A DNA stretch of 64,000 nt from Streptomyces rubradiris (GTDB taxonomy: Bacteria > Actinomycetota > Actinomycetes > Streptomycetales > Streptomycetaceae). The stretch is taken from the NCBI RefSeq assembly GCF_016860525.1, contig NZ_BNEA01000015.1, forward strand, positions 1,426,001 through 1,490,000. Direction: 5' to 3'. The translations under genes were made by a program, and so were the position numbers. Shown in pieces: positions 1 through 64,000 of this stretch (positions are counted from its first letter, which is position 1; every line of letters begins with the position of its first letter). The notes under the pieces are model-generated. The model was given only the letters and a program-made list of their open reading frames with translations. It had not been told where the DNA came from and ran no database searches.

Positions 1-528
1 GAGGGCATCGGCACATTGCTCCATGCGGGTGTACTGCTGCGGCGGCGCGGGGTGCCGCTGCGGCTGCTGATCGTCGGGGACGGCCCGGAGCGGGCGAGCC
101 TGGAGCGGCTGGCCGCCCGGCTGGGCCTGGCCGGCGACGGCACCGCCGTGTTCACCGGCCGCGTGCCGCACGGCCAAGTCCGGGATTTCTACGGGGCGTT
201 GGACGTGTTCACGGTGCCGCGCACCAACGCCCGGGTGTGCCGTCTGGTGACCCCGCTCAAGCCGGTCGAGGCGATGGCGGGCGGGCTTCCCGTGCTCGCC
301 AGCGATCTCCCCGCGCTGCGGGAACTGGTCGAACACGAGGTGAACGGACGACTGATTCCGGCTGAATCACCACACGCTTGGGCGGATGAACTCGAAAGGG
401 TGCTTTACAGTCATAAGCGACGGCTCGAATGGGGAGCCGCCGCCCGCGCGAGGGTCGCGCGGGAACGCACCTGGGACCGGGTCGCCGCGACGACCCGCGA
501 GGCGTATCGCTCGCTGGGCTGCCTCTGA
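1..528 (+). CDS. glycosyltransferase, GT4-like (5' end outside window)
   Basis: The frame is open at the left edge, so only the C-terminal 175 residues are seen. They match the nucleotide-sugar-binding half of a GT-B fold, family 4-like glycosyltransferase: the turn VGDGPER (about visible residues 25-31), the FTGRV step near 50, and VTPLKPVEAMAGG (about 81-93), the donor-site loop in which the first glutamate of the usual E-x7-E pair is replaced. The acceptor-binding N-terminal domain is missing from the window. A nucleotide-sugar dehydrogenase and a second glycosyltransferase follow on the same strand within 50 bp each, so a role in assembling a cell-surface or exported polysaccharide is likely. 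The sugar transferred cannot be told. Confidence 0.85.
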   Translation, partial: EGIGTLLHAGVLLRRRGVPLRLLIVGDGPERASLERLAARLGLAGDGTAVFTGRVPHGQVRDFYGALDVFTVPRTNARVCRLVTPLKPVEAMAGGLPVLASDLPALRELVEHEVNGRLIPAESPHAWADELERVLYSHKRRLEWGAAARARVARERTWDRVAATTREAYRSLGCL

Positions 529-578
529 CGCCCCGCGAGCCCCCCACCAGTGCAGCCGCGAAGGCCGGGTGAATCCCT

Positions 579-1892
579 ATGCAGGTCGAACGGACCCCCT
601 CGCTCGGGGACATGGAAGCGCCGCCGCCGTACGGAAAGGTGGAACTCGCCGTCATCGGGCTCGGTTACGTCGGACTGCCGCTGGCCCGCGAGGCGGCCTC
701 GGCCGGTCTGCGCGTGGTGGGCCTGGACCGTGACCCGCGGGTCGTCGCGGGACTCAACTCCGGCCGCTCGCACGTCGGTGACGTCTCCGACGACGAGGTG
801 CGCCGGATGCGGGCGGCCGGTTTCACCGCCACCCGCGACGACGCCTGTCTGGCGGGCGCGCAGACCGTGGTGATCTGCGTGCCGACCCCGCTCGGCGAGG
901 ACGGCGGGCCCGACCTGGGCGCGGTCGTCTCGGCCACCCGCGCGGTGGCCGGCCGGCTGCGCCCCGGGCAGCTGGTGGTGCTGGAGTCGACCACGTACCC
1001 GGGCACCACCGAGGAGGTGGTACGGCCGCTGCTGGAGGAGTCCGGGCTGCGGGCCGGCGAGGACTTCGCGCTCGCCTTCTCCCCCGAGCGGATCGACCCC
1101 GGCAACACCCAGCACGGGCTGCGCGACACCCCGAAGGTGGTCGGCGGCTGCACCACGGCGTGCGCGGTGCGCGCGGTCGCCTTCTACGCCAAGTTCGTGA
1201 ACATGGTGGTCCAGGCGAAGGGCACCCGCGAGGCCGAGATGGCCAAGCTGCTGGAGAACACCTACCGGCACGTGAACATCGCGCTGGTCAACGAACTGGC
1301 GATCATCAGCCGCGAGTTGCAGGTGGACGTGTGGGACGCGATCCGCTGCGCGGGCACCAAGCCCTTCGGCTTCCAGGCCTTCAGGCCGAGCCCCGGGGTG
1401 GGCGGGCACTGCATCCCGATCGACCCCAACTACCTGTCGTACAAGGTGCGTTCGTCGCTCGGGTACGACTTCCGGTTCGTCGGGCTGGCCCAGGAGATCA
1501 ACCGGCGGATGCCGGAGTACGTGGTGCGCCGCGCCCAGGACCTGCTCAACTCCGCCGGCCGCCCGCTGCACGGCTCCCGGGTGCTGCTGCTCGGCGTCAC
1601 CTACAAGCCGGACGTCGCCGACCTGCGCGAGACCCCGGCGGAGCCGGTGGCCCGGCTGCTGCGGGAACGTCAGGCCGCCGTCGCCTTCCACGACCCGCAC
1701 GTGCCGCTGTGGACGGTGGACGGGGTGGAGGTGCCCCGCGCCGGCGACCTGACGGCCGCGCTGCGCGAGTACGACCTGACGATCCTGCTCCAGGACCACT
1801 CCGCCTACGACCTGCCCGCCCTCGCGGACACCGCGCGGCTGCTGTTCGACACCCGCGGGCGGATCAGCAAGCCCGGCGTCGAGGTGCTGTAG
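579..1892 (+). CDS. nucleotide-sugar (UDP-GlcNAc/ManNAc-type) 6-dehydrogenase
   Basis: This enzyme would oxidise the C6 hydroxyl of a UDP-sugar to a carboxylate with two NAD+ in the cytoplasm, giving a uronic-acid donor for glycan assembly. The N-terminal Rossmann motif VIGLGYVGLPLA (GxGxxG at residues 27-32) and the catalytic cysteine in GGHCIPIDPNY (Cys278) are both present, and 437 residues is normal for the family. The GGHCIP(I)DP form is closer to the WbpA/WecC branch than to UDP-glucose dehydrogenase, but the substrate is inferred. The ATG at 579 is used; an in-frame ATG at 612 would remove 11 residues not needed for the fold and is possible. It lies 50 bp after the first glycosyltransferase and 47 bp before the next, probably in one operon. 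Confidence 0.9.
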   Translation: MQVERTPSLGDMEAPPPYGKVELAVIGLGYVGLPLAREAASAGLRVVGLDRDPRVVAGLNSGRSHVGDVSDDEVRRMRAAGFTATRDDACLAGAQTVVICVPTPLGEDGGPDLGAVVSATRAVAGRLRPGQLVVLESTTYPGTTEEVVRPLLEESGLRAGEDFALAFSPERIDPGNTQHGLRDTPKVVGGCTTACAVRAVAFYAKFVNMVVQAKGTREAEMAKLLENTYRHVNIALVNELAIISRELQVDVWDAIRCAGTKPFGFQAFRPSPGVGGHCIPIDPNYLSYKVRSSLGYDFRFVGLAQEINRRMPEYVVRRAQDLLNSAGRPLHGSRVLLLGVTYKPDVADLRETPAEPVARLLRERQAAVAFHDPHVPLWTVDGVEVPRAGDLTAALREYDLTILLQDHSAYDLPALADTARLLFDTRGRISKPGVEVL

Positions 1893-1939
1893 GCCCGTCG
1901 CGGCCTCCGCGCGTTCTCGGGGAGTTGGAAGGCACTGCC

Positions 1940-3067
1940 ATGCGGATACTCGTCGTCACCGTCGTCCACCACCCCGAGGACGCGCGCATACTGCACCGGC
2001 AGATCGCCGCGCTGCGCGAGCGCGGCCACGAGGTGGTGTACGCGGCACCGTACGCCGACCGGAACACCCGCCCCCGGCCGTACGTCGAGGGCGTGGACCT
2101 GCCCCGGGCGGCCGGGCGGGACCGGGGCGCGGCGCTGCGCGCGGCCCGGGCGCTGCTGGCCGAACGCGGCGCGGCGGCGGACGTGATACTGCTGCACGAC
2201 CCGGAGCTGCTGCTCGCCCTGCCCGGCACCCTGCGCCGGCTGCGCCGGGCCGGGGCGGTGCCGGTCACCGTGTGGGACGTGCACGAGGACACGGCAGCGG
2301 CGCTGGCGATGAAGGGCTGGGTGCCCCGGCCGCTGCGTCCCCCGCTGCGCGCGGCGGTGCGGGCGGCCGAGCGGCTGGCCGAGCGCCGGGTGCGGCTGCT
2401 GCTCGCCGAGGACGCCTACCAGCACCGGTTCCGGGGCCGTCACCCCGTCGTCCCCAACCTCGCCACCCCGCCGCCCGGCCCGCCCCCGCCGCCGGGTGAC
2501 GACCGGGTGGTCTACCTGGGCCAGCTGTCCCGGGCGCGCGGCGCGCTCGAACTGATCGCCCTGGCGCGGCTGCTGGCCCCGGCCGTGCGGGTCGAGGCGA
2601 TCGGCACGGCGGATCCCGACGTGCGGGACGCGCTCGCGGCGGCCGACCGGGAGGGGGTCTTGCGCTGGTACGGCTTCCTGCCCAACGACCGTGCGCTGGC
2701 CCGGCTGTCCGGCGCCCTGGCCGGCCTGTCCCTGCTGCACGACCAGCCCAACTACCGGCACTCGCGGCCCACCAAGGTCGTGGAGTACATGGCCCACGGC
2801 GTGCCCGTCGTCACCACGCCCACCCCGCTCGCGGCGGAGCTGGTCGAACGGCACGGCTGCGGGCTGGTGGTGCCCTACCGGGACGCGTCGGCGGCGGCGA
2901 CCGCGATACGACGACTGGCCGACGACACCGACCTACGGCTCCGCGCCGCCCGCCGGGGCCGGCAGGCCGCCGTCTCCGAACTCAACTGGCACCCCCGGGC
3001 AGCCGACTTCGTGGACCTGCTGGAACTGTGGGTCAAGGAGGAAACGGCCGGCGCCGGCACGGCCTGA
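1940..3067 (+). CDS. glycosyltransferase, GT4-like
   Basis: A complete 375-residue GT-B type glycosyltransferase. The N-terminal domain opens with MRILVVTVVHHPEDARI and carries HDPELLL (about residues 80-86). The C-terminal domain has VVYLGQLSRARG and the donor-site segment RPTKVVEYMAHGVPVVTT, with its glutamate near residue 285, followed by a second acidic residue in LAAELVE. The ATG at 1940 is chosen because GGAAG lies about 9 bases upstream and the Rossmann strand starts right after it; the same frame is open far upstream, but that stretch overlaps the dehydrogenase and does not look like protein. Third gene of the surface-polysaccharide set; donor and acceptor sugars unknown. Only 38 bp separate it from the convergent TetR gene. 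Confidence 0.87.
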   Translation: MRILVVTVVHHPEDARILHRQIAALRERGHEVVYAAPYADRNTRPRPYVEGVDLPRAAGRDRGAALRAARALLAERGAAADVILLHDPELLLALPGTLRRLRRAGAVPVTVWDVHEDTAAALAMKGWVPRPLRPPLRAAVRAAERLAERRVRLLLAEDAYQHRFRGRHPVVPNLATPPPGPPPPPGDDRVVYLGQLSRARGALELIALARLLAPAVRVEAIGTADPDVRDALAAADREGVLRWYGFLPNDRALARLSGALAGLSLLHDQPNYRHSRPTKVVEYMAHGVPVVTTPTPLAAELVERHGCGLVVPYRDASAAATAIRRLADDTDLRLRAARRGRQAAVSELNWHPRAADFVDLLELWVKEETAGAGTA

Positions 3068-3105
3068 GCGCGAGAACGTGCGGCGGCGCTCGACAGGGGG
3101 CCCGG

Positions 3106-3732
3106 TCAAGGGGTGCGGGCCTGCTCAGTGGGCCGGGTCGGGCGGGGGTGGGCGGCGGCGTCCAACAGGGGGCCGAGCTCTCGTACGGCGGTGGTGAGGG
3201 GGGCGGTGTCGTGTTCGGCGCGGGCCAGCAGGATCGCGCCCTCCAGGGTGCTGATCATGAGCGTGGCCAGCGACTCGGCGCGGGCGGCGGGCACGCCCAG
3301 GCCGGTCAGGGCCGCGGCGAGCGGCGCGCGCCAGGCCGTGAACGCGGCCGCGGCCGCCCGGCGGGTCGCGTCGGCCGAGGTGGCGCAGTCGACCGTGGCG
3401 GCGGCGACCGGGCAGCCCGCGGCAAAGCCGTCCGCCGCGTACTCGTCGGTCCACTGCGCGGCCATCGCCGCGAACAGCCCGCTCGGCGTCGGCTCGTCCA
3501 GCCCCGCGAGGAAGCGGGCGATCCGCTTGCCCGCGTACGTTCCGGCCCACTGGACCGCCTCGTTGACCAGCTGTTCCTTGCCGCCCGGGAAGTAGTGCTG
3601 GAGGGAGCCGCGCGGGGCGCCGGCGTGCGCGGCGACCTCGCGCATGCCGGTCGCGGCGACCCCGTGTCGCCGGATGAGCTGGGCCGCGCTGAAGACCATC
3701 CGCTCCCGCGGTCCGGGCCGCGCCTCGGTCAT
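3106..3732 (-). CDS. TetR/AcrR family regulator
   Basis: A 208-residue one-component repressor. The N-terminal helix-turn-helix is seen in residues ~10-56 (RERMVFSAAQLIRRHG, then GMREVAAHAGAPRGSLQHYF). The C-terminal domain contains AAGCPVAAATVD, which fits the TetR_C branch related to LmrA/YxaF-type proteins. The start at 3732 has GGAGG six bases upstream. It is divergent from a dehydrogenase gene, and the 118-bp gap holds two copies of the same 16-bp palindrome, so it very probably represses both itself and the dehydrogenase and is released by a small ligand related to that enzyme's substrate (inference). Confidence 0.9.
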   Translation of the reverse strand: MTEARPGPRERMVFSAAQLIRRHGVAATGMREVAAHAGAPRGSLQHYFPGGKEQLVNEAVQWAGTYAGKRIARFLAGLDEPTPSGLFAAMAAQWTDEYAADGFAAGCPVAAATVDCATSADATRRAAAAAFTAWRAPLAAALTGLGVPAARAESLATLMISTLEGAILLARAEHDTAPLTTAVRELGPLLDAAAHPRPTRPTEQARTP

Positions 3733-3776
3733 GCGTCGCCTCCGTTCGTCCCCCCCGGCTTCCTCCGCCCTCAGAC

Positions 3777-3792
3777 TATGACCGCCGTCATA
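3777..3792. promoter_or_regulatory. TetR operator copy 1
   Basis: Perfect inverted repeat TATGAC-N4-GTCATA, flanked by AC on the left and A on the right. Same arms and spacer length as the copy 27 bp to the right. It lies between the divergent TetR and dehydrogenase genes. Confidence 0.8.
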
Positions 3793-3803
3793 ACCGGCGC
3801 TAC

Positions 3804-3819
3804 TATGACGAGTGTCATA
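3804..3819. promoter_or_regulatory. TetR operator copy 2
   Basis: Second perfect TATGAC-N4-GTCATA palindrome. Start-to-start distance to copy 1 is 27 bp, about 2.5 helical turns. TACTAT at its left end could be part of a -10 box for the rightward dehydrogenase gene, which would place the operator on the promoter. Confidence 0.8.
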
Positions 3820-3850
3820 AGCGGCGCGCGGTACGAAGGGCGGGCCGGTC

Positions 3851-4741
3851 ATGAACGTCGGATTCATCGGCCTCGGAGTGATGGGCGGGCCCATGGCCCT
3901 GCGCCTGGCGCACGCCGGCATCCCACTGGTCGTCTGGAACCGGACCCCGCACCGGGCGGAGCCGCTGCGCGCGGCCGGCGCCGAGGTCGCGGCGGACGCC
4001 GCCGAGGTGTTCGCGCGGGCCGGGGTGGTGCTGCTGATGCTCGCCGACGAGGCCGCGGTGGACGCGGTCCTCGGCAGGGGCACACCGGAGCCGGCCGTGC
4101 GCGTGGCGGGCCGCACCGTCGTACACATGGGCACGACCGCGCCGGAGTACTCCCGCGCGCTGGAGGCGGACATCCGCGCGGCGGGCGGCCGGTACGCCGA
4201 GGCGCCGGTCTCCGGGTCCCGGGTGCCGGCGGAACAGGGGCGGCTGGTCGCGATGCTCGCCGGCGAGGAGGACGTCGTGGCCGCCGTACGCCCGCTGCTC
4301 GCGCCGATGTGCCGGGAGACGTTCGGGTGCGGCGCGGTGCCGGGCGCGCTGCTGATGAAGCTGTCGGTGAACCTCTTCCTGATCACCCAGGTGACCGGGC
4401 TGGCCGAGGCGTTCCACTTCGCCGAGCGGCAGGGGGTGGACCGCCGGCTGTTCCTGGAGGTCCTGGACGCGGGCCCGATGGCCAGCGCGGTGTCCCGGAT
4501 GAAGGCGCCCAAGCTGCGCGAGCGCGACTTCTCGGTGCAGGCGGCGGCCCTGGACGTGCTGAAGAACAACCGGCTGATCGCCGACGCGGCCCGCGCCGCC
4601 CGCCTCGCCTCCCCGCTCCTGGACGTGTGTCACGCCCTGTTCCGGGAGACGGTGGCCGGGGGCCACGGCGGGGAGGACATGGTGGCCGTACTGCACGCGA
4701 TCGAGGCACGGACGGCCGAAGCGCCTTGGGCGCCGTCTTAG
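3851..4741 (+). CDS. beta-hydroxyacid dehydrogenase (3-hydroxyisobutyrate dehydrogenase family)
   Basis: NAD(P)-dependent dehydrogenase or imine reductase of the 6-phosphogluconate dehydrogenase fold, 296 residues, cytoplasmic. The dinucleotide motif [13 protein letters not shown] sits at the N-terminus; the substrate-binding [11 protein letters not shown] follows in mid-protein; the catalytic lysine lies in [12 protein letters not shown] (Lys170, with Asn174 at the conserved +4 position). The all-helical C-terminal domain is complete. RBS-like GAAGGGCGGG precedes the ATG. Because it is divergent from a TetR gene across a double operator, it is likely induced by its own substrate or a xenobiotic. 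The exact substrate (hydroxyisobutyrate, tartronate semialdehyde, glyoxylate or an imine) cannot be read from the sequence. Confidence 0.85.
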
Positions 4742-4810
4742 CCGGACCGCCGGAACGCGCGGCCGGGCGGCCGTGCCCCGCCGAGCACCTCACCGCGCGC
4801 CCGCCCCGGG

Positions 4811-5251
4811 TCAGCTCTCGCGCGGATTGCCGTACGCGCGCTCGACGTGCAGCCGCACCACCAGGCGGCGGTCGCGGACCATGGCGGCCCGGAAGTCGTC
4901 CCAGTCCGGGTGTTCGCCGAGCACGTCGCGGTAGAGCCGTTCCAGTTCCGCCACGGTGTCGTCGCCCGGGTCCGCGGCGACCGGGGTCAGCTCGGCGGTG
5001 CCCTCGGCGACGGTGTACGCCCAGCGGTCGGCGCTGGTGACGTGGTACGAGGCGCGCGGGTCGCGGCGCAGGTTGCGGGTCTTGGCGCGGTCGTCGGTGA
5101 CGGAGATCCGGATGATCCGCTCGTCGGGGTAGTAGGCGTGGCTGACGTTGGACAGCTGGGGGCGGCCGTCGCGCCGGAGGGTGACCAGTACGCCGCCGTG
5201 GCCTTCGGAGAGCAGGCCGAGCAGTGCCTCTTGCGTCGGGTCTTGAGTCAT
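4811..5251 (-). CDS. PPOX-class F420/FMN-dependent protein
   Basis: A 146-residue split-barrel flavin-binding protein of the pyridoxamine 5'-phosphate oxidase-like family. Family features are LVTLRRDGRPQLSNVSHAYY near the N-terminus, then RISVTDDRAKTRNLRRDPRAS, the loop that in actinobacterial members contacts F420 or FMN, and a C-terminal strand RLVVRLHVERAYG. In actinomycetes such short proteins usually bind F420 and reduce small substrates; here this is inference. The ATG at 5251 is preferred over an upstream in-frame start because the family begins with a helix like DPTQEALLGLL. Convergent with the dehydrogenase; monocistronic. Confidence 0.82.
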   Translation of the reverse strand: MTQDPTQEALLGLLSEGHGGVLVTLRRDGRPQLSNVSHAYYPDERIIRISVTDDRAKTRNLRRDPRASYHVTSADRWAYTVAEGTAELTPVAADPGDDTVAELERLYRDVLGEHPDWDDFRAAMVRDRRLVVRLHVERAYGNPRES

Positions 5252-5311
5252 ACCCCGGTCAACCCGCCCCGGCGCCCCACGCATTCCCGGTCACCCAGCG
5301 CGCGTAGACAC

Positions 5312-6105
5312 ACGCCCGAGCGGACCCCGCTGGACCTGCCCGGGGCCGCACTGCTCGCGGTGACGCCGGCCTGTCTGGTGTACGCGGTCACGGCCCGGCC
5401 GGTCTCCGGCGCGGGGCTCGCCGCGGCCGCGCTGACGGCCGTCGTCCTGGTCCGGCACGAGCGGCGCGCGGCGAACCCACTGCTGCCGCCGGAGCTGATC
5501 GGCGCGCGGTCGGCCGGGGCGGCGCTCGGCGTCCTGGTGGCCGTCTCCGCGTCGATGTCCGGCACCCTGTTCGTCGCCACGTACGTGCTCCAGCGCCGGC
5601 TCGGCATGGACGCGTTCCACAGCACGCTGAGCAGCCTGCCGCCGGCGGTGCTGATGGTGCTGTCGGCGGCGCTGTGCCCCGCGTCGCTGCGCCGGTGGGG
5701 TGCGCGCCGGATGACGGCGGTGGCCGCGGCGCCCTCGCGCTGGGGGTGCTGCTGTCGCGGACCACCGCCCCGGCCGGGCTCGGTCTCGCCTTCGCGCTGC
5801 TCGGCGCCGGTTTCGGCACGGTGATGGTGGCGGCCACGCAGGTGATCGTGCGCGCGGCGCAGGTGCGGACGGCCGGGGTGGCGGGCGGAGTGCAGCAGAC
5901 CGCGCTGAACGCCGGCCCCGCCGTGGGCGTGGCGGCGGCGAGCGTGCTGCTCGGCACGGGCACCCAGGACGCGCTGCTCGCCTTGGCCGCGGTGGCCGCG
6001 CTCGCCGCGCCCATGGCCCGCCTGCTGCCGGGCCCGGCCGGAGCCGCGTCGCGCGCCCCCGCCGCGCACGCCCCTGTCCCGGCCGCCGCTCCTGAGCGAC
6101 GATGA
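5312..6105 (+). pseudogene. decayed MFS transporter (C-terminal half, one frameshift)
   Basis: Translation from about 5312 gives the middle and end of a DHA2-type drug transporter: hydrophobic helices such as LDLPGAALLAVTPACLVYAV, then a loop RHERRAANPLLPPELI typical of this family, then GTLFVATYVLQRRLGM. Near 5730 the frame is lost (a missing base or two extra bases) and homology continues in another frame as ALALGVLLSRTTAPAG through GVAGGVQQTALNAGPAVGVA to 6105. The first six or so membrane helices are absent; the upstream sequence is already the start of the PPOX gene. It is a 5'-truncated, frameshifted remnant, unlikely to be functional. Exact left edge uncertain. Confidence 0.75.
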
Positions 6106-6154
6106 GAGGCGGAACGGACGAGTCGGGACGGGCGGACGCGACCGGAGGAGAGCG

Positions 6155-7378
6155 ATGGGACGGCTGCGACAGGACGTCGACCCCGTGGAGGCGGGGCTGG
6201 ACCCCGGGGCCCTCGGCCGGCTGGACGGGCACTTCGCCCGGTACGTCGACGAGGGGCGGCTGCCCGGCTTCCTGGTGGCGGTGGCCCGTGGCGGCCGGGT
6301 CGCCCACCTGACCACGTACGGGCTGCGGGACGTGGCGGCCCGGCGGCCGGTGGAGCCGGACACGCTGTGGCGGATCTACTCGATGACCAAGCCGGTCACC
6401 GCCGTGGCGGTGCTGCTGCTCCGCCAGGACGGCCTGCTGTCCCTGGACGACCCGCTGGAGCGCCATCTGCCCGACTTCGCCGAGCCCCGGGTGTACGCGG
6501 GCGGCTCGGGCGACGAGGTGCGCACCCGCCCGGCCGCCGGCCCCGTCCTGATCCGGCATCTGCTCACCCACACCGCCGGCCTGACCTTCGGCTTCTACCA
6601 CCGCCACCCCGTGGACGCGCTCTACCGCGCGGCGGGCCTGGAGTACTCGGTGCCGCCGGGCAAGGACCTCGCGCAGACCGTCGCGCTGTACGCCCGGCTG
6701 CCGTTGCAGTCCGATCCGGGCACGCAGTGGAACTACTCGGTCGCCTCCAATGTGCTGGGCCGGGTGATCGAGGTCGTCTCCGGGCAGCCGCTGGACGCGT
6801 TCTTCGCCGAACGGATCCTGGGCCCGCTCGGCATGACCGACACCGGCTTCCACATCGGCCCCGAACAGGCCGGCCGGCTGGCCGAGTTGTACGGCGAGAC
6901 GGACGAGGGCGGGATCGAGCCGGTGCCGGGGCTGCCGGTGCGCGGTCGGCCGCTCTTCCTGTCCGGCAGCGGCGGCCTGGTCTCCTCCGCCCACGACTAC
7001 CACCGGTTCACGGAGATGCTGCGCCGGGGCGGCGAGCTGGACGGCGTACGGCTGCTGGAGCCGGACACGCTCGCGCTGATGACCCGCAACCAGTTGCCCG
7101 GCGGGGCCACCATCCGCTCCTTCGGCGCCCCGGTCCACCGGGAACCGGGCATGGACGGGCTCGGCTTCGGCTTCAACGTCTCCGTCGTCACCGACCCCGC
7201 CCGCACCCTGGCCCCGTCCCACCTCGGCACCTACGGCTGGACCGGCGTGGCCGGCACCGCGTTCTGGGTCGACCCGGCCCGCGACCTGACCGTGCAGTTC
7301 CTGACCCAGGTACGCCCGAAGAACCTGAAGCTGTTCCCCGAGCTGCGCCGGCTGGTGCACGAGGCGGTGACCGGCTGA
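6155..7378 (+). CDS. serine hydrolase, beta-lactamase class C/esterase family
   Basis: A 407-residue penicillin-binding-protein-fold serine hydrolase. The nucleophile motif S-x-x-K is SMTK (Ser76, Lys79) and the second motif is YSVAS (Tyr194), as in EstB/LovD-type family VIII esterases and transesterases. A C-terminal HLGTYGWTGVAGTAFWVDP segment supplies the third, glycine-rich motif. No signal peptide is evident, so it probably acts in the cytoplasm as an esterase or acyltransferase rather than a secreted beta-lactamase. GGAGGA seven bases before the ATG supports the start. It begins 49 bp after the MFS remnant and converges on the FAD oxidoreductase gene, with a weak GC hairpin (about 7402-7419) between them. 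Confidence 0.88.
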   Translation: MGRLRQDVDPVEAGLDPGALGRLDGHFARYVDEGRLPGFLVAVARGGRVAHLTTYGLRDVAARRPVEPDTLWRIYSMTKPVTAVAVLLLRQDGLLSLDDPLERHLPDFAEPRVYAGGSGDEVRTRPAAGPVLIRHLLTHTAGLTFGFYHRHPVDALYRAAGLEYSVPPGKDLAQTVALYARLPLQSDPGTQWNYSVASNVLGRVIEVVSGQPLDAFFAERILGPLGMTDTGFHIGPEQAGRLAELYGETDEGGIEPVPGLPVRGRPLFLSGSGGLVSSAHDYHRFTEMLRRGGELDGVRLLEPDTLALMTRNQLPGGATIRSFGAPVHREPGMDGLGFGFNVSVVTDPARTLAPSHLGTYGWTGVAGTAFWVDPARDLTVQFLTQVRPKNLKLFPELRRLVHEAVTG

Positions 7379-7422
7379 ACGCACCGGCCTCCACCGGCCC
7401 ACGCCGCGTAGGTGCGGCGCGG

Positions 7423-8568
7423 TCACACCAGGTTGGCCTCCGGGCGCGGGGCGTCGGCCGCGAACCGTTCGGCGCTCAGGGGGCCGACGTCCAGGAAGGG
7501 CGCGCGCCCCAGGTAGAGGTCGCGGATCACCTCGCCGACGGCGGGTCCCTGCAGGAAGCCGTGCCCGGAGAAGCCGGTGGCGTACAGGAACCTGGACACC
7601 GTCGGGGCCTCGCCGATCAGGGCGTTGTGGTCGGGGGTGTCCTCGTACAGGCCCGCCCAGCCGCCGGTGCGGGGCAGGTCCAGCAGGGCGGGGGCGCGCC
7701 GCCGCATCGCCTCGGTGAGCCGGGGCAGCCAGCGGTCGTGGGTGCCGGTGGCGAACCCGGGCCGCTCGTCCGGGTCGGACATGCCGAGCAGCAGGCCGGG
7801 GCCCTCGCGGTGGAAGTAGAGGCTGGTGGTGAAGTCGATGGTCATGGGAAGCCTGGCCGGCGGCTCCGGCACCGGCCCGGTGACGGCGATCTGCCGGCGC
7901 AGCGGCTGTACCGGGAGGTCCACGCCCGCCATCGCGCCGACCGGCCGCGACCAGGCACCGGCCGCGCAGACCACCGTGTCCGTGGCGATCGGGCCGAGGC
8001 TGGTGCGGACCCCGGTGACGGTGCCGCCGCGCAGGTCGATGCCGGTGACCTCGGTGTGGCGCAGGACGCGCACGCCGAGGGCGCGGGCGGCGCGCGCGTA
8101 ACCGTGGACGACGGCCTCGGGGGTGCAGTGGCCGTCGTCCGGGGAGTACGCGGCGGCCAGCAGGCCGTCGGTGGTGATCAGCGGGCAGAGGCGGCGGGCC
8201 TCCCGCGGGGTGATCAGGCGGCTGGGCACCCCGAGGGAGTTCTGCAGCCGGACGCCCGCCTCGAAGGAGGCCACCTGCTCCGGGGTGGCGAGCAGGAACA
8301 GATAGCCGACCCGGTGCAGCCCGATGTCCTGTCCGACCTCCCGTTCGAAGCTGCCGAACGCCTCCAGGCTGCGCGCGCCGAGCCGGATGTTCAGCTCGTC
8401 GGAGAACTGGGCGCGTACCCCGCCGGCGGCCTTGGAGGTGGAGCCGGCGGCGAGTTCGTCCCGTTCCACCAGGACGACGTCCCGCACTCCGGCGCGGGCG
8501 AGATGCCAGGCGACACTCGTGCCGATCACCCCGCCGCCGACGATGACCACCCGGGCCCGGAGACTCAT
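7423..8568 (-). CDS. FAD-dependent amine/amino-acid oxidoreductase (DAO family)
   Basis: A 381-residue flavoprotein of the DAO/sarcosine oxidase beta-like group. The dinucleotide-binding motif VVIVGGGVIGTSVAWHLA (residues ~6-23) is followed by the ribose-binding acid in VERDE. TSKAAGGVRAQF, the mid-protein AAGAWSRPVG and the C-terminal ATGFSGHGFLQGPAVGE are the usual FAD- and substrate-site segments. It should oxidise a secondary amine or amino acid with transfer of electrons to oxygen or a carrier. The ATG at 8568 has GGAGGGAG upstream. Only a degraded ribA-like scrap separates it from the MFS gene at the end of the putative zinc-regulated operon on the same strand, so it may be read with that operon (inference). 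Octopine/nopaline oxidase subunits belong to this family, but nothing here proves such a substrate. Confidence 0.86.
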   Translation of the reverse strand: MSLRARVVIVGGGVIGTSVAWHLARAGVRDVVLVERDELAAGSTSKAAGGVRAQFSDELNIRLGARSLEAFGSFEREVGQDIGLHRVGYLFLLATPEQVASFEAGVRLQNSLGVPSRLITPREARRLCPLITTDGLLAAAYSPDDGHCTPEAVVHGYARAARALGVRVLRHTEVTGIDLRGGTVTGVRTSLGPIATDTVVCAAGAWSRPVGAMAGVDLPVQPLRRQIAVTGPVPEPPARLPMTIDFTTSLYFHREGPGLLLGMSDPDERPGFATGTHDRWLPRLTEAMRRRAPALLDLPRTGGWAGLYEDTPDHNALIGEAPTVSRFLYATGFSGHGFLQGPAVGEVIRDLYLGRAPFLDVGPLSAERFAADAPRPEANLV

Positions 8569-8574
8569 CGCGCT

Positions 8575-8775
8575 TCTCCCTCCTCTCCGGTGCGCTGCGC
8601 AGATACCTGATGTTGCGCTCGCACGGCTCGATCGGCAACGGCATCTGCTCGGCCACCCGGACACCGTGCCGCACCCGCGCCTCCCGCTCGCGCGGGTTGT
8701 CGGACAGCAGCCGTACCGAGCGCGCCCCCAGGTCGCGCAAAGATGCCGGCGCCGATTGCGGTACGGCCCCGGAGC
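8575..8775 (-). pseudogene. remnant of GTP cyclohydrolase II (RibA) C-terminus
   Basis: Reading leftward, about 65 codons match the end of GTP cyclohydrolase II: AIGAGI, then, after a one-base shift, RDLGARSVRLLSDNP, followed by VAEQMPLPIEP and NIRYLRSAPERR. In intact RibA this is the GxGAqILRDLGvrsvRLLTNNP helix plus the final PHNxRYLxTK segment. Everything upstream, including the zinc-binding cysteines, is missing, and the frame has no stop of its own but runs into the FAD gene in another frame. It is a relic, not a gene. Confidence 0.6.
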
Positions 8776-8780
8776 CGGGC

Positions 8781-10019
8781 TCAGGCCGGTTCGGGTGCCG
8801 GGTCGTGGGTGGGGCGTTGGCTGGGCAGGACCAGGATCGCCGCCAGGGGCACCGCCGCCAGGACCGCCCAGGGCAGTGCCGGGGGCAGCCCGAGGTCGAG
8901 GAGCGCGCCGGAGGCCGTGCTGCCGAGCAGGACCAGCAGGCCGGAGACGGAGGACAGGGCGCCGGTGTAGAGGCCGATGCGGCCGGGTTCGGCGAGGTCG
9001 GGCAGCCAGGCGCGGGCGACCGGCGCGACCAGCATCTGGCCCACGGTGAGCAGGACGACGAGGGCGGCGAGCGGGGCCAGTCCGGCCGGGCCGGTGAGGC
9101 CGGCCGGGCGGGCCGCGGCGACGGCGGCGAACCCGGCGCCGGTCAGCAGCAGCCCGGCGGCCAGCGAGCGGCGCGGGGTGAGCCGGCGGCCCGCCCAGCG
9201 GGTGACGGGCAGTTGGGCGCCCACCACCAGCAGGGAGGACAGCGCGAACAGCCAGGCGACCGGCGCCTGGGAGCCGGAGGCGCGCCGTACTTCGGCGGGC
9301 AGGGCGAGGTAGAGCTGGTTGTAGGCGAGCAGTTGGGCGCCGTAGCCGCAACACAGGGCGAGGAAACGGCGGTTGCGCAGCAGCGGCGCGAGTCCGCCGC
9401 GCACGGCGACGGGTTCGCGGCCCGGGATGTGCCGGGGCAGCAGGACGGCGTGCCCGGCGAGTACGGCGGTGAAGACGGCCGCGCCGGCCAGGCAGACCGT
9501 GCGGAAGTCGGCCGTCAGCAGCAGGGCGCCCAGCAGCGGGCCGGTGAAGGCGCCCACCTGCCCAGCGACGGTGAACAGGGCCAGCACCCGGGCGCGCGGC
9601 CCGTCGCCGGCCTCCTCCCGCAAGACGGCCTGCCGGGCGACCTCCGACTCCACCGCCGGGGAGAACAGCGCGGCGGCGCAGCCGATCAGCAGGACGGAGC
9701 CGATCACCGACCAGGTCCGTTCGGCGTGGCCGAGCCAGGCGAACCCGGCGATGCGCAGCGCGCAGCCGGTGAGGACGACGGGCCGGACGCCGTACCGGTC
9801 GGCGAGGGCGCCGCCCACCACGAACAGCCCCTGCTGGCTGAAGGTGCGCAGCCCGAGGACGACCCCGACCAGCCAGCCGGCCATGCCGATCGCCGTGCCG
9901 AGGTGTTCGGCGAGGAACGGCAGTACGGCGAAGAAGCCGATGTTGAAGGCGAGTTGGGTGAGGATCAGCAGCCGCAGCAGCGGGGACAGCGGGGCCCGGT
10001 CGGTGCGCGGGGCGGTCAT
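8781..10019 (-). CDS. MFS transporter (probable exporter)
   Basis: A 412-residue inner-membrane protein with about 12 hydrophobic helices. The loop 2-3 signature of the major facilitator superfamily appears as GGALADRYGVRP. The start ATG at 10019 overlaps the stop codon of the permease gene in an ATGA, so the two are translationally coupled and the protein is the third member of the operon that begins with the solute-binding lipoprotein. An MFS exporter next to an Opp-type importer is the arrangement seen in opine-metallophore (staphylopine-like) loci, where it exports the metallophore; that role here is inference because no biosynthetic genes are seen. Confidence 0.88.
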   Translation of the reverse strand: MTAPRTDRAPLSPLLRLLILTQLAFNIGFFAVLPFLAEHLGTAIGMAGWLVGVVLGLRTFSQQGLFVVGGALADRYGVRPVVLTGCALRIAGFAWLGHAERTWSVIGSVLLIGCAAALFSPAVESEVARQAVLREEAGDGPRARVLALFTVAGQVGAFTGPLLGALLLTADFRTVCLAGAAVFTAVLAGHAVLLPRHIPGREPVAVRGGLAPLLRNRRFLALCCGYGAQLLAYNQLYLALPAEVRRASGSQAPVAWLFALSSLLVVGAQLPVTRWAGRRLTPRRSLAAGLLLTGAGFAAVAAARPAGLTGPAGLAPLAALVVLLTVGQMLVAPVARAWLPDLAEPGRIGLYTGALSSVSGLLVLLGSTASGALLDLGLPPALPWAVLAAVPLAAILVLPSQRPTHDPAPEPA

Positions 10020-11800
10020 CGGACGGCCTTCTCCCTTACGGTGCCGACGGGTCGGGCCGTCCTCGGCTCCGCCTCTGCCGCCGTCTCTGAAGCGCCGGTG
10101 AGTCGGGCCGGGCGGCGGCGGTGCAGGGCGCCCGCGGAGGTCACCGCCAGCGCGCCGAGGACGGCGAGGACGGCGGCGGGGGCGAGGACGGCCCAGGGGG
10201 CGCGTTCGGCGTAGGGCTGGTTCTCGGCGAGCAGCCGGCCCCATTCGGGGGACGGCGGCTGGGCGCCCAGGCCGAGGAAGCCGAGCGCGGCGAGGGCGAG
10301 CGCGGTGCCGGGCAGCCGCAGCAGGGCGTGCCGGGTGACGGACGGGACGACGGCGGGCAGCAGTTCGTGGCGCAGCAGGTACCAGCGGCCGGCGCCGAGG
10401 GCCCGGGTGGCGGTGAGGTGGAGGGCGGCGCGTTCCTGGCGGAGCAGGGCGGAGGTGTGGGTGGCGAGCGGCGCCCAGGCGACGGCGGCGACGGCGAGCG
10501 CGGGGGTGGCCGGGCCGCCCCCGGTGACGGCGGTGACCAGCAGCGCGGCGAGCACGGGCGGTACGGCGTTGACGGTGTCGGCGAGCGGCCCGGACAGCCG
10601 GGGCACCAGGCCGAGCAGCAGTCCGGCGAGCAGGGTGCCGGCGCTGATCAGGAGCGCGAGCAGCAGGGTGTCCAGGGCGCCGTGGGCGACCCGGGCGAGC
10701 AGGTCGCGGCCGAGCGCGTCGGTGCCGAACGGGTGGGCCCAGGAGGGGGGCCGGAGGCGGGCGGTGGTGTTCAGGGCGAGCGGGTCGCGGGGCAGGCCGG
10801 CCACGAGGACCGCGAGCAGCGCCCCGCCGAGCAGCAGCGGCGGGGTGCGGCGGACGGCCGGGGTGAGCCGGGGCGGGGCGGGCAGGGCGCCGTCGCGCAG
10901 GGCGGGGCCGGTGAGCAGCCGGACGGCGAGCCGGGCCGCGCCGGTGGCGAGCGCGGCGAGCAGCAGCAGGGCGAGGGTGCCGGCCTGGAGGACGGGCAGG
11001 TCCTGGGCGAGGGCGGCCTGGAGGGTGGTGCGGCCGAGGCCGGGGATGTCGTAGAGCTGTTCGACGGCGACGGCGCCGCCGGTCATGCCGACGACGAACA
11101 GGGCGGTGTTGGGCAGCAGTCCGGGCAGGCAGCGGCGGACCGCCTGGCGGGCGACGCGCGCCCGGGGCAGTCCGCGCGCGGCGGCGGCGCGCGCCCAGGG
11201 TTCGGCGAAGGCGCCGGGCAGCTGGTCGTCGAGGAGCCGGCCGAGGACGGCTCCGGCGGGCAGGCCGAGGGCGAGCGCGGGCAGCACGGTGTACTGGGGC
11301 CCGTACCAGCCGAGGGCGGGCAGCCAGCCGAGCTGGACGCCGACGACGGTGGCGAGGACGGAGGCGGTGAGGAACTCCGGCAGGGTGGCGAGCATCGCGG
11401 AGCCGGTGCCGCCGGGCCGGGTCCGGCCGCCCCGGTACAGGGTGCGGGCGCAGACCGCGGCGGCGGTGCAGGCGGCCACCAGGAGGGCGACCGCCATGAG
11501 CAGCAGGGAGGCGCCGAGCGCCTGTACGACGACGGGTCCGGCCTCGGCCCCGGAGATCCAGGACCGGCCCGCGTCGCCGCGCGGCAGTCCGCCGAGCCAG
11601 CGCCCGAGCAGGGTCAGCGGCCCGGCGTCCAGGCCGAGTTGGTCGCGGATGGCGGCGAGTACGGCGGGGTCCGGGTCACGGTCCTGGGCGCGGGCCTTGA
11701 GGACGGTGAGCGCGGGGTCGGTGCGGCTGAGCCAGGGCAGCAGGCCGATCCCGCACACCAGGGCGGAGGCGAGCGAGGCCCGCCACAGCACGGTCCGCAC
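10016..11800 (-). CDS. fused two-domain Opp/Dpp-type ABC permease
   Basis: A 594-residue membrane protein in which the two permease subunits of a peptide/nickel ABC importer are joined head to tail. The first half is DppB-like, with its EAA coupling loop at about 199-230 (FAEPWARAAAARGLPRARV). The second is DppC-like: HPFGTDALGRD at 356-366, the second EAA loop at 461-490 (ATRALGAGRWYLLRHELLP) and GFLGLGAQPPSPEWG at 507-521. The usual arrangement is two separate genes. It follows the solute-binding lipoprotein by 3 bp and overlaps the MFS gene by 4 bp. No OppD/OppF ATPase is encoded in the operon or elsewhere in the window, so the ATPase must be supplied from elsewhere. Confidence 0.88.
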   Translation of the reverse strand: MRTVLWRASLASALVCGIGLLPWLSRTDPALTVLKARAQDRDPDPAVLAAIRDQLGLDAGPLTLLGRWLGGLPRGDAGRSWISGAEAGPVVVQALGASLLLMAVALLVAACTAAAVCARTLYRGGRTRPGGTGSAMLATLPEFLTASVLATVVGVQLGWLPALGWYGPQYTVLPALALGLPAGAVLGRLLDDQLPGAFAEPWARAAAARGLPRARVARQAVRRCLPGLLPNTALFVVGMTGGAVAVEQLYDIPGLGRTTLQAALAQDLPVLQAGTLALLLLAALATGAARLAVRLLTGPALRDGALPAPPRLTPAVRRTPPLLLGGALLAVLVAGLPRDPLALNTTARLRPPSWAHPFGTDALGRDLLARVAHGALDTLLLALLISAGTLLAGLLLGLVPRLSGPLADTVNAVPPVLAALLVTAVTGGGPATPALAVAAVAWAPLATHTSALLRQERAALHLTATRALGAGRWYLLRHELLPAVVPSVTRHALLRLPGTALALAALGFLGLGAQPPSPEWGRLLAENQPYAERAPWAVLAPAAVLAVLGALAVTSAGALHRRRPARLTGASETAAEAEPRTARPVGTVREKAVR

Positions 11801-11803
11801 GGG

Positions 11804-13297
11804 TCAGCGCCGGGTGCCGGTGCCGATGAGGGTGCGCTCGTAGGGGTCGAGCAGCACGCCCTTGACGGAGCGGCCGACGCCGGTGATGACGCGCTGGTGG
11901 ACCAGCGGTACGACGGAGTCGGTGCCGAGGACACGGGCCTCGGCGCGCAGTGCCGCGTCCTGCCGCTTGACGGTGTCGGCGGTGCGCTCGGCCTCGGCCA
12001 CGGCCCGGTCGACGTCCTTGTCGCACAGCAGGGCCAGGTTGTAGTTGCCGGCGCAGGTGTAGTCGCCGGCGAGGATGGCGACCGGGTCGCCGGTGTCGAC
12101 GAGGCTGTTGCGGGCGAGCACGAAGGCGTCGAACTTCCCGGCGAGGGCGTCGCTCTCCAGCCGCGCGTACTCGCGGACGACGAGTTCGACGCGGAAGCCG
12201 GCCTTCTCCAGCTGCTGCTTCAGCACCTGGGCGACCTCGGGGAGTTCGGGCCGGTTGTCGTAGGTGGCCAGGGTGATCCGGGTGCCGTCGGGCCGCTTCG
12301 GGGCGGCCCTGCCGACCGGCGCCGGGTGCCGTCCCTCGGCCCAGCCGACGGCGGGTCCGTAGATGCCGGTGCCGCGGTCGGCGTGGCCCTCGTAGACGTC
12401 CTTGGCGAGGGCGGAGGTGTCGACGGCGGCGCGGGCGGCGGCGCGCAGCCGCGCGTCCTCGAACGGTCCCGAGCGGTGGTTGAGCAGCAGGCTGGTGGTG
12501 CGGGTGGTGGCGGTCTCCCGGCGGGTCTCCGGCTGGAGCGTGGCGGCCTGGGCGACGGGGACGGCTTCGGCGATGTCCGTGTCGCCGCTGCGCAGGGCGT
12601 TGGTGCGGGCGGTGCCGTCGGGGACGAAGCGGACGTCGATGCCGGCGGCCTGGGCGCGGCCGCCCCAGTAGCCGTCGTAGCGGTCGAGGGTCGCGGAGGT
12701 GGCGCCGGTGACCTTCTTCAGGACGAAGGGGCCGGTGCCGGCGCCGGCCGGGTCGACGTGGTCCTTGTCCCGGTAGGCCTTGGCGGAGAGCACGGCGAGG
12801 CTCGGGCTGGACAGCCGGAGCGGCAGGATGGGGTCGGGCCGGCCGGTGCTGACGCGTATCCGGTGCCGGTCCACGGCCTTGGCGGTGAGCGTCACTCCGG
12901 ACAGGGCGGCCGGGGCGGGCCGGGCGTGCGCGGCCCGGTCGAGGGAGGCGGCCACGGCGTCGGCGGTGACCTCGGAGCCGTCGTGGAAGGTGGCCTCGCG
13001 CAGGGTGAACTGCCAGGTGCCGGCGTCCTGCCGGCGCCAGGAGGAGGCGAGGGCGGGGGCGGCGGTGCCGTTGCCGTCGAGCGCGGTGAGGCTCTCGGTG
13101 ATGCCGAGCCGGCTCAGGATGGTGGCGTCGGCGCCGTACGGGGAGAGCCGTTCGGCGGGCGGGAAGGCGAGCGCGACACGGAGCCGCGAGCCGTCGGCGG
13201 GCTCGCCGTCCGCCTCGCCGGAGGAGGCGAAGCAGCCGGCGAGCAGGGGCGCGGCGAGCAGGGCGGCGAGCAGGCGGGAAGGGCGCGGGGCAGGCAT
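11804..13297 (-). CDS. family 5 solute-binding lipoprotein of ABC importer
   Basis: A 497-residue extracellular receptor of the SBP_bac_5 (peptide/nickel/opine) family, anchored by lipid. The signal peptide ends in the lipobox LLAGC (Cys22). Family segments are LSPYGADATILSRLGITESL, TFHDGSEVTADAVAASLDRA and GTGPFVLKK in the first half, with the canonical long C-terminal lobe. First gene of an operon with the fused permease (3 bp away) and the MFS transporter. A perfect 15-bp palindrome resembling a Zur box lies 64 bp before its start codon, so it is probably made when zinc (or a related metal) is scarce and binds a metal-chelator complex; alternatives are a peptide or a nickel chelate. Confidence 0.9.
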   Translation of the reverse strand: MPAPRPSRLLAALLAAPLLAGCFASSGEADGEPADGSRLRVALAFPPAERLSPYGADATILSRLGITESLTALDGNGTAAPALASSWRRQDAGTWQFTLREATFHDGSEVTADAVAASLDRAAHARPAPAALSGVTLTAKAVDRHRIRVSTGRPDPILPLRLSSPSLAVLSAKAYRDKDHVDPAGAGTGPFVLKKVTGATSATLDRYDGYWGGRAQAAGIDVRFVPDGTARTNALRSGDTDIAEAVPVAQAATLQPETRRETATTRTTSLLLNHRSGPFEDARLRAAARAAVDTSALAKDVYEGHADRGTGIYGPAVGWAEGRHPAPVGRAAPKRPDGTRITLATYDNRPELPEVAQVLKQQLEKAGFRVELVVREYARLESDALAGKFDAFVLARNSLVDTGDPVAILAGDYTCAGNYNLALLCDKDVDRAVAEAERTADTVKRQDAALRAEARVLGTDSVVPLVHQRVITGVGRSVKGVLLDPYERTLIGTGTRR

Positions 13298-13360
13298 GGT
13301 CCTCGGGTTCGTGCTGGGTGGGGGTGGCGTGCGGCTGGCTCCGGACGACGACAGATTACA

Positions 13361-13375
13361 TGGAAATCATTTCCA
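13361..13375 (-). promoter_or_regulatory. putative Zur box
   Basis: On the minus strand this is TGGAAATGATTTCCA, a perfect 7-1-7 inverted repeat. As recalled, actinobacterial Zur boxes are 15-bp 7-1-7 repeats built around TGxxAATGATTxxCA, and every fixed position fits. It is centred about 70 bp before the lipoprotein start and directly abuts the stop codon of the upstream acetyltransferase gene. Binding by Zur is inferred from the sequence only. Confidence 0.65.
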
Positions 13376-13948
13376 CTAAGCCATCGCGTGCTCGGGGTCG
13401 CCCACCGTGCCTCCGGTCCGCTTCAGGGGGATCTCGAAGTGCACGACGCTCTGTCCGCCCCCGGCGTCCTCGCGCTCGTCGTGCACGACCGTGCCGAGCG
13501 AGCGCCAGAAGGGTTCGGCGCCGGGCACGGCGGGGTCGGTGTGCAGGTACACGGACCGGTAGCCGCCGTCCGCGGCGGCGAAGTCCAGCAACCGGGCCAC
13601 CAGTTCGCGCGCGATACCCTGACGGCGATGGCTGGGGCGCACGTACACGCGGCGCAGTTGCGCGGTCGTGCCGGAGGGGTACCGTTCGGCCAGCCGGGGC
13701 GGGTTCGGCGGCGACTGCGGGCCGCGCGAGTCGAGGGCGCCGGTGCCGACGACCAGCCCGTCCGCGTCCACGGCGACGAGCAGGGTGTGCCGGGCGGGCG
13801 CGAGGTAGTAGGCGGCCGGGTCCACGATGTCGGCGTGCCACCGGGGCACGTATCCGGTGCCGAAGTCGCGGTAGACGGTGTCGAGCATGACGGACCTCGC
13901 ACTGTCGAGGTCGTCGGCGGTCGCGGGCCTCACGCTATATGTACGCAC
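13376..13948 (-). CDS. GNAT family N-acetyltransferase
   Basis: A protein of about 190 residues with the acetyl-CoA binding fold. Motif A is clear as LRRVYVRPSHRRQGIARELVARLL (with the Q/R-x-x-G-x-A/G loop in RRQGIA). The N-terminal RPATADDLDSARSVM and the C-terminal AEPFWRSLG are typical. The start is uncertain: GTG at 13948 or 13933 would both begin just before the first strand, and neither has a good ribosome binding site, so the message may be leaderless. It lies upstream of the lipoprotein operon on the same strand, 78 bp away with the Zur-like box in between, and has its own A/T-rich dyad over the start. The acceptor substrate is unknown; a link to metal uptake is only positional. Confidence 0.82.
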   Translation of the reverse strand: MRTYSVRPATADDLDSARSVMLDTVYRDFGTGYVPRWHADIVDPAAYYLAPARHTLLVAVDADGLVVGTGALDSRGPQSPPNPPRLAERYPSGTTAQLRRVYVRPSHRRQGIARELVARLLDFAAADGGYRSVYLHTDPAVPGAEPFWRSLGTVVHDEREDAGGGQSVVHFEIPLKRTGGTVGDPEHAMA

Positions 13949-13965
13949 TTGCACATCATATGCAT
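13949..13965. promoter_or_regulatory. AT-rich dyad at the acetyltransferase start (Zur- or Nur-like)
   Basis: The 15 bp at 13950-13964 read TGCATATGATGTGCA on the minus strand, a 7-1-7 repeat with one mismatched pair and the central ATGAT of a Zur box. The same region can be read as TTGCAC-N5-ATGCAT, resembling the TTGCAA-N5-TTGCAA nickel (Nur) box. Wider arms GCACTT...AAGTGC flank it at 13945-13972. A metal-sensing repressor site is plausible but weaker than the one at 13361. Confidence 0.4.
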
Positions 13966-14079
13966 TAAGTGCCAGGTCATAGTCGTGGGGCAACCTTTCC
14001 GCCCGGCCGGCCGTCGCCTTGGCGGAGGCGTCGCCTCCGGGTCGCGCCCCGCGGCCTCCAGCCCCCTGAGCGAGACACC

Positions 14080-15579
14080 TTGACCGAGAGCACCACCACC
14101 CTCCGGGACGGGCACACCCCCGTTCCGCCCTCCCCCGCGGAGATCCGCGCCGAGCGCCGCCGGCTGATCGAGTCGATCCGCGCCCTGCGCCGTCTGCTGG
14201 ACGGGCGCCGCGCCTTCGAACTCGCCGACCGGCGGCGGCTGAACCGCGAGGCCCGGGACCGCGGGCGCGCCGAGGCCGCCTGCGCGAAGACGCTGCAACG
14301 CGTCCACGAGCGGCGGCTGCGCCGGGAACGGTCCCTGGCCCGCCGCATCGACGGCCTCGACGGCAAGCGGGAGCACCAGGAGCGGCGCGCCCTGCTGGTG
14401 CTGCGCCGGGAGTCGGTCGAGAGCTCGCTGCGCGCCACCCGGCTCACCGCGGGCGACGTCAACGGCATCGGCGCGGGCCTGATCCGGGACCTCGCCGCGG
14501 CCGGGATCCGCACGGCCGCCGACTTCACCCGGGTCAGCTGGGGCAAGGCACCGGGCGGCAAGGGCGGCGAGGTGCTGTACATCCACCGCCCGCACGGCCG
14601 CAAGGTGCACGTCAACGGGATCGGGGAGCACCGCGGCCGGCCGCTGATGGAGTGGCGCCGGGCCGCCGTGGCCCGCGCCAAGGCCCGCGCGCCGCAGGAG
14701 CTGTCGGCGGACCAGCGGCACCGCATCGCCGAGATCATCGAGGCGGAACGGGCCCGGCTCCAGGCGGAGACGGCCGAGCTGCCCCGGGAGGCGGAGGCGG
14801 CCCGCGAGGAGGCCGTACGGCTGCGCACCGAGGCGCTGTCCAGGCTCGCCGGGGCGGCACGCGAGGCCGGCCGGGCGGCCGCCGGGCGCCGGGCGGAGTT
14901 CGACGCGATGGCCGAACGGCTGCTCGCCCTCCAGGCGGAGCTCGCCGCCCACCAGGAGCGGTACGGCGACGCGGGCCGCCGCCTCCGCCACGCCCAGAGG
15001 CGCGCCCTGCGCCCGCTCCCGGCGGCCCCGGCTCCGTACGTTCCCGGCGCTCCCGGCACCCCCGGTACTCCCGGCCCTCCCGGCACTCCCGGCGCTCCCG
15101 GCACCCCCGGTACTCCCGGCACTCCCGGCGCTCCCGGCGAGCCGGGCAGTGAGAACGGCACCGGTTCCGAGGCGGGCGCGCCGACGGACGGCCCCCGTAC
15201 CGAGCGGGCACCCGGCACCCACATGCGCGCGAGCCTCGGCTGGCTGCTGCCGATCGCCCTGTTCGCCCTGTTCACCGTGGTCGGCGTGGGTGAACTGGGC
15301 GACACCACGCCCCCGCTGTGGTTGCGGGTGGGCTCCCGGCTCGCCGCGCTCGCGGCCGCCGCGGAGCTGCTGCGCCTGTGGGTTCCGCGCCGACGCCCGT
15401 GGACGGCGGCCCCGATGCCGCCCGGCACCGGCGCGCGGTCCGCCGGTGTGCTCCTCGCGCTGGCCGCGGCGGGCATGTTCGGATCCGGGGACGCGGATGT
15501 CCTCGGGCCCGCCTGGGTGACCGGCGGCCTGGCGGCGCTGCTGCTGGCGACGGGGACGGGACGCCGGAGGAGGGGCTGA
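14080..15579 (+). CDS. membrane protein with coiled coils, helix-hairpin-helix and collagen-like repeat
   Basis: About 499 residues with an unusual order of parts. Residues ~20-115 and ~205-305 are highly charged and helical (coiled-coil-like). Between them are two helix-hairpin-helix-type hairpins: DVNGIGAGLIRDLAAAGIRT (about 128-147), then VNGIGEHRGRPLMEW (about 177-191), of the kind at the end of YegI-type kinases. Residues 323-356 are a Gly-X-Y collagen-like run of eleven proline-rich triplets. The last third has a hydrophobic segment LGWLLPIALFALFTVVGV and about three more. The TTG at 14080 is a guess based on where the sequence begins to look like protein; the frame is open further upstream. 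Function unknown; I do not recognise a named family. Divergent from the acetyltransferase gene. Confidence 0.75.
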   Translation: MTESTTTLRDGHTPVPPSPAEIRAERRRLIESIRALRRLLDGRRAFELADRRRLNREARDRGRAEAACAKTLQRVHERRLRRERSLARRIDGLDGKREHQERRALLVLRRESVESSLRATRLTAGDVNGIGAGLIRDLAAAGIRTAADFTRVSWGKAPGGKGGEVLYIHRPHGRKVHVNGIGEHRGRPLMEWRRAAVARAKARAPQELSADQRHRIAEIIEAERARLQAETAELPREAEAAREEAVRLRTEALSRLAGAAREAGRAAAGRRAEFDAMAERLLALQAELAAHQERYGDAGRRLRHAQRRALRPLPAAPAPYVPGAPGTPGTPGPPGTPGAPGTPGTPGTPGAPGEPGSENGTGSEAGAPTDGPRTERAPGTHMRASLGWLLPIALFALFTVVGVGELGDTTPPLWLRVGSRLAALAAAAELLRLWVPRRRPWTAAPMPPGTGARSAGVLLALAAAGMFGSGDADVLGPAWVTGGLAALLLATGTGRRRRG

Positions 15580-15723
15580 GCCTGAAAGGACCGGGGCCCG
15601 CACGCGGGCGGAGCGGCCCGTCACGGGCGTGCGTAGCCGGACCGAGTCATGCGAGCCGGTCGCGTCGTGGGGCGGGAGGTGCACTGTTTTTGCCGTGTGC
15701 ATGGCATACAAGAGGCGTGGCGC

Positions 15724-15760
15724 GCCGGTGGACACGGACTCCCCTGCCGTGTCCACCGGC
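15724..15760. terminator. strong hairpin terminator
   Basis: Perfect 14-bp stem (GCCGGTGGACACGG with its complement) and a 9-base loop, just beyond the end of the GH1 gene. No T-run, as usual in Streptomyces. It can serve the leftward sugar operon and the rightward membrane-protein gene. Confidence 0.75.
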
Positions 15761-15791
15761 CGTCCGGGCCGGGCTCGGTCGGCCCGGCGGG

Positions 15792-17156
15792 TCAGGCCGC
15801 CCGGCGGGTCAGGCCGCGGTGGGCGCGGACCAGGTCCGCGTACCGCCGGCCGCTGCCCTTGATCGTGCGGACCTGGGTGCGGTAGTCGACGTGTACCAGC
15901 CCGAACCGCTTGTCGTAGCCGTACGCCCACTCGAAGTTGTCCAGCAGGGACCAGGCGAAGTAGCCGGCCAGCGGTGCGCCCCGGCGCACGGCGGCGGCGC
16001 AGGCCGCGAGGTGGCGCTCCAGGTAGTCCTGGCGCTCGGGGTCCGCCACGCTGCCGTCGGGACGTACGACGTCCGGGAAGGCGGAGCCGTTCTCGGTGAC
16101 GTACAGGGTGCGGGCGCCGTACTCCTCGGCGAGCCGGAGCAGCAGCGTCTCGATGCCGGAGGCGTCGATCTCCCAGTCCATGCCGGTGCGCGGGACGCCC
16201 TCGCGCCGGACGGAACGGGCGTACGGCGCCGGCCCCCCGGGGTCGTCGGCCACGTACTGCGGGAAGTAGTAGTTCAGGCCGAGCCAGTCGAGCGGGGCCG
16301 CGATGGCCGCCAAGTCGGCGTCTTTCAGCGGCAGTTCGACACCGTAGGTGTCCACCATGTCGGCCGGGAAGCCGTGGCCGTGCACGGGGTCGAGCCACCA
16401 GCGGTTGACGTGGCCGTCGAGCCGGCGGGCCGCCGCCACGTCCTCGGGGCGGTCGGTGGCCGGGTGCACGGTGGAGAGGTTGTTGACGATCCCGACCCGG
16501 GCGCCGGGGGCGGCGGCGCGGATCGCCTGGGCGGCCAGGCCGTGGCCGAGGAGCAGATGGCAGGAGGCGCGGACGGCTGCGGTCAGGTCGGTCCAGCCGG
16601 GCGCCATCGTGCCTTCCAGGTGGCCGATCCAGGCCGAGCAGAGGGGCTCGTTGAGGGTGGTCCACAGGGTGACGCGGTCACCGAGGCGGCCGGCGACGAC
16701 GGAGGCGTACTCGGCGAACGCCCGCGCGGTGGCGCGCTCCGGCCAGCCGCCGCGGTCCTGGAGCACCTGGGGCAGGTCCCAGTGGTAGAGGGTGACGGAC
16801 GGGGTGATGCCCGCCTCCAGCAGATCGTCCACCAACTCGTCGTAGAACGCGAGGCCCTTGGGGTTCACCGGGCCGGTGCCGCCGGGGACCACCCGGGGCC
16901 AGGCCACGGAGAACCGGTAGGCGTTGACGCCGAGTTCCCGCATCAGGCCGATGTCCTCGCGCCGGCGGTGGTAGTGGTCGCAGGCGACATCGCCGTTGTC
17001 ACCGTTGGCGATCTTCCCCGGGGTGTGCGAGAAGGTGTCCCAGATCGAGGGCGAACGGCCGTCCTCGGCCACGGCTCCCTCGATCTGGTACGCCGCGGTG
17101 GCCGTGCCCCACAGAAAGTCGGGCGGGAAGGCGGCCAGGTCGATGGGTTCGGACAC
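15792..17156 (-). CDS. GH1 beta-glucosidase
   Basis: A 454-residue cytoplasmic family 1 glycoside hydrolase releasing terminal beta-linked glucose (or a related sugar) from imported oligosaccharides. The N-terminal signature [15 protein letters not shown] is complete. The acid/base glutamate is in TLNEPLC (Glu170) and the nucleophile in YVTENGSAF (Glu355); [13 protein letters not shown] closes the active site. No signal peptide. The GTG start has GAAGGGAC six bases upstream. It is the last gene of an operon with two ABC permeases and a solute-binding lipoprotein, the same plan as the Streptomyces ceb and other beta-glucoside systems: import, then hydrolysis inside the cell. Confidence 0.93.
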
Positions 17157-17185
17157 GGAAGTCCCTTCGGGATCAGGGGTGGGGG

Positions 17186-18101
17186 TCACTTGACGGCGCC
17201 CGCCGTCAGGCCCGCGACGAGATAGCGCTGGAGCAGCAGGAACCCGGCCACCACGGGCACGCTGACGACCAGCGAGGCGGCCATGATCTGGTTCCAGTAG
17301 ACGTCGTTGAGGGTGGAGTAGGCCTGGAGGCCGACGGCGAGGGTGCGGGTGGTGTCGTTGGTCATGACCGACGCGAAGAGCACCTCGCCCCAGGCGGTCA
17401 TGAAGGAGTAGACGGCGACCGCGACGATGCCGGGGCTCGCGGCCGGCACGACGATCCGCAGCAGCGCCTTCAGCGGGCCACAGCCGTCCACCAGGGCCGC
17501 CTCGTCCAGGTCGCGCGGCACCGAGTCGAAGTACCCGATCAGCATCCAGATGGAGAACGGCAGCGAGAAGGTGAGGTAGGTCAGGATCAGCCCGCCGCGT
17601 GAGCCGAACAGGGCGATGCCGGTGGCGTTGCCGATGTTGACGTAGAGCAGGAACAGCGGGAGCAGGAAGAGGATGCCGGGGAACATCTGCGTCGACAGCA
17701 CGGTCACCGTGAAGACGCGTTTGCCGCGGAAGTCGTGGCGGCTGACGGCGTAGGCCGCGAACACGGCGATGACGACCGAGCAGACGGTCGCCGCGCCCGC
17801 CACGATCAGCGAGTTCACGAAGTACCGCGCGAGCGGGACCGTCGACCAGATGTCGATGTACGGGCGGACGGTCAGCCCGCTGGGCAGCCAGCGGAACTCG
17901 CCGGTGACGTCCGCGAGCGGCTTCAGCGAACTGGAGACCATGACGTACACCGGGACCAGCACGAACCCGGCGAGCAGGGTGAGGAAGACCCGCCGGAGCC
18001 ACAGGAACGAGCGCGCCGGTGCCATGGGCGAGCGGGTGGGTGTCCCCGGCGCACGGAGGGCGGTCGCCGGCGTACGGCTGGGGGACGCCGGTGTGCGGGT
18101 G

Positions 18102-18109
<8 letters not shown>
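17186..18109 (-). CDS. sugar ABC transporter permease (MalG-like)
   Basis: A 307-residue inner-membrane permease of the carbohydrate CUT1 type with about six hydrophobic helices after a proline/threonine-rich cytoplasmic N-terminus. The coupling loop that contacts the ATPase is [20 protein letters not shown]. It overlaps the preceding permease gene by 8 bp and precedes the beta-glucosidase by 29 bp. No ATPase gene is in the operon; in Streptomyces the shared ATPase MsiK usually energises such transporters (family knowledge). Confidence 0.92.
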
Positions 18110-19096
<987 letters not shown>

Positions 19097-19100
<4 letters not shown>

Positions 19101-20413
19101 GCCGCCGGCATCTGCTGCTGGGCCTTGCGCAGCTTGGCCTCCACCGAGCCGGCGGTCACCGGCCGCCCGGCGGCGGCGTCGGCGAACAGCTCCTTGACGG
19201 CCGTACCGACCGTCGTCTCGAACTGCGACTCGGAGGGGACCTGCGGCAGCGCGGCGGCGCTGGTGGCCAGGGTGTTCTTCAGTACCGCGGTGTCCGGGGC
19301 GGCGAACGCGGGGTCCGCTTGCGCGGACTTGACCGGCGGGATGGCGCTGTAGGCCTTGTTGAGGATCTTCTGCTCCTCGTCGGACGTCATGAACTTCACG
19401 AACCGCTTGGCGCCGTCAAGGTTGTCGGTGTTCTTGAAGACGGCCATGTTGATGCCCATGACCGGGGAGTTGACCTGGGTGCCGCCGCCGGGCGTGCCCG
19501 AGATCACCGGCACGGGCGCGATGCCGTAGGCGTCCTCGCTCATCCCCTGGGACTTGAGGTTGGCGGAGGCGGTCTGCCACAGCAGCATGGCCTGCTTGCC
19601 CTTGGCGAAGTCGCTGACGGACTGGTTCTGCGCGTACTCGGCGTCTCCGGCCGGGATGACCTTGTCCTTGGCCATCAGGTCGACGTAGCTCTTGACCGCG
19701 TCGACCACCTTGGGGTTGGTGAAGTCGGGCTTGCCGTCGGCGGTGAAGAAGTCGGCGCCGCGCTGCTTGGCGAAGACGAAGGCGTGGTGGATGTTCTCCG
19801 ACAGGTTCGAACCCTCGGCGCCCAGCGGGGACTTGCCCTCGGCCTTGATCTTCCTGCCAGCCTCGACGAGTTCGGCCCAGGTGGCCGGGGGCTTGGAGAT
19901 GCCGGCCTCGGCGAAGATCTTCTTGTTGTAGTAGAGGGCGTACGCCATCGAGTACAGCGGGACCGCGGCCGGGTCCTCGCCCCGGGCTCCGGTCGAGCCG
20001 AGCGCGGTCTCGGCGAACCGGTCCCGGCCGCCGATCGCAGCGAAGTTCTTCTCGTCCCAGGGCAGTAGCGCGCCGGTCGCCTGGAGGGAGGCGCTCCAGG
20101 TGTTGCCGATGTTCAGCACGTCCGGGCCCTGGCCCGAGGTGGTGGCGGTCAGGATGCGGTTGAGCAGGTCCGACCAGGGTACGACCTCCAACTTCACCTT
20201 GATCCCCGTCTGTTGCTCGAACTTGTCCAGCTCGGGCCGGAGCACCTTCTTGTCCGCCTCGATGCTGGCCCCCTGGTTGGACGCCCAGTACGTCAGCGTC
20301 TTCGGCGAGTCGTTGGACCCACCGCCGGTGGCCGACCCGCCTCCGCAGGCCGTGACCGCGAGGGCGAGTGACAGGGTGACGGCGCCTACGGCCGCGGCTC
20401 GGATGCTGCGCAT
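19097..20413 (-). CDS. sugar-binding lipoprotein of ABC importer
   Basis: A family 1 (maltose/oligosaccharide type) solute-binding protein of about 438 residues, exported and lipid-anchored. The signal peptide MRSIRAAAVGAVTLSLALA leads to the lipobox VTAC (Cys23). Typical segments are LTYWASNQGAS, VVPWSDLLNRILTATTSGQG and PDVLNIGNTWSASLQATGAL. The ATG at 20413 gives a standard signal peptide and has AAGGGA about 11 bases upstream; another ATG at 20446 is in frame and places an A/T-rich operator on the start. First gene of the import/hydrolysis operon; ligand probably a beta-glucoside or other short oligosaccharide given the GH1 gene. Confidence 0.9.
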
Positions 20414-20446
20414 GCGTCCCGGTGTCCCTTCGGGGATTGCACTCAT

Positions 20447-20471
20447 GACTTAATTTAGGACGTGAGTTAAT
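20447..20471. promoter_or_regulatory. AT-rich operator/promoter of the sugar operon
   Basis: GACTTAAT and GAGTTAAT form near-identical direct repeats 17 bp apart, with TTTAGGACG between them, and TTAA occurs at both ends. Strikingly AT-rich for this genome. It is not the TGGGAGCGCTCCCA CebR box, so a different regulator (for example a ROK or LacI protein encoded elsewhere) is expected. Confidence 0.5.
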
Positions 20472-20611
20472 CCGCCGGGAGGGCGATCGTCAAGGGATTC
20501 GACAGGTGATCGTCGGGGAAGGCGGCCCACCGGACGGCCCGCGCCGGGCCGACCGGTGGGCCACCGGGCCTGGCAGGGTGCCGGGCTCCGGTCCAGAAGG
20601 TACGGGGGCGG

Positions 20612-20772
20612 CCCGGCGAGGCGTTGGCGGGCGGCCTGGCGAGGCATTGGCGGGCGCCCTGGCGAGGCGTTGGTGGGCGCCCTGGCGAGGCGTTGGCGGC
20701 CGGCCCGGTGGGGTATCGACGGCCGGGCCGGCGAGGTATCGGCGGCCGGGCCGGCGAGGTATCGGCGGGCAC
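20612..20772. repeat. 23-bp tandem array, seven units
   Basis: Seven consecutive 23-bp units with no spacer. The first four follow CCTGGCGAGGCGTTGGCGGG plus three bases; the last three follow GCCGGCGAGGTATCGGCGG plus four bases. The two sub-families suggest duplication in blocks. Confidence 0.85.
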
Positions 20773-20856
20773 ATGCCGGCTGCCGGCCCGCGTGATACCG
20801 GCACCGCCCGGCGCAGCTCGATGCCGGCGGCCGGCCATACGATCCCGGTACCCCGG

Positions 20857-20944
20857 CCCGGCGCAATGCCCTCGTCCAGTCCGCGCAAGCCCACAACAAG
20901 CCCGGCGCAATGCCCTCGTCCAGTCCGCGCAAGCCCACAACAAG
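20857..20944. repeat. exact 44-bp tandem duplication
   Basis: Two identical 44-bp copies, starting CCCGGCGCAATGCCCTCGTC and ending CCCACAACAAG, with a third partial copy beginning at 20945. Perfect identity implies a recent event or active homogenisation. Confidence 0.9.
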
Positions 20945-21133
20945 CCCGGCGCGACATCGGCGTCCAGCACGACACGGCACCCGCGGTCGGCCCAGCGAGT
21001 CCCCCCACCCGACCCGGCGTAAGGCCGCGCCCGGCCCGACGCAGTCCCGGCGCCCGGCCGGGCGTGATCCCCACGCCCGGCCCGGCACGATGCACGATGT
21101 CGACGCCCCCGCGCCCCGGCGTCCGCCGACCGG

Positions 21134-22348
21134 TCAGGCCTCGCGTACCGCTTCCCGCAGACCGGCCGGCTCTGCCCCGGCCTCTGACGCCACTTCGCCC
21201 ATGCCGGCCGACGTACCGCCGTTGCGGCCGAGTTCGGGCAGGACGGTGAGCAGTCCTACGGCGGCGAGGCCGGCGCCGAGCCAGAGCGGGGCACGCAGGC
21301 TCCACAGGTCGATGGCGACGGCACCGAGGGACGAGCCGAGGATGACGCCGAGCGTGATGAAGGAGGAGTGGACGGTGTTGACCAGCGGCCCGGCGTTGCC
21401 CGCGCGCTGCACCCGGGTGACCATGGCCGGGTTCATGGTGACGCCCACCAGGCCGACCCCCAGCATGCAGACCACGGCGGGGGCGGGCACACCGGCGAAG
21501 ACCGCGAAGCCGGTCAGGAAGAGCAGGCTGAGCGCCAGGCCGATGGCGAGGACCGGCAGGGTGTACCGGTCGGCGAACCGCCCGACGACCGTGTTGCCGA
21601 TGACGGTGGCGGCGCCGTAGGCGATCAGCAGCAGCGGGACGGTGCCCGCGGAGAAGCCGGTGAGACCGGTGAGGATGGGGTTGAAGTAGCTGAAGGCGGA
21701 GAAGGTGGCGCCGATGATCAGCGTGCTGGTGATCAGCGCCAGCCACAGCCGGGGCCGGGCGAAGACACCGGCCTCGGCGCGCAGACCCCCGCTCGGGGCG
21801 GCGGCCAGGCGCGGCACACCGGCCGCTGTGGCCGCGGCGGCGGCCAGGGCGAGCACCGAGACGGCCCAGAACGCGGCGCGCCAGCCGAGCCGTTCGCCGA
21901 TCAGGGTGGACAGCGGAAGCCCGAGCAGGGTGCCGAGCATCAGCCCGTTCATGGCCACGGCGATGGCCCGCCCCCGTATCTCGGGCCGAGTGAGCCGGGC
22001 GCACAGCGAGATGGCGACGCCGAAGAAGGCCTGGGAGGCGACGCCGGTCACGATCCGGGCGACGAGCATGGTGCCGTAGCCGGTCGCGGTGGCGGCGAGG
22101 ACGTTGCCGGCCAGGAAGACGGCGAACAGCACCAGGAGGGCGGTGCGGGGCGGGAGTTTCATCACCGCCACGGTGAGCACCGGGCCGCCGAGGGCCATGG
22201 CGGCGGCGAACGCGGTGATGAGGTAGCCGATCTGCGGAACGGTGGCGTGCAGGCCGGCGGCCATCTGCGGCATCAGGCCGGCGACCGCGAACTCGCTGGT
22301 CACCATGGCGAAGATGCCGAGCGCCAGGACGTAGACGGCACGGGGCAC
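21134..22348 (-). CDS. MFS transporter, DHA1 drug-efflux type
   Basis: A 404-residue inner-membrane exporter with about 12 helices, close to the Cmx/CmlA and AraJ-like proteins of actinomycetes. Signatures: FAMVTSEFAVAGLMPQM in the first helix, QIGYLITAFAAAMALGGP in the second, and the loop motif in ARLTRPEIRGRAIAV. The GTG start has AAGGAG eight bases upstream. It lies downstream of a TetR gene on the same strand; both carry the same TTTTGGACC-type element in their promoters, so the TetR protein probably represses this pump and itself. Substrate unknown. Confidence 0.88.
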   Translation of the reverse strand: MPRAVYVLALGIFAMVTSEFAVAGLMPQMAAGLHATVPQIGYLITAFAAAMALGGPVLTVAVMKLPPRTALLVLFAVFLAGNVLAATATGYGTMLVARIVTGVASQAFFGVAISLCARLTRPEIRGRAIAVAMNGLMLGTLLGLPLSTLIGERLGWRAAFWAVSVLALAAAAATAAGVPRLAAAPSGGLRAEAGVFARPRLWLALITSTLIIGATFSAFSYFNPILTGLTGFSAGTVPLLLIAYGAATVIGNTVVGRFADRYTLPVLAIGLALSLLFLTGFAVFAGVPAPAVVCMLGVGLVGVTMNPAMVTRVQRAGNAGPLVNTVHSSFITLGVILGSSLGAVAIDLWSLRAPLWLGAGLAAVGLLTVLPELGRNGGTSAGMGEVASEAGAEPAGLREAVREA

Positions 22349-22407
22349 GGCGGTTACTCCTTCGAATGTGAACCCGCACTGGGTCGGCGGGAGGACTGGT
22401 TACGTAA

Positions 22408-22423
22408 TGACCTGTCCAAAACG
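22408..22423. promoter_or_regulatory. TetR-type half operator upstream of MFS gene
   Basis: On the minus strand CGTTTTGGACAGGTCA, sharing TTTTGGAC with the site in front of the TetR gene at 23177. Confidence 0.5.
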
Positions 22424-22453
22424 AGGACGCGAGAGATCGTCACAGACAAGAAG

Positions 22454-22475
22454 TTTTGGATGGGTCGGTTCAAAA
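22454..22475. promoter_or_regulatory. TetR-type imperfect palindrome upstream of MFS gene
   Basis: Arms TTTTGGA and TTCAAAA with GGGTCGG between them; on the minus strand it reads TTTTGAACCGACCCA, matching TTTTTGGACCGACCA in front of the TetR gene. Lies between the MFS start and the TetR stop. Confidence 0.55.
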
Positions 22476-22566
22476 TTTGGTCAGCAGCGAGGCCCACGAC
22501 GCGCCACGGCCCTCCCCACCGACCCGGCAGGCGCGACCGGCAGTCAGCCGGAGCCGGCCAGTCAGG

Positions 22567-23163
22567 TCAGGCGGTGAGCGCGTCGAGGGCGATCGCGACG
22601 ACGGCGTCCAGCGCGGCCCGGTCGGCACCGCCCTGGGCGGAGACACGCAGGCCCGCGATGGTGGCGTTGAGGAACCGGGCCAGGTCGCCCGTGTCCCGGG
22701 AGGAAGTGATGCTGCCGTCACGCCGGCCGGCCTCGACGGCGGCACGCAGCATGTCCAGCCGATGGGCGGTGTCGCGTTCCAGCATCCCGGCCGCGACGGC
22801 GTCACGCCCGGCGAGCTCGATGGTGGTGTTCACGCCGAGACATCCCAGGCTGCGGCCGGTGGGCCGGTTCTCGGCGTCACCGTCGAGCACCCGGGCGAAC
22901 AGGGCACGGATCCGGTCGGCACCACTGAGTTCCGGATCCTCCAGAACGGCCGCCTGACCCGCGTTCATGGTGGTCATATAGCGGTGCAGGACACGCTGGA
23001 ACAGGGCGTGCTTGCTCTTGAAGGTGTTGTAGATGCTGCTGCGCCCCAGTCCGGTGGCGGCACACAGATCCTCGGTGGAGGTGGCCTCGTACCCCTTCCG
23101 CCAGAAGGTCCGCATCGCCGCGTCCAGAGCCTGCTCTTCGTCGAACGTCCTCGGTCGGGCCAT
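22567..23163 (-). CDS. TetR family regulator of the adjacent MFS pump
   Basis: A 198-residue repressor. The DNA-binding domain spans residues ~5-52 (MARPRTFDEEQALDAAMRTF then TSTEDLCAATGLGRSSIYNTF). The ligand domain has the GCLGVNTTIELAGRD segment common in regulators of drug and solvent exporters. The start at 23163 is fixed by the family N-terminus. Three related operator-like sites, one in its own promoter and two in front of the MFS gene, fit autoregulation and control of the pump. Confidence 0.88.
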   Translation of the reverse strand: MARPRTFDEEQALDAAMRTFWRKGYEATSTEDLCAATGLGRSSIYNTFKSKHALFQRVLHRYMTTMNAGQAAVLEDPELSGADRIRALFARVLDGDAENRPTGRSLGCLGVNTTIELAGRDAVAAGMLERDTAHRLDMLRAAVEAGRRDGSITSSRDTGDLARFLNATIAGLRVSAQGGADRAALDAVVAIALDALTA

Positions 23164-23176
23164 ACGCAGAGACTAC

Positions 23177-23194
23177 GTTTTTGGACCGACCATT
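23177..23194. promoter_or_regulatory. TetR-type operator in the tetR promoter
   Basis: TTTTTGGACCGACCATT about 15 bp upstream of the TetR start codon; shares TTTTGGACCGACC with the sites before the MFS gene. Confidence 0.55.
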
Positions 23195-23270
23195 GCAATA
23201 CGGCACCCCATCCCCCGCCTGCGGCTCCCCCGACTCATCCCATCGCTCCGCCACGACCCCTACGGAAGAC

Positions 23271-23804
23271 TCACCGGTACGACTTCGACGGAGTCGCCTC
23301 CCACACCCGGTCCAGGAAATCGTCCCAAGTGCCGTCGCGGTCGTAACTGGCGGCGCGACAACCTCGGGACATGGGCGCCGCAGCGCTATGGAGCCAGGGA
23401 GCGTCCACGATCCGGGCTATGGCGTGACCGCAGTACCGGCACTCCGTGTGGCTCATCAACTCGCTCGTCGGGCGATCGAGTTGGGCGGTACGGTCCGCCG
23501 CCTCCTCCCTGATGCCCCGCAGCACCTCCTCGGCGGTGGCAACCCCCGCCGAATCGATGAGGTCGCGCACGAGCGCCGCCGCCTCGATGGCGATGCCGGC
23601 CCGCCGTGCGGCATCGACCAGGCTCCGCGCGCCATCGCGGCCGGGCGATTTGCGCACCGCCCGCTCCGCCAACGCGATCGACGGACGGTCCGACAGGGGC
23701 AGCCCGTCATCGCCGGCCTGTCGCTGCGCACCCCCGCCCCTCAGGCGCCTGCGGGCCACTTCGAAGGCCCATGCCTCGGTGGACGTCTTCTTGGCGGAGA
23801 CCAA
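23271..23804 (-). CDS. hypothetical protein with C-terminal CxxC pair
   Basis: About 177 residues, not recognised. The middle is helical and charged (SIALAERAVRKSPG, VRDLIDSAGVATAEEVLRGI), and the end carries CRYCGHAI, which may be half of a zinc ribbon, before WDDFLDRVWEATP. The start is doubtful: TTG at 23804 is only one option, and the frame stays open to 23942 with more cysteines. It sits between the TetR/MFS unit and the wrecked integrative element and may itself be a truncated passenger gene. The 160 bp between it and the TPR remnant hold a short frame with VMDAVLGGLRTGCGQ that looks like the end of another lost gene. Confidence 0.4.
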   Translation of the reverse strand: MVSAKKTSTEAWAFEVARRRLRGGGAQRQAGDDGLPLSDRPSIALAERAVRKSPGRDGARSLVDAARRAGIAIEAAALVRDLIDSAGVATAEEVLRGIREEAADRTAQLDRPTSELMSHTECRYCGHAIARIVDAPWLHSAAAPMSRGCRAASYDRDGTWDDFLDRVWEATPSKSYR

Positions 23805-23963
23805 GAAGGCCTGATCTCCCTCTAGGCAGCCTGACCTGCACTTCCACAGGTCGCACCGCTTAGCTGTCCGCACCCGGTCCGCAGTCCGCCGAGCACGGCG
23901 TCCATGACGGCCCGGGTGCGATCCTCTTCCCCGGGCCCCCAAGGAGGAACATCACCGGCAGCA

Positions 23964-25610
23964 CTACTGTGGGTCTGCTGCAGCCCGACCTCTCCAGTAC
24001 TGCATCTCACAAAATGCATCAAAGGTGACAGGATGAAGCGGCCCTAGGACACGGAACATGTCGGCCAGCAACTCCTCGTATGCGCTGGCAGCGCCTGCCG
24101 CATCCCCCGCCTGGCCCTGCAGCGCAGCCAAGGCATAGCGGGTGGCCAGGGTGTCTGGGTGGTCGGCGCCGAGAATCCGCAGTCGGTCGGCGAGGAGATC
24201 CATCTGAGCGATACGCGCTCCTGAGGCGTCCCCGGACTCCCCTCGGAAGCCGACGAGATTGGCACGGGTCGCAAGAGTGCTCGGATGATCAGCCCCTAGG
24301 ACCCGCGACTGATGGTCAAGCAGGTCTTCGTACGCGGCGATAGCAGCAGCCACATCGCCCGCTTGCCCGCGCCTTCCGGCAAGATTGTTGCGGGTCGCAA
24401 GCGTATCCGGATGATCAGGGCCGAGCACCCGCAGTTGATCAGCCAAGAGTTCCTCGGTGGCCGCGATTGCACCCTGTAGGTCGCCCACCTCCCCCCGCCA
24501 GCCGGCGAGGTTGCTGCGCGTGGCTAGTGTGTCGGGGTGGTCGGGCCCAAGCACCCGGAGTCGATCAGCCAGCAACTGCTCGTAGGCGGATACCGCACCA
24601 ACACTGTCTCCCGCCTCACCTTGAACCGCTGCGAGATCACTGCGTGAATTAAGGGTATCCCTGTGGTCAGGGCCAAGCACTCGCAGCCGATCAGCCAGTA
24701 GATCTGCATACGCGCTGCGAGACGTCTCCAAGTCACCCATCTTGGCTCGCCAGAACGCAAGGTTGCCGCGGGTGGCGAGAGTGCGGGGATGGTCAGGTCC
24801 CAGCACATTCTGACATTCCACCAGCAGCTCTTCGAAAGCCGCGGCCGCCCCCGCCGCGTCACCGGCGTACCCCCGCATCGCAGCAAGGTTGTTTCGAGTG
24901 GCAAGTACGCCTGGATGATCAGGACCAAGTACTCGTAGTTGATCACTGAGCAGTTCCTGGTAGGCAGCAACAGCACCAGCAACATCCCCCAAATCACCCC
25001 GCCATCCAGCGGCATTGCCCCGACTGGCGAAGGTCCAGGGATGGTCGGGCCCGAGCACTCGCACCTGGTCAACCAACAGTTCCTCTGTTGCGGCAAGAGC
25101 ACCCGCCACGTCGCCCATCTCCCCCCGCCAGTAAGCCACTTCATTGCGGGCAGTAAGGGTGTCAGGGTGGTCACGACCCAACTTGCTGTGAGCATCGACA
25201 GCCAGGGATGCGAAATACGCAACAGCGCCATCAACTTCACCCGACTCTCCTCGGCTTCGACCCAATCGAAATAGCATAGGGTGAGCAGTCCCCTGCCAAA
25301 GATATTCACCGTCACGATCAATCAATGCGCCTGCATTTGCACGCAAAAGCAATGAGAGGGTGGCGTCACGCTCGACATCCGGCCAAATCTCCATCAAGGA
25401 TTCAGCGCCCGAAGAAACCAGTTCAGTCAAATGATCCTGTGTTTCTTCGTTTTCACGGACGGCTCGCTGAATCAGCTGGTGAACGCGGACAGTACCGCTA
25501 GCCGGGTCATCGTCCAATACGTTCAGTCGATGCAAGATCCGAAGGGCATTCGCCAGCGCAAGGGAGATATCCCACACCGCATTGATAGTCCGAGTTTGCG
25601 TGTCCGGCAA
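23964..25610 (-). pseudogene. truncated NB-ARC/TPR protein (FxsT-like)
   Basis: 548 codons of tetratricopeptide repeats of the 42-residue type in which nearly every unit contains VLGPDHPDTLATRNNLA. In actinomycetes such arrays form the C-terminus of large NB-ARC ATPases, some in FxSxx-COOH peptide systems. Here the ATPase domain is lost. The first residues, AVWDISLALAN, correspond to the end of that domain and then jump directly to LRILHRLNVLDDD and VHQLIQRAVRE, so an internal segment is also deleted. The frame begins at no credible start codon, right where an integrase fragment starts on the other strand. Codon use is visibly less GC-rich than in neighbouring genes. Probably non-functional; translation from an internal start cannot be excluded. 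Confidence 0.7.
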
Positions 25611-25618
25611 CCCGCCAA

Positions 25619-26212
25619 CCTCCGCTGTGGACCGTCTACGCCGGCACCGGAGTGCGGCGCAGTGAAGTCCTGGGTATGAAGTGGTCCCTCATCAACTGGG
25701 CTGAGGGCTCCATCGAACCGGGCTGGGTCGTGGTCGAGGAAGGCAACACCTACCGGCTGCGGAAACTGACCAAAGACGGTGACGCCAACGCCGTGATCTA
25801 CGTGGATCAGTCCGTGATAAACGTCCTCAAGTGGCGGAAGGAGCGCCAGGACGCCGAACGCGAACGACTCGGCTCCGCGTGGACGGGATCATGACCTGGT
25901 GTTCGCCCGCGACGGCTTCACGCTCTACCGGGGCGAGGCAGGCGGGCCCCAGGACCCCGAGAGGTCTCGGCACGGTGGCGCACCCTCCGGAACCGGCTGC
26001 ACCTGCCGGACGACTTCCGCATCCACGACCGGAGGCACAGCAAGGTCACGAACGATCTGGAGGCCGGGGAGAACCCCGTAGAGGTTTCCGCGAACGTCCG
26101 GCACCACTCGCTGGGCTACACCATGGCCCGCTACGGCCACTCACGTAAGAACGGAGCCCGGAAGCTCGCCGCCTCCGGAGCCAACAGGCTCGGCCTGTCA
26201 TCCCTGGTCTGA
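25619..26212 (+). pseudogene. tyrosine integrase remnant (C-terminal catalytic domain, two frameshifts)
   Basis: Catalytic half of a phage/AICE-type tyrosine recombinase. It opens with WTVYAGTGVRRSEVLGMKWS (the first catalytic arginine), continues in frame to ERLGSAWT, gains one base near 25887, continues as DHDLVFARDGFTLYRGEAGG, loses one base near 25960, and then returns to frame with RIHDRRHSKVTNDLEAG (H-x-x-R-H) and HHSLGYTMARYGHSRK (nucleophile tyrosine). The core-binding N-terminal domain is absent. Two compensating shifts and the 5' truncation make it inactive. It ends 90 bp from tRNA-Leu, the kind of gene such integrases use as attachment site. Confidence 0.82.
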
Positions 26213-26271
26213 CCAGGCAACTCTCTGGGCTGTTGGTCACGTGGTCGGTCACGCTGCCGCCCAGAAATGCA

Positions 26272-26298
26272 GAAGACCCCTGATGAACAGGGGTCTTC
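26272..26298. terminator. perfect hairpin between integrase remnant and tRNA-Leu
   Basis: Stem GAAGACCCCTG with its exact complement (11 bp) and a five-base loop, lying immediately 3' of the tRNA on its transcribed strand. Likely tRNA transcription terminator. Confidence 0.8.
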
Positions 26299-26301
26299 CA
26301 C

Positions 26302-26389
26302 TGGTGTCCGAGGGGGGACTTGAACCCCCACGCCCGATAAAGGGCACTAGCACCTCAAGCTAGCGCGTCTGCCATTCCGCCACCCGGAC
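26302..26389 (-). tRNA. tRNA-Leu (anticodon GAG)
   Basis: Read on the minus strand: acceptor stem GTCCGGG pairs with CTCGGAC, followed by discriminator A and an encoded CCA at 26302-26304. The anticodon loop TTGAGGT (stem AGC/GCT) contains GAG, reading the leucine codon CUC. The long variable arm of a class II tRNA and a T arm with five G:C pairs around TTCAAGT are present. Total 88 bases with CCA. Probable integration site of the element whose integrase remnant lies next to its 3' end. Confidence 0.96.
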
Positions 26390-26710
26390 TAGGTGTCTGC
26401 CGCCTTGCGGGGCGTGTTCCCCGCGGCGACATGGACAACAATACCAAGGTTTCGGAGTGCGTTTCACCTGCGTATCCGCCGCCGGGCGCCAGCCGGAAAC
26501 GCTCCCACCTGCAAGGCCCGCCCGCCGCGCACGGTACGCGAGGGCGGCCGCACAGTGTGTGACCGGCCGGGAACCGCCGGGCGCGGTGGCCGGAAGTGCC
26601 CACACCCCCTGGACAGCGCCCGCCGGATGAGGGATAACGAGTCCATACAGTATTCGTCGACTGTATGCAATGTGCTGTATGCACGCCTCGGCAAGGGAGA
26701 GGACCTCGCC
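26390..26710. other. divergent gap between tRNA-Leu and the oxalate operon
   Basis: 321 bp without a credible gene. It must hold the leftward tRNA promoter and the rightward oxalate promoter. The only clear structure is the AT-rich repeat block at 26645-26683 and the RBS GGGAGAGG before the decarboxylase start. Confidence 0.7.
26645..26683. promoter_or_regulatory. operator block of the oxalate operon
   Basis: A perfect inverted repeat ATACAGT-N8-ACTGTAT (26645-26666) overlaps two direct repeats TGTATGCA (26662-26669 and 26676-26683), all within 66 bp of the decarboxylase start. GntR/FadR-type regulators bind short AT-rich palindromes of this sort, and a GntR gene closes the cluster, so it is the likely binder (inference). 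Confidence 0.6.
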
Positions 26711-28432
26711 ATGCCCCACACCACCGGCGACACCCCCGACGGCACCCAGGACAACCAACCCGCCCAGGACCTGATCTCCGGCGGCCATCTCGTCGCCAAG
26801 GCGCTGAAGGCCGAAGGGGTCGACCGCGTCTACACCCTGTGCGGCGGCCACATCATCGACATCTACGACGGCTGCGTGGACGAGGGGATAGAGGTCGTCG
26901 ACGTACGTCACGAGCAGGTCGCCGCGCACGCCGCCGACGGGTACGCCCGGATCACCGGCAAACCGGGCTGCGCGGTGGTCACCGCCGGCCCCGGCACGAC
27001 CGACGCCGTCACCGGGGTCGCCAACGCCTTCCGCGCCGAGTCCCCGATGCTGCTCATCGGCGGCCAGGGCGCGCTCAGCCAGCACAAGATGGGGTCCCTC
27101 CAGGACCTGCCGCACGTCGACATGATGACGCCGATCACCAAGTTCGCGGCGACCGTGCCGCACACCGCCCGCGCCGCGGACATGGTGTCGATGGCCTTCC
27201 GCGAGTGCTACCACGGTGCCCCCGGCCCCTCCTTCCTGGAGATCCCCCGGGACGTCCTCGACGCCAAGGTGCCGCGCGAGCAGGCCCGGGTGCCACGGGC
27301 CGGGGCCTACCGGGCCTCGACCCGCTCGGCCGGCGACCCGGAGGCGGTCGAACGGCTCGCCGACCTGCTGGTGCACGCCCGGAAACCCGCCATCCTGCTG
27401 GGCGGCCAGGTCTGGACGACCCGCGGCACCGATGCGGCCGTCGAGCTGGTGCGCACCCTGAACATCCCGGCGTACATGAACGGCGCCGGGCGCGGCACCC
27501 TCCCGCCCGGCGACCCGCACCACTTCCAGCTCTCCCGCCGGTACGCCTTCTCGCACGCCGACGTCATCGTGATCGTCGGCACCCCGTTCGACTTCCGCAT
27601 GGGCTACGGCAGGCGCCTCTCCCCCACCGCCACGGTCGTGCAGATCGACCTCGACTACCGGACGGTGGGCAAGAACCGCGACATCGGCCTCGGGATCGTC
27701 GGCGACGCCGGACTGGTGCTGAAGGCCGTCACCGAGGCCGCGTCCGGCCGGACCGACGACGGGGCCGTGCGGCGCAAGGAGTGGCTGGAGGAGCTGCGCG
27801 CGGCCGAACGGGCGGCCCTCGACAAGCGGCTGCCGCAGCTCAGGTCGGACGCCTCGCCCATCCACCCGTACCGGCTGGTCAGCGAGATCAACGACTTCCT
27901 CACCGAGGACTCGGTGTACATCGGCGACGGCGGCGACATCGTCACCTTCTCCGGGCAGGTCGTCCAGCCCAAGTCACCCGGCCACTGGATGGACCCCGGC
28001 CCGCTCGGCACCCTCGGCGTCGGCATTCCCTTCGTGCTCGCCGCCAAGCAGGCCCGCCCGGACAAGGAGGTGGTCGCCCTCTTCGGCGACGGCGCCTTCT
28101 CCCTGACCGGCTGGGACTTCGAGACCCTCGTCCGCTACGACCTGCCGTTCGTCGGCATCGTCGGCAACAACTCCTCCATGAACCAGATCCGTTACGGCCA
28201 GGCCGCCAAGTACGGCAAGGACCGCGAGCGGGTCGGCAACACCCTCGGTGACGTGCCGTACGACCAGTTCGCGCGGATTTTGGGCGGTCACGGCGAGGAG
28301 GTCCGCGACCCGGCCGACATCGGCCCCGCCCTGCGCCGGGCCCGCGAGTCCGGGAAGCCGTCACTGATCAACGTCTGGGTCGACCCGGACGCGTACGCCC
28401 CCGGAACCATGAACCAGACCATGTACAAGTGA
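26711..28432 (+). CDS. oxc: thiamine-diphosphate enzyme, probable oxalyl-CoA decarboxylase
   Basis: A 573-residue ThDP enzyme of the acetolactate-synthase fold. The proton-relay glutamate is in VRHEQVAAHAADGYA (Glu68) and the ThDP/Mg motif runs from GDGAFSLTGWDFE (459) to the GNN at 485-487. On family grounds alone it could be an acetolactate synthase-like or oxalyl-CoA decarboxylase protein. The next gene is a clear formyl-CoA:oxalate CoA-transferase and the fourth an oxalate/formate-type carrier, so decarboxylation of oxalyl-CoA to formyl-CoA is the best assignment. The ATG at 26711 has GGGAGAGG upstream; the frame is open further upstream but is not protein-like. First gene of the oxalate operon. 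Confidence 0.82.
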   Translation: MPHTTGDTPDGTQDNQPAQDLISGGHLVAKALKAEGVDRVYTLCGGHIIDIYDGCVDEGIEVVDVRHEQVAAHAADGYARITGKPGCAVVTAGPGTTDAVTGVANAFRAESPMLLIGGQGALSQHKMGSLQDLPHVDMMTPITKFAATVPHTARAADMVSMAFRECYHGAPGPSFLEIPRDVLDAKVPREQARVPRAGAYRASTRSAGDPEAVERLADLLVHARKPAILLGGQVWTTRGTDAAVELVRTLNIPAYMNGAGRGTLPPGDPHHFQLSRRYAFSHADVIVIVGTPFDFRMGYGRRLSPTATVVQIDLDYRTVGKNRDIGLGIVGDAGLVLKAVTEAASGRTDDGAVRRKEWLEELRAAERAALDKRLPQLRSDASPIHPYRLVSEINDFLTEDSVYIGDGGDIVTFSGQVVQPKSPGHWMDPGPLGTLGVGIPFVLAAKQARPDKEVVALFGDGAFSLTGWDFETLVRYDLPFVGIVGNNSSMNQIRYGQAAKYGKDRERVGNTLGDVPYDQFARILGGHGEEVRDPADIGPALRRARESGKPSLINVWVDPDAYAPGTMNQTMYK

Positions 28433-28443
28433 GGTGAACGCCC

Positions 28444-29676
28444 ATGTCCGCCAAGGCTCTTGAGGGCATTCGCGTCCTCGACATGACCCACGTCCAGTCC
28501 GGGCCGTCCGCCACCCAGCTGCTCGCCTGGCTCGGCGCGGACGTCGTCAAGCTGGAGGCGCCGACCGGTGACATCACCCGCAGGCAGCTGCGGGACCTGC
28601 CGGACGCCGACTCGCTGTACTTCACGATGCTCAACTGCAACAAGCGCGGCATCACGCTGAACACCAAGACCGAGCGCGGCAAGGAGATCCTCACCGAGCT
28701 GATCCGCCGCTCGGACGTCATGGTCGAGAACTTCGGGCCGGGCGCGGTCGACCGGATGGGCTTCCCCTGGGAGCGCGTCCAGGAGATCAACCCGCGGATC
28801 GTCTATGCCTCCATCAAGGGGTTCGGGAACGGCCCGTACACCCGGTTCAAGGCCTACGAGGTCGTCGCGCAGGCCATGGGCGGGTCGATGGCGACCACCG
28901 GTTTCGAAGACGGTCCGCCGCTGGCGACGGGGGCCCAGATCGGGGACTCGGGGACGGGGGTGCACGCCGTGGCCGGGATACTCGCGGCCCTGTTCCAGCG
29001 GGAGCGGACCGGGCGCGGGCAGCGGGTCGACGTGGCCATGCAGCACGCCGTGCTCAACCTGTGCCGGGTGAAGCTACGCGACCAGCAGCGGCTGGCTCAC
29101 GGGCCGCTCGCCGAATACCCCAACGAGGACTTCGGCGAGGAGGTCCCCCGTTCGGGGAACGCCTCCGGCGGCGGCCAGCCGGGCTGGGCGGTCAAGTGCG
29201 CGCCGGGCGGCCCGAACGACTACGTGTACGTCATCGTCCAGCCCGTCGGCTGGCGGCCGGTCACCGAGCTCATCGGCCGGCCCGAACTCGCCGACGACCC
29301 CGAGTGGGCCACGCCGGAGGCCCGGCTGCCGAAGCTGAACAAGATGTTCCAGCTCATCGAGGAGTGGTCGGCCACGCTGCCCAAGTGGGAGGTGCTGGAG
29401 CGGCTGACCGCGCACGACATCCCGTGCGGCCCGATCCTGTCCACCAAGGAGATCATCGAGGACCCCTCGCTGGCCGCCGACGGCATGGTGGTCCGCGTCC
29501 CGCACCCCGAACGCGGCGAGTTCGTCACCGTCGGCAGCCCGATCAAACTCTCCGACTCCCCCGTGGAGGTGACCTCCTCGCCGCTGCTCGGCCAGCACAA
29601 CGAAGAGGTCTACGCCGGTGAACTGGGCCTCGGCGAGGACGAGTTGCGCCTTCTGAAGTCGGACGGGGTGATCTGA
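28444..29676 (+). CDS. frc: formyl-CoA:oxalate CoA-transferase (class III)
   Basis: A 410-residue family III CoA-transferase that moves CoA from formyl-CoA to oxalate, feeding oxalyl-CoA to the decarboxylase and releasing formate. The catalytic aspartate is in QIGDSGTG (Asp168, next to the Asp169 known in the Oxalobacter enzyme), and the flexible glycine loop that shields the intermediates is present as [10 protein letters not shown] (about 239-248). The N-terminal [20 protein letters not shown] and [15 protein letters not shown] are family hallmarks. It starts 11 bp after the decarboxylase gene with a GAGGTGA ribosome binding site and is followed one base later by the acyl-CoA ligase gene. 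Confidence 0.9.
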
Positions 29677-29677
29677 G

Positions 29678-31825
29678 GTGCTGGACGAGGACCGGGTGGC
29701 CCGGGTGCGGGCGCTGCTGGAGTCGGTGCGGGCCGAGGGCCGTACCGCGCTGACCGCGCCCGAGGGCAGGGTGGTCGCCGACGCCTACGGGATCGCCGTA
29801 CCGGGCGAGGAACTGGCCCGGGACGTGGACGAGGCGGTGGCCGCGGCGGCGCGGCTGGGCGGGCCCGTGGTGCTGAAGATCGTCTCGCCGGACATCCTGC
29901 ACAAGACCGAGGCCGGCGGGGTGGTCGTGGGGGCGGAGGGCGCGGACCGGGTGCGGGCGGCGTTCCACGAGATCGTCGGCAACGTACGTGCCTACGACGC
30001 GGGGGCCCGTATCGAGGGCGTGCTGGTACAGGAGTTGCTGCCGGCGGGCCAGGAGGTCATCGTCGGCGCGGTCACCGATCCGGCCTTCGGGAAGGTGGTG
30101 GCGTTCGGGCTGGGCGGGGTGCTGGTGGAGGTGCTGAAGGACGTGACGTTCCGCCTCGCTCCCGTCTCGGCCGACGAGGCGCTGTCGATGCTCGACTCCA
30201 TCCGGGCGGCCCAGATCCTGCGCGGGGTCCGCGGCCGGGCCGGGGTGGACCGGTGGGCGCTGGCCGAGCAGATCCGGCGGGTGTCGCAACTGGTCGCGGA
30301 CTTCCCCGGGATCGGGGAGGTCGACCTCAATCCGGTGATCGCCACGGACCGGGGCGCGGTCGCCGCCGACATCCGGATCATCCTCGCCGAGCGGCGGCCG
30401 GCACCCCGGCGGACGTACAGCCGCGAGGAGATCCTCGCCTCGATGCGCCGGCTGATGCGCCCGCACTCGGTCGCGGTGATCGGTGCCTCCGGCGAGCCGG
30501 GGAAGATCGGCAATTCGGTGCTGCGCAACCTCCTCGACGGCGGGTTCGCCGGTGACGTCCATCCGGTCAATCCCCGGGCCGACGACATCCTGGGCCGCAA
30601 GGCGTACAAGAGCGTCGCCGACGTGCCCGGCGAGGTCGACGTGGCCGTCTTCGCCATCCCGGCCCGGTTGGTGGCGGCGGCGCTGGAGGAGGCGGGGCGC
30701 AAGGGAATCCCCAACGCGGTGCTCATCCCGTCCGGGTTCGCGGAGACCGGCGAGGACGCGCTCCAGGCGGAGCTGGTGGAGATCGCCGAGCGGTACGGCA
30801 TGCGCCTGCTCGGCCCGAACATCTACGGCTACTACTCCACCTGGCAGGACCTGTGCGCCACGTTCTGCACGCCGTACGACGTCAAGGGCCCGGTGGCGCT
30901 GACCTCGCAGTCCGGTGGCATCGGCATGGCCGTCCTCGGCTTCGCGCGCACCACGAGGACGGGCGTGTCGGCGATCGTCGGCCTCGGCAACAAGGCCGAC
31001 CTGGACGAGGACGACCTGCTGACCTGGTTCGGCGAGGATCCGCACACCGAGTGCGTCGCCATGCACCTGGAAGACCTCAAGGACGGGCGGGCGTTCGTGG
31101 CGGCGGCCCGCGAGGTCGTGCCGAGGAAGCCGGTGGTGGTGCTGAAGGCGGGCCGTACGGCGGCGGGCGCGCGGGCGGCCGGCTCGCACACCGGGGCGCT
31201 CGCGGGCGACGACGCGGTCTACGACGACATCCTCCGGCAGGCCGGGGTGATCCGGGCGCCGGGCCTGGAGGACCTGCTGGAGTACGCGCGCGCGTTGCCG
31301 GTCCTGCCCACCCCGCGAGGCGACAACGTCGTCATCATCACCGGCGCGGGCGGCAGCGGGGTGCTGCTGTCGGACGCGGTGGCGGACAACGGGCTGTCGC
31401 TGATGGAGATCCCGCCCGACCTGGACGCGGCCTTCCGCCGGTTCATCCCGCCGTTCGGCGCGGCCGGCAACCCGGTCGACATCACCGGGGGCGAGCCGCC
31501 GGCGACGTACGAGGCGACGATCCGGCTGGGACTGGCGGACCCGCGTGTGCACGCGCTGGTGCTGGGCTACTGGCACACCATCGTCACCCCGCCGATGGTG
31601 TTCGCGGAGCTGACCGCCCGGCTGGTGGCCGAGTTCCGCGAACGGGGCGTGGAGAAGCCGGTGGTGGCCTCCCTCGCCGGTGACGTGGAGGTCGAGGGGG
31701 CCTGCCGGTACCTGTTCGAGCGGGGGGTCGTGGCGTATCCGTACACGACCGAGAAGCCGGTGGCCGTGCTCGGCGCCAAGTACCGCTGGGCGCGGGCGGC
31801 CGGCCTGCTGCCCGGCGGTTCATGA
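29678..31825 (+). CDS. ADP-forming acyl-CoA ligase (acetate--CoA ligase family)
   Basis: A 715-residue fusion with the order ATP-grasp (residues ~1-230), CoA-binding Rossmann domain (about 260-390, SVAVIGASGEPGKIGNSV) and ligase domain. The phospho-carrier histidine is in GSHTGALAG (His504). This family interconverts an acid, CoA and ATP with acyl-CoA, ADP and phosphate. In an oxalate operon it could prime the cycle by making oxalyl-CoA or formyl-CoA, or recover ATP from formyl-CoA; which one is inference. Many ADP-forming ligases have the ligase domains first, so the ATP-grasp-first order is worth noting. GTG start, one base after the transferase stop, so translation is coupled. Confidence 0.87.
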   Translation: MLDEDRVARVRALLESVRAEGRTALTAPEGRVVADAYGIAVPGEELARDVDEAVAAAARLGGPVVLKIVSPDILHKTEAGGVVVGAEGADRVRAAFHEIVGNVRAYDAGARIEGVLVQELLPAGQEVIVGAVTDPAFGKVVAFGLGGVLVEVLKDVTFRLAPVSADEALSMLDSIRAAQILRGVRGRAGVDRWALAEQIRRVSQLVADFPGIGEVDLNPVIATDRGAVAADIRIILAERRPAPRRTYSREEILASMRRLMRPHSVAVIGASGEPGKIGNSVLRNLLDGGFAGDVHPVNPRADDILGRKAYKSVADVPGEVDVAVFAIPARLVAAALEEAGRKGIPNAVLIPSGFAETGEDALQAELVEIAERYGMRLLGPNIYGYYSTWQDLCATFCTPYDVKGPVALTSQSGGIGMAVLGFARTTRTGVSAIVGLGNKADLDEDDLLTWFGEDPHTECVAMHLEDLKDGRAFVAAAREVVPRKPVVVLKAGRTAAGARAAGSHTGALAGDDAVYDDILRQAGVIRAPGLEDLLEYARALPVLPTPRGDNVVIITGAGGSGVLLSDAVADNGLSLMEIPPDLDAAFRRFIPPFGAAGNPVDITGGEPPATYEATIRLGLADPRVHALVLGYWHTIVTPPMVFAELTARLVAEFRERGVEKPVVASLAGDVEVEGACRYLFERGVVAYPYTTEKPVAVLGAKYRWARAAGLLPGGS

Positions 31826-31881
31826 GGTGACCGGCGCCACCGCACCAGGGGTGTGACCCACCCTCCTCCCCCCTCCGCACG

Positions 31882-31909
31882 GCGCCGGGCCCCACCCCGT
31901 GCCCGGCGC
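31882..31909. terminator. intra-operon hairpin
   Basis: Stem GCGCCGGGC with exact complement (9 bp) and a 10-base loop, between the ligase and transporter genes. It may lower read-through into the transporter gene, which has its own GAGGAG ribosome binding site. Confidence 0.5.
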
Positions 31910-31958
31910 ACCGTCCGTCCTCCATCCGTTCCCCCCACCGGCGAGGAGCTGGCCTGAC

Positions 31959-33368
31959 ATGACGTCAGATCGCATGAAGACACGGCAGACCCCGGCCGAA
32001 CCGGACCGGCCGCACCACGCCTACCGCGAGGTGACCGACGCCCGCGGCCGGGTCTACCGCGTCGGCGAGACGGACCGGGACATCCTCGGTCACTCCCGCA
32101 AGCTCATGGTGTATCTCCCGTGGGTCTCCATGATGGCCATCAGTGTCTCGGAGTACGCCTACGGCTCCGCGGAGGACACCCTGTCCGCGGCCCACGGCTG
32201 GACCCAGAGCGACACGTTCTGGATCCTGAGCGTCTGGATCTTCTTCCAGGCGGGCATCGCGTTCCCGGCGGGCTGGCTGCGCGAGCGGGGCCTGCTCACG
32301 GCGCGCCGGGCGATGTACATCGGCGCCGTGATGTGTCTGCTCGGCTTCCTGGCCCTGGCCCATCTGCGCGACGTCTTACCGGCGATCGTGGGTTTCGGTG
32401 TCGTGGGCGGGGTCGGTTCCGGGCTGATCTACGCGACGTGCATCAACATGGTCGGCAAGTGGTTCCCGGAGCGGCGCGGGGCGAAGACCGGCTTCGTCAA
32501 CGGGGGCTTCGCCTACGGCTCGCTGCCCTTCATCTTCATCTTCAACTACGCGTTCGACACCGGGGATTACGACCGGGTGCTCGACCTGATCGGCTGCTAC
32601 GTGCTGCTGGTGGTCGCCGTCTGCGCGTTCTTCTTCCAGGACCCGCCGAAGAACTGGTGGCCCGCCGACGTGGCCCCGCCGCTGGGCCCGGCGAGCGGCA
32701 CGAGTGCCAAGAGCCTGGCGAAGAACCCGCCGGCGGTACGCCAGTTCACGCCCAAAGAGGCCGTGCGGACCGGGATGCTGCCGCTGATGTGGGTCATGGT
32801 CGTGATGACGGCCGGGGTCTCGATCTTCGGGATCTCCTTCCAGGTCGACTTCGCCAAGGAGGTCGGTTTCGGTCCCCTGGTCGCGGCCTCCTCGATGGGT
32901 GTCATGGCCGTCATCAACGGCATCGGCCGCGCGGTGGTGGGCTGGCTGTCGGACCTGTGGGGCCGCAGGACGACGCTGGTGTTCGTCATCGTCGTGCTGG
33001 GGCTCGCCCAGTTCGGTGTCATCTGGGCCGGCGAGGTGAAGAACCAGTGGCTGTTCCTGTTCTTCGCCTTCCTCTCCGGCTTCGGCGGCGGCGCGTTCTA
33101 CCCCTTGTTCGCGGCGCTGACCCCGGACTACTTCGGCGAGAACTACAACGCCACCAACTACGGTCTGGTGTACAGCGGCAAGCTGATCAGCGGGCTGTTC
33201 GGCGGCGGCCTCGGCTCCATGGTGGTCGGCGCCTGGGGCTACGACGGCGCCTACGCGCTGGCCGGCGGTGTCTCGATGGTGGCGGCGGCGCTGGCCCTGC
33301 TGCTGCGGCAGCCGGGCCGGGGCGGCACGGACCGGATGCCGGCCCCGGCGCCCCGTCCGGCCACCTGA
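31959..33368 (+). CDS. OFA-family MFS transporter (oxalate/formate antiporter-like)
   Basis: A 469-residue inner-membrane carrier with about 12 helices. It fits the oxalate/formate antiporter branch of the MFS: a long soluble N-terminus, VYLPWVSMMAISVSEYAYGS in the first helix, GLIYATCINMVGKWFPERRG with the family loop, and PLFAALTPDYFGENYNATNY in the second half. In Oxalobacter, OxlT exchanges oxalate for formate; here import of oxalate with or without formate export is inferred from the neighbours. Fourth gene of the operon, 133 bp after the ligase, possibly also with its own promoter. Confidence 0.88.
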   Translation: MTSDRMKTRQTPAEPDRPHHAYREVTDARGRVYRVGETDRDILGHSRKLMVYLPWVSMMAISVSEYAYGSAEDTLSAAHGWTQSDTFWILSVWIFFQAGIAFPAGWLRERGLLTARRAMYIGAVMCLLGFLALAHLRDVLPAIVGFGVVGGVGSGLIYATCINMVGKWFPERRGAKTGFVNGGFAYGSLPFIFIFNYAFDTGDYDRVLDLIGCYVLLVVAVCAFFFQDPPKNWWPADVAPPLGPASGTSAKSLAKNPPAVRQFTPKEAVRTGMLPLMWVMVVMTAGVSIFGISFQVDFAKEVGFGPLVAASSMGVMAVINGIGRAVVGWLSDLWGRRTTLVFVIVVLGLAQFGVIWAGEVKNQWLFLFFAFLSGFGGGAFYPLFAALTPDYFGENYNATNYGLVYSGKLISGLFGGGLGSMVVGAWGYDGAYALAGGVSMVAAALALLLRQPGRGGTDRMPAPAPRPAT

Positions 33369-33398
33369 CGGCCCACCCGCTCAACCCGCCGTACTGTT

Positions 33399-33440
33399 CC
33401 GGGCGTTCCCCCGTCCATGAGCGAACGGGGGGACGCCCGG
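33399..33440. terminator. bidirectional terminator between transporter and GntR genes
   Basis: 16-bp stem CCGGGCGTTCCCCCGT with its complement (one T-G wobble) and a 10-base loop, centred in the 82-bp convergent gap. Confidence 0.85.
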
Positions 33441-33450
33441 CGGGTGTCGG

Positions 33451-34128
33451 TCAGGCGGTCTCGCGCTCGTGGTACGACCGCCGGGTGTGCTCGGTGTGTT
33501 CGCGCATCAGCCGGGTGGCGCGCTGCTCGTCCCGGGCGTCGATGGCGGCGATCAGTTCCCGGTGCTCGACCCACGACTGGCTGCCGCGCTGCCGGGCCAC
33601 CGGGGTGTAGTACCAGCGGACCCGCCGGTCCACCTGGGCGGCGAGCCCGGCGAGGACCGTGTTGCCGGCCAGCTCCATCACCTTGCCGTGGAAGGCCGCG
33701 TTGAGGGCGACCGCGCGGTCCACGTCCTCGGCCGCCACGGCCTGCTCACCCTCGGCGCACAGCTCCTTCAAGGCGGCGACACCGGCGCTGTCCGCGTGCG
33801 CGGCGGCCAGCCGGGCGGCCTCCGCCTCCAGCAGGGTGCGGACCGTGAGCAGCTGGTCGGCCTCCTCCTCGGTCGGCTCGTGCACGAACGCGCCCTGGGC
33901 GGGCCGCAGATCGACCCACCCCTCGGTGTTCAGCCGCTGCAGCGCCTCGCGCACGGGCTGCCGGGAGACACCGAGGTGCCCGGCGAGTTCGCTCTCCACC
34001 AGGTGCTGTCCGGGGCGCAGGGCGCGGGTGGTGATGAGTTCCAGCAGCGCCTCGTACACGCGCTCGCGCAGCGGGCCCGGCCGCTCCAGCCTGGGCACCG
34101 TCCCGTGCGGCAGTCCGGTCGACGACAT
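33451..34128 (-). CDS. GntR/FadR (FCD) family regulator
   Basis: A 225-residue regulator. The winged helix is at residues ~15-80 (LRERVYEALLELITTRALRPGQHLVESELAGHLGVSRQPVREAL). The all-helical FCD ligand domain follows, with the metal/acid-binding histidines expected in AFHGKVMELAGN and WVEHRELIAAI. Members of this group sense small carboxylic acids. It converges on the end of the oxalate operon and is the most likely regulator of it, with oxalate, oxalyl-CoA or formate as effector (inference). Upstream of its start (about 34180-34205) is an AT-richer stretch with CTACAG and CTACGG that may be its own operator. Confidence 0.88.
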   Translation of the reverse strand: MSSTGLPHGTVPRLERPGPLRERVYEALLELITTRALRPGQHLVESELAGHLGVSRQPVREALQRLNTEGWVDLRPAQGAFVHEPTEEEADQLLTVRTLLEAEAARLAAAHADSAGVAALKELCAEGEQAVAAEDVDRAVALNAAFHGKVMELAGNTVLAGLAAQVDRRVRWYYTPVARQRGSQSWVEHRELIAAIDARDEQRATRLMREHTEHTRRSYHERETA

Positions 34129-34280
34129 CGCGGTCCTCCTGGGCGGGTCTGACGCGGGCGATGGACGCTCGGTATCGATTGTCTTTCGTCTACAGTCTAC
34201 GGTGCGCGGAATCCCGTACGGAGGCCCCCGGAAGGCCGTTCAGGAGGCGCGCGGAAGCGCGTACGCGCGGCGGCCGGACC

Positions 34281-35228
34281 TCAGGGGCAGCGCACGACCT
34301 GCCCGGCGTAGGAGAGGTTGCCGCCGAAGCCGAACAGCAGCACCGGGTCGCCGCTGTTCAGGGCGCCCTGTTCGAGCAGCTTGGAGAAGGCGAGCGGGAT
34401 GCTGGCGGCCGAGGTGTTGCCGGACTCGGTGACATCGCGGGCGATCACCGCGTTGACGGCGCCGAGTTTCCGGGCCAGCGGTTCGATGATCCGCAGATTG
34501 GCCTGGTGCAGGACGACGCCGGCCAGGTCCCCGGGTGCCACCCCGGCCTTCTCGCAGGCCTGGCGGGCGATGGCCGGCAGGCGGGTGGTGGCCCAGCGGT
34601 AGACGCTCTGGCCCTCCTGCGCGAACCGGGGCGGGGTGCCCTCGATCCGTACGGCGTGCCCCATCTCGGGCACCGAGCCCCACAGCACCGGCCCGATGCC
34701 GGGTTCGGCGCCCGGCGGGCAGGCGGTCACGACGGCGGCGCCGGCCCCGTCGCCGACCAGGACGCAGGTGCTGCGGTCGGTCCAGTCGGTGACGTCGGAC
34801 ATCTTGTCGGCGCCGATGACCAGGGCGCGGGTGGCGGCGCCGGCCCGCAGGGTGTGGTCGGCGGTGGCGAGGGCGTGGGTGAACCCGGCGCAGACCACGT
34901 TGACGTCGAGCGCGGCGGGCCCGGGGATGCCGAGCCGGGCCGCGACCCGGGCGGCGGTGTTCGGGGAGCGGTCGATGGCGGTGGAGGTGGCGACGAGGAC
35001 CAGGTCGATGTCGCCCGGGGTCAGCCCGGCCGCGGCGAGGGCCTTGGCGGCGGCGTGCGCGGCCAGCTCGTCCACGGGCTCGTCGGGGCCGGCGATGCGC
35101 CGGGTCCGGATGCCCACCCGGCTGCGGATCCACTCGTCGCTGGTGTCGACCATGCCCGCCAGGTCGTCGTTGGTGAGCACCCGGGCGGGCTGGTAGTGGC
35201 CGATGGCGACGATGCGCGAGCCGTTCAT
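34281..35228 (-). CDS. 3-oxoacyl-ACP synthase III (FabH) family protein
   Basis: A 315-residue thiolase-fold condensing enzyme. The catalytic triad is complete: Cys113 in NVVCAGFTHAL, His241 in VVLHQANLRI and Asn271 in ESGNTSAAS. VGDGAGAAVV is also typical. The start at 35228 gives the family-standard N-terminus (SRIVAIGHYQPARVLTN). It stands alone, not in the core fab cluster, so it is more likely an accessory KAS III used for a special starter unit, or an acyltransferase of secondary metabolism, than the essential FabH. Divergent from fdhD across 246 bp. Confidence 0.88.
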   Translation of the reverse strand: MNGSRIVAIGHYQPARVLTNDDLAGMVDTSDEWIRSRVGIRTRRIAGPDEPVDELAAHAAAKALAAAGLTPGDIDLVLVATSTAIDRSPNTAARVAARLGIPGPAALDVNVVCAGFTHALATADHTLRAGAATRALVIGADKMSDVTDWTDRSTCVLVGDGAGAAVVTACPPGAEPGIGPVLWGSVPEMGHAVRIEGTPPRFAQEGQSVYRWATTRLPAIARQACEKAGVAPGDLAGVVLHQANLRIIEPLARKLGAVNAVIARDVTESGNTSAASIPLAFSKLLEQGALNSGDPVLLFGFGGNLSYAGQVVRCP

Positions 35229-35474
35229 TGCGGGGTTCCCCTCGTGGCCGTGGGTGGCGGGATGCACCAGTGTGGTCAGTGACCGGCCGGTACGACGGCA
35301 GGTGAGGCCACAGGAAACCGGCGCCGCAATTGTCGGCTCCCGTCAGACTGTCGGACGTCCACATAATCCGCGCGCCCACCCCGTTCCCCGCCCCCGCCCG
35401 GTCCCCCGCTCCCCATGTGCAGGACAATGAGACGGTCGGCGGCCAGCACGCACAGAACCGGGGCTGATCGGAAC

Positions 35475-36323
35475 ATGGGACGAGTCACGGAACGACGCAA
35501 GGTCCTGCGCATCCGGGACGGGGCGGTCTCCACCCGCCCGGACACCCTCGTCGCGGAGGAGCCCCTGGAGATCCGGCTGAACGGCAAGCCGCTGGCGATC
35601 ACCATGCGGACCCCGGGCGACGACTTCGCGCTGGCGGCCGGCTTCCTGGTGAGCGAGGGCGTCCTGGCCACGGCGGCGGACCTGCGGAACATCGTCTACT
35701 GCGCGGGCGCCACGGCGGACGGCTCCAACACCTACAACGTGGTCGACGTGCACACCGCCCCCGGTGTCGCCCTCCCGGACTTCACCCTGGAGCGCAACGT
35801 CTACACCACCTCCTCGTGCGGTCTGTGCGGCAAGGCCAGCCTGGACGCCGTGCGCACCACCGCGCGCTGGACCATCGCCGACACTCCCCCGCTCCGGGTC
35901 ACCCCCGAGCTGCTGGCGGGCCTCCCCGACCGGCTGCGGGCGGCCCAGCGGGTGTTCGACCGGACCGGGGGGCTGCACGCGGCGGCCCTGTTCGACGAGG
36001 ACGGGGAGCTGCTGGACACCCGGGAGGACGTGGGCCGGCACAACGCGGTCGACAAGCTCGTGGGACGGGCGCTGCAGAGCGGCGCGCTGCCGCTGTCGCG
36101 GACGATCCTCATGGTCTCCGGCCGGGCCTCCTTCGAGCTGGCGCAGAAGGCGGTCATGGCGGGCATCCCGGTGCTCGCGGCCGTCTCGGCGCCGTCCTCG
36201 CTCGCGGTGGACCTGGCCGCGGAGACCGGTCTGACCCTGGTGGGCTTCCTGCGTGGCGCCTCGATGAACGTGTACGCGGGCGAGCACCGCATCGCCCTGC
36301 CGGAACCGGCCGCCCGCGGCTGA
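35475..36323 (+). CDS. fdhD: formate dehydrogenase sulfurtransferase FdhD
   Basis: A 282-residue cytoplasmic protein that hands a sulfur atom to the molybdenum or tungsten cofactor of formate dehydrogenase. The sulfur-relay CxxC is in TTSSCGLCGKAS (Cys115, Cys118). FALAAGFLVSEGV, GGLHAAALFDEDG, DVGRHNAVDKLVG and SGRASFELAQKA are the expected conserved blocks. The ATG at 35475 gives the normal length. No formate dehydrogenase subunit is in the window. Its position a few genes after an operon that would release formate from oxalate makes a functional link attractive but unproven. Confidence 0.93.
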   Translation: MGRVTERRKVLRIRDGAVSTRPDTLVAEEPLEIRLNGKPLAITMRTPGDDFALAAGFLVSEGVLATAADLRNIVYCAGATADGSNTYNVVDVHTAPGVALPDFTLERNVYTTSSCGLCGKASLDAVRTTARWTIADTPPLRVTPELLAGLPDRLRAAQRVFDRTGGLHAAALFDEDGELLDTREDVGRHNAVDKLVGRALQSGALPLSRTILMVSGRASFELAQKAVMAGIPVLAAVSAPSSLAVDLAAETGLTLVGFLRGASMNVYAGEHRIALPEPAARG

Positions 36324-36358
36324 CCAGAAACGCCGGCCGCCCGCGGCTGACCAGAACG
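36306..36358. repeat. 27-bp tandem duplication over the fdhD stop codon
   Basis: CCGGCCGCCCGCGGCTGACC and the next few bases occur twice in a row (36306-36332 and 36333-36358), differing by one A. The first copy carries the real stop codon TGA; the second carries the same TGA beyond the gene. Confidence 0.85.
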
Positions 36359-36371
36359 CCGGGCGGCGACG

Positions 36372-36845
36372 TCAGCCGTCCGCGGTGGAGTCCCCGGAGC
36401 CGCCCGGGACGCCGGAAACCCCGGAGACGCGGGCCAGCAGGTCCATGAACCGTTCCCGTTCGGCGGCCGACAGCGGGGCGAGCAGCTCGTCGTTGGCCTC
36501 GCGCGCGGCCTTCTCGCAGCGGGCGAGGAGCCGGGCGCCGTCGTCGGTGAGGGTGACGGAGTTCTTGCGCCGGTCGCGCGGGTCGGGGGCGCGCTCGACC
36601 AGGCCCGCGGACTGGAGGTCGTTCAGGATGCCGACCACGTCCTTGGGGTCCAGGCTCACACTTCGGCCGAGGTCGGCCTGGGCGACCGGGGCGAGGTCGC
36701 GGACGGCGGAGAGCACCACGTGGTGCCACATCCTCAGCCCCTCGGCCGCCAGGGCGTCGGCGACCAGGGCGCGGCCCCGGGCGGCGGCCCGGCCCAGCAG
36801 CCAGCTCGGCAGGGAACGGATCGCGGGCAGGGGTGCTTCGGCCAT
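36372..36845 (-). CDS. MarR family regulator
   Basis: A 157-residue winged-helix repressor. The DNA-binding part runs from VAQADLGRSVSLDPKDVVG to GLVERAPDPRDRRKNSVTLT (the wing with DPxDRR). N- and C-terminal helices form the dimer interface. Divergent from a quinone-oxidoreductase-like gene, with a perfect palindrome and three CCAACGAA repeats in the 140-bp gap, so it most likely represses both and responds to an electrophile or phenolic compound (inference). Confidence 0.9.
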   Translation of the reverse strand: MAEAPLPAIRSLPSWLLGRAAARGRALVADALAAEGLRMWHHVVLSAVRDLAPVAQADLGRSVSLDPKDVVGILNDLQSAGLVERAPDPRDRRKNSVTLTDDGARLLARCEKAAREANDELLAPLSAAERERFMDLLARVSGVSGVPGGSGDSTADG

Positions 36846-36877
36846 GACCGCAGCCTAACCGAAGAATCATTGGACTT

Positions 36878-36936
36878 CCCAACGAACCTCCCCTACCGTT
36901 GGGGAACCCAACGAATTCATGGGTGTTTCCAACGAA
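36878..36936. promoter_or_regulatory. MarR operator region
   Basis: Contains a perfect palindrome CGTTGGG-N3-CCCAACG (36897-36913). CCAACGAA occurs three times in the same orientation (about 36879, 36908 and 36929). Each is preceded by a partial TTGG or GGG arm, suggesting three tandem binding sites of decreasing symmetry. Confidence 0.7.
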
Positions 36937-36985
36937 CGGTCAAGCGACCGACGGCGCCGGTGTGCCCGGCCCGAGGAGGTGTGCG

Positions 36986-37903
36986 ATGCGTCGCGTCCGC
37001 TACGAGTCCGCCGGCGGCCCCCTGTTCCTGGAGGAGGCGCCCGTCCCGGAGCCCGGCCCCGGCGAGCTGCTGGTGCGCTGCGCCGCCGTCGGCCTCACCC
37101 TGCCGGTGGTCCGCAAGGTGGCCGAGGCCGCCGAGCCGGTGCCGCTGGGCGGGGAGGTCGCGGGCGAGGTGGTGGCGGCCGGCCCCGGCGTGTCCCGCTT
37201 CCGGACCGGCGACCGGGTGACCGGGCTGTGCTTCGGGCACGGCTACGCCGACTTCGTGGTGGTGCACGAGGCCATGGCCTCACCGGTGCCGGACGACGCC
37301 GGCTTCGTCACCGCGATCGCGCTGGTGCGCAGCGGCCTGGTGGCCTACGGCGCGCTTCAGGCGGCACGGTTCGCGCCGGGCGAGTCGGTCCTCGTCACGG
37401 CGGCGGCGAGCGGTGTCGGGCACTTGGCGGTGCAGCTCGCCCGGGCGCGGGGCGCGGGCCGGGTGGTGGGGGCCGTCTCCGGCGCGGAGAAGGCGGACTT
37501 CGTGCGCTCTCTCGGCGCGGACGACTGTGTGCGGTACGACGACGACGGCTGGGGCGAGCCGGTCGACTGCGTCCTGGACGCCGTCGGCGGCGAGTTGCTC
37601 ACCCCGGCCCTGGCCGCGCTCGCCCCGCACGGCCGCCTGGTCGCCTACAGCTCGGGCGGCGGCACCATCCAGGCGTACGACCTGCTGGTGGGCGCCAAGT
37701 CGGTGACCGGCTTCCAGATGGCGCTGATCGCCCGCGAGCGGCCGGAGCTGTACGAGCGGTGGCGCCGGGAGCTGTGGCGGCTGCATGCCGAGGGAGTCCT
37801 GAAGCCCGCCGTGCACGGGGAGTTCGCGCTCCAGGACGCGGAGGCGGCGCACCGGGTGATCACCAGCCGGGCCAACCTCGGCAAAGTCGTCCTGCGCCCG
37901 TGA
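36986..37903 (+). CDS. zinc-free quinone oxidoreductase / MDR-type alcohol dehydrogenase
   Basis: A 305-residue medium-chain dehydrogenase/reductase of the quinone oxidoreductase subgroup. The N-terminal GroES-like domain has PGPGELLVRCAAVGL and GGEVAGEVVAAGPGVSRFR. The NADPH-binding Rossmann domain has SVLVTAAASGVGHLAVQLA. No catalytic zinc ligands are seen, as expected for quinone or enoyl reductases. GAGGAGGT precedes the ATG. It is divergent from the MarR gene across shared operators, an arrangement typical of redox or xenobiotic stress response. Confidence 0.88.
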   Translation: MRRVRYESAGGPLFLEEAPVPEPGPGELLVRCAAVGLTLPVVRKVAEAAEPVPLGGEVAGEVVAAGPGVSRFRTGDRVTGLCFGHGYADFVVVHEAMASPVPDDAGFVTAIALVRSGLVAYGALQAARFAPGESVLVTAAASGVGHLAVQLARARGAGRVVGAVSGAEKADFVRSLGADDCVRYDDDGWGEPVDCVLDAVGGELLTPALAALAPHGRLVAYSSGGGTIQAYDLLVGAKSVTGFQMALIARERPELYERWRRELWRLHAEGVLKPAVHGEFALQDAEAAHRVITSRANLGKVVLRP

Positions 37904-38014
37904 GTGCACGCTTCTTGTGAGCCGCGCACCCCGCAACTACCGTCGTGGGAGCGCACGTTGGACGTGGGATGTCCGGATGTCCGCTCATCCGGCCGACGAA
38001 GGGCAGGCCGCACC

Positions 38015-39874
38015 GTGCCGCCGAGTCTCCGCACCCGCCTCAGACCCGTACTCGCCCTCGCCGCGGCCGGGTTGCTCCTGCCCGCCGCGCCGGCCCACGC
38101 CGAACCCTCCGCCACAGGACCGGAGTTCGAACAGCAGGTGCTGTTCAAGGCGTCCCAGGACCCCGGTTACGCCTGCTTCCGCATCCCGGCGGTGGTGCGC
38201 ACGACCGACGGCACCCTGCTGGCGTTCGCCGAGGGCCGGGTCCTCAACTGCGGCGACGCCGCCGACATCGACATCGTGCTCAAGCGCTCCACCGACGGCG
38301 GGCGCACCTGGGGGCCGCTCCAGGTCGTCAACGAGGGCGCCGGCGACACCCACGGCAACCCGGCGCCGGTCGTGGACCGCGACACCGGCCGGATCTGGCT
38401 CGCGGAGACGTACAACACCGGCCGTACCGACGGCGCCAACTGCCGCGTCCCCTGCGACCGCACCCCGCACCTCCAGTACAGCGACGACGACGGCGCGACC
38501 TGGTCCGCGCCGCGCGACCTGAGCCCCGAGATCCTGCCCGCCGACTGGAACTCCTGGTACGCCACCGGGCCCGTGCACGGCATCCAGCTGACCCACGGCC
38601 GCCATGCGGGGCGCCTGGTCTTCGGCGTCAACACCGAGACCTGGGACGGCACCAGGATCACCGCCAACCACGCGGCGCTGATCGTCAGCGACGACCACGG
38701 CGGCCACTGGCGGATCGGCGCCACCGACACCTGGCCCATCGCCGCCGACGGAACCTTCCGGCAGAAACCCTCCGAACTCACCCTCGCCGAGCGCGCCGAC
38801 GGCTCGGTCCTGGTCAGCGGGCGGGAGCAGGACGGCACGGATCTGGGCCACCGCACCCAGGCCGTCAGCCGGGACGGCGGCACCGCCTTCACCGGGCCCT
38901 TCCGCGCCCTGCCGGACCTGTACGCCCCGCAGGTGCAGGGCTCGATGCTGCGGCTCGGCGACCGCCTGCTGCTCGCCTGCCCCGGCGACCCCGACCGGCG
39001 CCGCACCATGATGATCCGCTCCTCCTACGACGGCGGGCGGACCTGGGACGGCGCGGACCGGGGCACGGTCGTCACCACGGACTGGTCCGGCTACTCGGAC
39101 CTGGTGCGCATCGGCCCCACCGCGGTCGGCCTGCTGTACGAGGGCGGGGCGGTGGACGCCCGGGACGAGATCCGCTTCGCCCGCTTCACCGAGGACTGGC
39201 TCGCCCCGCGCCGCGGCCCCGACCCGGTCACCCCCGACCTCGCCCGGCACGCCCGCCCGGCGGCGGTGCTCGGCGGCCCGGAACCGGCCGACGGCGTGTC
39301 GGGCGGGGCGCTTGAGTTCGACGGCACGGACGACGCGGTCCGGCTGCCCTTCCGCGCCGGGCTCCCCCTCGGCACGAAGGACTTCACGGTGTCGCTGTGG
39401 TTCCGGTACTCGGCGGCGGCCGGCGAGCAGCCGCTGCTGTGGATGGGCGGGATCGGCACCGGCCAGCCGCAGGTGTGGCTGCGCGGGGAACCCGCGAACG
39501 ACAGGGTGCAGGCGCTGATCACCGTGCGGAACGGGGCCGGGGCGCCGCAGTCCGCGTCCGTGCGTACCCCGGACGCCCACAACGACGGCCGGTGGCACCA
39601 CGCCGTGCTCCGCCGGGGCGGCGGGCTGCTGTCGCTGTCCGTCGACGGCGCGGCCGTCTCCACGGCGGACCGGCCGGGCTCGGTCAGCCGCAACTCGGCC
39701 TTCGGCGTGCACCTGGGTCAGCGCATGGACGGCCGCGCCTTCCTCACCGGCGCGCTGGACGAGGTGCGGGTGTGGGACCGGGCGCTGGACGACGCGGAAC
39801 TGGCGGACCCCGAGGTGCTGCGGTCAGCGCAGGACACGGCTCTCTGGCTGCCCCTGGACCGGGTCCGCGGCTGA
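38015..39874 (+). CDS. secreted exo-sialidase (GH33) with LamG-like domain
   Basis: A 619-residue extracellular enzyme expected to release terminal sialic acids (or related nonulosonic acids). A signal peptide with RTRLRPVLALAAAGLLLPAAPAHA is followed by the sialidase propeller: FRIP at residues 55-58 (the carboxylate-binding arginine), Asp boxes STDGGRTW (92-99), SDDDGATW and SYDGGRTW. A C-terminal concanavalin/LamG-like domain (about 430-615) contains FDGTDDAVRLPF, FTVSLWFRY and GALDEVRVWDRAL and probably binds carbohydrate. The GTG at 38015 gives a normal signal peptide. The last 51 bp overlap the end of the convergent symporter gene. Confidence 0.9.
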   Translation: MPPSLRTRLRPVLALAAAGLLLPAAPAHAEPSATGPEFEQQVLFKASQDPGYACFRIPAVVRTTDGTLLAFAEGRVLNCGDAADIDIVLKRSTDGGRTWGPLQVVNEGAGDTHGNPAPVVDRDTGRIWLAETYNTGRTDGANCRVPCDRTPHLQYSDDDGATWSAPRDLSPEILPADWNSWYATGPVHGIQLTHGRHAGRLVFGVNTETWDGTRITANHAALIVSDDHGGHWRIGATDTWPIAADGTFRQKPSELTLAERADGSVLVSGREQDGTDLGHRTQAVSRDGGTAFTGPFRALPDLYAPQVQGSMLRLGDRLLLACPGDPDRRRTMMIRSSYDGGRTWDGADRGTVVTTDWSGYSDLVRIGPTAVGLLYEGGAVDARDEIRFARFTEDWLAPRRGPDPVTPDLARHARPAAVLGGPEPADGVSGGALEFDGTDDAVRLPFRAGLPLGTKDFTVSLWFRYSAAAGEQPLLWMGGIGTGQPQVWLRGEPANDRVQALITVRNGAGAPQSASVRTPDAHNDGRWHHAVLRRGGGLLSLSVDGAAVSTADRPGSVSRNSAFGVHLGQRMDGRAFLTGALDEVRVWDRALDDAELADPEVLRSAQDTALWLPLDRVRG

Positions 39875-40888
39875 CCCCTCGGGCGCGTCCCCCTGCTCCC
39901 GGGGCGCGTCCTCGGCCGCCTCCGGGTCCTGGGAGCGGCGCTTGGCGATGACCGCGCACACCATCAGCTGCATCTGGTGGAAGAGCATCAGCGGCAGGAC
40001 GGCCAGGGAGGCCTGGCTGCCGAACAGGACGCTCGCCATCGGCAGCCCGGAGGCGAGGGACTTCTTCGACCCGGCGAACTGCACGGCGATCCGGTCAGCC
40101 CGGCCGAAGCCGAGCGCCTTGGCGCCGTACCAGGTCAGGACCAGCATCACCGCCAGCAGGACGGCCTCCACACCGAGCAGCCCGGCCAGCCGCAGCGGGC
40201 TCACCTGGTGCCAGATGCCCTGGTTCATGCCCTCGCTGAACGCGGTGTAGACGACCAGTAGGATGGAGCCGCGGTCGACCAGGCCGAGGACCTTCTTGTG
40301 CCGGGTGACGAACGTGCCGATCCAGCGCCGCAGCAGCTGCCCGGCGAGGAACGGCACCAGCAGCTGGAGCACGATCTTCACCAGCGAGTCCGTGGAGAAC
40401 CCGACCGCGTCGCCGCCGAGCAGCCCCGCCGCGAGCAGCGGGGTCAGCACGATGCCGGCGAGGGAGGAGAAGGAGCCGGCGCAGATCGCCGCGGGCACGT
40501 TGCCGCGGGCGATGGAGGTGAACGCGATGGACGACTGGATGGTGGACGGCACCAGCGTCAGGAACAGCAGGCCCTGGTAGAGCGGCTGGGTCAGCAGGAC
40601 CGGCACCAGGCCCCGGGCGGCCAGCCCGAACACCGGGAAGATGACGAAGGTGCAGATCAGCACGGTGAGGTGCAGCCGCCAGTGGCGCAGTCCGTCCAGC
40701 GCCTCGGCGGTGGACAGCCGGGCGCCGTAGAGGAAGAAGAGGAAGGCGATGGCGGCCGTGGAGGCGCCCGAGGTCACGTCGGCGGCCGTGCCGCGCGCCG
40801 GGAGGAGGGCGGCGAGCCCCACCGTCCCGAGCAGCAGCACGATGTACGGGTCGATCGGCAGCCAACTGGGCCGGCGCAGGCGTGTCAC
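39824..40888 (-). CDS. bile acid:sodium symporter (BASS) family transporter
   Basis: A 354-residue inner-membrane protein with about ten helices of the SBF-like/BASS (YfeH/DUF4137) fold. Family segments: AIAFLFFLYGARLSTAEALDG, LTLVPSTIQSSIAFTSIARG (the sodium-site crossover) and FAGSKKSLASGLPMASVLF (the second crossover). Substrate unknown; relatives move organic anions with sodium. The GTG at 40888 is preferred because CGGAG lies five bases upstream; an ATG at 40957 is also in frame. It is divergent from a LysR gene and overlaps the sialidase gene tail to tail by 51 bp. Confidence 0.85.
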   Translation of the reverse strand: MTRLRRPSWLPIDPYIVLLLGTVGLAALLPARGTAADVTSGASTAAIAFLFFLYGARLSTAEALDGLRHWRLHLTVLICTFVIFPVFGLAARGLVPVLLTQPLYQGLLFLTLVPSTIQSSIAFTSIARGNVPAAICAGSFSSLAGIVLTPLLAAGLLGGDAVGFSTDSLVKIVLQLLVPFLAGQLLRRWIGTFVTRHKKVLGLVDRGSILLVVYTAFSEGMNQGIWHQVSPLRLAGLLGVEAVLLAVMLVLTWYGAKALGFGRADRIAVQFAGSKKSLASGLPMASVLFGSQASLAVLPLMLFHQMQLMVCAVIAKRRSQDPEAAEDAPREQGDAPEGSAADPVQGQPESRVLR

Positions 40889-41042
40889 GGTGCTCCGATT
40901 GCTCTGTGTCGTCTTGCTGTGTCGTACGGTCCCGGGGCCCGCACGGCCCCCCTCCATCGTCCTCTCACCGTGGCCGATCGGGAATCCGGTATACCGCTCT
41001 GACTGTGATCGTGTTCCGTGATGACCGAGCTAGGCTCGGGGT

Positions 41043-41912
41043 GTGTACGAGCCGACGCACCTGCGCACCTTCCTGGCGGTCGCCCAGACGCTGAGCTTCA
41101 CCCAGGCCGCCCGGCGGCTGGGGCTGCGCCAGTCCACGGTGAGCCAGCACGTGCGGCGGCTGGAGGAGGCGGCCGGGCGGCAGCTGTTCGCCCGGGACAC
41201 CCACTCGGTGGAGCTGACCGAGGACGGCGAGGCGATGCTGGGGTTCGCCCGCCGCATCCTGGAGGTGCACGAGCAGGCGACGGCGTTCTTCTCCGGCACG
41301 CGCGTGCGCGGCCGGCTGCGCTTCGGCGCCTCGGAGGACTTCGTGCTGACCCGGCTGCCGGAGATCCTGGAGGGCTTCCGCTACGACCATCCGGAGGTCG
41401 ACCTGGAGCTGACGGTGGAGCTGTCCGGCACGCTGTACGAGCGGCTGGCCGCCGGAAAGCTCGACCTGGTGCTGGCCAAGCGGCGTCCCGAGGACCCGCG
41501 CGGTGTGCTGGTGTGGCGCGACGACCTGGTGTGGATCGGCGCCGAGCGGCTGCGGCTGGAGGCGGACCGGCCCGTTCCGCTGATCGTCTACCCGCCGCCG
41601 GGCATCACCCGGGCCCGCGCCCTGGAAGTGCTGGAACGGCAGGGCCGGGCGTGGCGGATCGTGTGCACGAGCGGCAGTCTCAACGGGCTGATCGCCGCGG
41701 CCCGGGCCGGCCTCGGGGTGATGGCCCACTCCCGGCGGCTGATCCCGCCGGGCCTGTTCCGGCTGCCCGAGCGGGTGGGCCTGCCGGAGCTGGGCAAGGT
41801 CGACTTCGTCCTGGTGCACGGCCGCCGCCGGGGCCCGGCCGGCACCGCCGCCGACGCGCTGGCGGCGGCGGTGCTGGCCGGCGGCGAGCGGCTGCGGCGC
41901 AGCGGCGGCTGA
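41043..41912 (+). CDS. LysR family regulator
   Basis: A 289-residue LysR-type activator/repressor. The N-terminal winged helix is textbook: LRTFLAVAQTLSFTQAARRL then RQSTVSQHVRRLEEAAGRQLF. The periplasmic-binding-protein-like effector domain follows (RLRFGASEDFVLTRLPEIL). It is divergent from the BASS symporter gene (154 bp between starts), and LysR proteins normally control the divergent neighbour. GTG start. Confidence 0.9.
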   Translation: MYEPTHLRTFLAVAQTLSFTQAARRLGLRQSTVSQHVRRLEEAAGRQLFARDTHSVELTEDGEAMLGFARRILEVHEQATAFFSGTRVRGRLRFGASEDFVLTRLPEILEGFRYDHPEVDLELTVELSGTLYERLAAGKLDLVLAKRRPEDPRGVLVWRDDLVWIGAERLRLEADRPVPLIVYPPPGITRARALEVLERQGRAWRIVCTSGSLNGLIAAARAGLGVMAHSRRLIPPGLFRLPERVGLPELGKVDFVLVHGRRRGPAGTAADALAAAVLAGGERLRRSGG

Positions 41913-41933
41913 CCGGCACACCCCGCCGGGGCG

Positions 41934-42911
41934 TCACCGCGCCGGGCGGTAGGTGAGCTGCTTGACCCCGCGAAGGATGGGCGTCACCTCCACGTGTCGC
42001 ACCCCCTCCAGGCGGCCGAGGGGCCCGCTGATGTAGGCGTACAGGGCGGCGGTGTCGCGGACGACGACGGTGACCACGAGCTGGGAGGGGCCGGCGGTGG
42101 CGGAGGCGAACACGACCTCGTCGTGGCCGGCCAGGGTCCGGCCGACGGAGTCCAGGGCGCCCGGCGAGGTGGTGATCCACAGCATGGCCGTCTTGGGGAA
42201 GCCGAGGACCGCGGTGTCGTACTCGGCGTCGACGTACACCGCGCCGGAGGCGATCAGGGCGGACAGCCGGCGGCGGAGGGCGGACTCGGAGCGGCCGGTC
42301 GCGCGCTGGAGTTCGGGGTACCCAGCGCGGCCGTCGCGTTCGAGGACGGCGAGCAGCGGGGCGTCGCCGGGCTCCAGCCGGGCCGGGCCGGGCTCGGGCA
42401 AGTCAGGGCGGAGCGCGGCGATCTGGTCCGCGTCGAGCGCCCGGAACCTGGGCAGCCAGCCGACCGGGCCGCCGTAGAAGCGGTGCAGGAGCTGCTGGGC
42501 GCGGATCTCGACGACGCTGGGGGTGCGGGGCAGCTTGCCGAGCAGCAGGTCGTCGTGGTCGCCGGGGCTGCGCGGCCGGGTGATGCAGGCGATCTCGGTG
42601 CCGCCGGAACACAGCCCGATCCAGTAGGTGTCGGGGCGCCGGGCGAGCGCCTCGGCGATGACGGCGGCGCCGTCGGGCGCGCAGCGCAGCCGCAGCATCC
42701 ACTGGTCCTCGCCGAGCCGTGCGGCGTCCCGCAGCACGACGACCCGCAGCCCGCCCTCGGCGCACAGGCGGCGGTAGCGGCGGGCGATGGTGCGGTCGGA
42801 GACGCCGAGCACGGCGGCGATCCGGCTGAAGGGGGCTCGGCCGTCCACCTCCAGCGCGGAGAGCAGTTGGAGGTCCAGCAGATCGAAGGTGTCGGATTCC
42901 ATCCGCAGCAT
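41934..42911 (-). CDS. Lrp/AsnC family regulator, double-domain form
   Basis: A 325-residue protein containing two Lrp/AsnC units in tandem, twice the size of Lrp. The first HTH is FDLLDLQLLSALEVDGRAPF to VLGVSDRTIARRYRRL; the second is LLAVLERDGRAGYPELQRATGRSESALRRRL. RAM-like ligand domains follow each. Such pseudo-dimeric regulators are common next to transporters in Streptomyces. It is divergent from an MFS drug pump (103 bp) and probably regulates it. The start is uncertain by three codons (42911 or 42902). Confidence 0.87.
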   Translation of the reverse strand: MLRMESDTFDLLDLQLLSALEVDGRAPFSRIAAVLGVSDRTIARRYRRLCAEGGLRVVVLRDAARLGEDQWMLRLRCAPDGAAVIAEALARRPDTYWIGLCSGGTEIACITRPRSPGDHDDLLLGKLPRTPSVVEIRAQQLLHRFYGGPVGWLPRFRALDADQIAALRPDLPEPGPARLEPGDAPLLAVLERDGRAGYPELQRATGRSESALRRRLSALIASGAVYVDAEYDTAVLGFPKTAMLWITTSPGALDSVGRTLAGHDEVVFASATAGPSQLVVTVVVRDTAALYAYISGPLGRLEGVRHVEVTPILRGVKQLTYRPAR

Positions 42912-43014
42912 GCTCTCTCCTGTCGGATTCCGTCGCGCCCGGCCCGGTGGGGCGTCGGATCGGCCGTCGTCGGGTCATCGTACGCGGCGGTAGACCGCAC
43001 GTTCGATCAGGGAG

Positions 43015-44523
43015 TTGAGGAGATTGCGGAGCTGGGGGACGCTCACGGCCATATGCCTGGGCACGTTCATGCTGCTGCTGGACGTGACCATCGTGGTGGT
43101 CGCGCTGCCGGACATGGCGGGCTCGCTGCACGCGTCGCTGGGTGACTTGCAGTGGGTGGTCGACGGGTACGCGCTGGCACTGGCCGCGCTGCTGCTCGGG
43201 GCGGGGGCGGCGGCCGACATCCTGGGCCGGCGCCGGGTGCATGTGGTGGGCGTGGTGCTGTTCGCGCTGGCCAGCCTGTTGTGCGGGCTGGCCTCGGAGC
43301 CGGGGCTGCTGGTGGCGGCGCGGGCGTTGCAGGGCGTCGGCGGCGCGGCGATGTTCGCGACGACGCTGCCGCTGCTGGGCTCGGTCTACCAGGGCCGGCA
43401 GCGCTCGGCCGCGCTCGGGGTGTGGGGCGCGGTCAGCGGCGGGGCCGCGGCGGTCGGTCCGGTGCTGGGCGGGCTGATCACCGAGGGGCCGGGCTGGCGC
43501 TGGATCTTCTTCGTGAACCTGCCGGTGAGCGTGGTGGCGGTGTGGCTGACGCTGCGGACGGTCCCGGAGTCGCGCGGGCCGCGCGGCATGAGCGTCGACT
43601 GGGCGGGGACGGCGGCCTTCGCGGTGTTCGCGGGCGGGGCGACGTACGCCGTCGTGCGGGCCGGCGAGGACGGCTGGACGGCGCCCGCGACGCTGGTGTC
43701 GTTCGCCGTGGCCGCGCTGGCCGTGGTGGTGTTCGCGCTGGTGGAGCGGCGGGTGGCGCATCCGCTGCTGGATCTGTCGCTGCTGCGCCGGCCGGCGTTC
43801 GCCGGCACCATGCTGGGCGCGTTCGCCTTCAACGGGGTGGCCTTCGGCGCCATTCCGTACCTGTCGATCTGGATGCAGACGCTGCTCGGGATGTCGCCGG
43901 TGCGCGGCGGTCTGACGCTGCTGCCGATGACGGTGATGTCCATGGTGGTGGCGGTGCTGGTGGGCCGGCTGCTGCACGGGGTCCCGGCCCGGCTGACGGT
44001 CGGCGGCGGACTGCTGCTGATCGGCGCGGGCACGCTGTGCCAGGCGGTGCTGGGCGCGGGCTCGGACTGGACGGCACTGGTGCCGGGGTTCGTGCTGGTC
44101 GGGATCGGTACCGGGTTCGTGGCGCCGACGGTGGCCGGGGCGGCGCTGGCCTCGGTGCCGGCCGAGCGGGCCGGGATGGCGGGCGGCGCGGTGAACACCG
44201 TCCGGCAGCTGGGCTACGCGCTCGGGGTGGCGGTCGTCGGCACCGTCGTCACCTCGCGGATGACCGGCCGGCTCCCCGAGGAAGCGGCGCACGCGCTGGC
44301 CGGCGGCGGCGCCGGGGCGCTGCTGCGCGGCGGGGTCCCGGAGCACTCCCTGCGGGCCGCGTTCGCCTCGGGGCTGAACGGCGCCCTGGTGGTGACGGGC
44401 CTGGCCGGGCTGGTGGCGGGCGCCCTGGTGATGCTGCTGGTGCGGCCGGGCCGCCCGGCGCCCACTCCGGCGTCCGCTCCGGCGCCCGAGGCGGTGCCCG
44501 AGAAAGCCGCGGCAAAGGGCTGA
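43015..44523 (+). CDS. MFS multidrug transporter, DHA2 (EmrB/QacA) type
   Basis: A 502-residue exporter with about 14 helices. The DHA2 signature LDVTIVVVALPDMAGSL is in helix 1, WVVDGYALALAALLLGAGAAADILGRRR includes the loop motif, and GGAVGPVLGG-like helix-5 residues appear as AAAVGPVLGGLI. It would extrude a toxic organic cation or antibiotic using the proton gradient. The start is a TTG: 43015 is used here, but a TTG at 43024 has the better-placed GGGAG. Divergent from the double-domain Lrp gene. Confidence 0.88.
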   Translation: MRRLRSWGTLTAICLGTFMLLLDVTIVVVALPDMAGSLHASLGDLQWVVDGYALALAALLLGAGAAADILGRRRVHVVGVVLFALASLLCGLASEPGLLVAARALQGVGGAAMFATTLPLLGSVYQGRQRSAALGVWGAVSGGAAAVGPVLGGLITEGPGWRWIFFVNLPVSVVAVWLTLRTVPESRGPRGMSVDWAGTAAFAVFAGGATYAVVRAGEDGWTAPATLVSFAVAALAVVVFALVERRVAHPLLDLSLLRRPAFAGTMLGAFAFNGVAFGAIPYLSIWMQTLLGMSPVRGGLTLLPMTVMSMVVAVLVGRLLHGVPARLTVGGGLLLIGAGTLCQAVLGAGSDWTALVPGFVLVGIGTGFVAPTVAGAALASVPAERAGMAGGAVNTVRQLGYALGVAVVGTVVTSRMTGRLPEEAAHALAGGGAGALLRGGVPEHSLRAAFASGLNGALVVTGLAGLVAGALVMLLVRPGRPAPTPASAPAPEAVPEKAAAKG

Positions 44524-44933
44524 ACGCCCCGGCGGGTGCGGCGGCGCAGGCGGTCGGGCGGCCGGTACAGCCCATGGGCGGTCACGGGGCGAGGACTCCG
44601 GGGCCGCCCGCCCGCGTACACCGGGACCGGTCCCGCGCTCTCCGGCCCGTCGGGGCCCGTGCGGATCCAGCCACCCTTCATCGGCGCGTCGGCCACCGTA
44701 AGCGGCCCGTACAGATTCGGTGGAGATTACGGTACCGAAACTTACGGTGCCGTCGGTATTGTGTCCGGCCCTTCCCCATCTGCGGGCATTTCCCGGTGGT
44801 CGTCCGGGGCGGAACGCACGGTTTGCCCGGCTTCCGGACCCCTCCCGCGCACGGATCGTGTGAGGTAGCTTTCACCGCGCTGTTGCGGTGCGTGGACCGG
44901 CGACACCGAGACGCGAGAAAACGGGGAGCGAGG
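44524..44933. other. 410-bp gap upstream of the acyl-CoA synthetase
   Basis: No credible gene. Apart from GC-rich hairpin-prone sequence after the MFS stop, the notable content is an AT-richer block at about 44700-44760 with repeated TTACGGTRCCG, likely the promoter/operator of the synthetase, leaving an untranslated leader of up to 170 bases. Confidence 0.6.
44727..44752. promoter_or_regulatory. TTACGGTRCCG direct repeat pair
   Basis: TTACGGTACCG at 44727 and TTACGGTGCCG at 44742, 15 bp apart; the first contains the palindrome CGGTACCG. Candidate operator, possibly for a TetR/FadR-like regulator of fatty-acid activation. Confidence 0.45.
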
Positions 44934-46760
44934 TTGCGCGAGTTCACCAACCCTCCGCTGGTGTCGCCACCGCCGGCGGGCGGTCTGGCCGACATCGTCT
45001 TCGAGCACGCCCTGACCGACCCGCGGCACATCGCGCTCGGCCGCAAGGACGCCGCCGGGCAGTGGCGGGACGTGACCGCCGCCGAGTTCCGCGACGAGGT
45101 CTTGGCCCTCGCCAAGGGCCTGCTGGCCGACGGCGTCCGCTTCGGCGACCGCGTCGCGATCATGTCCCGCACCCGCTACGAGTGGACCCTCTTCGACTTC
45201 GCCCTGTGGACCATCGGCGCCCAGGTGGTGCCCGTCTACCCCACCTCCTCGGCCGAGCAGTGCCTCTGGATGCTGCACGACGCCGAGGTGACCGCGGCGG
45301 TCGTGGAGCACGAGGACCACGCGATGACCGTCGCCACCGTCATCGACCGGCTGCCGCGGCTGCGCCGGCTGTGGCAGCTGGACGCCGGCTGTGTGCAGGA
45401 GCTGTACGACGCCGGGGCGCACCTGGACGACGAGGTGGTGCACCGGCACCGGCAGGCGGTGACCCCGGACTCGGTCGCCACCGTCATCTACACCTCCGGC
45501 ACCACGGGCCGCCCCAAGGGCTGTCTGCTGTCCCACGGCAACTTCATGTGCGAGGCGGACACCGTGCTGCGGGGGTGGGAGCCGGTGTTCCACTCCCGCA
45601 AGGGCGACGAGGCCTCCACCCTGCTGTTCCTGCCGCTGGCGCACGTCTTCGGGCGGATGGTGGAGGTCGCCGCGATCCGCGGCCGGGTCCGCTTCGGGCA
45701 CCAGCCGCAGCTGCACGCCGCCGCCCTGCTGCCCGACCTGGCCGCGTTCCGGCCGACGTTCGTCCTCGCGGTGCCGTACATCTTCGAGAAGGTGTTCCAC
45801 GCCGCCCGCCGCAAGGCCGAGCGGGAGGGCAGGTCGGGGCCGTTCGAGAAGGCCGTCGACATCGCCGTGAAGTACGCGGAGGCCGTGGAGGCCAAGGCGT
45901 GGGGCACCGGGCCGGGCCCGTCGGCGGCGCTGCGGATGCAGCACCAGCTGTTCGACAAGCTGGTGTACGCCAAGGTCCGTACCGCGATGGGCGGGCGGAT
46001 CCGCACCGCGATGTCCGGCGGTTCGGCGATGGACCGCCGGCTGGGGCTGTTCTTCGCGGGCGCGGGCGTGCAGATCTACGAGGGCTACGGCCTGACCGAG
46101 TCGACGGCCGCCGCGACCGCCAACCCGCCCGGACGCACCCGCTACGGCACCGTGGGACCGCCCGTCCCGGGCGTGACCGTGCACATCGCCGACGACGGGG
46201 AGATCTGGCTGCGCGGTGACACCGTCTTCCAGGGCTATCTCAACAACCGGAAGGCCACCGACGAGACCCTGCACGACGGCTGGCTCGCCACCGGCGACCT
46301 GGGCGCGCTGGACGAGGACGGCTACCTGACCATCACCGGCCGCAAGAAGGAGATCCTGGTGACCTCCGGCGGCAAGAGCGTCTCGCCGGGCGTGCTGGAG
46401 GAGCGGGTCCGCGAGCATCCGCTGGTCAGCCAGTGCCTCGTGGTCGGCAACGACCGCCCCTACATCGCCGCCCTGGTCACGCTGGACCGGGAGGCGGTCG
46501 AGCACTGGCTCCAGATGCGCGGCAAGCCGGCGATGACCGCGGCCGAGCTGGTGCGCGACACGGATCTGGAGGCGGAGGTGCGGCGCGCGGTGGTGGCCGC
46601 CAACACGCTGGTCTCACAGGCGGAGTCGATCCGCACCTTCCGCATCCTGGCCCAGCCGTTCACCGAGGAACACGGCCTGCTGACGCCTTCGTTGAAGCTG
46701 AAGCGGAAGGCGATCGAGAAGGCGTACGAGAACGAGGTGGAGGCGCTCTACCGCGGCTGA
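44934..46760 (+). CDS. long-chain fatty acid--CoA ligase (AMP-forming)
   Basis: A 608-residue adenylate-forming enzyme that activates fatty acids to acyl-CoA with ATP. The P-loop-like motif YTSGTTGRPKG is at residues 185-195. YEGYGLTESTAAATANPPG and GWLATGDLGALDEDGYLTITGRKKE supply the later adenylation motifs; EKAYENEVEALY is the usual C-terminus of this clade. The start is TTG at 44934, with GGGAG five bases upstream; the long frame upstream overlaps the MFS gene and is spurious. Followed after 135 bp by an aldo-keto reductase on the same strand. Confidence 0.93.
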   Translation: MREFTNPPLVSPPPAGGLADIVFEHALTDPRHIALGRKDAAGQWRDVTAAEFRDEVLALAKGLLADGVRFGDRVAIMSRTRYEWTLFDFALWTIGAQVVPVYPTSSAEQCLWMLHDAEVTAAVVEHEDHAMTVATVIDRLPRLRRLWQLDAGCVQELYDAGAHLDDEVVHRHRQAVTPDSVATVIYTSGTTGRPKGCLLSHGNFMCEADTVLRGWEPVFHSRKGDEASTLLFLPLAHVFGRMVEVAAIRGRVRFGHQPQLHAAALLPDLAAFRPTFVLAVPYIFEKVFHAARRKAEREGRSGPFEKAVDIAVKYAEAVEAKAWGTGPGPSAALRMQHQLFDKLVYAKVRTAMGGRIRTAMSGGSAMDRRLGLFFAGAGVQIYEGYGLTESTAAATANPPGRTRYGTVGPPVPGVTVHIADDGEIWLRGDTVFQGYLNNRKATDETLHDGWLATGDLGALDEDGYLTITGRKKEILVTSGGKSVSPGVLEERVREHPLVSQCLVVGNDRPYIAALVTLDREAVEHWLQMRGKPAMTAAELVRDTDLEAEVRRAVVAANTLVSQAESIRTFRILAQPFTEEHGLLTPSLKLKRKAIEKAYENEVEALYRG

Positions 46761-46895
46761 CGCCCCGCCCCGCGGCACCTTCGCGGGCCGGCGGCCGGGA
46801 ATTCGCGGTGACGCGCGCGGCCAGGAATGCGGAACGGCCCGTGATCGTTGACCATGGGAGTAACACCTGTCGACAACCGAAGGACCAAGAGGCTC

Positions 46896-47732
46896 GTGAG
46901 CAGCAACGTCCCCCCGATCATCCTCAACAACGGCGTCGAGATGCCCCAGCTGGGATACGGCGTCTGGCAGGTGCCGGACGACGAGGCCGAGCGAGCCGTC
47001 GCCACGGCGCTCCAGGCCGGTTACCGCAGCATCGACACCGCCGCGATCTACGGCAACGAGGAGGGCACCGGCAAGGCCATCGCCGCCTCCGGCGTGCCCC
47101 GCGAGGAGATCTTCGTCACCACCAAGGTCTGGAACAGCGACCACGGCTACGACGCCACGCTGCGCGCTTTCGACGCGTCGCTGGCGAAGCTGGGGCTCGA
47201 CTACGTCGACCTGTACCTGATCCACTGGCCGCTGCCGTCCCGGGACACGTACGTCGACACCTACAGGGCGTTCGAGAAGCTGTACGCGGACAAGCGGGTG
47301 CGCGCCATCGGCGTCTCCAACTTCCTGCCCGACCACCTGCGGCGGCTGACCGAGGAGACCTCGGTCATTCCGGCGGTCAACCAGATCGAGCTGCACCCGC
47401 ACCTCCAGCAGCGCGAGTCGCGCGCCCTCCACGCGGAGCTGGGCATCGCCACCGAGGCCTGGTCGCCGCTCGGCCAGGGCAAGGGCCTGCTGGAGGTGCC
47501 GGCGATCGTGGCGATCGCGCGCAAGCACGACCGCACCCCGGCCCAGGTCGTGCTGCGCTGGCACCTCCAGCTCGGCAACATCGTGATCCCGAAGTCCGTG
47601 ACGCCGTCCCGGATCGAGGAGAACATCGCGGTGTTCGACTTCAGCCTGGACGACGAGGACCTCGCGGCGATCAGCGCGCTCAACGAGGACCGGCGGCTCG
47701 GCCCCGACCCGGCCACCTTCGACATGGCCTGA
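46896..47732 (+). CDS. aldo/keto reductase (AKR5-like)
   Basis: A 278-residue NADPH-dependent carbonyl reductase of the 2,5-diketo-D-gluconate reductase group. The catalytic tetrad is intact: Asp47 and Tyr52 in SIDTAAIYGNEEG, Lys77 in VTTKVWNS, His110 in LYLIHWPLP. IPKSVTPSRIEEN near the end binds the NADPH 2'-phosphate. The GTG at 46896 is used because the family starts with a PPIILNNGVEMPQLGYG strand directly after it; the region in front of it is not protein-like. Convergent with the next gene, 26 bp apart. Confidence 0.93.
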   Translation: MSSNVPPIILNNGVEMPQLGYGVWQVPDDEAERAVATALQAGYRSIDTAAIYGNEEGTGKAIAASGVPREEIFVTTKVWNSDHGYDATLRAFDASLAKLGLDYVDLYLIHWPLPSRDTYVDTYRAFEKLYADKRVRAIGVSNFLPDHLRRLTEETSVIPAVNQIELHPHLQQRESRALHAELGIATEAWSPLGQGKGLLEVPAIVAIARKHDRTPAQVVLRWHLQLGNIVIPKSVTPSRIEENIAVFDFSLDDEDLAAISALNEDRRLGPDPATFDMA

Positions 47733-47758
47733 CCGACGGCCCGCCGCCGCCTCGCGGC

Positions 47759-48370
47759 TCAGTCGGGGCGCACGTCGGCGTACACGACCTCGAACTCCTC
47801 GAGGCCGACCACGTCGACGTGCGCCTTGGCCGACGCCTCGTGACGCACGCCGGCCATGGCCGCCCGCGAGGCGGCCAGCGCGCCGCGGTCGGCGAACAGG
47901 GCGCCGGCCACGGCCCGTCCCCGCTCCCGGTCGAGCAGCAGGGAGGCCCGGCACAGCCCCGGCAGCGACTCGGCCCGCGGCACCACCGTGGCCCGGAAGG
48001 CGTCGACGACCAGGTCCGCGTCGCGCGGGTCGAACTCCAGCCGGGCGGCGCGCAGTCCGCCGCCCTGCCGTGGATGCTCGATCTGGTGGACCACCGCGGC
48101 CTCGTAGTCGGCGACCGACACCGTGCCGGCGAAGGGCTCCAGCAGCGCCTCCCGCCGCTCGCGCATGACCTCGTCGCTGTTGTGCCGCGCCGCCTCGGTC
48201 TCCCACCAGCTCACCGCGAGGAGCTTGCCGAGTTCGCGGTCCACGAAGATGCCCGCGCCCCGGTATCCCGGGCGTTCCTCCAACAGGTCCCGCCCCTCGC
48301 TGTTCAGCGACCGCACCGCCGCGTCCAGCAGTGCGGGATCACCGGTCGCGTACACCGCGCGTACGAACAT
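47759..48370 (-). CDS. tandem dimeric alpha/beta-barrel (ABM-like) protein
   Basis: A 203-residue protein made of two similar halves of about 100 residues, each with the ferredoxin-like pattern of antibiotic-biosynthesis-monooxygenase domains: YRGAGIFVDRELGKLLAVSWWETEAA in the first and LCRASLLLDRERGRAVAGALFADRGAL in the second. The function is unknown; relatives include heme-binding or quinone-forming monooxygenases and simple stress proteins. The start at 48370 has GGAGG eight bases upstream. Confidence 0.7.
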   Translation of the reverse strand: MFVRAVYATGDPALLDAAVRSLNSEGRDLLEERPGYRGAGIFVDRELGKLLAVSWWETEAARHNSDEVMRERREALLEPFAGTVSVADYEAAVVHQIEHPRQGGGLRAARLEFDPRDADLVVDAFRATVVPRAESLPGLCRASLLLDRERGRAVAGALFADRGALAASRAAMAGVRHEASAKAHVDVVGLEEFEVVYADVRPD

Positions 48371-48540
48371 GGGACTCGCCTCCGCAAACGGCGACCGTGA
48401 AACGGCCGGACATCCGAGCCACGTTTCGACCCCACCAGTCTCCCCAGCGGCCCCGATCACCGCAATGCGCACGGGTTTCAGCCGTCCGCGACCCGAGGGT
48501 TGACGGGGGCATGCCGGGCGGGCACGGTGGAGCCCATCCG

Positions 48541-48559
48541 GTAAGGAAACTTTCCTAAC
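48541..48559. promoter_or_regulatory. palindromic operator upstream of chitosanase
   Basis: GTAAGGAAA-C-TTTCCTAAC, a 9-1-9 palindrome with one mismatch, 14 bp before the chitosanase start. Palindromes of the AGGAAA-N-TTTCCT kind in front of streptomycete chitosanase genes are known targets of a ROK-family repressor (CsnR), as recalled. Confidence 0.65.
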
Positions 48560-48573
48560 AGAAGGGTCCCGCC

Positions 48574-49266
48574 GTGCGTCTCCGAACCCTCACCCTCGCC
48601 GCGGCCTCCGGCGCCGCCCTGCTCGCCGCCGGTCTCCTGCCCGCCCACGCCTCCGCCGCCGCCCCGAAGTCCGCCCAGGAGGGCACGGTCAGCGCCGCCG
48701 ACCTGCTCGCCAAGGTGACCTCCTGTTCCCAGATCTCCAACGGCAAGTACCGGACCGACGAGGAGACCTCGGCCACGGTCCCGGTGTGCGGCAAGAACGG
48801 CGCGGTGTTCTGGAAGGCGGACATGGACATCGACTGCGACGGCCGGCGCACCACCAACTGCAACGAGGACCGCGACCCCTGGTTCCAGGCCGACACCGCC
48901 TTCCACCAGTCCGACGGCAAGCCGCTGAACGCGGAGACCCTGCCGTACGTCGTGGTACCCAGCACCAGCAGCATCTGGAACTACTCGAACGCCGGGATCA
49001 AGGGCGGCGGTGTGGTCGCCGTCATCTACGACAACAAGGTCGAGTACGCCGTCGTCGGCGACACCGGCCCCTCGAAGATCATCGGCGAGGCGTCGTACGC
49101 CACCGCCAAGGCGCTCGGCATCGACCCGGACCCCAAGACCGGCGGCGCGGACTCGGGGGTGACCTACATCCTGTTCAAGAACTCCAAGGTCTCCCCCATA
49201 GAGAGCCACAGCGCCGCGGTCTCCCTCGGGGACCAGCTGGCCAAGCAGTTCCTCGCCGCCAACTGA
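48574..49266 (+). CDS. secreted GH75 chitosanase
   Basis: A 230-residue exported endo-chitosanase that cuts beta-1,4 bonds in chitosan. Signal peptide MRLRTLTLAAASGAALLAAG with an Ala-x-Ala cleavage region near residue 28. The mature part has the GH75 features: FWKADMDIDCDGRRTTNCNE (with the catalytic aspartate), PYVVVPSTSSIW and YAVVGDTGPSKIIGEASYA. No binding module. GTG start with GAAGGG upstream, and a palindrome overlapping the promoter/leader suggests derepression by chito-oligosaccharides. Confidence 0.9.
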   Translation: MRLRTLTLAAASGAALLAAGLLPAHASAAAPKSAQEGTVSAADLLAKVTSCSQISNGKYRTDEETSATVPVCGKNGAVFWKADMDIDCDGRRTTNCNEDRDPWFQADTAFHQSDGKPLNAETLPYVVVPSTSSIWNYSNAGIKGGGVVAVIYDNKVEYAVVGDTGPSKIIGEASYATAKALGIDPDPKTGGADSGVTYILFKNSKVSPIESHSAAVSLGDQLAKQFLAAN

Positions 49267-49330
49267 CGCGCGCCGCCCGGCGGCCGGCCGTAGGGCGGAG
49301 TCCCGCGGCCGGTGCGGGTCACGTCCCGGT

Positions 49331-50242
49331 TCAGTCCTGGCGGACGGCGGTGTGCACGGTGTAGGCGCCGAGCACGAACACGTCCGGGCGCACGTGCACG
49401 CTCGCCGGGTCGGACGGGTCCAGGAGCCGGTCGAGGGTGGCGCGGTCGTCGGCGTCCAGCGCCTCGCCGACGCCCTCGCGCACCCGGGACAGGTGCGCGG
49501 CGACATAGGCGCGGGCCCGGTCGCCGGCCGGGGCGGGCAGGTCGAGCAGGAAGGTGCGGGTGCCGGTGTGCTTCAGGCCGGCCGCGGTGAGCAGGGCGGG
49601 CCAGTCCTCGGTCTCGGCGACGGAGCCCGGCAGCTCGGCCCGCATCCGGGCGAACCACTCCTCCTCCAGCGCGTCGAGCCGGGCCTGGAGTCCGGGGCGG
49701 CCGATGCCGAAGTCCCGGGGCAGGAAGCGGGAGGGCAGCCCGCCCTCCAGGAGGGCCAGGGTGCCGCCGGGGGCCAGGTGCCCGGCGAACGCGGCGAGCG
49801 CGGCCCGCTGGTCGCCGAGGTGGTGCAGGCTGCGGCTGGCCCACAGCAGGTCGGCCGGGCGGTCCAGGCGGCCGAGCGCCTCGGGCAGTTCGCCGGCGAC
49901 GGTGTCGAAGCGGTCGCCGACGCCGAGCCGGGCGGCCCGGTCGCGGGCGCGTTCCAGCAGCGGGGCGGTGCCGTCGACGGCGACGACCCGGGCGGTGGGG
50001 AACGCCTCGGCGAACAGGCAGGAGACGACGCCGGGGCCGCTGCCCGCGTCCACGACGAGCCCGGGCTCGGTGACGTCCCGCCCGAGCCAGGCCATGGCCT
50101 CCCGGTAGACGGGGGCGAACAGCTCCGCCTGGGATTCGAGCAGGTCGGCCAGTTCGTTCCAGTCGATGTCCGTGCCGTGGCCGTGGCCATGTCCGTGGCC
50201 GGCGTGGTGCTGGTGGTGCCGCTCGTGGTGTCCGTGTGCCAT
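49331..50242 (-). CDS. class I SAM-dependent methyltransferase with His-rich N-terminus
   Basis: A 303-residue methyltransferase. The SAM-binding motif I is LVVDAGSGPGVVS (about 62-74), followed by VVAVDGTAPLLERA (motif with the ribose acid) and LLWASRSLHHLGD. The first 23 residues contain eleven histidines, mostly as HxH and HH, a natural metal-binding tail not part of the methyltransferase fold. Substrate unknown. Monocistronic; converges on the chitosanase gene. Confidence 0.85.
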   Translation of the reverse strand: MAHGHHERHHQHHAGHGHGHGHGTDIDWNELADLLESQAELFAPVYREAMAWLGRDVTEPGLVVDAGSGPGVVSCLFAEAFPTARVVAVDGTAPLLERARDRAARLGVGDRFDTVAGELPEALGRLDRPADLLWASRSLHHLGDQRAALAAFAGHLAPGGTLALLEGGLPSRFLPRDFGIGRPGLQARLDALEEEWFARMRAELPGSVAETEDWPALLTAAGLKHTGTRTFLLDLPAPAGDRARAYVAAHLSRVREGVGEALDADDRATLDRLLDPSDPASVHVRPDVFVLGAYTVHTAVRQD

Positions 50243-50386
50243 GGTGGTCAGCCTTTCGTCCGGTTGCCGTCAGGGTGCGACGGCACACCGGCCGGGGGCC
50301 ACTTCCGTTGCCGTTCCGGCAAACGCGGATGCCGGAACGGACCGCCGGGGCCCGGGGGTCGGGCGGGCCCCGGCGGAGTCACCGCG

Positions 50387-52117
50387 TTACGGCAGCGGCG
50401 GGTAGGCGTTCTGCATCAGCTGCTGGAACTGGGCGGAGAACCAGTGCCCGGCCAGCGGCGAGTTCGGCAGCGCGCCCGTGGGGTTGTTGCCGTTGCGCGC
50501 GTTGCCGCCGTAGGTGGGGTCGCACATCCGGTCGAAGCCCTTGCCCTCGTCGTTGTCGATGGCGGAGCTGGCACCGTCGGACTCCCCCGGCGGCTTGGCC
50601 CACACGTAGGCGTCTATCCCGGCGGCGGGAGCAGCGGTCGGCCGTTCACCGAGCCCGGCACCGCTCTGGTTGCACCAGTTGCCGGCGTGGATGCGCCGGT
50701 CGATCCGGCTGCCGTTGACGTAGTTGTCGACCGAGGTCAGCGGGCCGGGGCCGGTGGGCCGGGCGGAGCCGCCCCAGCCGTTGCGGCCGGTGTCGATCAG
50801 CATGCCGAGACCGGAGTTGAACCCGGCCGCGACCAGCTTGTCCCGCAGGGCCTGCGCGTAGGACTGCTCGTCCACGTACTGGTTCCAGTCGACCCACTTC
50901 GACTGGCGGACGGTCTGCCCGTTGACGGTGTCGGTGACCTTGAAGTTCGGTTCCTTGGTCGGGCTGTAGTTGGCCGTGTTGACGATGAAGCCGGCCACGT
51001 CGTTCACGCTGGCGCCGTTGGTCGTGGCGACCTTGTAGAACTCCTGGACGGACGGGCCGATGTTGGTGTCCCAGCCGAGCCAGCCGTGGTGGCCGGCGTC
51101 GATGTAGTTGTAGACGTTCGAGAGGTTGCCCAGCTTGTCCAGGGCGTAGCTCACGCCCTTCTCGTAGTTGCCGTTGGCCTTCATGGTCACGCAGGCGTCG
51201 GTGGTGGTGTTGGTGCCGCCGGCGTTGGTGACCAGGTTGGGCAGCGAGTCGGGCTCGATGAGCGCGGAGACGCGCAGGCCCGCGTACTTGGGGTCGGCCA
51301 GGATCGAGGCGATGACGTCGATGTACTGCGTCTTGTACTTGTCGATCTCCGTCGGGCCGAGTTCGCCGTTGGAGGCGAGGGCGGCGCAGTCCCGGCCCGG
51401 CAGGTCGTAGATGACCAGCTGGACGACCAGTTCGCCGGAGCCCTTCTGCTTCAGGGCCTCGTCCAGGTGGGCGCGCAGGCCCATGCCGCCGTTGACGCCG
51501 TTGATGGCCGCGATGCGGTCCAGCCAGACGAAGGTGGGCTGGTTGGAGATCCGGCTGCCGCCCGGCTCGGCCGCGGCCAGCTTCGACCACTCGGGGTTCA
51601 CGTACACCTTGGCGCCGGTGTACGGGTTGTCGACGCGGCCGGCGCCACCCCCGCCGCCGGTGTCGCCGCCCCCGCCGGTGTCACCGCCGCCGCCGCTGTC
51701 GACGTTGCAGGTGACCCCGTCGAGGGTGAACGTGGCGGGCACCGCGTTGGTGCCGCTGTAGCTGCCCTGGAACCCGAAGCTCACCGAACCGCCGGTGGCC
51801 AGCGAGCCGTTGTAGCTCTCGTTGGCGGCGGTGACCACGTTGCCGCTCTGGCTGAGCTTGGCGTTCCAGCCGCTGGTGACCTTCTGGTCGCCGGCGTACG
51901 ACCACTTCAGCGACCAACTGGACTTGGCCGGCGCGTTGTTGGTGAGGGTCACGGCGGCGGTGAAGCCGGTGCTCCACTGGTTCTGCACCTTGTAGTCCAC
52001 GGTGCAGGGGACGGCGGCGGCAGCGGCCGAGGCCGACTGCATGCCCAGTGCCGTCCCGGAGGCCCCGGCGACCAGCGCCAGGGCGGCGAGCAGTGATGTT
52101 CTGGTACTACGACTCAT
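50387..52117 (-). CDS. secreted GH6 cellulase (cellobiohydrolase-type) with N-terminal CBM2
   Basis: A 576-residue extracellular enzyme that hydrolyses cellulose from chain ends or internally. Signal peptide about 1-33; CBM2 at 36-138 closed by Cys38 and Cys137; a Gly-rich linker 141-160; the GH6 catalytic domain from about 165. Catalytic aspartates appear in YDLPGRDCAALAS (Asp243) and ALIEPDSLPN (Asp290). PTGPGPLTSVDNYVNG and AYVWAKPPGESDG are GH6 landmarks. The ATG has AAGGA upstream. Divergent from the GH48 gene across a 517-bp region with CebR-type boxes, so both are expected to be induced by cello-oligosaccharides. Confidence 0.93.
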   Translation of the reverse strand: MSRSTRTSLLAALALVAGASGTALGMQSASAAAAAVPCTVDYKVQNQWSTGFTAAVTLTNNAPAKSSWSLKWSYAGDQKVTSGWNAKLSQSGNVVTAANESYNGSLATGGSVSFGFQGSYSGTNAVPATFTLDGVTCNVDSGGGGDTGGGGDTGGGGGAGRVDNPYTGAKVYVNPEWSKLAAAEPGGSRISNQPTFVWLDRIAAINGVNGGMGLRAHLDEALKQKGSGELVVQLVIYDLPGRDCAALASNGELGPTEIDKYKTQYIDVIASILADPKYAGLRVSALIEPDSLPNLVTNAGGTNTTTDACVTMKANGNYEKGVSYALDKLGNLSNVYNYIDAGHHGWLGWDTNIGPSVQEFYKVATTNGASVNDVAGFIVNTANYSPTKEPNFKVTDTVNGQTVRQSKWVDWNQYVDEQSYAQALRDKLVAAGFNSGLGMLIDTGRNGWGGSARPTGPGPLTSVDNYVNGSRIDRRIHAGNWCNQSGAGLGERPTAAPAAGIDAYVWAKPPGESDGASSAIDNDEGKGFDRMCDPTYGGNARNGNNPTGALPNSPLAGHWFSAQFQQLMQNAYPPLP

Positions 52118-52134
52118 GAGTGCGGGTGTCCTTC

Positions 52135-52184
52135 GGTGTGATGTCGTGCGGTGTGATGTCGTGCCGTGTGGTGCCGTGTGGTGC
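52135..52184. repeat. short tandem repeats in the GH6 5' leader
   Basis: GGTGTGATGTCGTGC occurs twice in a row (52135-52164), then CGTGTGGTGC twice (52165-52184), 18 bp upstream of the GH6 start codon; they would be within its transcript. Confidence 0.8.
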
Positions 52185-52422
52185 CGTGTCGGGAACTACG
52201 GGGTGCGGTGCACGGGCGGTCGCTCGGCCCGGCGCCGTACGCGGTGGTGTGCCGTCGCGGGCGAGGCGGTGGCGGTCGGCGGATTCGCGGGTGTCACACA
52301 GCCCGAGCCGTCCTGGAAGCCCTTCGCCCACTGGCCGGTGGCGGCCGAAGGTGCGCAGAACGGGGGGTGGCGCATGAGCGAGCCCTCGCGGTGTGGCGCG
52401 CCCTGACGGACACGTCGACTGA

Positions 52423-52436
52423 TGGAAGCGCTCCCA
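52423..52436. promoter_or_regulatory. CebR-type box (one mismatch)
   Basis: TGGAAGCGCTCCCA, one base off the TGGGAGCGCTCCCA palindrome bound by the cellobiose-responsive LacI-family regulator CebR in Streptomyces. 306 bp from the GH6 start and 199 bp from the GH48 start. Confidence 0.75.
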
Positions 52437-52538
52437 CTGGTGCGAAGGAAGGTAGCGCCAACCGGCCGGAAAGCCCAGGGGGTTCGCTTTACTTTTTTAC
52501 GATCGGGTTCCTCGAATGTTTTTCGCAGTGTCCAGGTC

Positions 52539-52567
52539 TTGACCGTCCGTTACGCCGTCTTCACTAT
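52539..52567 (+). promoter_or_regulatory. predicted promoter of the GH48 gene
   Basis: TTGACC and CACTAT separated by 17 bp, a reasonable vegetative-sigma promoter. Its last base is the first base of the perfect CebR box. Confidence 0.5.
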
Positions 52568-52580
52568 GGGAGCGCTCCCA
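52567..52580. promoter_or_regulatory. CebR box, perfect
   Basis: TGGGAGCGCTCCCA, the exact 14-bp palindrome known for CebR. It sits at the expected transcription start of the GH48 gene, 55 bp before the start codon. Confidence 0.9.
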
Positions 52581-52634
52581 CTGGTTCAAGCCTTGACTTC
52601 TCCCCGAGCCGCAGCCGCAAGGAGGAACCAGCAC

Positions 52635-55547
52635 ATGGATCCTGGACGCAGACGCGCGACCGCGCGTCGGTTGTGGACCGCGGTGGCCGCCGCGTTCGCC
52701 CTGCCGCTGTCGATGCTCGCCACCGGCGCGGAGACCGCCCACGCGGCCGCCGTGCAGTGCAGCGTCGACTACAAGACCAACGACTGGGGCTCGGGCTTCA
52801 CCGCCGACCTCACCCTCACCAACCGCGGTACGGACGCCATCAACGGATGGACGCTGACGTACGCCTACGCGGGCAACCAGAAGCTGAGCGGTGGCTGGAA
52901 CGGGACCTGGTCCCAGTCCGGCCAGTCGGTCACCGTGAAGAACGCCTCGTACAACGGCACCATCGCCGCGGGCGCCGCCGTCTCCACCGGCGCCCAGTTC
53001 ACCTACAGCGGCGCCAACACCGCTCCCACGTCCTTCGCCGTCAACGGCACCACCTGTGCCGGCGCCCACCAGCCCCCGGTGACCGTGCTGACCAGCCCGA
53101 GCCCGGGCGCGGTCTACTCCCAGGGGGACGCCGTCCCGCTCGCGGCGACCGCGGCGGCGGCCGACAACGCGACCATCAGCAAGGTGGAGTTCTACGACGA
53201 CACCACGCTGCTGGGCACCGACACCAGCGCGCCGTACTCGCTCTCGGCCTCAAGTTTGACCGTGGGCAGTCATTCCCTGGTGGCGAAGGCGTACGACAGC
53301 CTGGGCGCGTCCGCCACCTCCACGCCGGTGGGCATCACGGTGGCCTCCGGGCCCGCCGTGGTCGCCTCACCGACCCAACTGGGCGTCCAGCAGGGCAAGT
53401 CGGGCACCTTCTCGGTGAAGCTGTCCACGCAGCCGAGCGCGAACGTGACGGTGAGCACCAGCCGCACGGACGGCAACACCGGCCTGTCCGTGACCGGTGG
53501 TTCCTCGCTGACCTTCACCCCGTCGAACTGGAACACCGCGCAGACCGTGACCATCACGGCCGACTCCTCCGGCACCGGCAGCGCGACCTTCACCGCGTCC
53601 GCCACCGGCCACACCAAGGCGACGGTCACGGTCACCGAGCTGCCCGCGGCGAAGGCGTACGACGCCCGCTTCCTGGACCTGTACGGGAAGATCACCAACC
53701 CGGCGAACGGCTACTTCTCCCCCGAGGGCATCCCGTACCACTCGGTGGAGACGCTGATCGTCGAGGCCCCGGACCACGGTCACGAGACCACCTCCGAGGC
53801 GTACAGCTACCTGCTGTGGCTGCAGGCGATGTACGGCAAGGTCACCGGCGACTGGTCGAAGTTCAACGGCGCCTGGGAGATCATGGAGAAGTACATGATC
53901 CCCACGCACGCCGACCAGCCGACGAACTCCTTCTACAACGCCTCCAAGCCGGCCACCTACGCACCCGAGCTGGACACCCCGAACGAGTACCCGGCGCGGC
54001 TGGACACCTCGGTGTCGGTGGGCCCGGACCCGATCGCCGGTGAGCTGAAGAGCGCGTACAACTCGGACGACGTCTACGGCATGCACTGGATCCAGGACGT
54101 GGACAACGTCTACGGCTACGGCAACGAGCCCGGCAAGTGCGAGGCCGGGCCGACGGCCACCGGACCGTCGTACATCAACACCTTCCAGCGCGGCGCGCAG
54201 GAGTCGGTCTGGGAGACGGTCCCGCAGCCGACCTGTGACGCCTTCAAGTACGGCGGCCGCAACGGCTACCTGGACCTGTTCACCGGCGACAGCTCCTACG
54301 CCAAGCAGTGGAAGTTCACCAACGCCCCGGACGCCGACTCCCGCGCGGTGCAGGCCGCCTACTGGGCGGACGTGTGGGCCAAGCAGCAGGGCAAGGGCGG
54401 TGATGTCTCCGCGACGGTCGCCAAGGCCGCCAAGATGGGCGACTACCTGCGCTACGCGATGTACGACAAGTACTTCAAGAAGATCGGCAACTGCACGAGC
54501 ACGTCCTGCCCGGCCGGCACCGGCAAGGACGCCTCGCACTACCTGCTGTCCTGGTACTACGCCTGGGGCGGTGCCACCGACACCTCCGCCGGCTGGGCCT
54601 GGCGGATCGGCTCCAGCCACGTCCACGGCGGCTACCAGAACCCGCTGGCCGCCTACGCGCTCAGCTCCGTCGCCGCCCTGAAGCCCAAGTCGGCCACCGG
54701 CGCGAGCGACTGGGGCAAGTCGCTCCAGCGGCAGCTGGAGTTCTACCAGTGGCTCCAGTCCTCCGAGGGCGGCATCGCGGGCGGTGCCACCAACAGCTGG
54801 GCCGGCCGCTACGCCTCCCCGCCCGCCGGCACCTCCACCTTCTACGGCATGGCCTACGACCCGGCGCCCGTCTACCACGACCCGCCGTCCAACCAGTGGT
54901 TCGGCTTCCAGGCCTGGTCGATGGAGCGGGTCGCCGAGTACTACCAGCAGACCGGGAACGCCCAGGCCAAGGCGATCCTCGACAAGTGGGTGAAGTGGGC
55001 GCTGTCCAAGACCACGATCAACCCGGACGGCACCTACCGCATCCCCTCCACCCTCCAGTGGTCGGGCCAGCCCGACACCTGGAACGCCTCGAACCCCGGC
55101 TCCAACAACGGGCTGCACGTCACCGTCGCCGACTACACCGACGACGTGGGCGTGGCCGCCGCCTACGCCAAGACGCTGACGTACTACGCCGCCAAGTCCG
55201 GTGACACGGCGGCCAAGTCCACGGCGAAGGCGCTGCTGGACGGCATGTGGAACAACTACCAGGACAGCCTCGGCATCGCCGTGCCCGAGACCCGGACCGA
55301 CTACAGCCGGTTCAACGAGAGCGTGTACGTGCCGAGCGGCTGGACCGGCACCATGCCCAACGGCGACGCGATCAACTCCTCGTCCACGTTCTCCTCGCTC
55401 CGGTCCTTCTACAAGAGCGACCCGAACTGGTCGAAGATCGAGGCCTACCTCAAGGGCGGCGCAGCGCCCGTGTTCACGTACCACCGCTTCTGGGCCGAGG
55501 CGGACATCGCCCTGGCCATGGGCTCGTACGCGGAGCTGCTCGAATAG
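52635..55547 (+). CDS. secreted GH48 cellulase with CBM2 and two beta-sandwich modules
   Basis: A 970-residue exported processive cellulase. The N-terminus [20 protein letters not shown] is twin-arginine-like but could use Sec. CBM2 at about 38-142 (Cys42 and Cys141); an Ig/Big-type module about 148-238 ([20 protein letters not shown]); a second beta-sandwich about 240-335 ([33 protein letters not shown]); then the GH48 domain from about 340. The catalytic acid is in [13 protein letters not shown] (Glu384). In the Streptomyces GH48 enzymes I recall, one FnIII-like module separates CBM2 and catalytic domain; two modules here is a little unusual. RBS GGAGGAA. Under CebR-type control. Confidence 0.93.
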
Positions 55548-55571
55548 TCCCCGCCGGCGCTCCGCGTACCC

Positions 55572-55596
55572 GGCCCCGCCACAGGACGGCGGGGCC
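55572..55596. terminator. hairpin 1 after the GH48 gene
   Basis: Stem GGCCCCGCC with exact complement (9 bp) and a seven-base loop, 25 bp after the stop codon. Confidence 0.7.
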
Positions 55597-55600
55597 ACCC

Positions 55601-55641
55601 GGGCCGGGCGGCCCCGACCGCACAGTCGGGCCGCCCGGCCC
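55601..55641. terminator. hairpin 2 after the GH48 gene
   Basis: 17-bp stem GGGCCGGGCGGCCCGAC with a single bulged C and a six-base loop, directly after hairpin 1. Tandem terminators isolate the GH48 gene from the GH74 gene. Confidence 0.8.
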
Positions 55642-55700
55642 ACACGCACCACCGCCTCCGTGACCTTCTTGATCACTCGTCAGGAAAGGTGAACCCCACC

Positions 55701-58367
55701 GTGCGCAGAACCCGCATCCTCGTGGCCGCGTTCTCGCTGGCCGCCGGACTGCTCGCCGGCACCCCGCCCGCACTGGCCGCCGCCACCTCCGCTCCGCCCC
55801 TCGCGGCGGACACTTACACCTGGAAGAACGCCCGGATCGACGGCGGCGGTTTCGTCCCCGGGATCGTCTTCAACCGCACCGAGAAGAACCTGGCCTACGC
55901 CCGCACCGACATCGGCGGCGCCTACCGCTGGCAGCAGGCGACCAAGACGTGGACCCCGCTGCTGGACTCGGTCGGCTGGAACGAGTGGGGGCACACCGGC
56001 GTGGTGAGCCTCGCCTCCGACCCGGTCCAGCCGGACAAGGTGTACGCGGCCGTCGGGACGTACACCAACAGCTGGGACCCGACGGGCGGGGCGGTGCTGC
56101 GCTCGGCCGACCGGGGCGCTACCTGGCGGAAGGCCGACCTGCCGTTCAAGCTGGGCGGCAACATGCCCGGCCGGGGCATGGGCGAGCGGCTGGCCGTCGA
56201 CCCGAACCGCAACAGCGTGCTGTACCTGGGCGCGCCCAGCGGCAAGGGCCTGTGGCGGTCGACGGACTCCGGGGTGACCTGGTCACAGGTGACGAGCTTC
56301 CCCAACCCCGGCAACTACCAGCAGGACCCGAGCGACACGAGCGGGTACGCGAGCGACAACCAGGGCATCGTCTGGGTCACCTTCGACGAGTCCACGGGCA
56401 GCTCCGGGAGCGCGACGAAGACCGTCTACGTGGGCGTCGCCGACAAGGACAACGCGGTCTACCGCTCCACGGACGCGGGCGCCACCTGGAGCAGGCTGGC
56501 GGGCCAGCCGACCGGGTACCTGGCGCACAAGGGCGTCCTGGACGCCGCGAACGGGTACCTCTACCTCGCCTACAGCGACAAGGGCGGCCCCTACGACGGC
56601 GGCAAGGGCCGGCTGTACCGGTACACGACGGCGACCGGCGCCTGGACCGACATCAGCCCGGCCGCGGAGGCGGACACCTACTACGGCTTCAGCGGGCTGA
56701 GCGTCGACCGGCAGCATCCGTCCACCCTCATGGCGACCGCGTACAGCTCCTGGTGGCCGGACACCCAGCTGTTCCGGTCCACCGACAGCGGCGCCACCTG
56801 GACGAAGGCGTGGGACTACACCTCGTACCCGAACCGCGCCAACCGCTACACCCTCGACGTGTCCTCCTCGCCCTGGCTGACCTTCGGCGCGAACCCGGCG
56901 CCGCCCGAACAGACGCCGAAACTGGGCTGGATGACGGAGGCGCTGGAGATCGACCCGTTCGACTCCGCCCGCATGATGTTCGGCACGGGCGCCACGATCT
57001 ACGGCACCGAGGACCTCACGAAGTGGGACAGCGGCGGGCAGTTCAGCCTGAAGCCGATGGTGCGGGGCCTGGAGGAGACGGCGGTGAACGACCTCGCCGC
57101 CCCGCCCTCCGGCGGTGCCCAGCTGTTCAGCGCGCTCGGTGACATCGGCGGCTTCCGGCACACGGACCTGACCTCGGTGCCGTCCATGATGTACACATCA
57201 CCGACCTTCACCTCCACCACCAGCCTGGACTTCGCCGAGTCCGATCCCGGCACGGTGGTCCGCGTCGGCGACCTGGACTCCGGGCCGCACATCGCGTTCT
57301 CCACGGACAACGGGGCCAACTGGTTCGCGGGCCAGGACCCTCCGGGTGTCTCGGGCGGGGGCACGGTGGCGGCGGCGGCGGACGGCAGCCGGTTCGTGTG
57401 GAGCCCGGCCGGCACCGGAGTGCGCCACACCACGGGCTTCGGGACCTCCTGGGCGGAGTCCGCCGGCATCCCGGCCGGCGCGATCGTCGAGTCCGACCGC
57501 GTCGACGCGAAGACCTTCTACGGTTTCAAGTCCGGGAAGTTCTACGTCAGTACGGACGGCGGGGCGACCTTCAACGCCTCCGCGGCCACGGGCCTGCCGA
57601 GCGGGGACAGCGTGCGGTTCAAGGCGCTGCCCGGCGCCGAGGGAGACGTGTGGCTGGCGGGCGGGGCGGCGGACGGCGCGTACGGGCTGTGGCACTCCAC
57701 CGACGGCGGCGCGAGCTTCACCAAGGTGCCGGGCGTGGAGCAGGCCGACACCGTCGGCTTCGGCAAGGCCGCCCCGGGCGCCTCGTACCAGACGCTGTAC
57801 ACCAGCGCCGAGATCGGCGGAGTGCGCGGCATCTTCCGCTCCACGGACGAGGGCGCGTCCTGGACCCGGATCAACGACGACGCCCACCAGTGGGGCTGGA
57901 CCGGCGCGGCGATCACCGGTGACCCGCGCGTCTACGGCCGGGTGTACGTGTCGACGAACGGCCGCGGGGTCGTCTACGGCGACATCTCCGGCACCGGCGA
58001 CACCGGCGGCGGTGGGGGCGGCGGAACCGACCCGGCGCCCACGGGCTCCTGCACCGTCGGCTACAAGGTCACCAACCAGTGGACCGGCGGCTTCCAGGCC
58101 GACGTGACGCTGACCAACACCGGTTCCTCGGCGTGGCACGGCTGGTCCCTCACCTGGTCCTTGGCCGACGGCCAGAAGGTCACGCAGATGTGGAACGCCG
58201 GCTACGCCCAGTCCGGCGCGGCGGTCACGGCGAAGAACGCGAGCTGGAACGGCACGGTGGCGGCGGGCTCGTCGGTGGCCTTCGGACTCACGGGAAGCCG
58301 GCCGGGTACGGCGAACACCCCACCGGCCTCGTTCAAGCTGGGCGACCGGACCTGTACGGTCGCCTGA
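55701..58367 (+). CDS. secreted GH74 xyloglucanase with C-terminal CBM2
   Basis: An 888-residue extracellular enzyme acting on xyloglucan or related beta-1,4-glucans. A signal peptide (RRTRILVAAFSLAAGLLAG) is followed by two seven-bladed propellers with many STDSGATW-type repeats. The first catalytic aspartate is in ARTDIGGAYRW (Asp70). A Gly/Thr linker near 770 leads to CBM2 (CTVGYKVTNQWTGGFQADVT to the final Cys). GTG at 55701 is preferred because AGGTGA lies eight bases upstream; GTG at 55689 overlaps that site. Likely induced with the GH48 gene, but it has no CebR box of its own and tandem terminators in front, so its promoter is unclear. Confidence 0.92.
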   Translation: MRRTRILVAAFSLAAGLLAGTPPALAAATSAPPLAADTYTWKNARIDGGGFVPGIVFNRTEKNLAYARTDIGGAYRWQQATKTWTPLLDSVGWNEWGHTGVVSLASDPVQPDKVYAAVGTYTNSWDPTGGAVLRSADRGATWRKADLPFKLGGNMPGRGMGERLAVDPNRNSVLYLGAPSGKGLWRSTDSGVTWSQVTSFPNPGNYQQDPSDTSGYASDNQGIVWVTFDESTGSSGSATKTVYVGVADKDNAVYRSTDAGATWSRLAGQPTGYLAHKGVLDAANGYLYLAYSDKGGPYDGGKGRLYRYTTATGAWTDISPAAEADTYYGFSGLSVDRQHPSTLMATAYSSWWPDTQLFRSTDSGATWTKAWDYTSYPNRANRYTLDVSSSPWLTFGANPAPPEQTPKLGWMTEALEIDPFDSARMMFGTGATIYGTEDLTKWDSGGQFSLKPMVRGLEETAVNDLAAPPSGGAQLFSALGDIGGFRHTDLTSVPSMMYTSPTFTSTTSLDFAESDPGTVVRVGDLDSGPHIAFSTDNGANWFAGQDPPGVSGGGTVAAAADGSRFVWSPAGTGVRHTTGFGTSWAESAGIPAGAIVESDRVDAKTFYGFKSGKFYVSTDGGATFNASAATGLPSGDSVRFKALPGAEGDVWLAGGAADGAYGLWHSTDGGASFTKVPGVEQADTVGFGKAAPGASYQTLYTSAEIGGVRGIFRSTDEGASWTRINDDAHQWGWTGAAITGDPRVYGRVYVSTNGRGVVYGDISGTGDTGGGGGGGTDPAPTGSCTVGYKVTNQWTGGFQADVTLTNTGSSAWHGWSLTWSLADGQKVTQMWNAGYAQSGAAVTAKNASWNGTVAAGSSVAFGLTGSRPGTANTPPASFKLGDRTCTVA

Positions 58368-58374
58368 CGACCGG

Positions 58375-58414
58375 CCCGGCGGGGGTGCCGGCCACGAGCG
58401 GCATCCCCGCCGGG
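58375..58414. terminator. bidirectional terminator after the GH74 gene
   Basis: 15-bp stem CCCGGCGGGGGTGCC with its complement (one wobble) and a 10-base loop, in the 51-bp convergent gap. Confidence 0.85.
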
Positions 58415-58418
58415 TCCG

Positions 58419-59111
58419 CTACTTGACGGTGCCGGTGAAGATCGCCGCGTCCGATTCGAAGTCGGGGCTGACCTCGATCTGGATGAGCTTCTCCCCCTTG
58501 GGCAGTTCGCAGCCCCACGGCACGTTCAGGGAGCGGCCCGGGAGCAGCTTGGTCTCCGGGCCGCCCTCCAGGCCGGCGTCGGAGTCGAAGACCGATTCGC
58601 TGCTCTCGCCGTCCTTGCCGTAGGAGCAGTTGACGGTGAGCTGCGTGACGTCGAGGGCCTTCTTGCCGCCGTTCTTCACCTTGACGGTGAACCGGAGGTA
58701 CGGCGTGTTCTCCGGCTCGGCGTACTCGCCGGTCACGGCGCGCTCGAACCCGGACAGGGCGACCTCGGTGGCCGGCTCGTAGACGGCGGTGTCGTCCAGG
58801 GCGTAGACGCCGTCCTCCTCGCCGCCGTCCGCGCTGTCCGTGGCTTCCCCGTCGTCGGTGGCCGCCGCGTCGTCGTCGGTCCGGGCGCCGTCCGCGGGCG
58901 CGGTCTCGGTGACGGTCACGGTGGGCGCCGGCTTGGCCTCGGCGTCTCCGCTGACCCCCACGGTGACCAGGGCCGAGACCGCGGCGGCGACGACGGCCGC
59001 CGCCACCGCGATGAGCGCGGTACGGGATTTCCTGGGCGGTACGGGCGGCGGGGGCGGCGGGACCGGAGGTCCGTAGCCCGGCATGGGCGGTGGTGTGAAG
59101 TCGGTGCTCAT
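58419..59111 (-). CDS. hypothetical membrane-anchored protein with extracellular Ig-like domain
   Basis: 230 residues, not recognised as a named family. A Pro-rich cytoplasmic N-terminus (GYGPPVPPPPPPVPP) is followed by one transmembrane helix (TALIAVAAAVVAAAVSALVT), an acidic Asp/Glu/Ala linker (about 80-125) and a C-terminal beta-rich domain (TPYLRFTVKVKNGGKKALDV) resembling the telokin/DUF4352-type domains of Gram-positive surface proteins. The start at 59111 is fixed by the G-rich ribosome binding site just upstream. Probably a surface-exposed protein of unknown role. Confidence 0.75.
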   Translation of the reverse strand: MSTDFTPPPMPGYGPPVPPPPPPVPPRKSRTALIAVAAAVVAAAVSALVTVGVSGDAEAKPAPTVTVTETAPADGARTDDDAAATDDGEATDSADGGEEDGVYALDDTAVYEPATEVALSGFERAVTGEYAEPENTPYLRFTVKVKNGGKKALDVTQLTVNCSYGKDGESSESVFDSDAGLEGGPETKLLPGRSLNVPWGCELPKGEKLIQIEVSPDFESDAAIFTGTVK

Positions 59112-59225
59112 GGCCCCCCCCCTGGGACGTGCTGTGTGATCTTCGCATGATCCCCTCTCGAAGCGGAATGTGAAAACTCCGTGATGGAATCGTGTCCGGG
59201 GGCCTGGTCGCGGTGTCACCACGGC

Positions 59226-59981
59226 TCAGGCCGAGGCGGGCGGCGCTTTCCGGAACGCGCGCACGCCGAAGAGCGGGTCGGCGCGCGGGCGGTCCTGGTC
59301 GGGGAGCGCGGCCAGCCGGGCGGCGTACTCCTCGGTGCGCGGCTCGCCGGGCGGCAGCAGGGTGAACCAGCCCCGGCGCAGGTCGGCGATGGTCCGGCGG
59401 GGGCTGCGGCCCTGCCCGGGGCTCAGGAAGGTGCCGTGCCCGGCGGGCCGCAGCCCGTGCCGGGCGGCCTCGGCGGTGACGACGGCGGGGGCGTCGGCCG
59501 CGGGCCGGCGCGGGCGGTCGGCGAGGACCGCGTCGACGTCGCTGCCGACGTTGTGCGCGGCGGCCTTGTCGACGGTGGTGACGTACACCCCACCGGGCCG
59601 CAGCACCCGGGCGCACTCGGCGACGACCGCGCGCAGGTCCGCGGGGTCGTCCAGCAGGTGCAGCAGCCAGATGGTCGTGACGGCGTCGAACGCGCCGTCG
59701 GGGAAGGGCAGTCGGCGGCTGTCGGCCCGGACGACCGCGCCGGGCAGCCGGGCCGCCGCCCGGCGCAGCATCGCCGGGGTGAGGTCGGCGCCGGTCACCC
59801 GCAGCCCGGGGCGCGCGGCGGCCAGCCGCCGGGTGACGATCCCGGTGCCGCAGGCGACGTCGAGGAGGCGTCCGGGCCCGGGGGGTATCAGGTCGAGGAC
59901 GGTGCGTGCGGCGGCCTCGGCCCGGGCCTCGCCGCCGCGCAGGGCGTCGTAACCCTCGGCTTCCTTCTCGTAATCGAGCAC
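59226..59981 (-). CDS. class I SAM-dependent methyltransferase
   Basis: A 251-residue methyltransferase of the UbiE/Methyltransf_11 type. Motif I is LLDVACGTGIVTRRLA (about 39-54), then VTGADLTPAMLRRAA, and TTIWLLHLLDDPADLRAVVAECARVLRPGG. The GTG at 59981 lies five bases after the stop codon of the dehydratase gene, so the two form an operon. Substrate unknown. Confidence 0.83.
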   Translation of the reverse strand: MLDYEKEAEGYDALRGGEARAEAAARTVLDLIPPGPGRLLDVACGTGIVTRRLAAARPGLRVTGADLTPAMLRRAAARLPGAVVRADSRRLPFPDGAFDAVTTIWLLHLLDDPADLRAVVAECARVLRPGGVYVTTVDKAAAHNVGSDVDAVLADRPRRPAADAPAVVTAEAARHGLRPAGHGTFLSPGQGRSPRRTIADLRRGWFTLLPPGEPRTEEYAARLAALPDQDRPRADPLFGVRAFRKAPPASA

Positions 59982-59986
59982 ATCGC

Positions 59987-60292
59987 TCAGTGTGCCCCGT
60001 GGCCTGGGGCGATGTCCTCCACTCTGCGGGCCAGTTCGAAGTCCTTGGCGGTGAGGGCGCCACCCGCGCTGTGGGTGTTCACGCCGAGGGCCACGGAGTT
60101 GTAGCCGAGGGTCAGGTCGGAGTGGTGGTCCAGCTCGTCCTGGATGCCGGCGATGTGCACCACCAGCGCGGTGGCCGCGAAGTGCGAACCGAGCCGGTAG
60201 GTCCGGGTGAGCCGCCCGTCCCGCACCGACCAGCCGGGCAGGTCGGCCAGGCGGTCCTCGATCTCCTGCTGCGACAGCGGCGCTACGGCCAT
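59987..60292 (-). CDS. 4a-hydroxytetrahydrobiopterin dehydratase (PCD/DCoH)
   Basis: A 101-residue pterin-4a-carbinolamine dehydratase. The active-site motif is IQDELDHHSDLTLGYNSVALG, shortened to the core DELDHHSDL with its two histidines; LPGWSVRDGRLTRTYR and LTAKDFELARRVE complete the family pattern. It recycles oxidised pterin cofactor of aromatic amino-acid hydroxylases, or serves a molybdopterin-related role in bacteria lacking them. The ATG at 60292 is chosen because LSQQEIEDRLADLPGW is the usual N-terminus. Confidence 0.9.
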   Translation of the reverse strand: MAVAPLSQQEIEDRLADLPGWSVRDGRLTRTYRLGSHFAATALVVHIAGIQDELDHHSDLTLGYNSVALGVNTHSAGGALTAKDFELARRVEDIAPGHGAH

Positions 60293-60396
60293 GACCGTTC
60301 GCTCCCTTCCATGCCGGGGGTACGCCACCCAGCCTGCCACGGCCGGGGTACGGACGGCGGACCGACGCGTACCGGGCCTCGACTAGGGTCACGGGT

Positions 60397-61221
60397 ATGT
60401 CCGTTGCCGCCTCCGCCCGCCCCGTCTCCCCCGCCGCCGGCCCCGGTGTCGGCCCGTTGCTGCGCGCCTGGCGCGAGCGGCGCCGCCTCTCCCAGTTGGA
60501 GCTGGCGCTGCGGGCCGATTCCTCGGCGCGGCACATCAGCTTCATCGAGACCGGGCGGTCCCGGCCGAGCGAGGAGATGGTGCTGCGGCTTGCCGAGCGG
60601 CTCCAGGTGCCGGTGCGCGAGCGCAACGCCCTGCTGCTGGCGGCCGGTTACGCCCCGCGCTACGCGGAGACCCCGCTGGACGATCCGGCGCTGGAGGGCG
60701 TACGGGACGGGCTGGAGCGGCTCATCCGGGGCTACGAGCCCTATCCCGCGCTGGTGGTCGACGCCGGGTACACGGTGGTCGCCGCCAACCGGGGCATCGA
60801 GCTGCTGCTGGCGGGGGTGCCGGAGAAGCTGCTGTCCCCGGCGCCGAACGCCATGCGGCTGACGCTGCACCCGGAGGGGCTGGCGCCGCGCATCCGGAAC
60901 CTGCGTCAGTGGCGCGGGCATCTGCTGGCCCAGATGGAGCGGGAGATCGCCCTGCACCGCTCGGACCGGCTGCGCGCGCTGTACGAGGAGGTGGCGGCCT
61001 ACCCGGTGCCCGAGGCGGAGCCGGGAGCCGAACCGGCGGAGCCGGTCCCGTATTTCGCGCTGCCGTTGCGCGTGGAGCACGCCGGGCGGGTCCTGTCGTT
61101 CGTGTCCTCGATCTCCACGTTCAACACCCCGATGGACATCACGGTCGCCGAACTCGCCATCGAGACGTTCCTGCCGGCGGACCGGGCCACCGCCGACCAC
61201 CTGCGCGCGCTCGCCGGCTGA
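60397..61221 (+). CDS. XRE-family regulator with MmyB-like ligand domain
   Basis: A 274-residue regulator. The N-terminal helix-turn-helix spans about 20-78 (LLRAWRERRRLSQLELALRA, then SARHISFIETGRSRPSEEMV). The C-terminal MmyB/MLTR-type ligand domain, known in relatives to bind fatty acids, has YPALVVDAGYTVVAANRG and STFNTPMDITVAELAIETF. Members often regulate an adjacent oxidoreductase; here no partner of that kind is next to it. Divergent from the dehydratase gene. Confidence 0.9.
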   Translation: MSVAASARPVSPAAGPGVGPLLRAWRERRRLSQLELALRADSSARHISFIETGRSRPSEEMVLRLAERLQVPVRERNALLLAAGYAPRYAETPLDDPALEGVRDGLERLIRGYEPYPALVVDAGYTVVAANRGIELLLAGVPEKLLSPAPNAMRLTLHPEGLAPRIRNLRQWRGHLLAQMEREIALHRSDRLRALYEEVAAYPVPEAEPGAEPAEPVPYFALPLRVEHAGRVLSFVSSISTFNTPMDITVAELAIETFLPADRATADHLRALAG

Positions 61222-61354
61222 CCGGCCCCGGCGCCGCGGCATCACCCGCCGTTCACCCGGCGGAGCCGGTCTTCGGACGTGCGAGGGGCCCGGATGTGAT
61301 CGGATAGGGGCACCGGGAACCCCGGCAACCGCGATCCTCGCGAAAGGAAGCAAC

Positions 61355-61780
61355 GTGGCAACCACGCGCACCGCGCACACCGTCTGGGAAGGCGAGCTGA
61401 CCTCGGGCAGCGGCACCGTCACCTTCGACTCCTCCGGCATCGGCGAGCAGCCGGTGTCGTGGCCCTCGCGCGCCGAGCAGGCCAATGGCAAGACCAGCCC
61501 CGAGGAGCTGATCGCCGCCGCCCACTCCAGCTGCTTCTCCATGGCCCTCTCGCACGGCCTGACCGGCGCCGGCACCCCGCCCACCCGGCTGGAGACCAAG
61601 GCCGACGTCACCTTCCAGCCGGGTGAGGGCATCACCGGTATCCACCTCACCGTGCGCGGCGAGGTGCCCGGCCTGGACGAGCAGGGCTTCGTCTCGGCGG
61701 CCGAGGACGCCAAGAAGAACTGCCCGGTCAGCCAGGCCCTGGCCGGTACGACGATCACCCTGACGGCCGAGCTGGCCTGA
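61355..61780 (+). CDS. OsmC family peroxiredoxin
   Basis: A 141-residue thiol peroxidase that reduces organic hydroperoxides. Both redox cysteines are present: Cys60 in AAAHSSCFSMALS and Cys123 in KKNCPVSQAL. VWEGELTSGSGTVTFDSSG is the typical N-terminus. GTG start with AAAGGAAG upstream. Monocistronic, ended by a strong hairpin. Confidence 0.93.
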   Translation: MATTRTAHTVWEGELTSGSGTVTFDSSGIGEQPVSWPSRAEQANGKTSPEELIAAAHSSCFSMALSHGLTGAGTPPTRLETKADVTFQPGEGITGIHLTVRGEVPGLDEQGFVSAAEDAKKNCPVSQALAGTTITLTAELA

Positions 61781-61797
61781 GTCTCGTCCGTGCCCGT

Positions 61798-61827
61798 GGG
61801 CCGCGCCCCCGCACCGGGGCGCGGCCC
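61798..61827. terminator. bidirectional terminator between osmC-like gene and narI
   Basis: Perfect 12-bp stem GGGCCGCGCCCC with a six-base loop, in the 64-bp convergent gap; it ends the nitrate reductase operon. Confidence 0.88.
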
Positions 61828-61844
61828 GCGGCGTTCCCGAGGGC

Positions 61845-62567
61845 TCAGCCGCCCAGCCGCTCCCAGCCCCGCCGCTCCGGCCGCGGGCCGAGCTGCCGGG
61901 GGTCCCGGGTCCGGTAGACCACGTACGGCCGGAACAGGTACTGCACCGGCGCGCTGAACATGTGCACCAGCCGGCTGTACGGCACGAACGCGATCAGCAC
62001 CATGCCCACCACCGCGTGCGCCTGGTACAGCACCGGCACGCCCGTCATCAGCCCCGTCTCCGGCTGGAGGGTGAACAGGCTGCGCGCCCAGGGGGCGATG
62101 GTGCTCCGGTAGTCGTACCCGCTGCCGCCGGTGTGCGTCAGCTTGGCGACCATGCCCAGCACGATCGCGCCGAGCAGCAGCAGGTACATCGCCTTGTCGT
62201 TGGCCGTGGTGGCCCGGAAGACGGGGGCGCGGGTGCGGCGGCGGTAGACGAGCAGCCCGACCCCGGCGACCGTCAGCACCCCGGCCGCCGTCCCGCCGTA
62301 CAGCGACAGCAGGTGGTAGGCGTGCTCGTCCACACCGAACGTCTCCGTCCAGGACACCGGCACGAACAGCCCCACCAGGTGTCCCGCCAGCACGAACAGG
62401 ATGCCGTAGTGGAACACCGGGGAGGCGATGTTCAGCAGCCGTGACTCGTACAGCTGCGAGGAGCGGGTGGTCCAGCCGTACTTGTCGTAGCGGTAGCGCC
62501 AGACGAGGCCGGCCACCAGCAGGGCGAGGGCGACGTAGGGCAGGGCGCCCCACAGCAGGACGGTCAT
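61845..62567 (-). CDS. narI: respiratory nitrate reductase gamma subunit
   Basis: A 240-residue di-heme membrane cytochrome b that passes quinol electrons to NarGH. Five helices are visible, with heme-ligand histidines in PVFHYGILFVLAGHLVGLF and in YQAHAVVGMVLIAFVPYSRLVHMF. The ATG at 62567 overlaps the narJ stop codon (ATGA). Last gene of the operon. Confidence 0.95.
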   Translation of the reverse strand: MTVLLWGALPYVALALLVAGLVWRYRYDKYGWTTRSSQLYESRLLNIASPVFHYGILFVLAGHLVGLFVPVSWTETFGVDEHAYHLLSLYGGTAAGVLTVAGVGLLVYRRRTRAPVFRATTANDKAMYLLLLGAIVLGMVAKLTHTGGSGYDYRSTIAPWARSLFTLQPETGLMTGVPVLYQAHAVVGMVLIAFVPYSRLVHMFSAPVQYLFRPYVVYRTRDPRQLGPRPERRGWERLGG

Positions 62568-63058
62568 CGGCGTGCTCCGGGGCGGGAGGCGGGCAGGGCG
62601 GCGCAGACCGCGTCCAGGACGCCCGTGTACGGGGTGCCGCAGGCGGCCAGCCGGGTGCGCAACTGCTCCAGGCCGGCGCGGTGTTCGGTCAGCAGGGCGG
62701 TGTCGCCGGTCCGGGAGGTGAACTCCAGCACGGCCGGCAGGAAGTCGGGCAGCTCCTCGCCGCTGAACTCCAGGCCGTGCCGGCGGTAGACGTCCTTGAA
62801 GCGCACCAGGGACATCCCGCGCCGCCGGGTGTCGCCGTCGTGCCACCAGCTCAGGTACAGGCTGTGCCGGTTCTTGAGGTCGAAGACCTCCACGTAGTGC
62901 GCGGCCAGGTCCAGCAGCGGGGTGACGGCCGCGTGGTCGGTGAACTCCCGCAGTTGCGGGGCGGCTTCGCGCAGCAGCGGCAGCCGGGCGATCAGGTCCT
63001 CGTCCGGGTAGGTCAGGCACAGGGCCGCCGCCTGGTAGAGCACCGCGTCCGAGGGCAT
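62564..63058 (-). CDS. narJ: nitrate reductase molybdenum cofactor assembly chaperone
   Basis: A 164-residue cytoplasmic chaperone that binds apo-NarG until the molybdenum cofactor is inserted. The family core HYVEVFDLKNRHSLYLSWW and the DTRRRGMSLVRFKDVYRRHG stretch are clear; AALCLTYPDEDLIARLPLL is the N-terminal helix pair. Its ATG shares one base with the narH stop (TGATG) and its stop overlaps the narI start. Confidence 0.95.
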   Translation of the reverse strand: MPSDAVLYQAAALCLTYPDEDLIARLPLLREAAPQLREFTDHAAVTPLLDLAAHYVEVFDLKNRHSLYLSWWHDGDTRRRGMSLVRFKDVYRRHGLEFSGEELPDFLPAVLEFTSRTGDTALLTEHRAGLEQLRTRLAACGTPYTGVLDAVCAALPASRPGARR

Positions 63059-64000
63059 CAGGCCTCCTCCGCCTCGTCCGAGGTCTGCCGTCCGCGCAGC
63101 AGGTGGAAGTTCTCCACCGTCACCAGCGGGAGCCGTCTGCGACCGGAGTCCCGGCCGAACGGCCCGTCGCCGCCCATGCCGGGTCCGCCCGCGTGGTCGA
63201 GGCTGCACTCGGCGGGCACCGCCGACTCCTCCAGCCGGCGGGCGTCCCCGACGGCGGCGGTCGGGATGACGTACCGCTCCTCGTACTTGGCGATGGCCAG
63301 CAGCCGGTACAGGGCCTCGATGCCGGCCGGGCGCAGGCCGGCCGCCGAGGCGATCTCGGGGTCCGGTGTCTCCCCGAGGTTGAGGGCCCGCATGTGGGAG
63401 CGCATCGCGGCGAGCTTCTCCAGCGAGGCCCGCACCGGCCGGGTGTCGCCGGCCGTGAACATCTCCGCCAGGTACTCCAGCGGGATGCGCAGGGTGTCGA
63501 TGGCGCCGAACAGGTTGCCCGCGTCCTCCCCGTCGTGCCCGGTTTCGGTCAGCGCGTCCACCACCGGCGACAGCGGCGGGATGTACCAGACCATCGGCAT
63601 CGTCCGGTACTCCGGGTGCAGCGGCAACGCCACCCGGTACCGGCTGATCAGCGCGTGCACGGGCGAGCGCCGGGCGGCCTCGGTCCACTCGCGCGGGATG
63701 CCCGCGTCCTCGCAGGCACGCAGCACACCGGGGTCGTCCGGGTCGAGGAACACCCCCAACTGGGCCTCGTACAGGTCCTTGTCGTCCGGTACGGAGGCGG
63801 CGGCGGTCACCTTGTCGGCGTCGTACAGCAGGACGCCCAGGTAGCGCAGCCGGCCCACGCAGGTCTCCGAGCACACCGTCGGCAGGCCGACCTCGATCCG
63901 CGGATAACACAGGGTGCACTTCTCGGCCTTGCCGGTGGCGTGGTTGAAGTACACCTTCTTGTACGGGCATCCGGTCACGCACATCCGCCAGCCCCGGCAG
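63058..64000 (-). CDS. narH: nitrate reductase beta subunit (5' end outside window)
   Basis: The C-terminal ~313 residues of the iron-sulfur subunit that wires NarI to the NarG active site. Cluster ligands seen are CRGWRMCVTGCPYKK at the very edge, then EKCTLCYPRIEVGLPTVC and ETCVGRLRYLGVLLYD. The remainder matches NarH through VENFHLLRGRQTSDE. The upstream part of narH and presumably narG lie beyond the right edge. Together with narJI this implies nitrate respiration under low oxygen. Confidence 0.95.
   Translation of the reverse strand, partial: CRGWRMCVTGCPYKKVYFNHATGKAEKCTLCYPRIEVGLPTVCSETCVGRLRYLGVLLYDADKVTAAASVPDDKDLYEAQLGVFLDPDDPGVLRACEDAGIPREWTEAARRSPVHALISRYRVALPLHPEYRTMPMVWYIPPLSPVVDALTETGHDGEDAGNLFGAIDTLRIPLEYLAEMFTAGDTRPVRASLEKLAAMRSHMRALNLGETPDPEIASAAGLRPAGIEALYRLLAIAKYEERYVIPTAAVGDARRLEESAVPAECSLDHAGGPGMGGDGPFGRDSGRRRLPLVTVENFHLLRGRQTSDEAEEA

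Follow-up and report, generated by a model that had tools for sequence, protein, structure and literature searches.

The question raised by this locus is whether an operon encoding an Opp-type importer and an exporter, with no ATPase gene of its own, serves zinc traffic in Streptomyces rubradiris, and if so what drives it. The operon was analysed within a 64-kb stretch of DNA (the window), where it lies tightly packed on the minus strand: a solute-binding protein (SBP) gene is followed after a 3-bp gap by a permease gene, which is joined to an MFS gene by an ATGA overlap. The SBP (11804 to 13297) is a family 5 lipoprotein of 497 aa with a PF00496 (SBP_bac_5) domain and a lipobox cysteine at residue 22. 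The permease (10016 to 11800; 594 aa) has two BPD_transp_1 stretches in one polypeptide, a NikB/OppB-like half at about residues 20-285 and a NikC/OppC-like half at about 330-560, and with the lipoprotein it makes up an Opp/Nik-type ABC importer. This B+C fusion is not peculiar to the locus, being usual in the subfamily. The MFS transporter (8781 to 10019; 412 aa; PF07690, MFS_1) was nearest to the MdtH model NF008650 (167.7 bits, cut-off 469) and has two paralogues in the genome (42 and 38%), both of which adjoin, or share a cluster with, a PALP-family gene. All three gene products had been named in this way, from the letters alone, in an earlier note on this DNA, and were confirmed here. A GNAT acetyltransferase gene on the same strand (13376 to 13933; PF00583), which that note had left outside the operon region, lies upstream; its start codon is uncertain (TTG 13993 or GTG 13933).

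Ahead of the operon the minus strand from 13375 to 13361 reads TGGAAATGATTTCCA, the perfect 7-1-7 palindrome reported earlier, and its first base is the next after the GNAT stop codon (TAG, 13378-13376). Scanned with a Zur weight matrix (PWM), as had been suggested, this predicted Zur box, TGGAAATSATTTCCA (13361 to 13375, no strand assigned), scored 30.6 where the model maximum is 33.5, and the top of 399,720 background 15-mers reached 14.0. At up to three mismatches the window contains three matches to the palindrome, two of them the same site on both strands, versus 0.06 expected; with the background maximum, this rules out a chance palindrome. A -10-like hexamer, TAATCT (13353 to 13358, minus strand), lies 2 bp downstream of the box; of 69 SBP-proximal boxes, 48 have TANNNT at the identical offset, against a background rate of 0.001 per position. 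The ATG of the SBP gene is at 13297.

Only two other such near-perfect sites were found in the same genome, one before rpmF and one between rpmG and rpmB, and both correspond to Zur targets of S. coelicolor in the excerpts of PMC5472717 used here. The palindrome also matches 9 of the 11 fixed positions of tGaNNatSatNNtCa, the ChIP-derived Zur motif given for S. coelicolor in the same excerpts. With 1 mismatch allowed, the published motif returned 84 sites in the genome versus 20 in a reversed control; since it is too loose for site ranking, the scan was done with TGRAAATSATTTYCA and the PWM instead. A further strong site (C15:2357860, PWM 17.9) is flanked by the ends of two genes, outside any promoter. 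The identical 15-mer adjoins ribosomal-protein paralogues in three other genomes. A FUR-family gene adjoins znuACB in the S. rubradiris genome; it fell below the cut-offs of all general Fur models in NCBIfam and scored 36.9 of 167 bits with the Zur model. It is most improbable that the palindrome serves some other regulator, be it a different member of the Fur family or a repressor of unrelated type, with zinc uninvolved: automatic labels left 28 of the 65 like sites from 61 genomes unassigned to zinc genes, as that explanation would allow, but the company of the rpm sites and the agreement with the S. coelicolor motif argue against it.

The earlier note had made conservation of the palindrome a test of its reading, and the box is kept in many relatives. 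It was present at up to two mismatches in every locus of two related clades (18/18 and 17/17) and in 43 of the 85 loci of clade A, to which the window belongs; at up to three mismatches the clade-A count rose to 68, and such a site was found with 38 of 1,658 control genes. The other 17 clade-A loci have no box at this threshold upstream of the SBP or GNAT gene, some of them (e.g. L096 and L098) being cut by contig ends. Two rows were omitted from the counts: L112, for which no permease was called and which is missing from the permease tree and the clade-A neighbour count, and L139, whose SBP (33%) falls outside all clades. In side branch D the SBP and permease are kept, and the box, the MFS gene and the GNAT gene are each absent (0/13 loci), so zinc is not essential for the whole subfamily. 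Taken together, the PWM score, the rpm sites and the conservation strongly support, by comparison, the assignment of the palindrome as a Zur operator, and with it the predicted Zur control of the operon. Recurrent peptide-catabolism genes, the neighbours that had been named as speaking against a role in zinc supply, were not noticed when the gene maps were inspected by eye.

An SBP of this family (E <= 1e-60) was found in 90 of 199 Streptomyces genomes. In most close relatives the SBP, fused permease and MFS genes are kept together, and at 70 of 77 loci among these relatives the SBP gene has a GNAT gene directly upstream in the same orientation; in some, the GNAT gene stands together with the SBP gene behind the box. 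More distant relatives have two OppD/F-type ATPase genes (12/13) and an MFS gene (12/13), and in five relatives (L283, L335, L336, L337 and L347) the order is SBP, fused permease, two ATPases, MFS. Outside the genus, SBP, fused permease and MFS, mostly with two ATPases, occur together in six families of the class sample. Such linkage supports the pairing of import with export that had been proposed, as far as gene neighbourhoods can indicate it. The ATPase-bearing form in Streptomyces, clade C, has an adjacent MFS gene in only 1 of 18 loci, so the link of the MFS to the importer is not a strict one. A biosynthetic role for a syntenic block (c4-c10) was considered and dropped, as the window lacks the block, which elsewhere stands beyond a convergent gene.

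The lack of an ATPase gene in the operon, already remarked upon in the earlier note, extends to the whole window, where clade-C probes (ABC_tran proteins, one with oligo_HPY) detected no OppD- or OppF-type ATPase among the 50 called genes at E 1e-3. In clade A such a gene was found within five genes of the operon in none of the 80 loci where a permease was called, the window being one of them and named loci the other 79; six weak matches in this search were to a fused ABC protein of about 940 aa. The ATPases are present in the operon in 18/18 clade-C loci, and in branch D the locus L135 is accompanied by a fused ATPase gene, two genes off and on the opposite strand. In the permease tree, clades A, B and D formed a group with 100/100 support that excluded every ATPase-bearing permease, and all sampled ATPase-less Streptomyces permeases formed one clade. 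From these comparisons the layout seems to be a reduced form, in a lineage that lost two operon ATPase genes. The earlier proposal that the ATPase is encoded elsewhere thus stands in part: relatives have it in the operon and clade A is without it, while the serving ATPase itself is one that we infer.

Within the S. rubradiris genome, an OppD-type query, that of L134 only, gave 125 matches, of which nine loci were read, so this check was not exhaustive; none of the nine contains an orphan OppD/F pair, each having adjoining permease genes. This result, and the empty neighbourhoods of all 80 clade-A loci, would also suit a decaying importer, in which the SBP and permease fell idle after the loss of the ATPases and the MFS, as an exporter of drugs or toxic metabolites, is the sole working part under inherited Zur control. 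However, the loss is common to the whole clade and decay should be visible already, and the proteins point the other way. The SBP is intact, with 76% mean column identity across 25 sequences and a nearly invariant Cys22. Most of the fused permeases among the 80 loci and 120 proteins listed are full length, and at residue 464 the one of the window has an EAA-like coupling motif. We regard such decay as quite unlikely.

As to the substrate, the models nearest to the SBP were of the NikA type, with no curated cut-off reached (202.7 bits with NF045468, Opp5A_nikA, cut-off 600), and its best solved relative by sequence in both searches was the nickel-binding protein 3t66, with dipeptide and oligopeptide binders ranking below it, which speaks for binding of a metal chelate. 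The AlphaFold2 model of the SBP was poor (mean pLDDT 52.9). A Zur-controlled system might handle another metal or spare zinc, as a nickel or cobalt chelate importer or as a peptide or amino-acid importer for times when zinc peptidases fail. The NCBIfam models nearest to the SBP and the permease are those for nickel, none of which reaches its cut-off, and one sub-branch of clade A has a CbiM-type gene behind the operon; both would fit this explanation, but the Zur box argues for zinc and the NikA, NikB and NikC equivalog cut-offs are far from reached, which leaves it rather doubtful. The opine-type chelator that had been suggested was not supported: the SBP scored 57.2 of 800 bits with the CntA model and the permease 66.6 of 440 with that for CntC, both far below cut-off, and a nicotianamine-synthase-like gene (CntL; PF03059) had 0 matches in the genome, the control matching in 1 of 14. 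An opine dehydrogenase (CntM; PF10100) had no match in this genome or in any control genome. A nicotianamine-type chelator was rejected on the missing synthase gene.

Judging from gene content and comparison, the operon probably serves to bring in a zinc chelate, powered by an ATPase acting in trans, and to send out a related small molecule, under Zur repression that would lift in zinc scarcity. As the operator abuts the -10 hexamer, zinc-loaded Zur bound there would block transcription. In zinc shortage the lipoprotein may capture a zinc chelate, be it a metallophore or some other small chelate, whether produced by the cell itself or by its neighbours, and pass it to the fused permease. An OppD/OppF-type ATPase would be supplied in trans to drive the permease, because the clade lost two ATPase genes that relatives keep in their operons. 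The coupled MFS would then export the chelator, free or spent, or some related small molecule, by analogy with CntE in S. aureus, and the accompanying GNAT may modify the ligand. A more specific version, which we offer as a tentative possibility, is a four-gene cycle of chelate uptake with a shared OppD/F ATPase, release of zinc through acetylation by the GNAT, and expulsion of the spent or re-usable ligand by the MFS, the chelator coming from other loci of this genome or being stolen from neighbours.

If this is correct, the actinobacterial zinc-starvation response gains a module of fused Opp/Nik-type importer and MFS exporter that is found in many Streptomyces and, within the class sample, in six further families. 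The results point to a zinc ligand not based on nicotianamine, for which the Zur-box clusters of the same genome and SBP pull-downs offer handles. From the loss of the ATPase genes, which can be traced, one would expect Opp-type importers to have ATPases in common, as the sugar importers of Streptomyces have. MsiK-type shared ATPases of Streptomyces act in trans on sugar importers, whose SBP and permease genes likewise stand with no gene for an ATPase; MsiK serves sugars, however, and for Opp-type importers of this kind no shared ATPase is known to us.

Among known systems, the staphylopine system of S. aureus (cntABCDF and cntE), as far as the sources seen describe it, likewise combines a NikA/Opp-type ABC importer with an MFS exporter under zinc regulation; in our operon the likeness is one of gene layout and a predicted Zur box. 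The Cnt gene order, SBP-B-C-D-F-E, is that of the five complete relatives listed above, whereas here B and C are fused, D and F are absent, and no cntKLM was seen beside the operon. Actinobacterial zincophore clusters (coelibactin, [S,S]-EDDS) share the Zur control. By eye, about ten of the 28 like sites unassigned to zinc genes adjoin genes for metallophore-type transport, PLP/DUF364 genes or NRPS genes. MFS genes occur as well in several of the boxed clusters of metallophore type observed in this analysis, but the importers of these clusters appear by eye to be of the FecCD/periplasmic-binding type and the clusters include biosynthesis genes, whereas the operon has an Opp-type importer and no biosynthesis genes. 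In the openly licensed literature consulted we found no description of this layout, although the operon may already be listed in the ChIP peak table for S. coelicolor Zur (PMC5472717). In C. diphtheriae, according to the portions consulted, NikA/OppA-like transporters are Zur-regulated and the nik1 and nik2 loci support zinc-limited growth (PMC6711530, PMC12445094). The loci dip2162-2165 and dip2125-2128, taken to be nik1/nik2, are actinobacterial NikA/OppA-type transporters under Zur; by description, which is all that was compared, dip2162-2165 differs in having an SBP, two permeases and one ATPase beside the sidAB NRPS/PKS genes, and these portions describe no MFS partner for either locus. 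Zur-regulated importers of the NikA/OppA type are thus known from Corynebacterium, and what appears to be new, relative to those partial sources, is the present variant with a fused permease, an MFS partner and no ATPase.

The perfect 7-1-7 palindrome read from the sequence (TGGAAATGATTTCCA, 13375-13361, minus strand) starts immediately after the stop codon (TAG) of a GNAT gene; on the same strand TAATCT lies 2 bases downstream of the palindrome. Downstream follow minus-strand genes for an SBP_bac_5 lipoprotein (SBP, 11804-13297), for a permease of 594 aa that contains two BPD_transp_1 stretches (10016-11800), after a 3-bp gap, and for an MFS protein (8781-10019) in ATGA overlap with the permease gene. 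Gene calling gave 50 genes in the 64-kb window, none of which matched the OppD- or OppF-type ATPases of relatives at an E value of 1e-3. The reading we favour, and consider reasonably probable, is that of a Zur-repressed operon for zinc scarcity, pairing a zinc-chelate importer whose ATPase acts in trans with an MFS exporter. Zur would repress the operon, the SBP and fused permease would import a zinc chelate using an ATPase shared with other importers, and the MFS protein would serve in export; the GNAT protein may also have a role in the system.

TGRAAATSATTTYCA with at most one mismatch was found at three places in the whole 9.05-Mb genome (reversed control, 0): at the window palindrome before the operon, upstream of the L32 (rpmF) gene, and between the divergent L33 (rpmG) and L28 (rpmB) genes, which have a CobW-type gene and genes named by eye as ribosomal L31, S18 and S14 beside them. 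Both rpmF and rpmG/B are described as Zur targets in S. coelicolor, for which ChIP gave the Zur motif tGaNNatSatNNtCa (PMC5472717). The sequences TGACAGTCATTTTCA and TGGAAACCGTTGTCA lie upstream of znuA in the window's own genome, where znuA is clustered with a FUR-family gene. A laxer pattern added one site, C15:2357860 (C15 being a contig of this genome), which lies between two gene ends and is therefore not a promoter site. On a weight matrix trained on 32 boxes that adjoin ribosomal-protein and znu genes, the window box scored 30.6 of a maximum of 33.5, a height that is partly circular because all training boxes except the two of znuA were pattern-derived and 3 of the 32 are the window's sequence; the best background score, 14.0 (399,720 positions in 400 kb of the same genome), is free of this circularity. 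Comparison with the other sites and with relatives shows the palindrome to be, as far as sequence can tell, a Zur box.

Across the genus, which the nearest named relatives identify as Streptomyces, the TGRAAATSATTTYCA pattern gave 66 sites in 40 of 61 genomes (reversed control, 1), 65 of which were assigned a gene context. Ribosomal-protein paralogues adjoin 19 of the 65 (one, the own rpmF, assigned by hand), znu-type genes 11 (some by weak matches) and SBPs of the window's family 7, while 28 have other genes or none. Roughly 10 of those 28 have, as judged by eye, genes for metallophore-type binding proteins, PLP/DUF364 genes or NRPS genes as neighbours, and others are within genes or next to genes without an evident zinc link. 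Four sites of the set have the exact 15-mer of the window box: the window site, two that separate rpmB from rpmG, and one next to an L31 gene. A 44-residue ORF (MEHNKVFSPIADQ...), identical in two genomes (loci L193, 3072, and L218, 3082), also has a Zur-like box 72-73 bp ahead of it and is possibly a zinc-regulated small peptide precursor.

The loci compared were the best 80 named matches and chosen stretches of other genomes, a non-random sample that was divided into four clades on the basis of identity and neighbouring genes. Clade A (85 loci, with the window) has GNAT, SBP, fused permease and MFS genes; within 250 bp, a box at up to 2 mismatches precedes the SBP in 33 of 85, the GNAT in 13 and either in 43, and at up to 3 mismatches either in 68. 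Clade B (17 loci) has the same gene set, flanked (by eye) by ispD/ispF- and cysS-like genes, with the box in 17/17; the MFS gene is absent from two loci, and one locus ends at a contig end. Clade C (18 loci) has an SBP, a fused permease and two ATPases, with the box in 18/18 and an adjacent MFS gene in 1/18, and clade D (13 loci) has the SBP and permease only and the box in 0/13. Other genes of the same loci, taken as a control, had a box in 18 of 1,658 cases at up to 2 mismatches and 38 at up to 3; 13 of the 18 were a gene divergent from GNAT and sharing its box, and the other five, by eye, either were of znu or NRPS type or diverged from an SBP gene. TANNNT stands exactly 2 bases 3' of 48 of the 69 SBP-proximal boxes, against a background of 0.001 per position. 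In clade A the box occupies either the gap separating GNAT from SBP or, where these two genes adjoin, the region upstream of GNAT (L071, L074 and L079 have boxes at both positions). Some clade A loci thus have the GNAT gene behind a box as well. A second GNAT of the own genome (L299 4160-5105, contig C7), 59% identical to that of the window, ends just before the rpmF Zur box, repeating the arrangement GNAT-box-gene. Within this sample, comparison shows recurrence of the predicted box in relatives and a conserved gene set.

The gene divergent from GNAT in those 13 loci (c11; L038, L058, L113 and ten more) encodes a ParA/CooC-like ATPase, named by eye. Between its MFS and DAO genes the close relative L034 has seven extra genes (c4-c10), whose products by eye include a PTPS-like and a GTP cyclohydrolase II-like protein; these genes are lacking from the window counterpart (7423-8781) and wholly or partly from L041, L053 and L101. 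Shortly 3' of the operon, a clade A sub-branch (L069, L078, L082, L088, L100, L140) has a CbiM-type gene together with three others, resembling a nickel/cobalt ECF transporter, the profile check covering the CbiM piece of L082 only.

Gene order in clade A was counted over the window and 80 named loci; a permease was called in 80 of them. The SBP is directly upstream of the permease in 77/80 and the MFS gene directly downstream in 73/80, with GNAT upstream of the SBP in 70/77. An OppD/F-type ATPase within five genes was found in 0 of the 80, the six weak ATPase matches near these loci being a fused ABC protein of about 940 aa. At E <= 1e-70 the fused permease is present in 23 of 296 genomes of the class; 12 of the 23 fall outside the genus and represent six families. 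Gene neighbourhoods were read for these 12 and for one divergent genus member. Of the 13, all except L338 have two ATPases, all except L341 have an MFS gene within five genes (on the opposite strand in L342 and L343), and 8 have a site scoring at least 14 on the matrix a short way ahead of the first gene. The full set of five genes, running SBP, fused permease, ATPase, ATPase, MFS, is present in L283, L335, L336, L337 and L347. A maximum-likelihood tree of 54 permeases placed clades A, B and D together (31 rows, one from Lentzea; support 100/100), with clade C and all outside sequences apart, its midpoint root being for drawing only. If the root lies outside A+B+D, a single ancient loss of both ATPase genes would account for their absence there, and L338 is read as a second loss. 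Comparison shows the ATPase genes to be absent across the sampled clade, as judged from gene calls, and the importer, if working, would borrow its ATPase. The nearest own-genome matches to the clade C OppD-type ATPase are at most 51% identical, and the nine OppD/F-type loci read in this genome all have permeases of their own. It is also conceivable, though improbable, that the SBP and permease no longer transport following loss of the ATPase genes, and are remnants of a decayed importer.

For the zinc-chelate importer that we prefer, the SBP is nearest to NikA-type models, far below cut-off (202.7 of 600 bits), and is also far below that of the CntA model (57.2 of 800 bits). Its best solved relative is the nickel-binding protein 3t66, with SaNikA (4ofj) third, and dipeptide and oligopeptide binders rank lower. 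Two proteins of the genome are close paralogues of the window MFS protein, at 42 and 38%, ahead of the next at 28%. One adjoins a PALP-family gene (L300 6768-9136, contig C15), in a 16-kb stretch with no strong Zur box (best matrix score 9.6). The other (38%) belongs to a cluster at L299 6804-18008 (C7:510804-522008) with genes for ATP-grasp, DUF364, PALP, an enolase-superfamily enzyme, MFS, a methyltransferase, SBP_bac_5, two permeases and a fused ATPase. This candidate metallophore locus is 2 kb from the GNAT-box-rpmF locus and has a weak box-like site, TGAAAACGAATATCG (matrix score 14.3), in its promoter region; in another genome, PALP and DUF364 genes lie together behind a strong box. The position of the paralogues beside PALP or DUF364 genes, in one cluster near a weak box-like site, hints, but does not prove, that MFS proteins of this type export small chelators resembling amino acids.

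The cnt genes of S. aureus are ordered cntA-BC-D-F-E, which is the order seen in L283, L335, L336, L337 and L347. A survey of opine-like zincophore clusters by way of cntM describes actinobacterial ones with FecCD or Opp + FecCD importers (PMC7438024). No synthase gene was seen beside the present module. C. diphtheriae is described as having two transporters of this broad type under Zur regulation, one of which uses a NikA/OppA-like binding protein; its growth when zinc is limiting is supported by the loci nik1 and nik2 (PMC6711530, PMC12445094).
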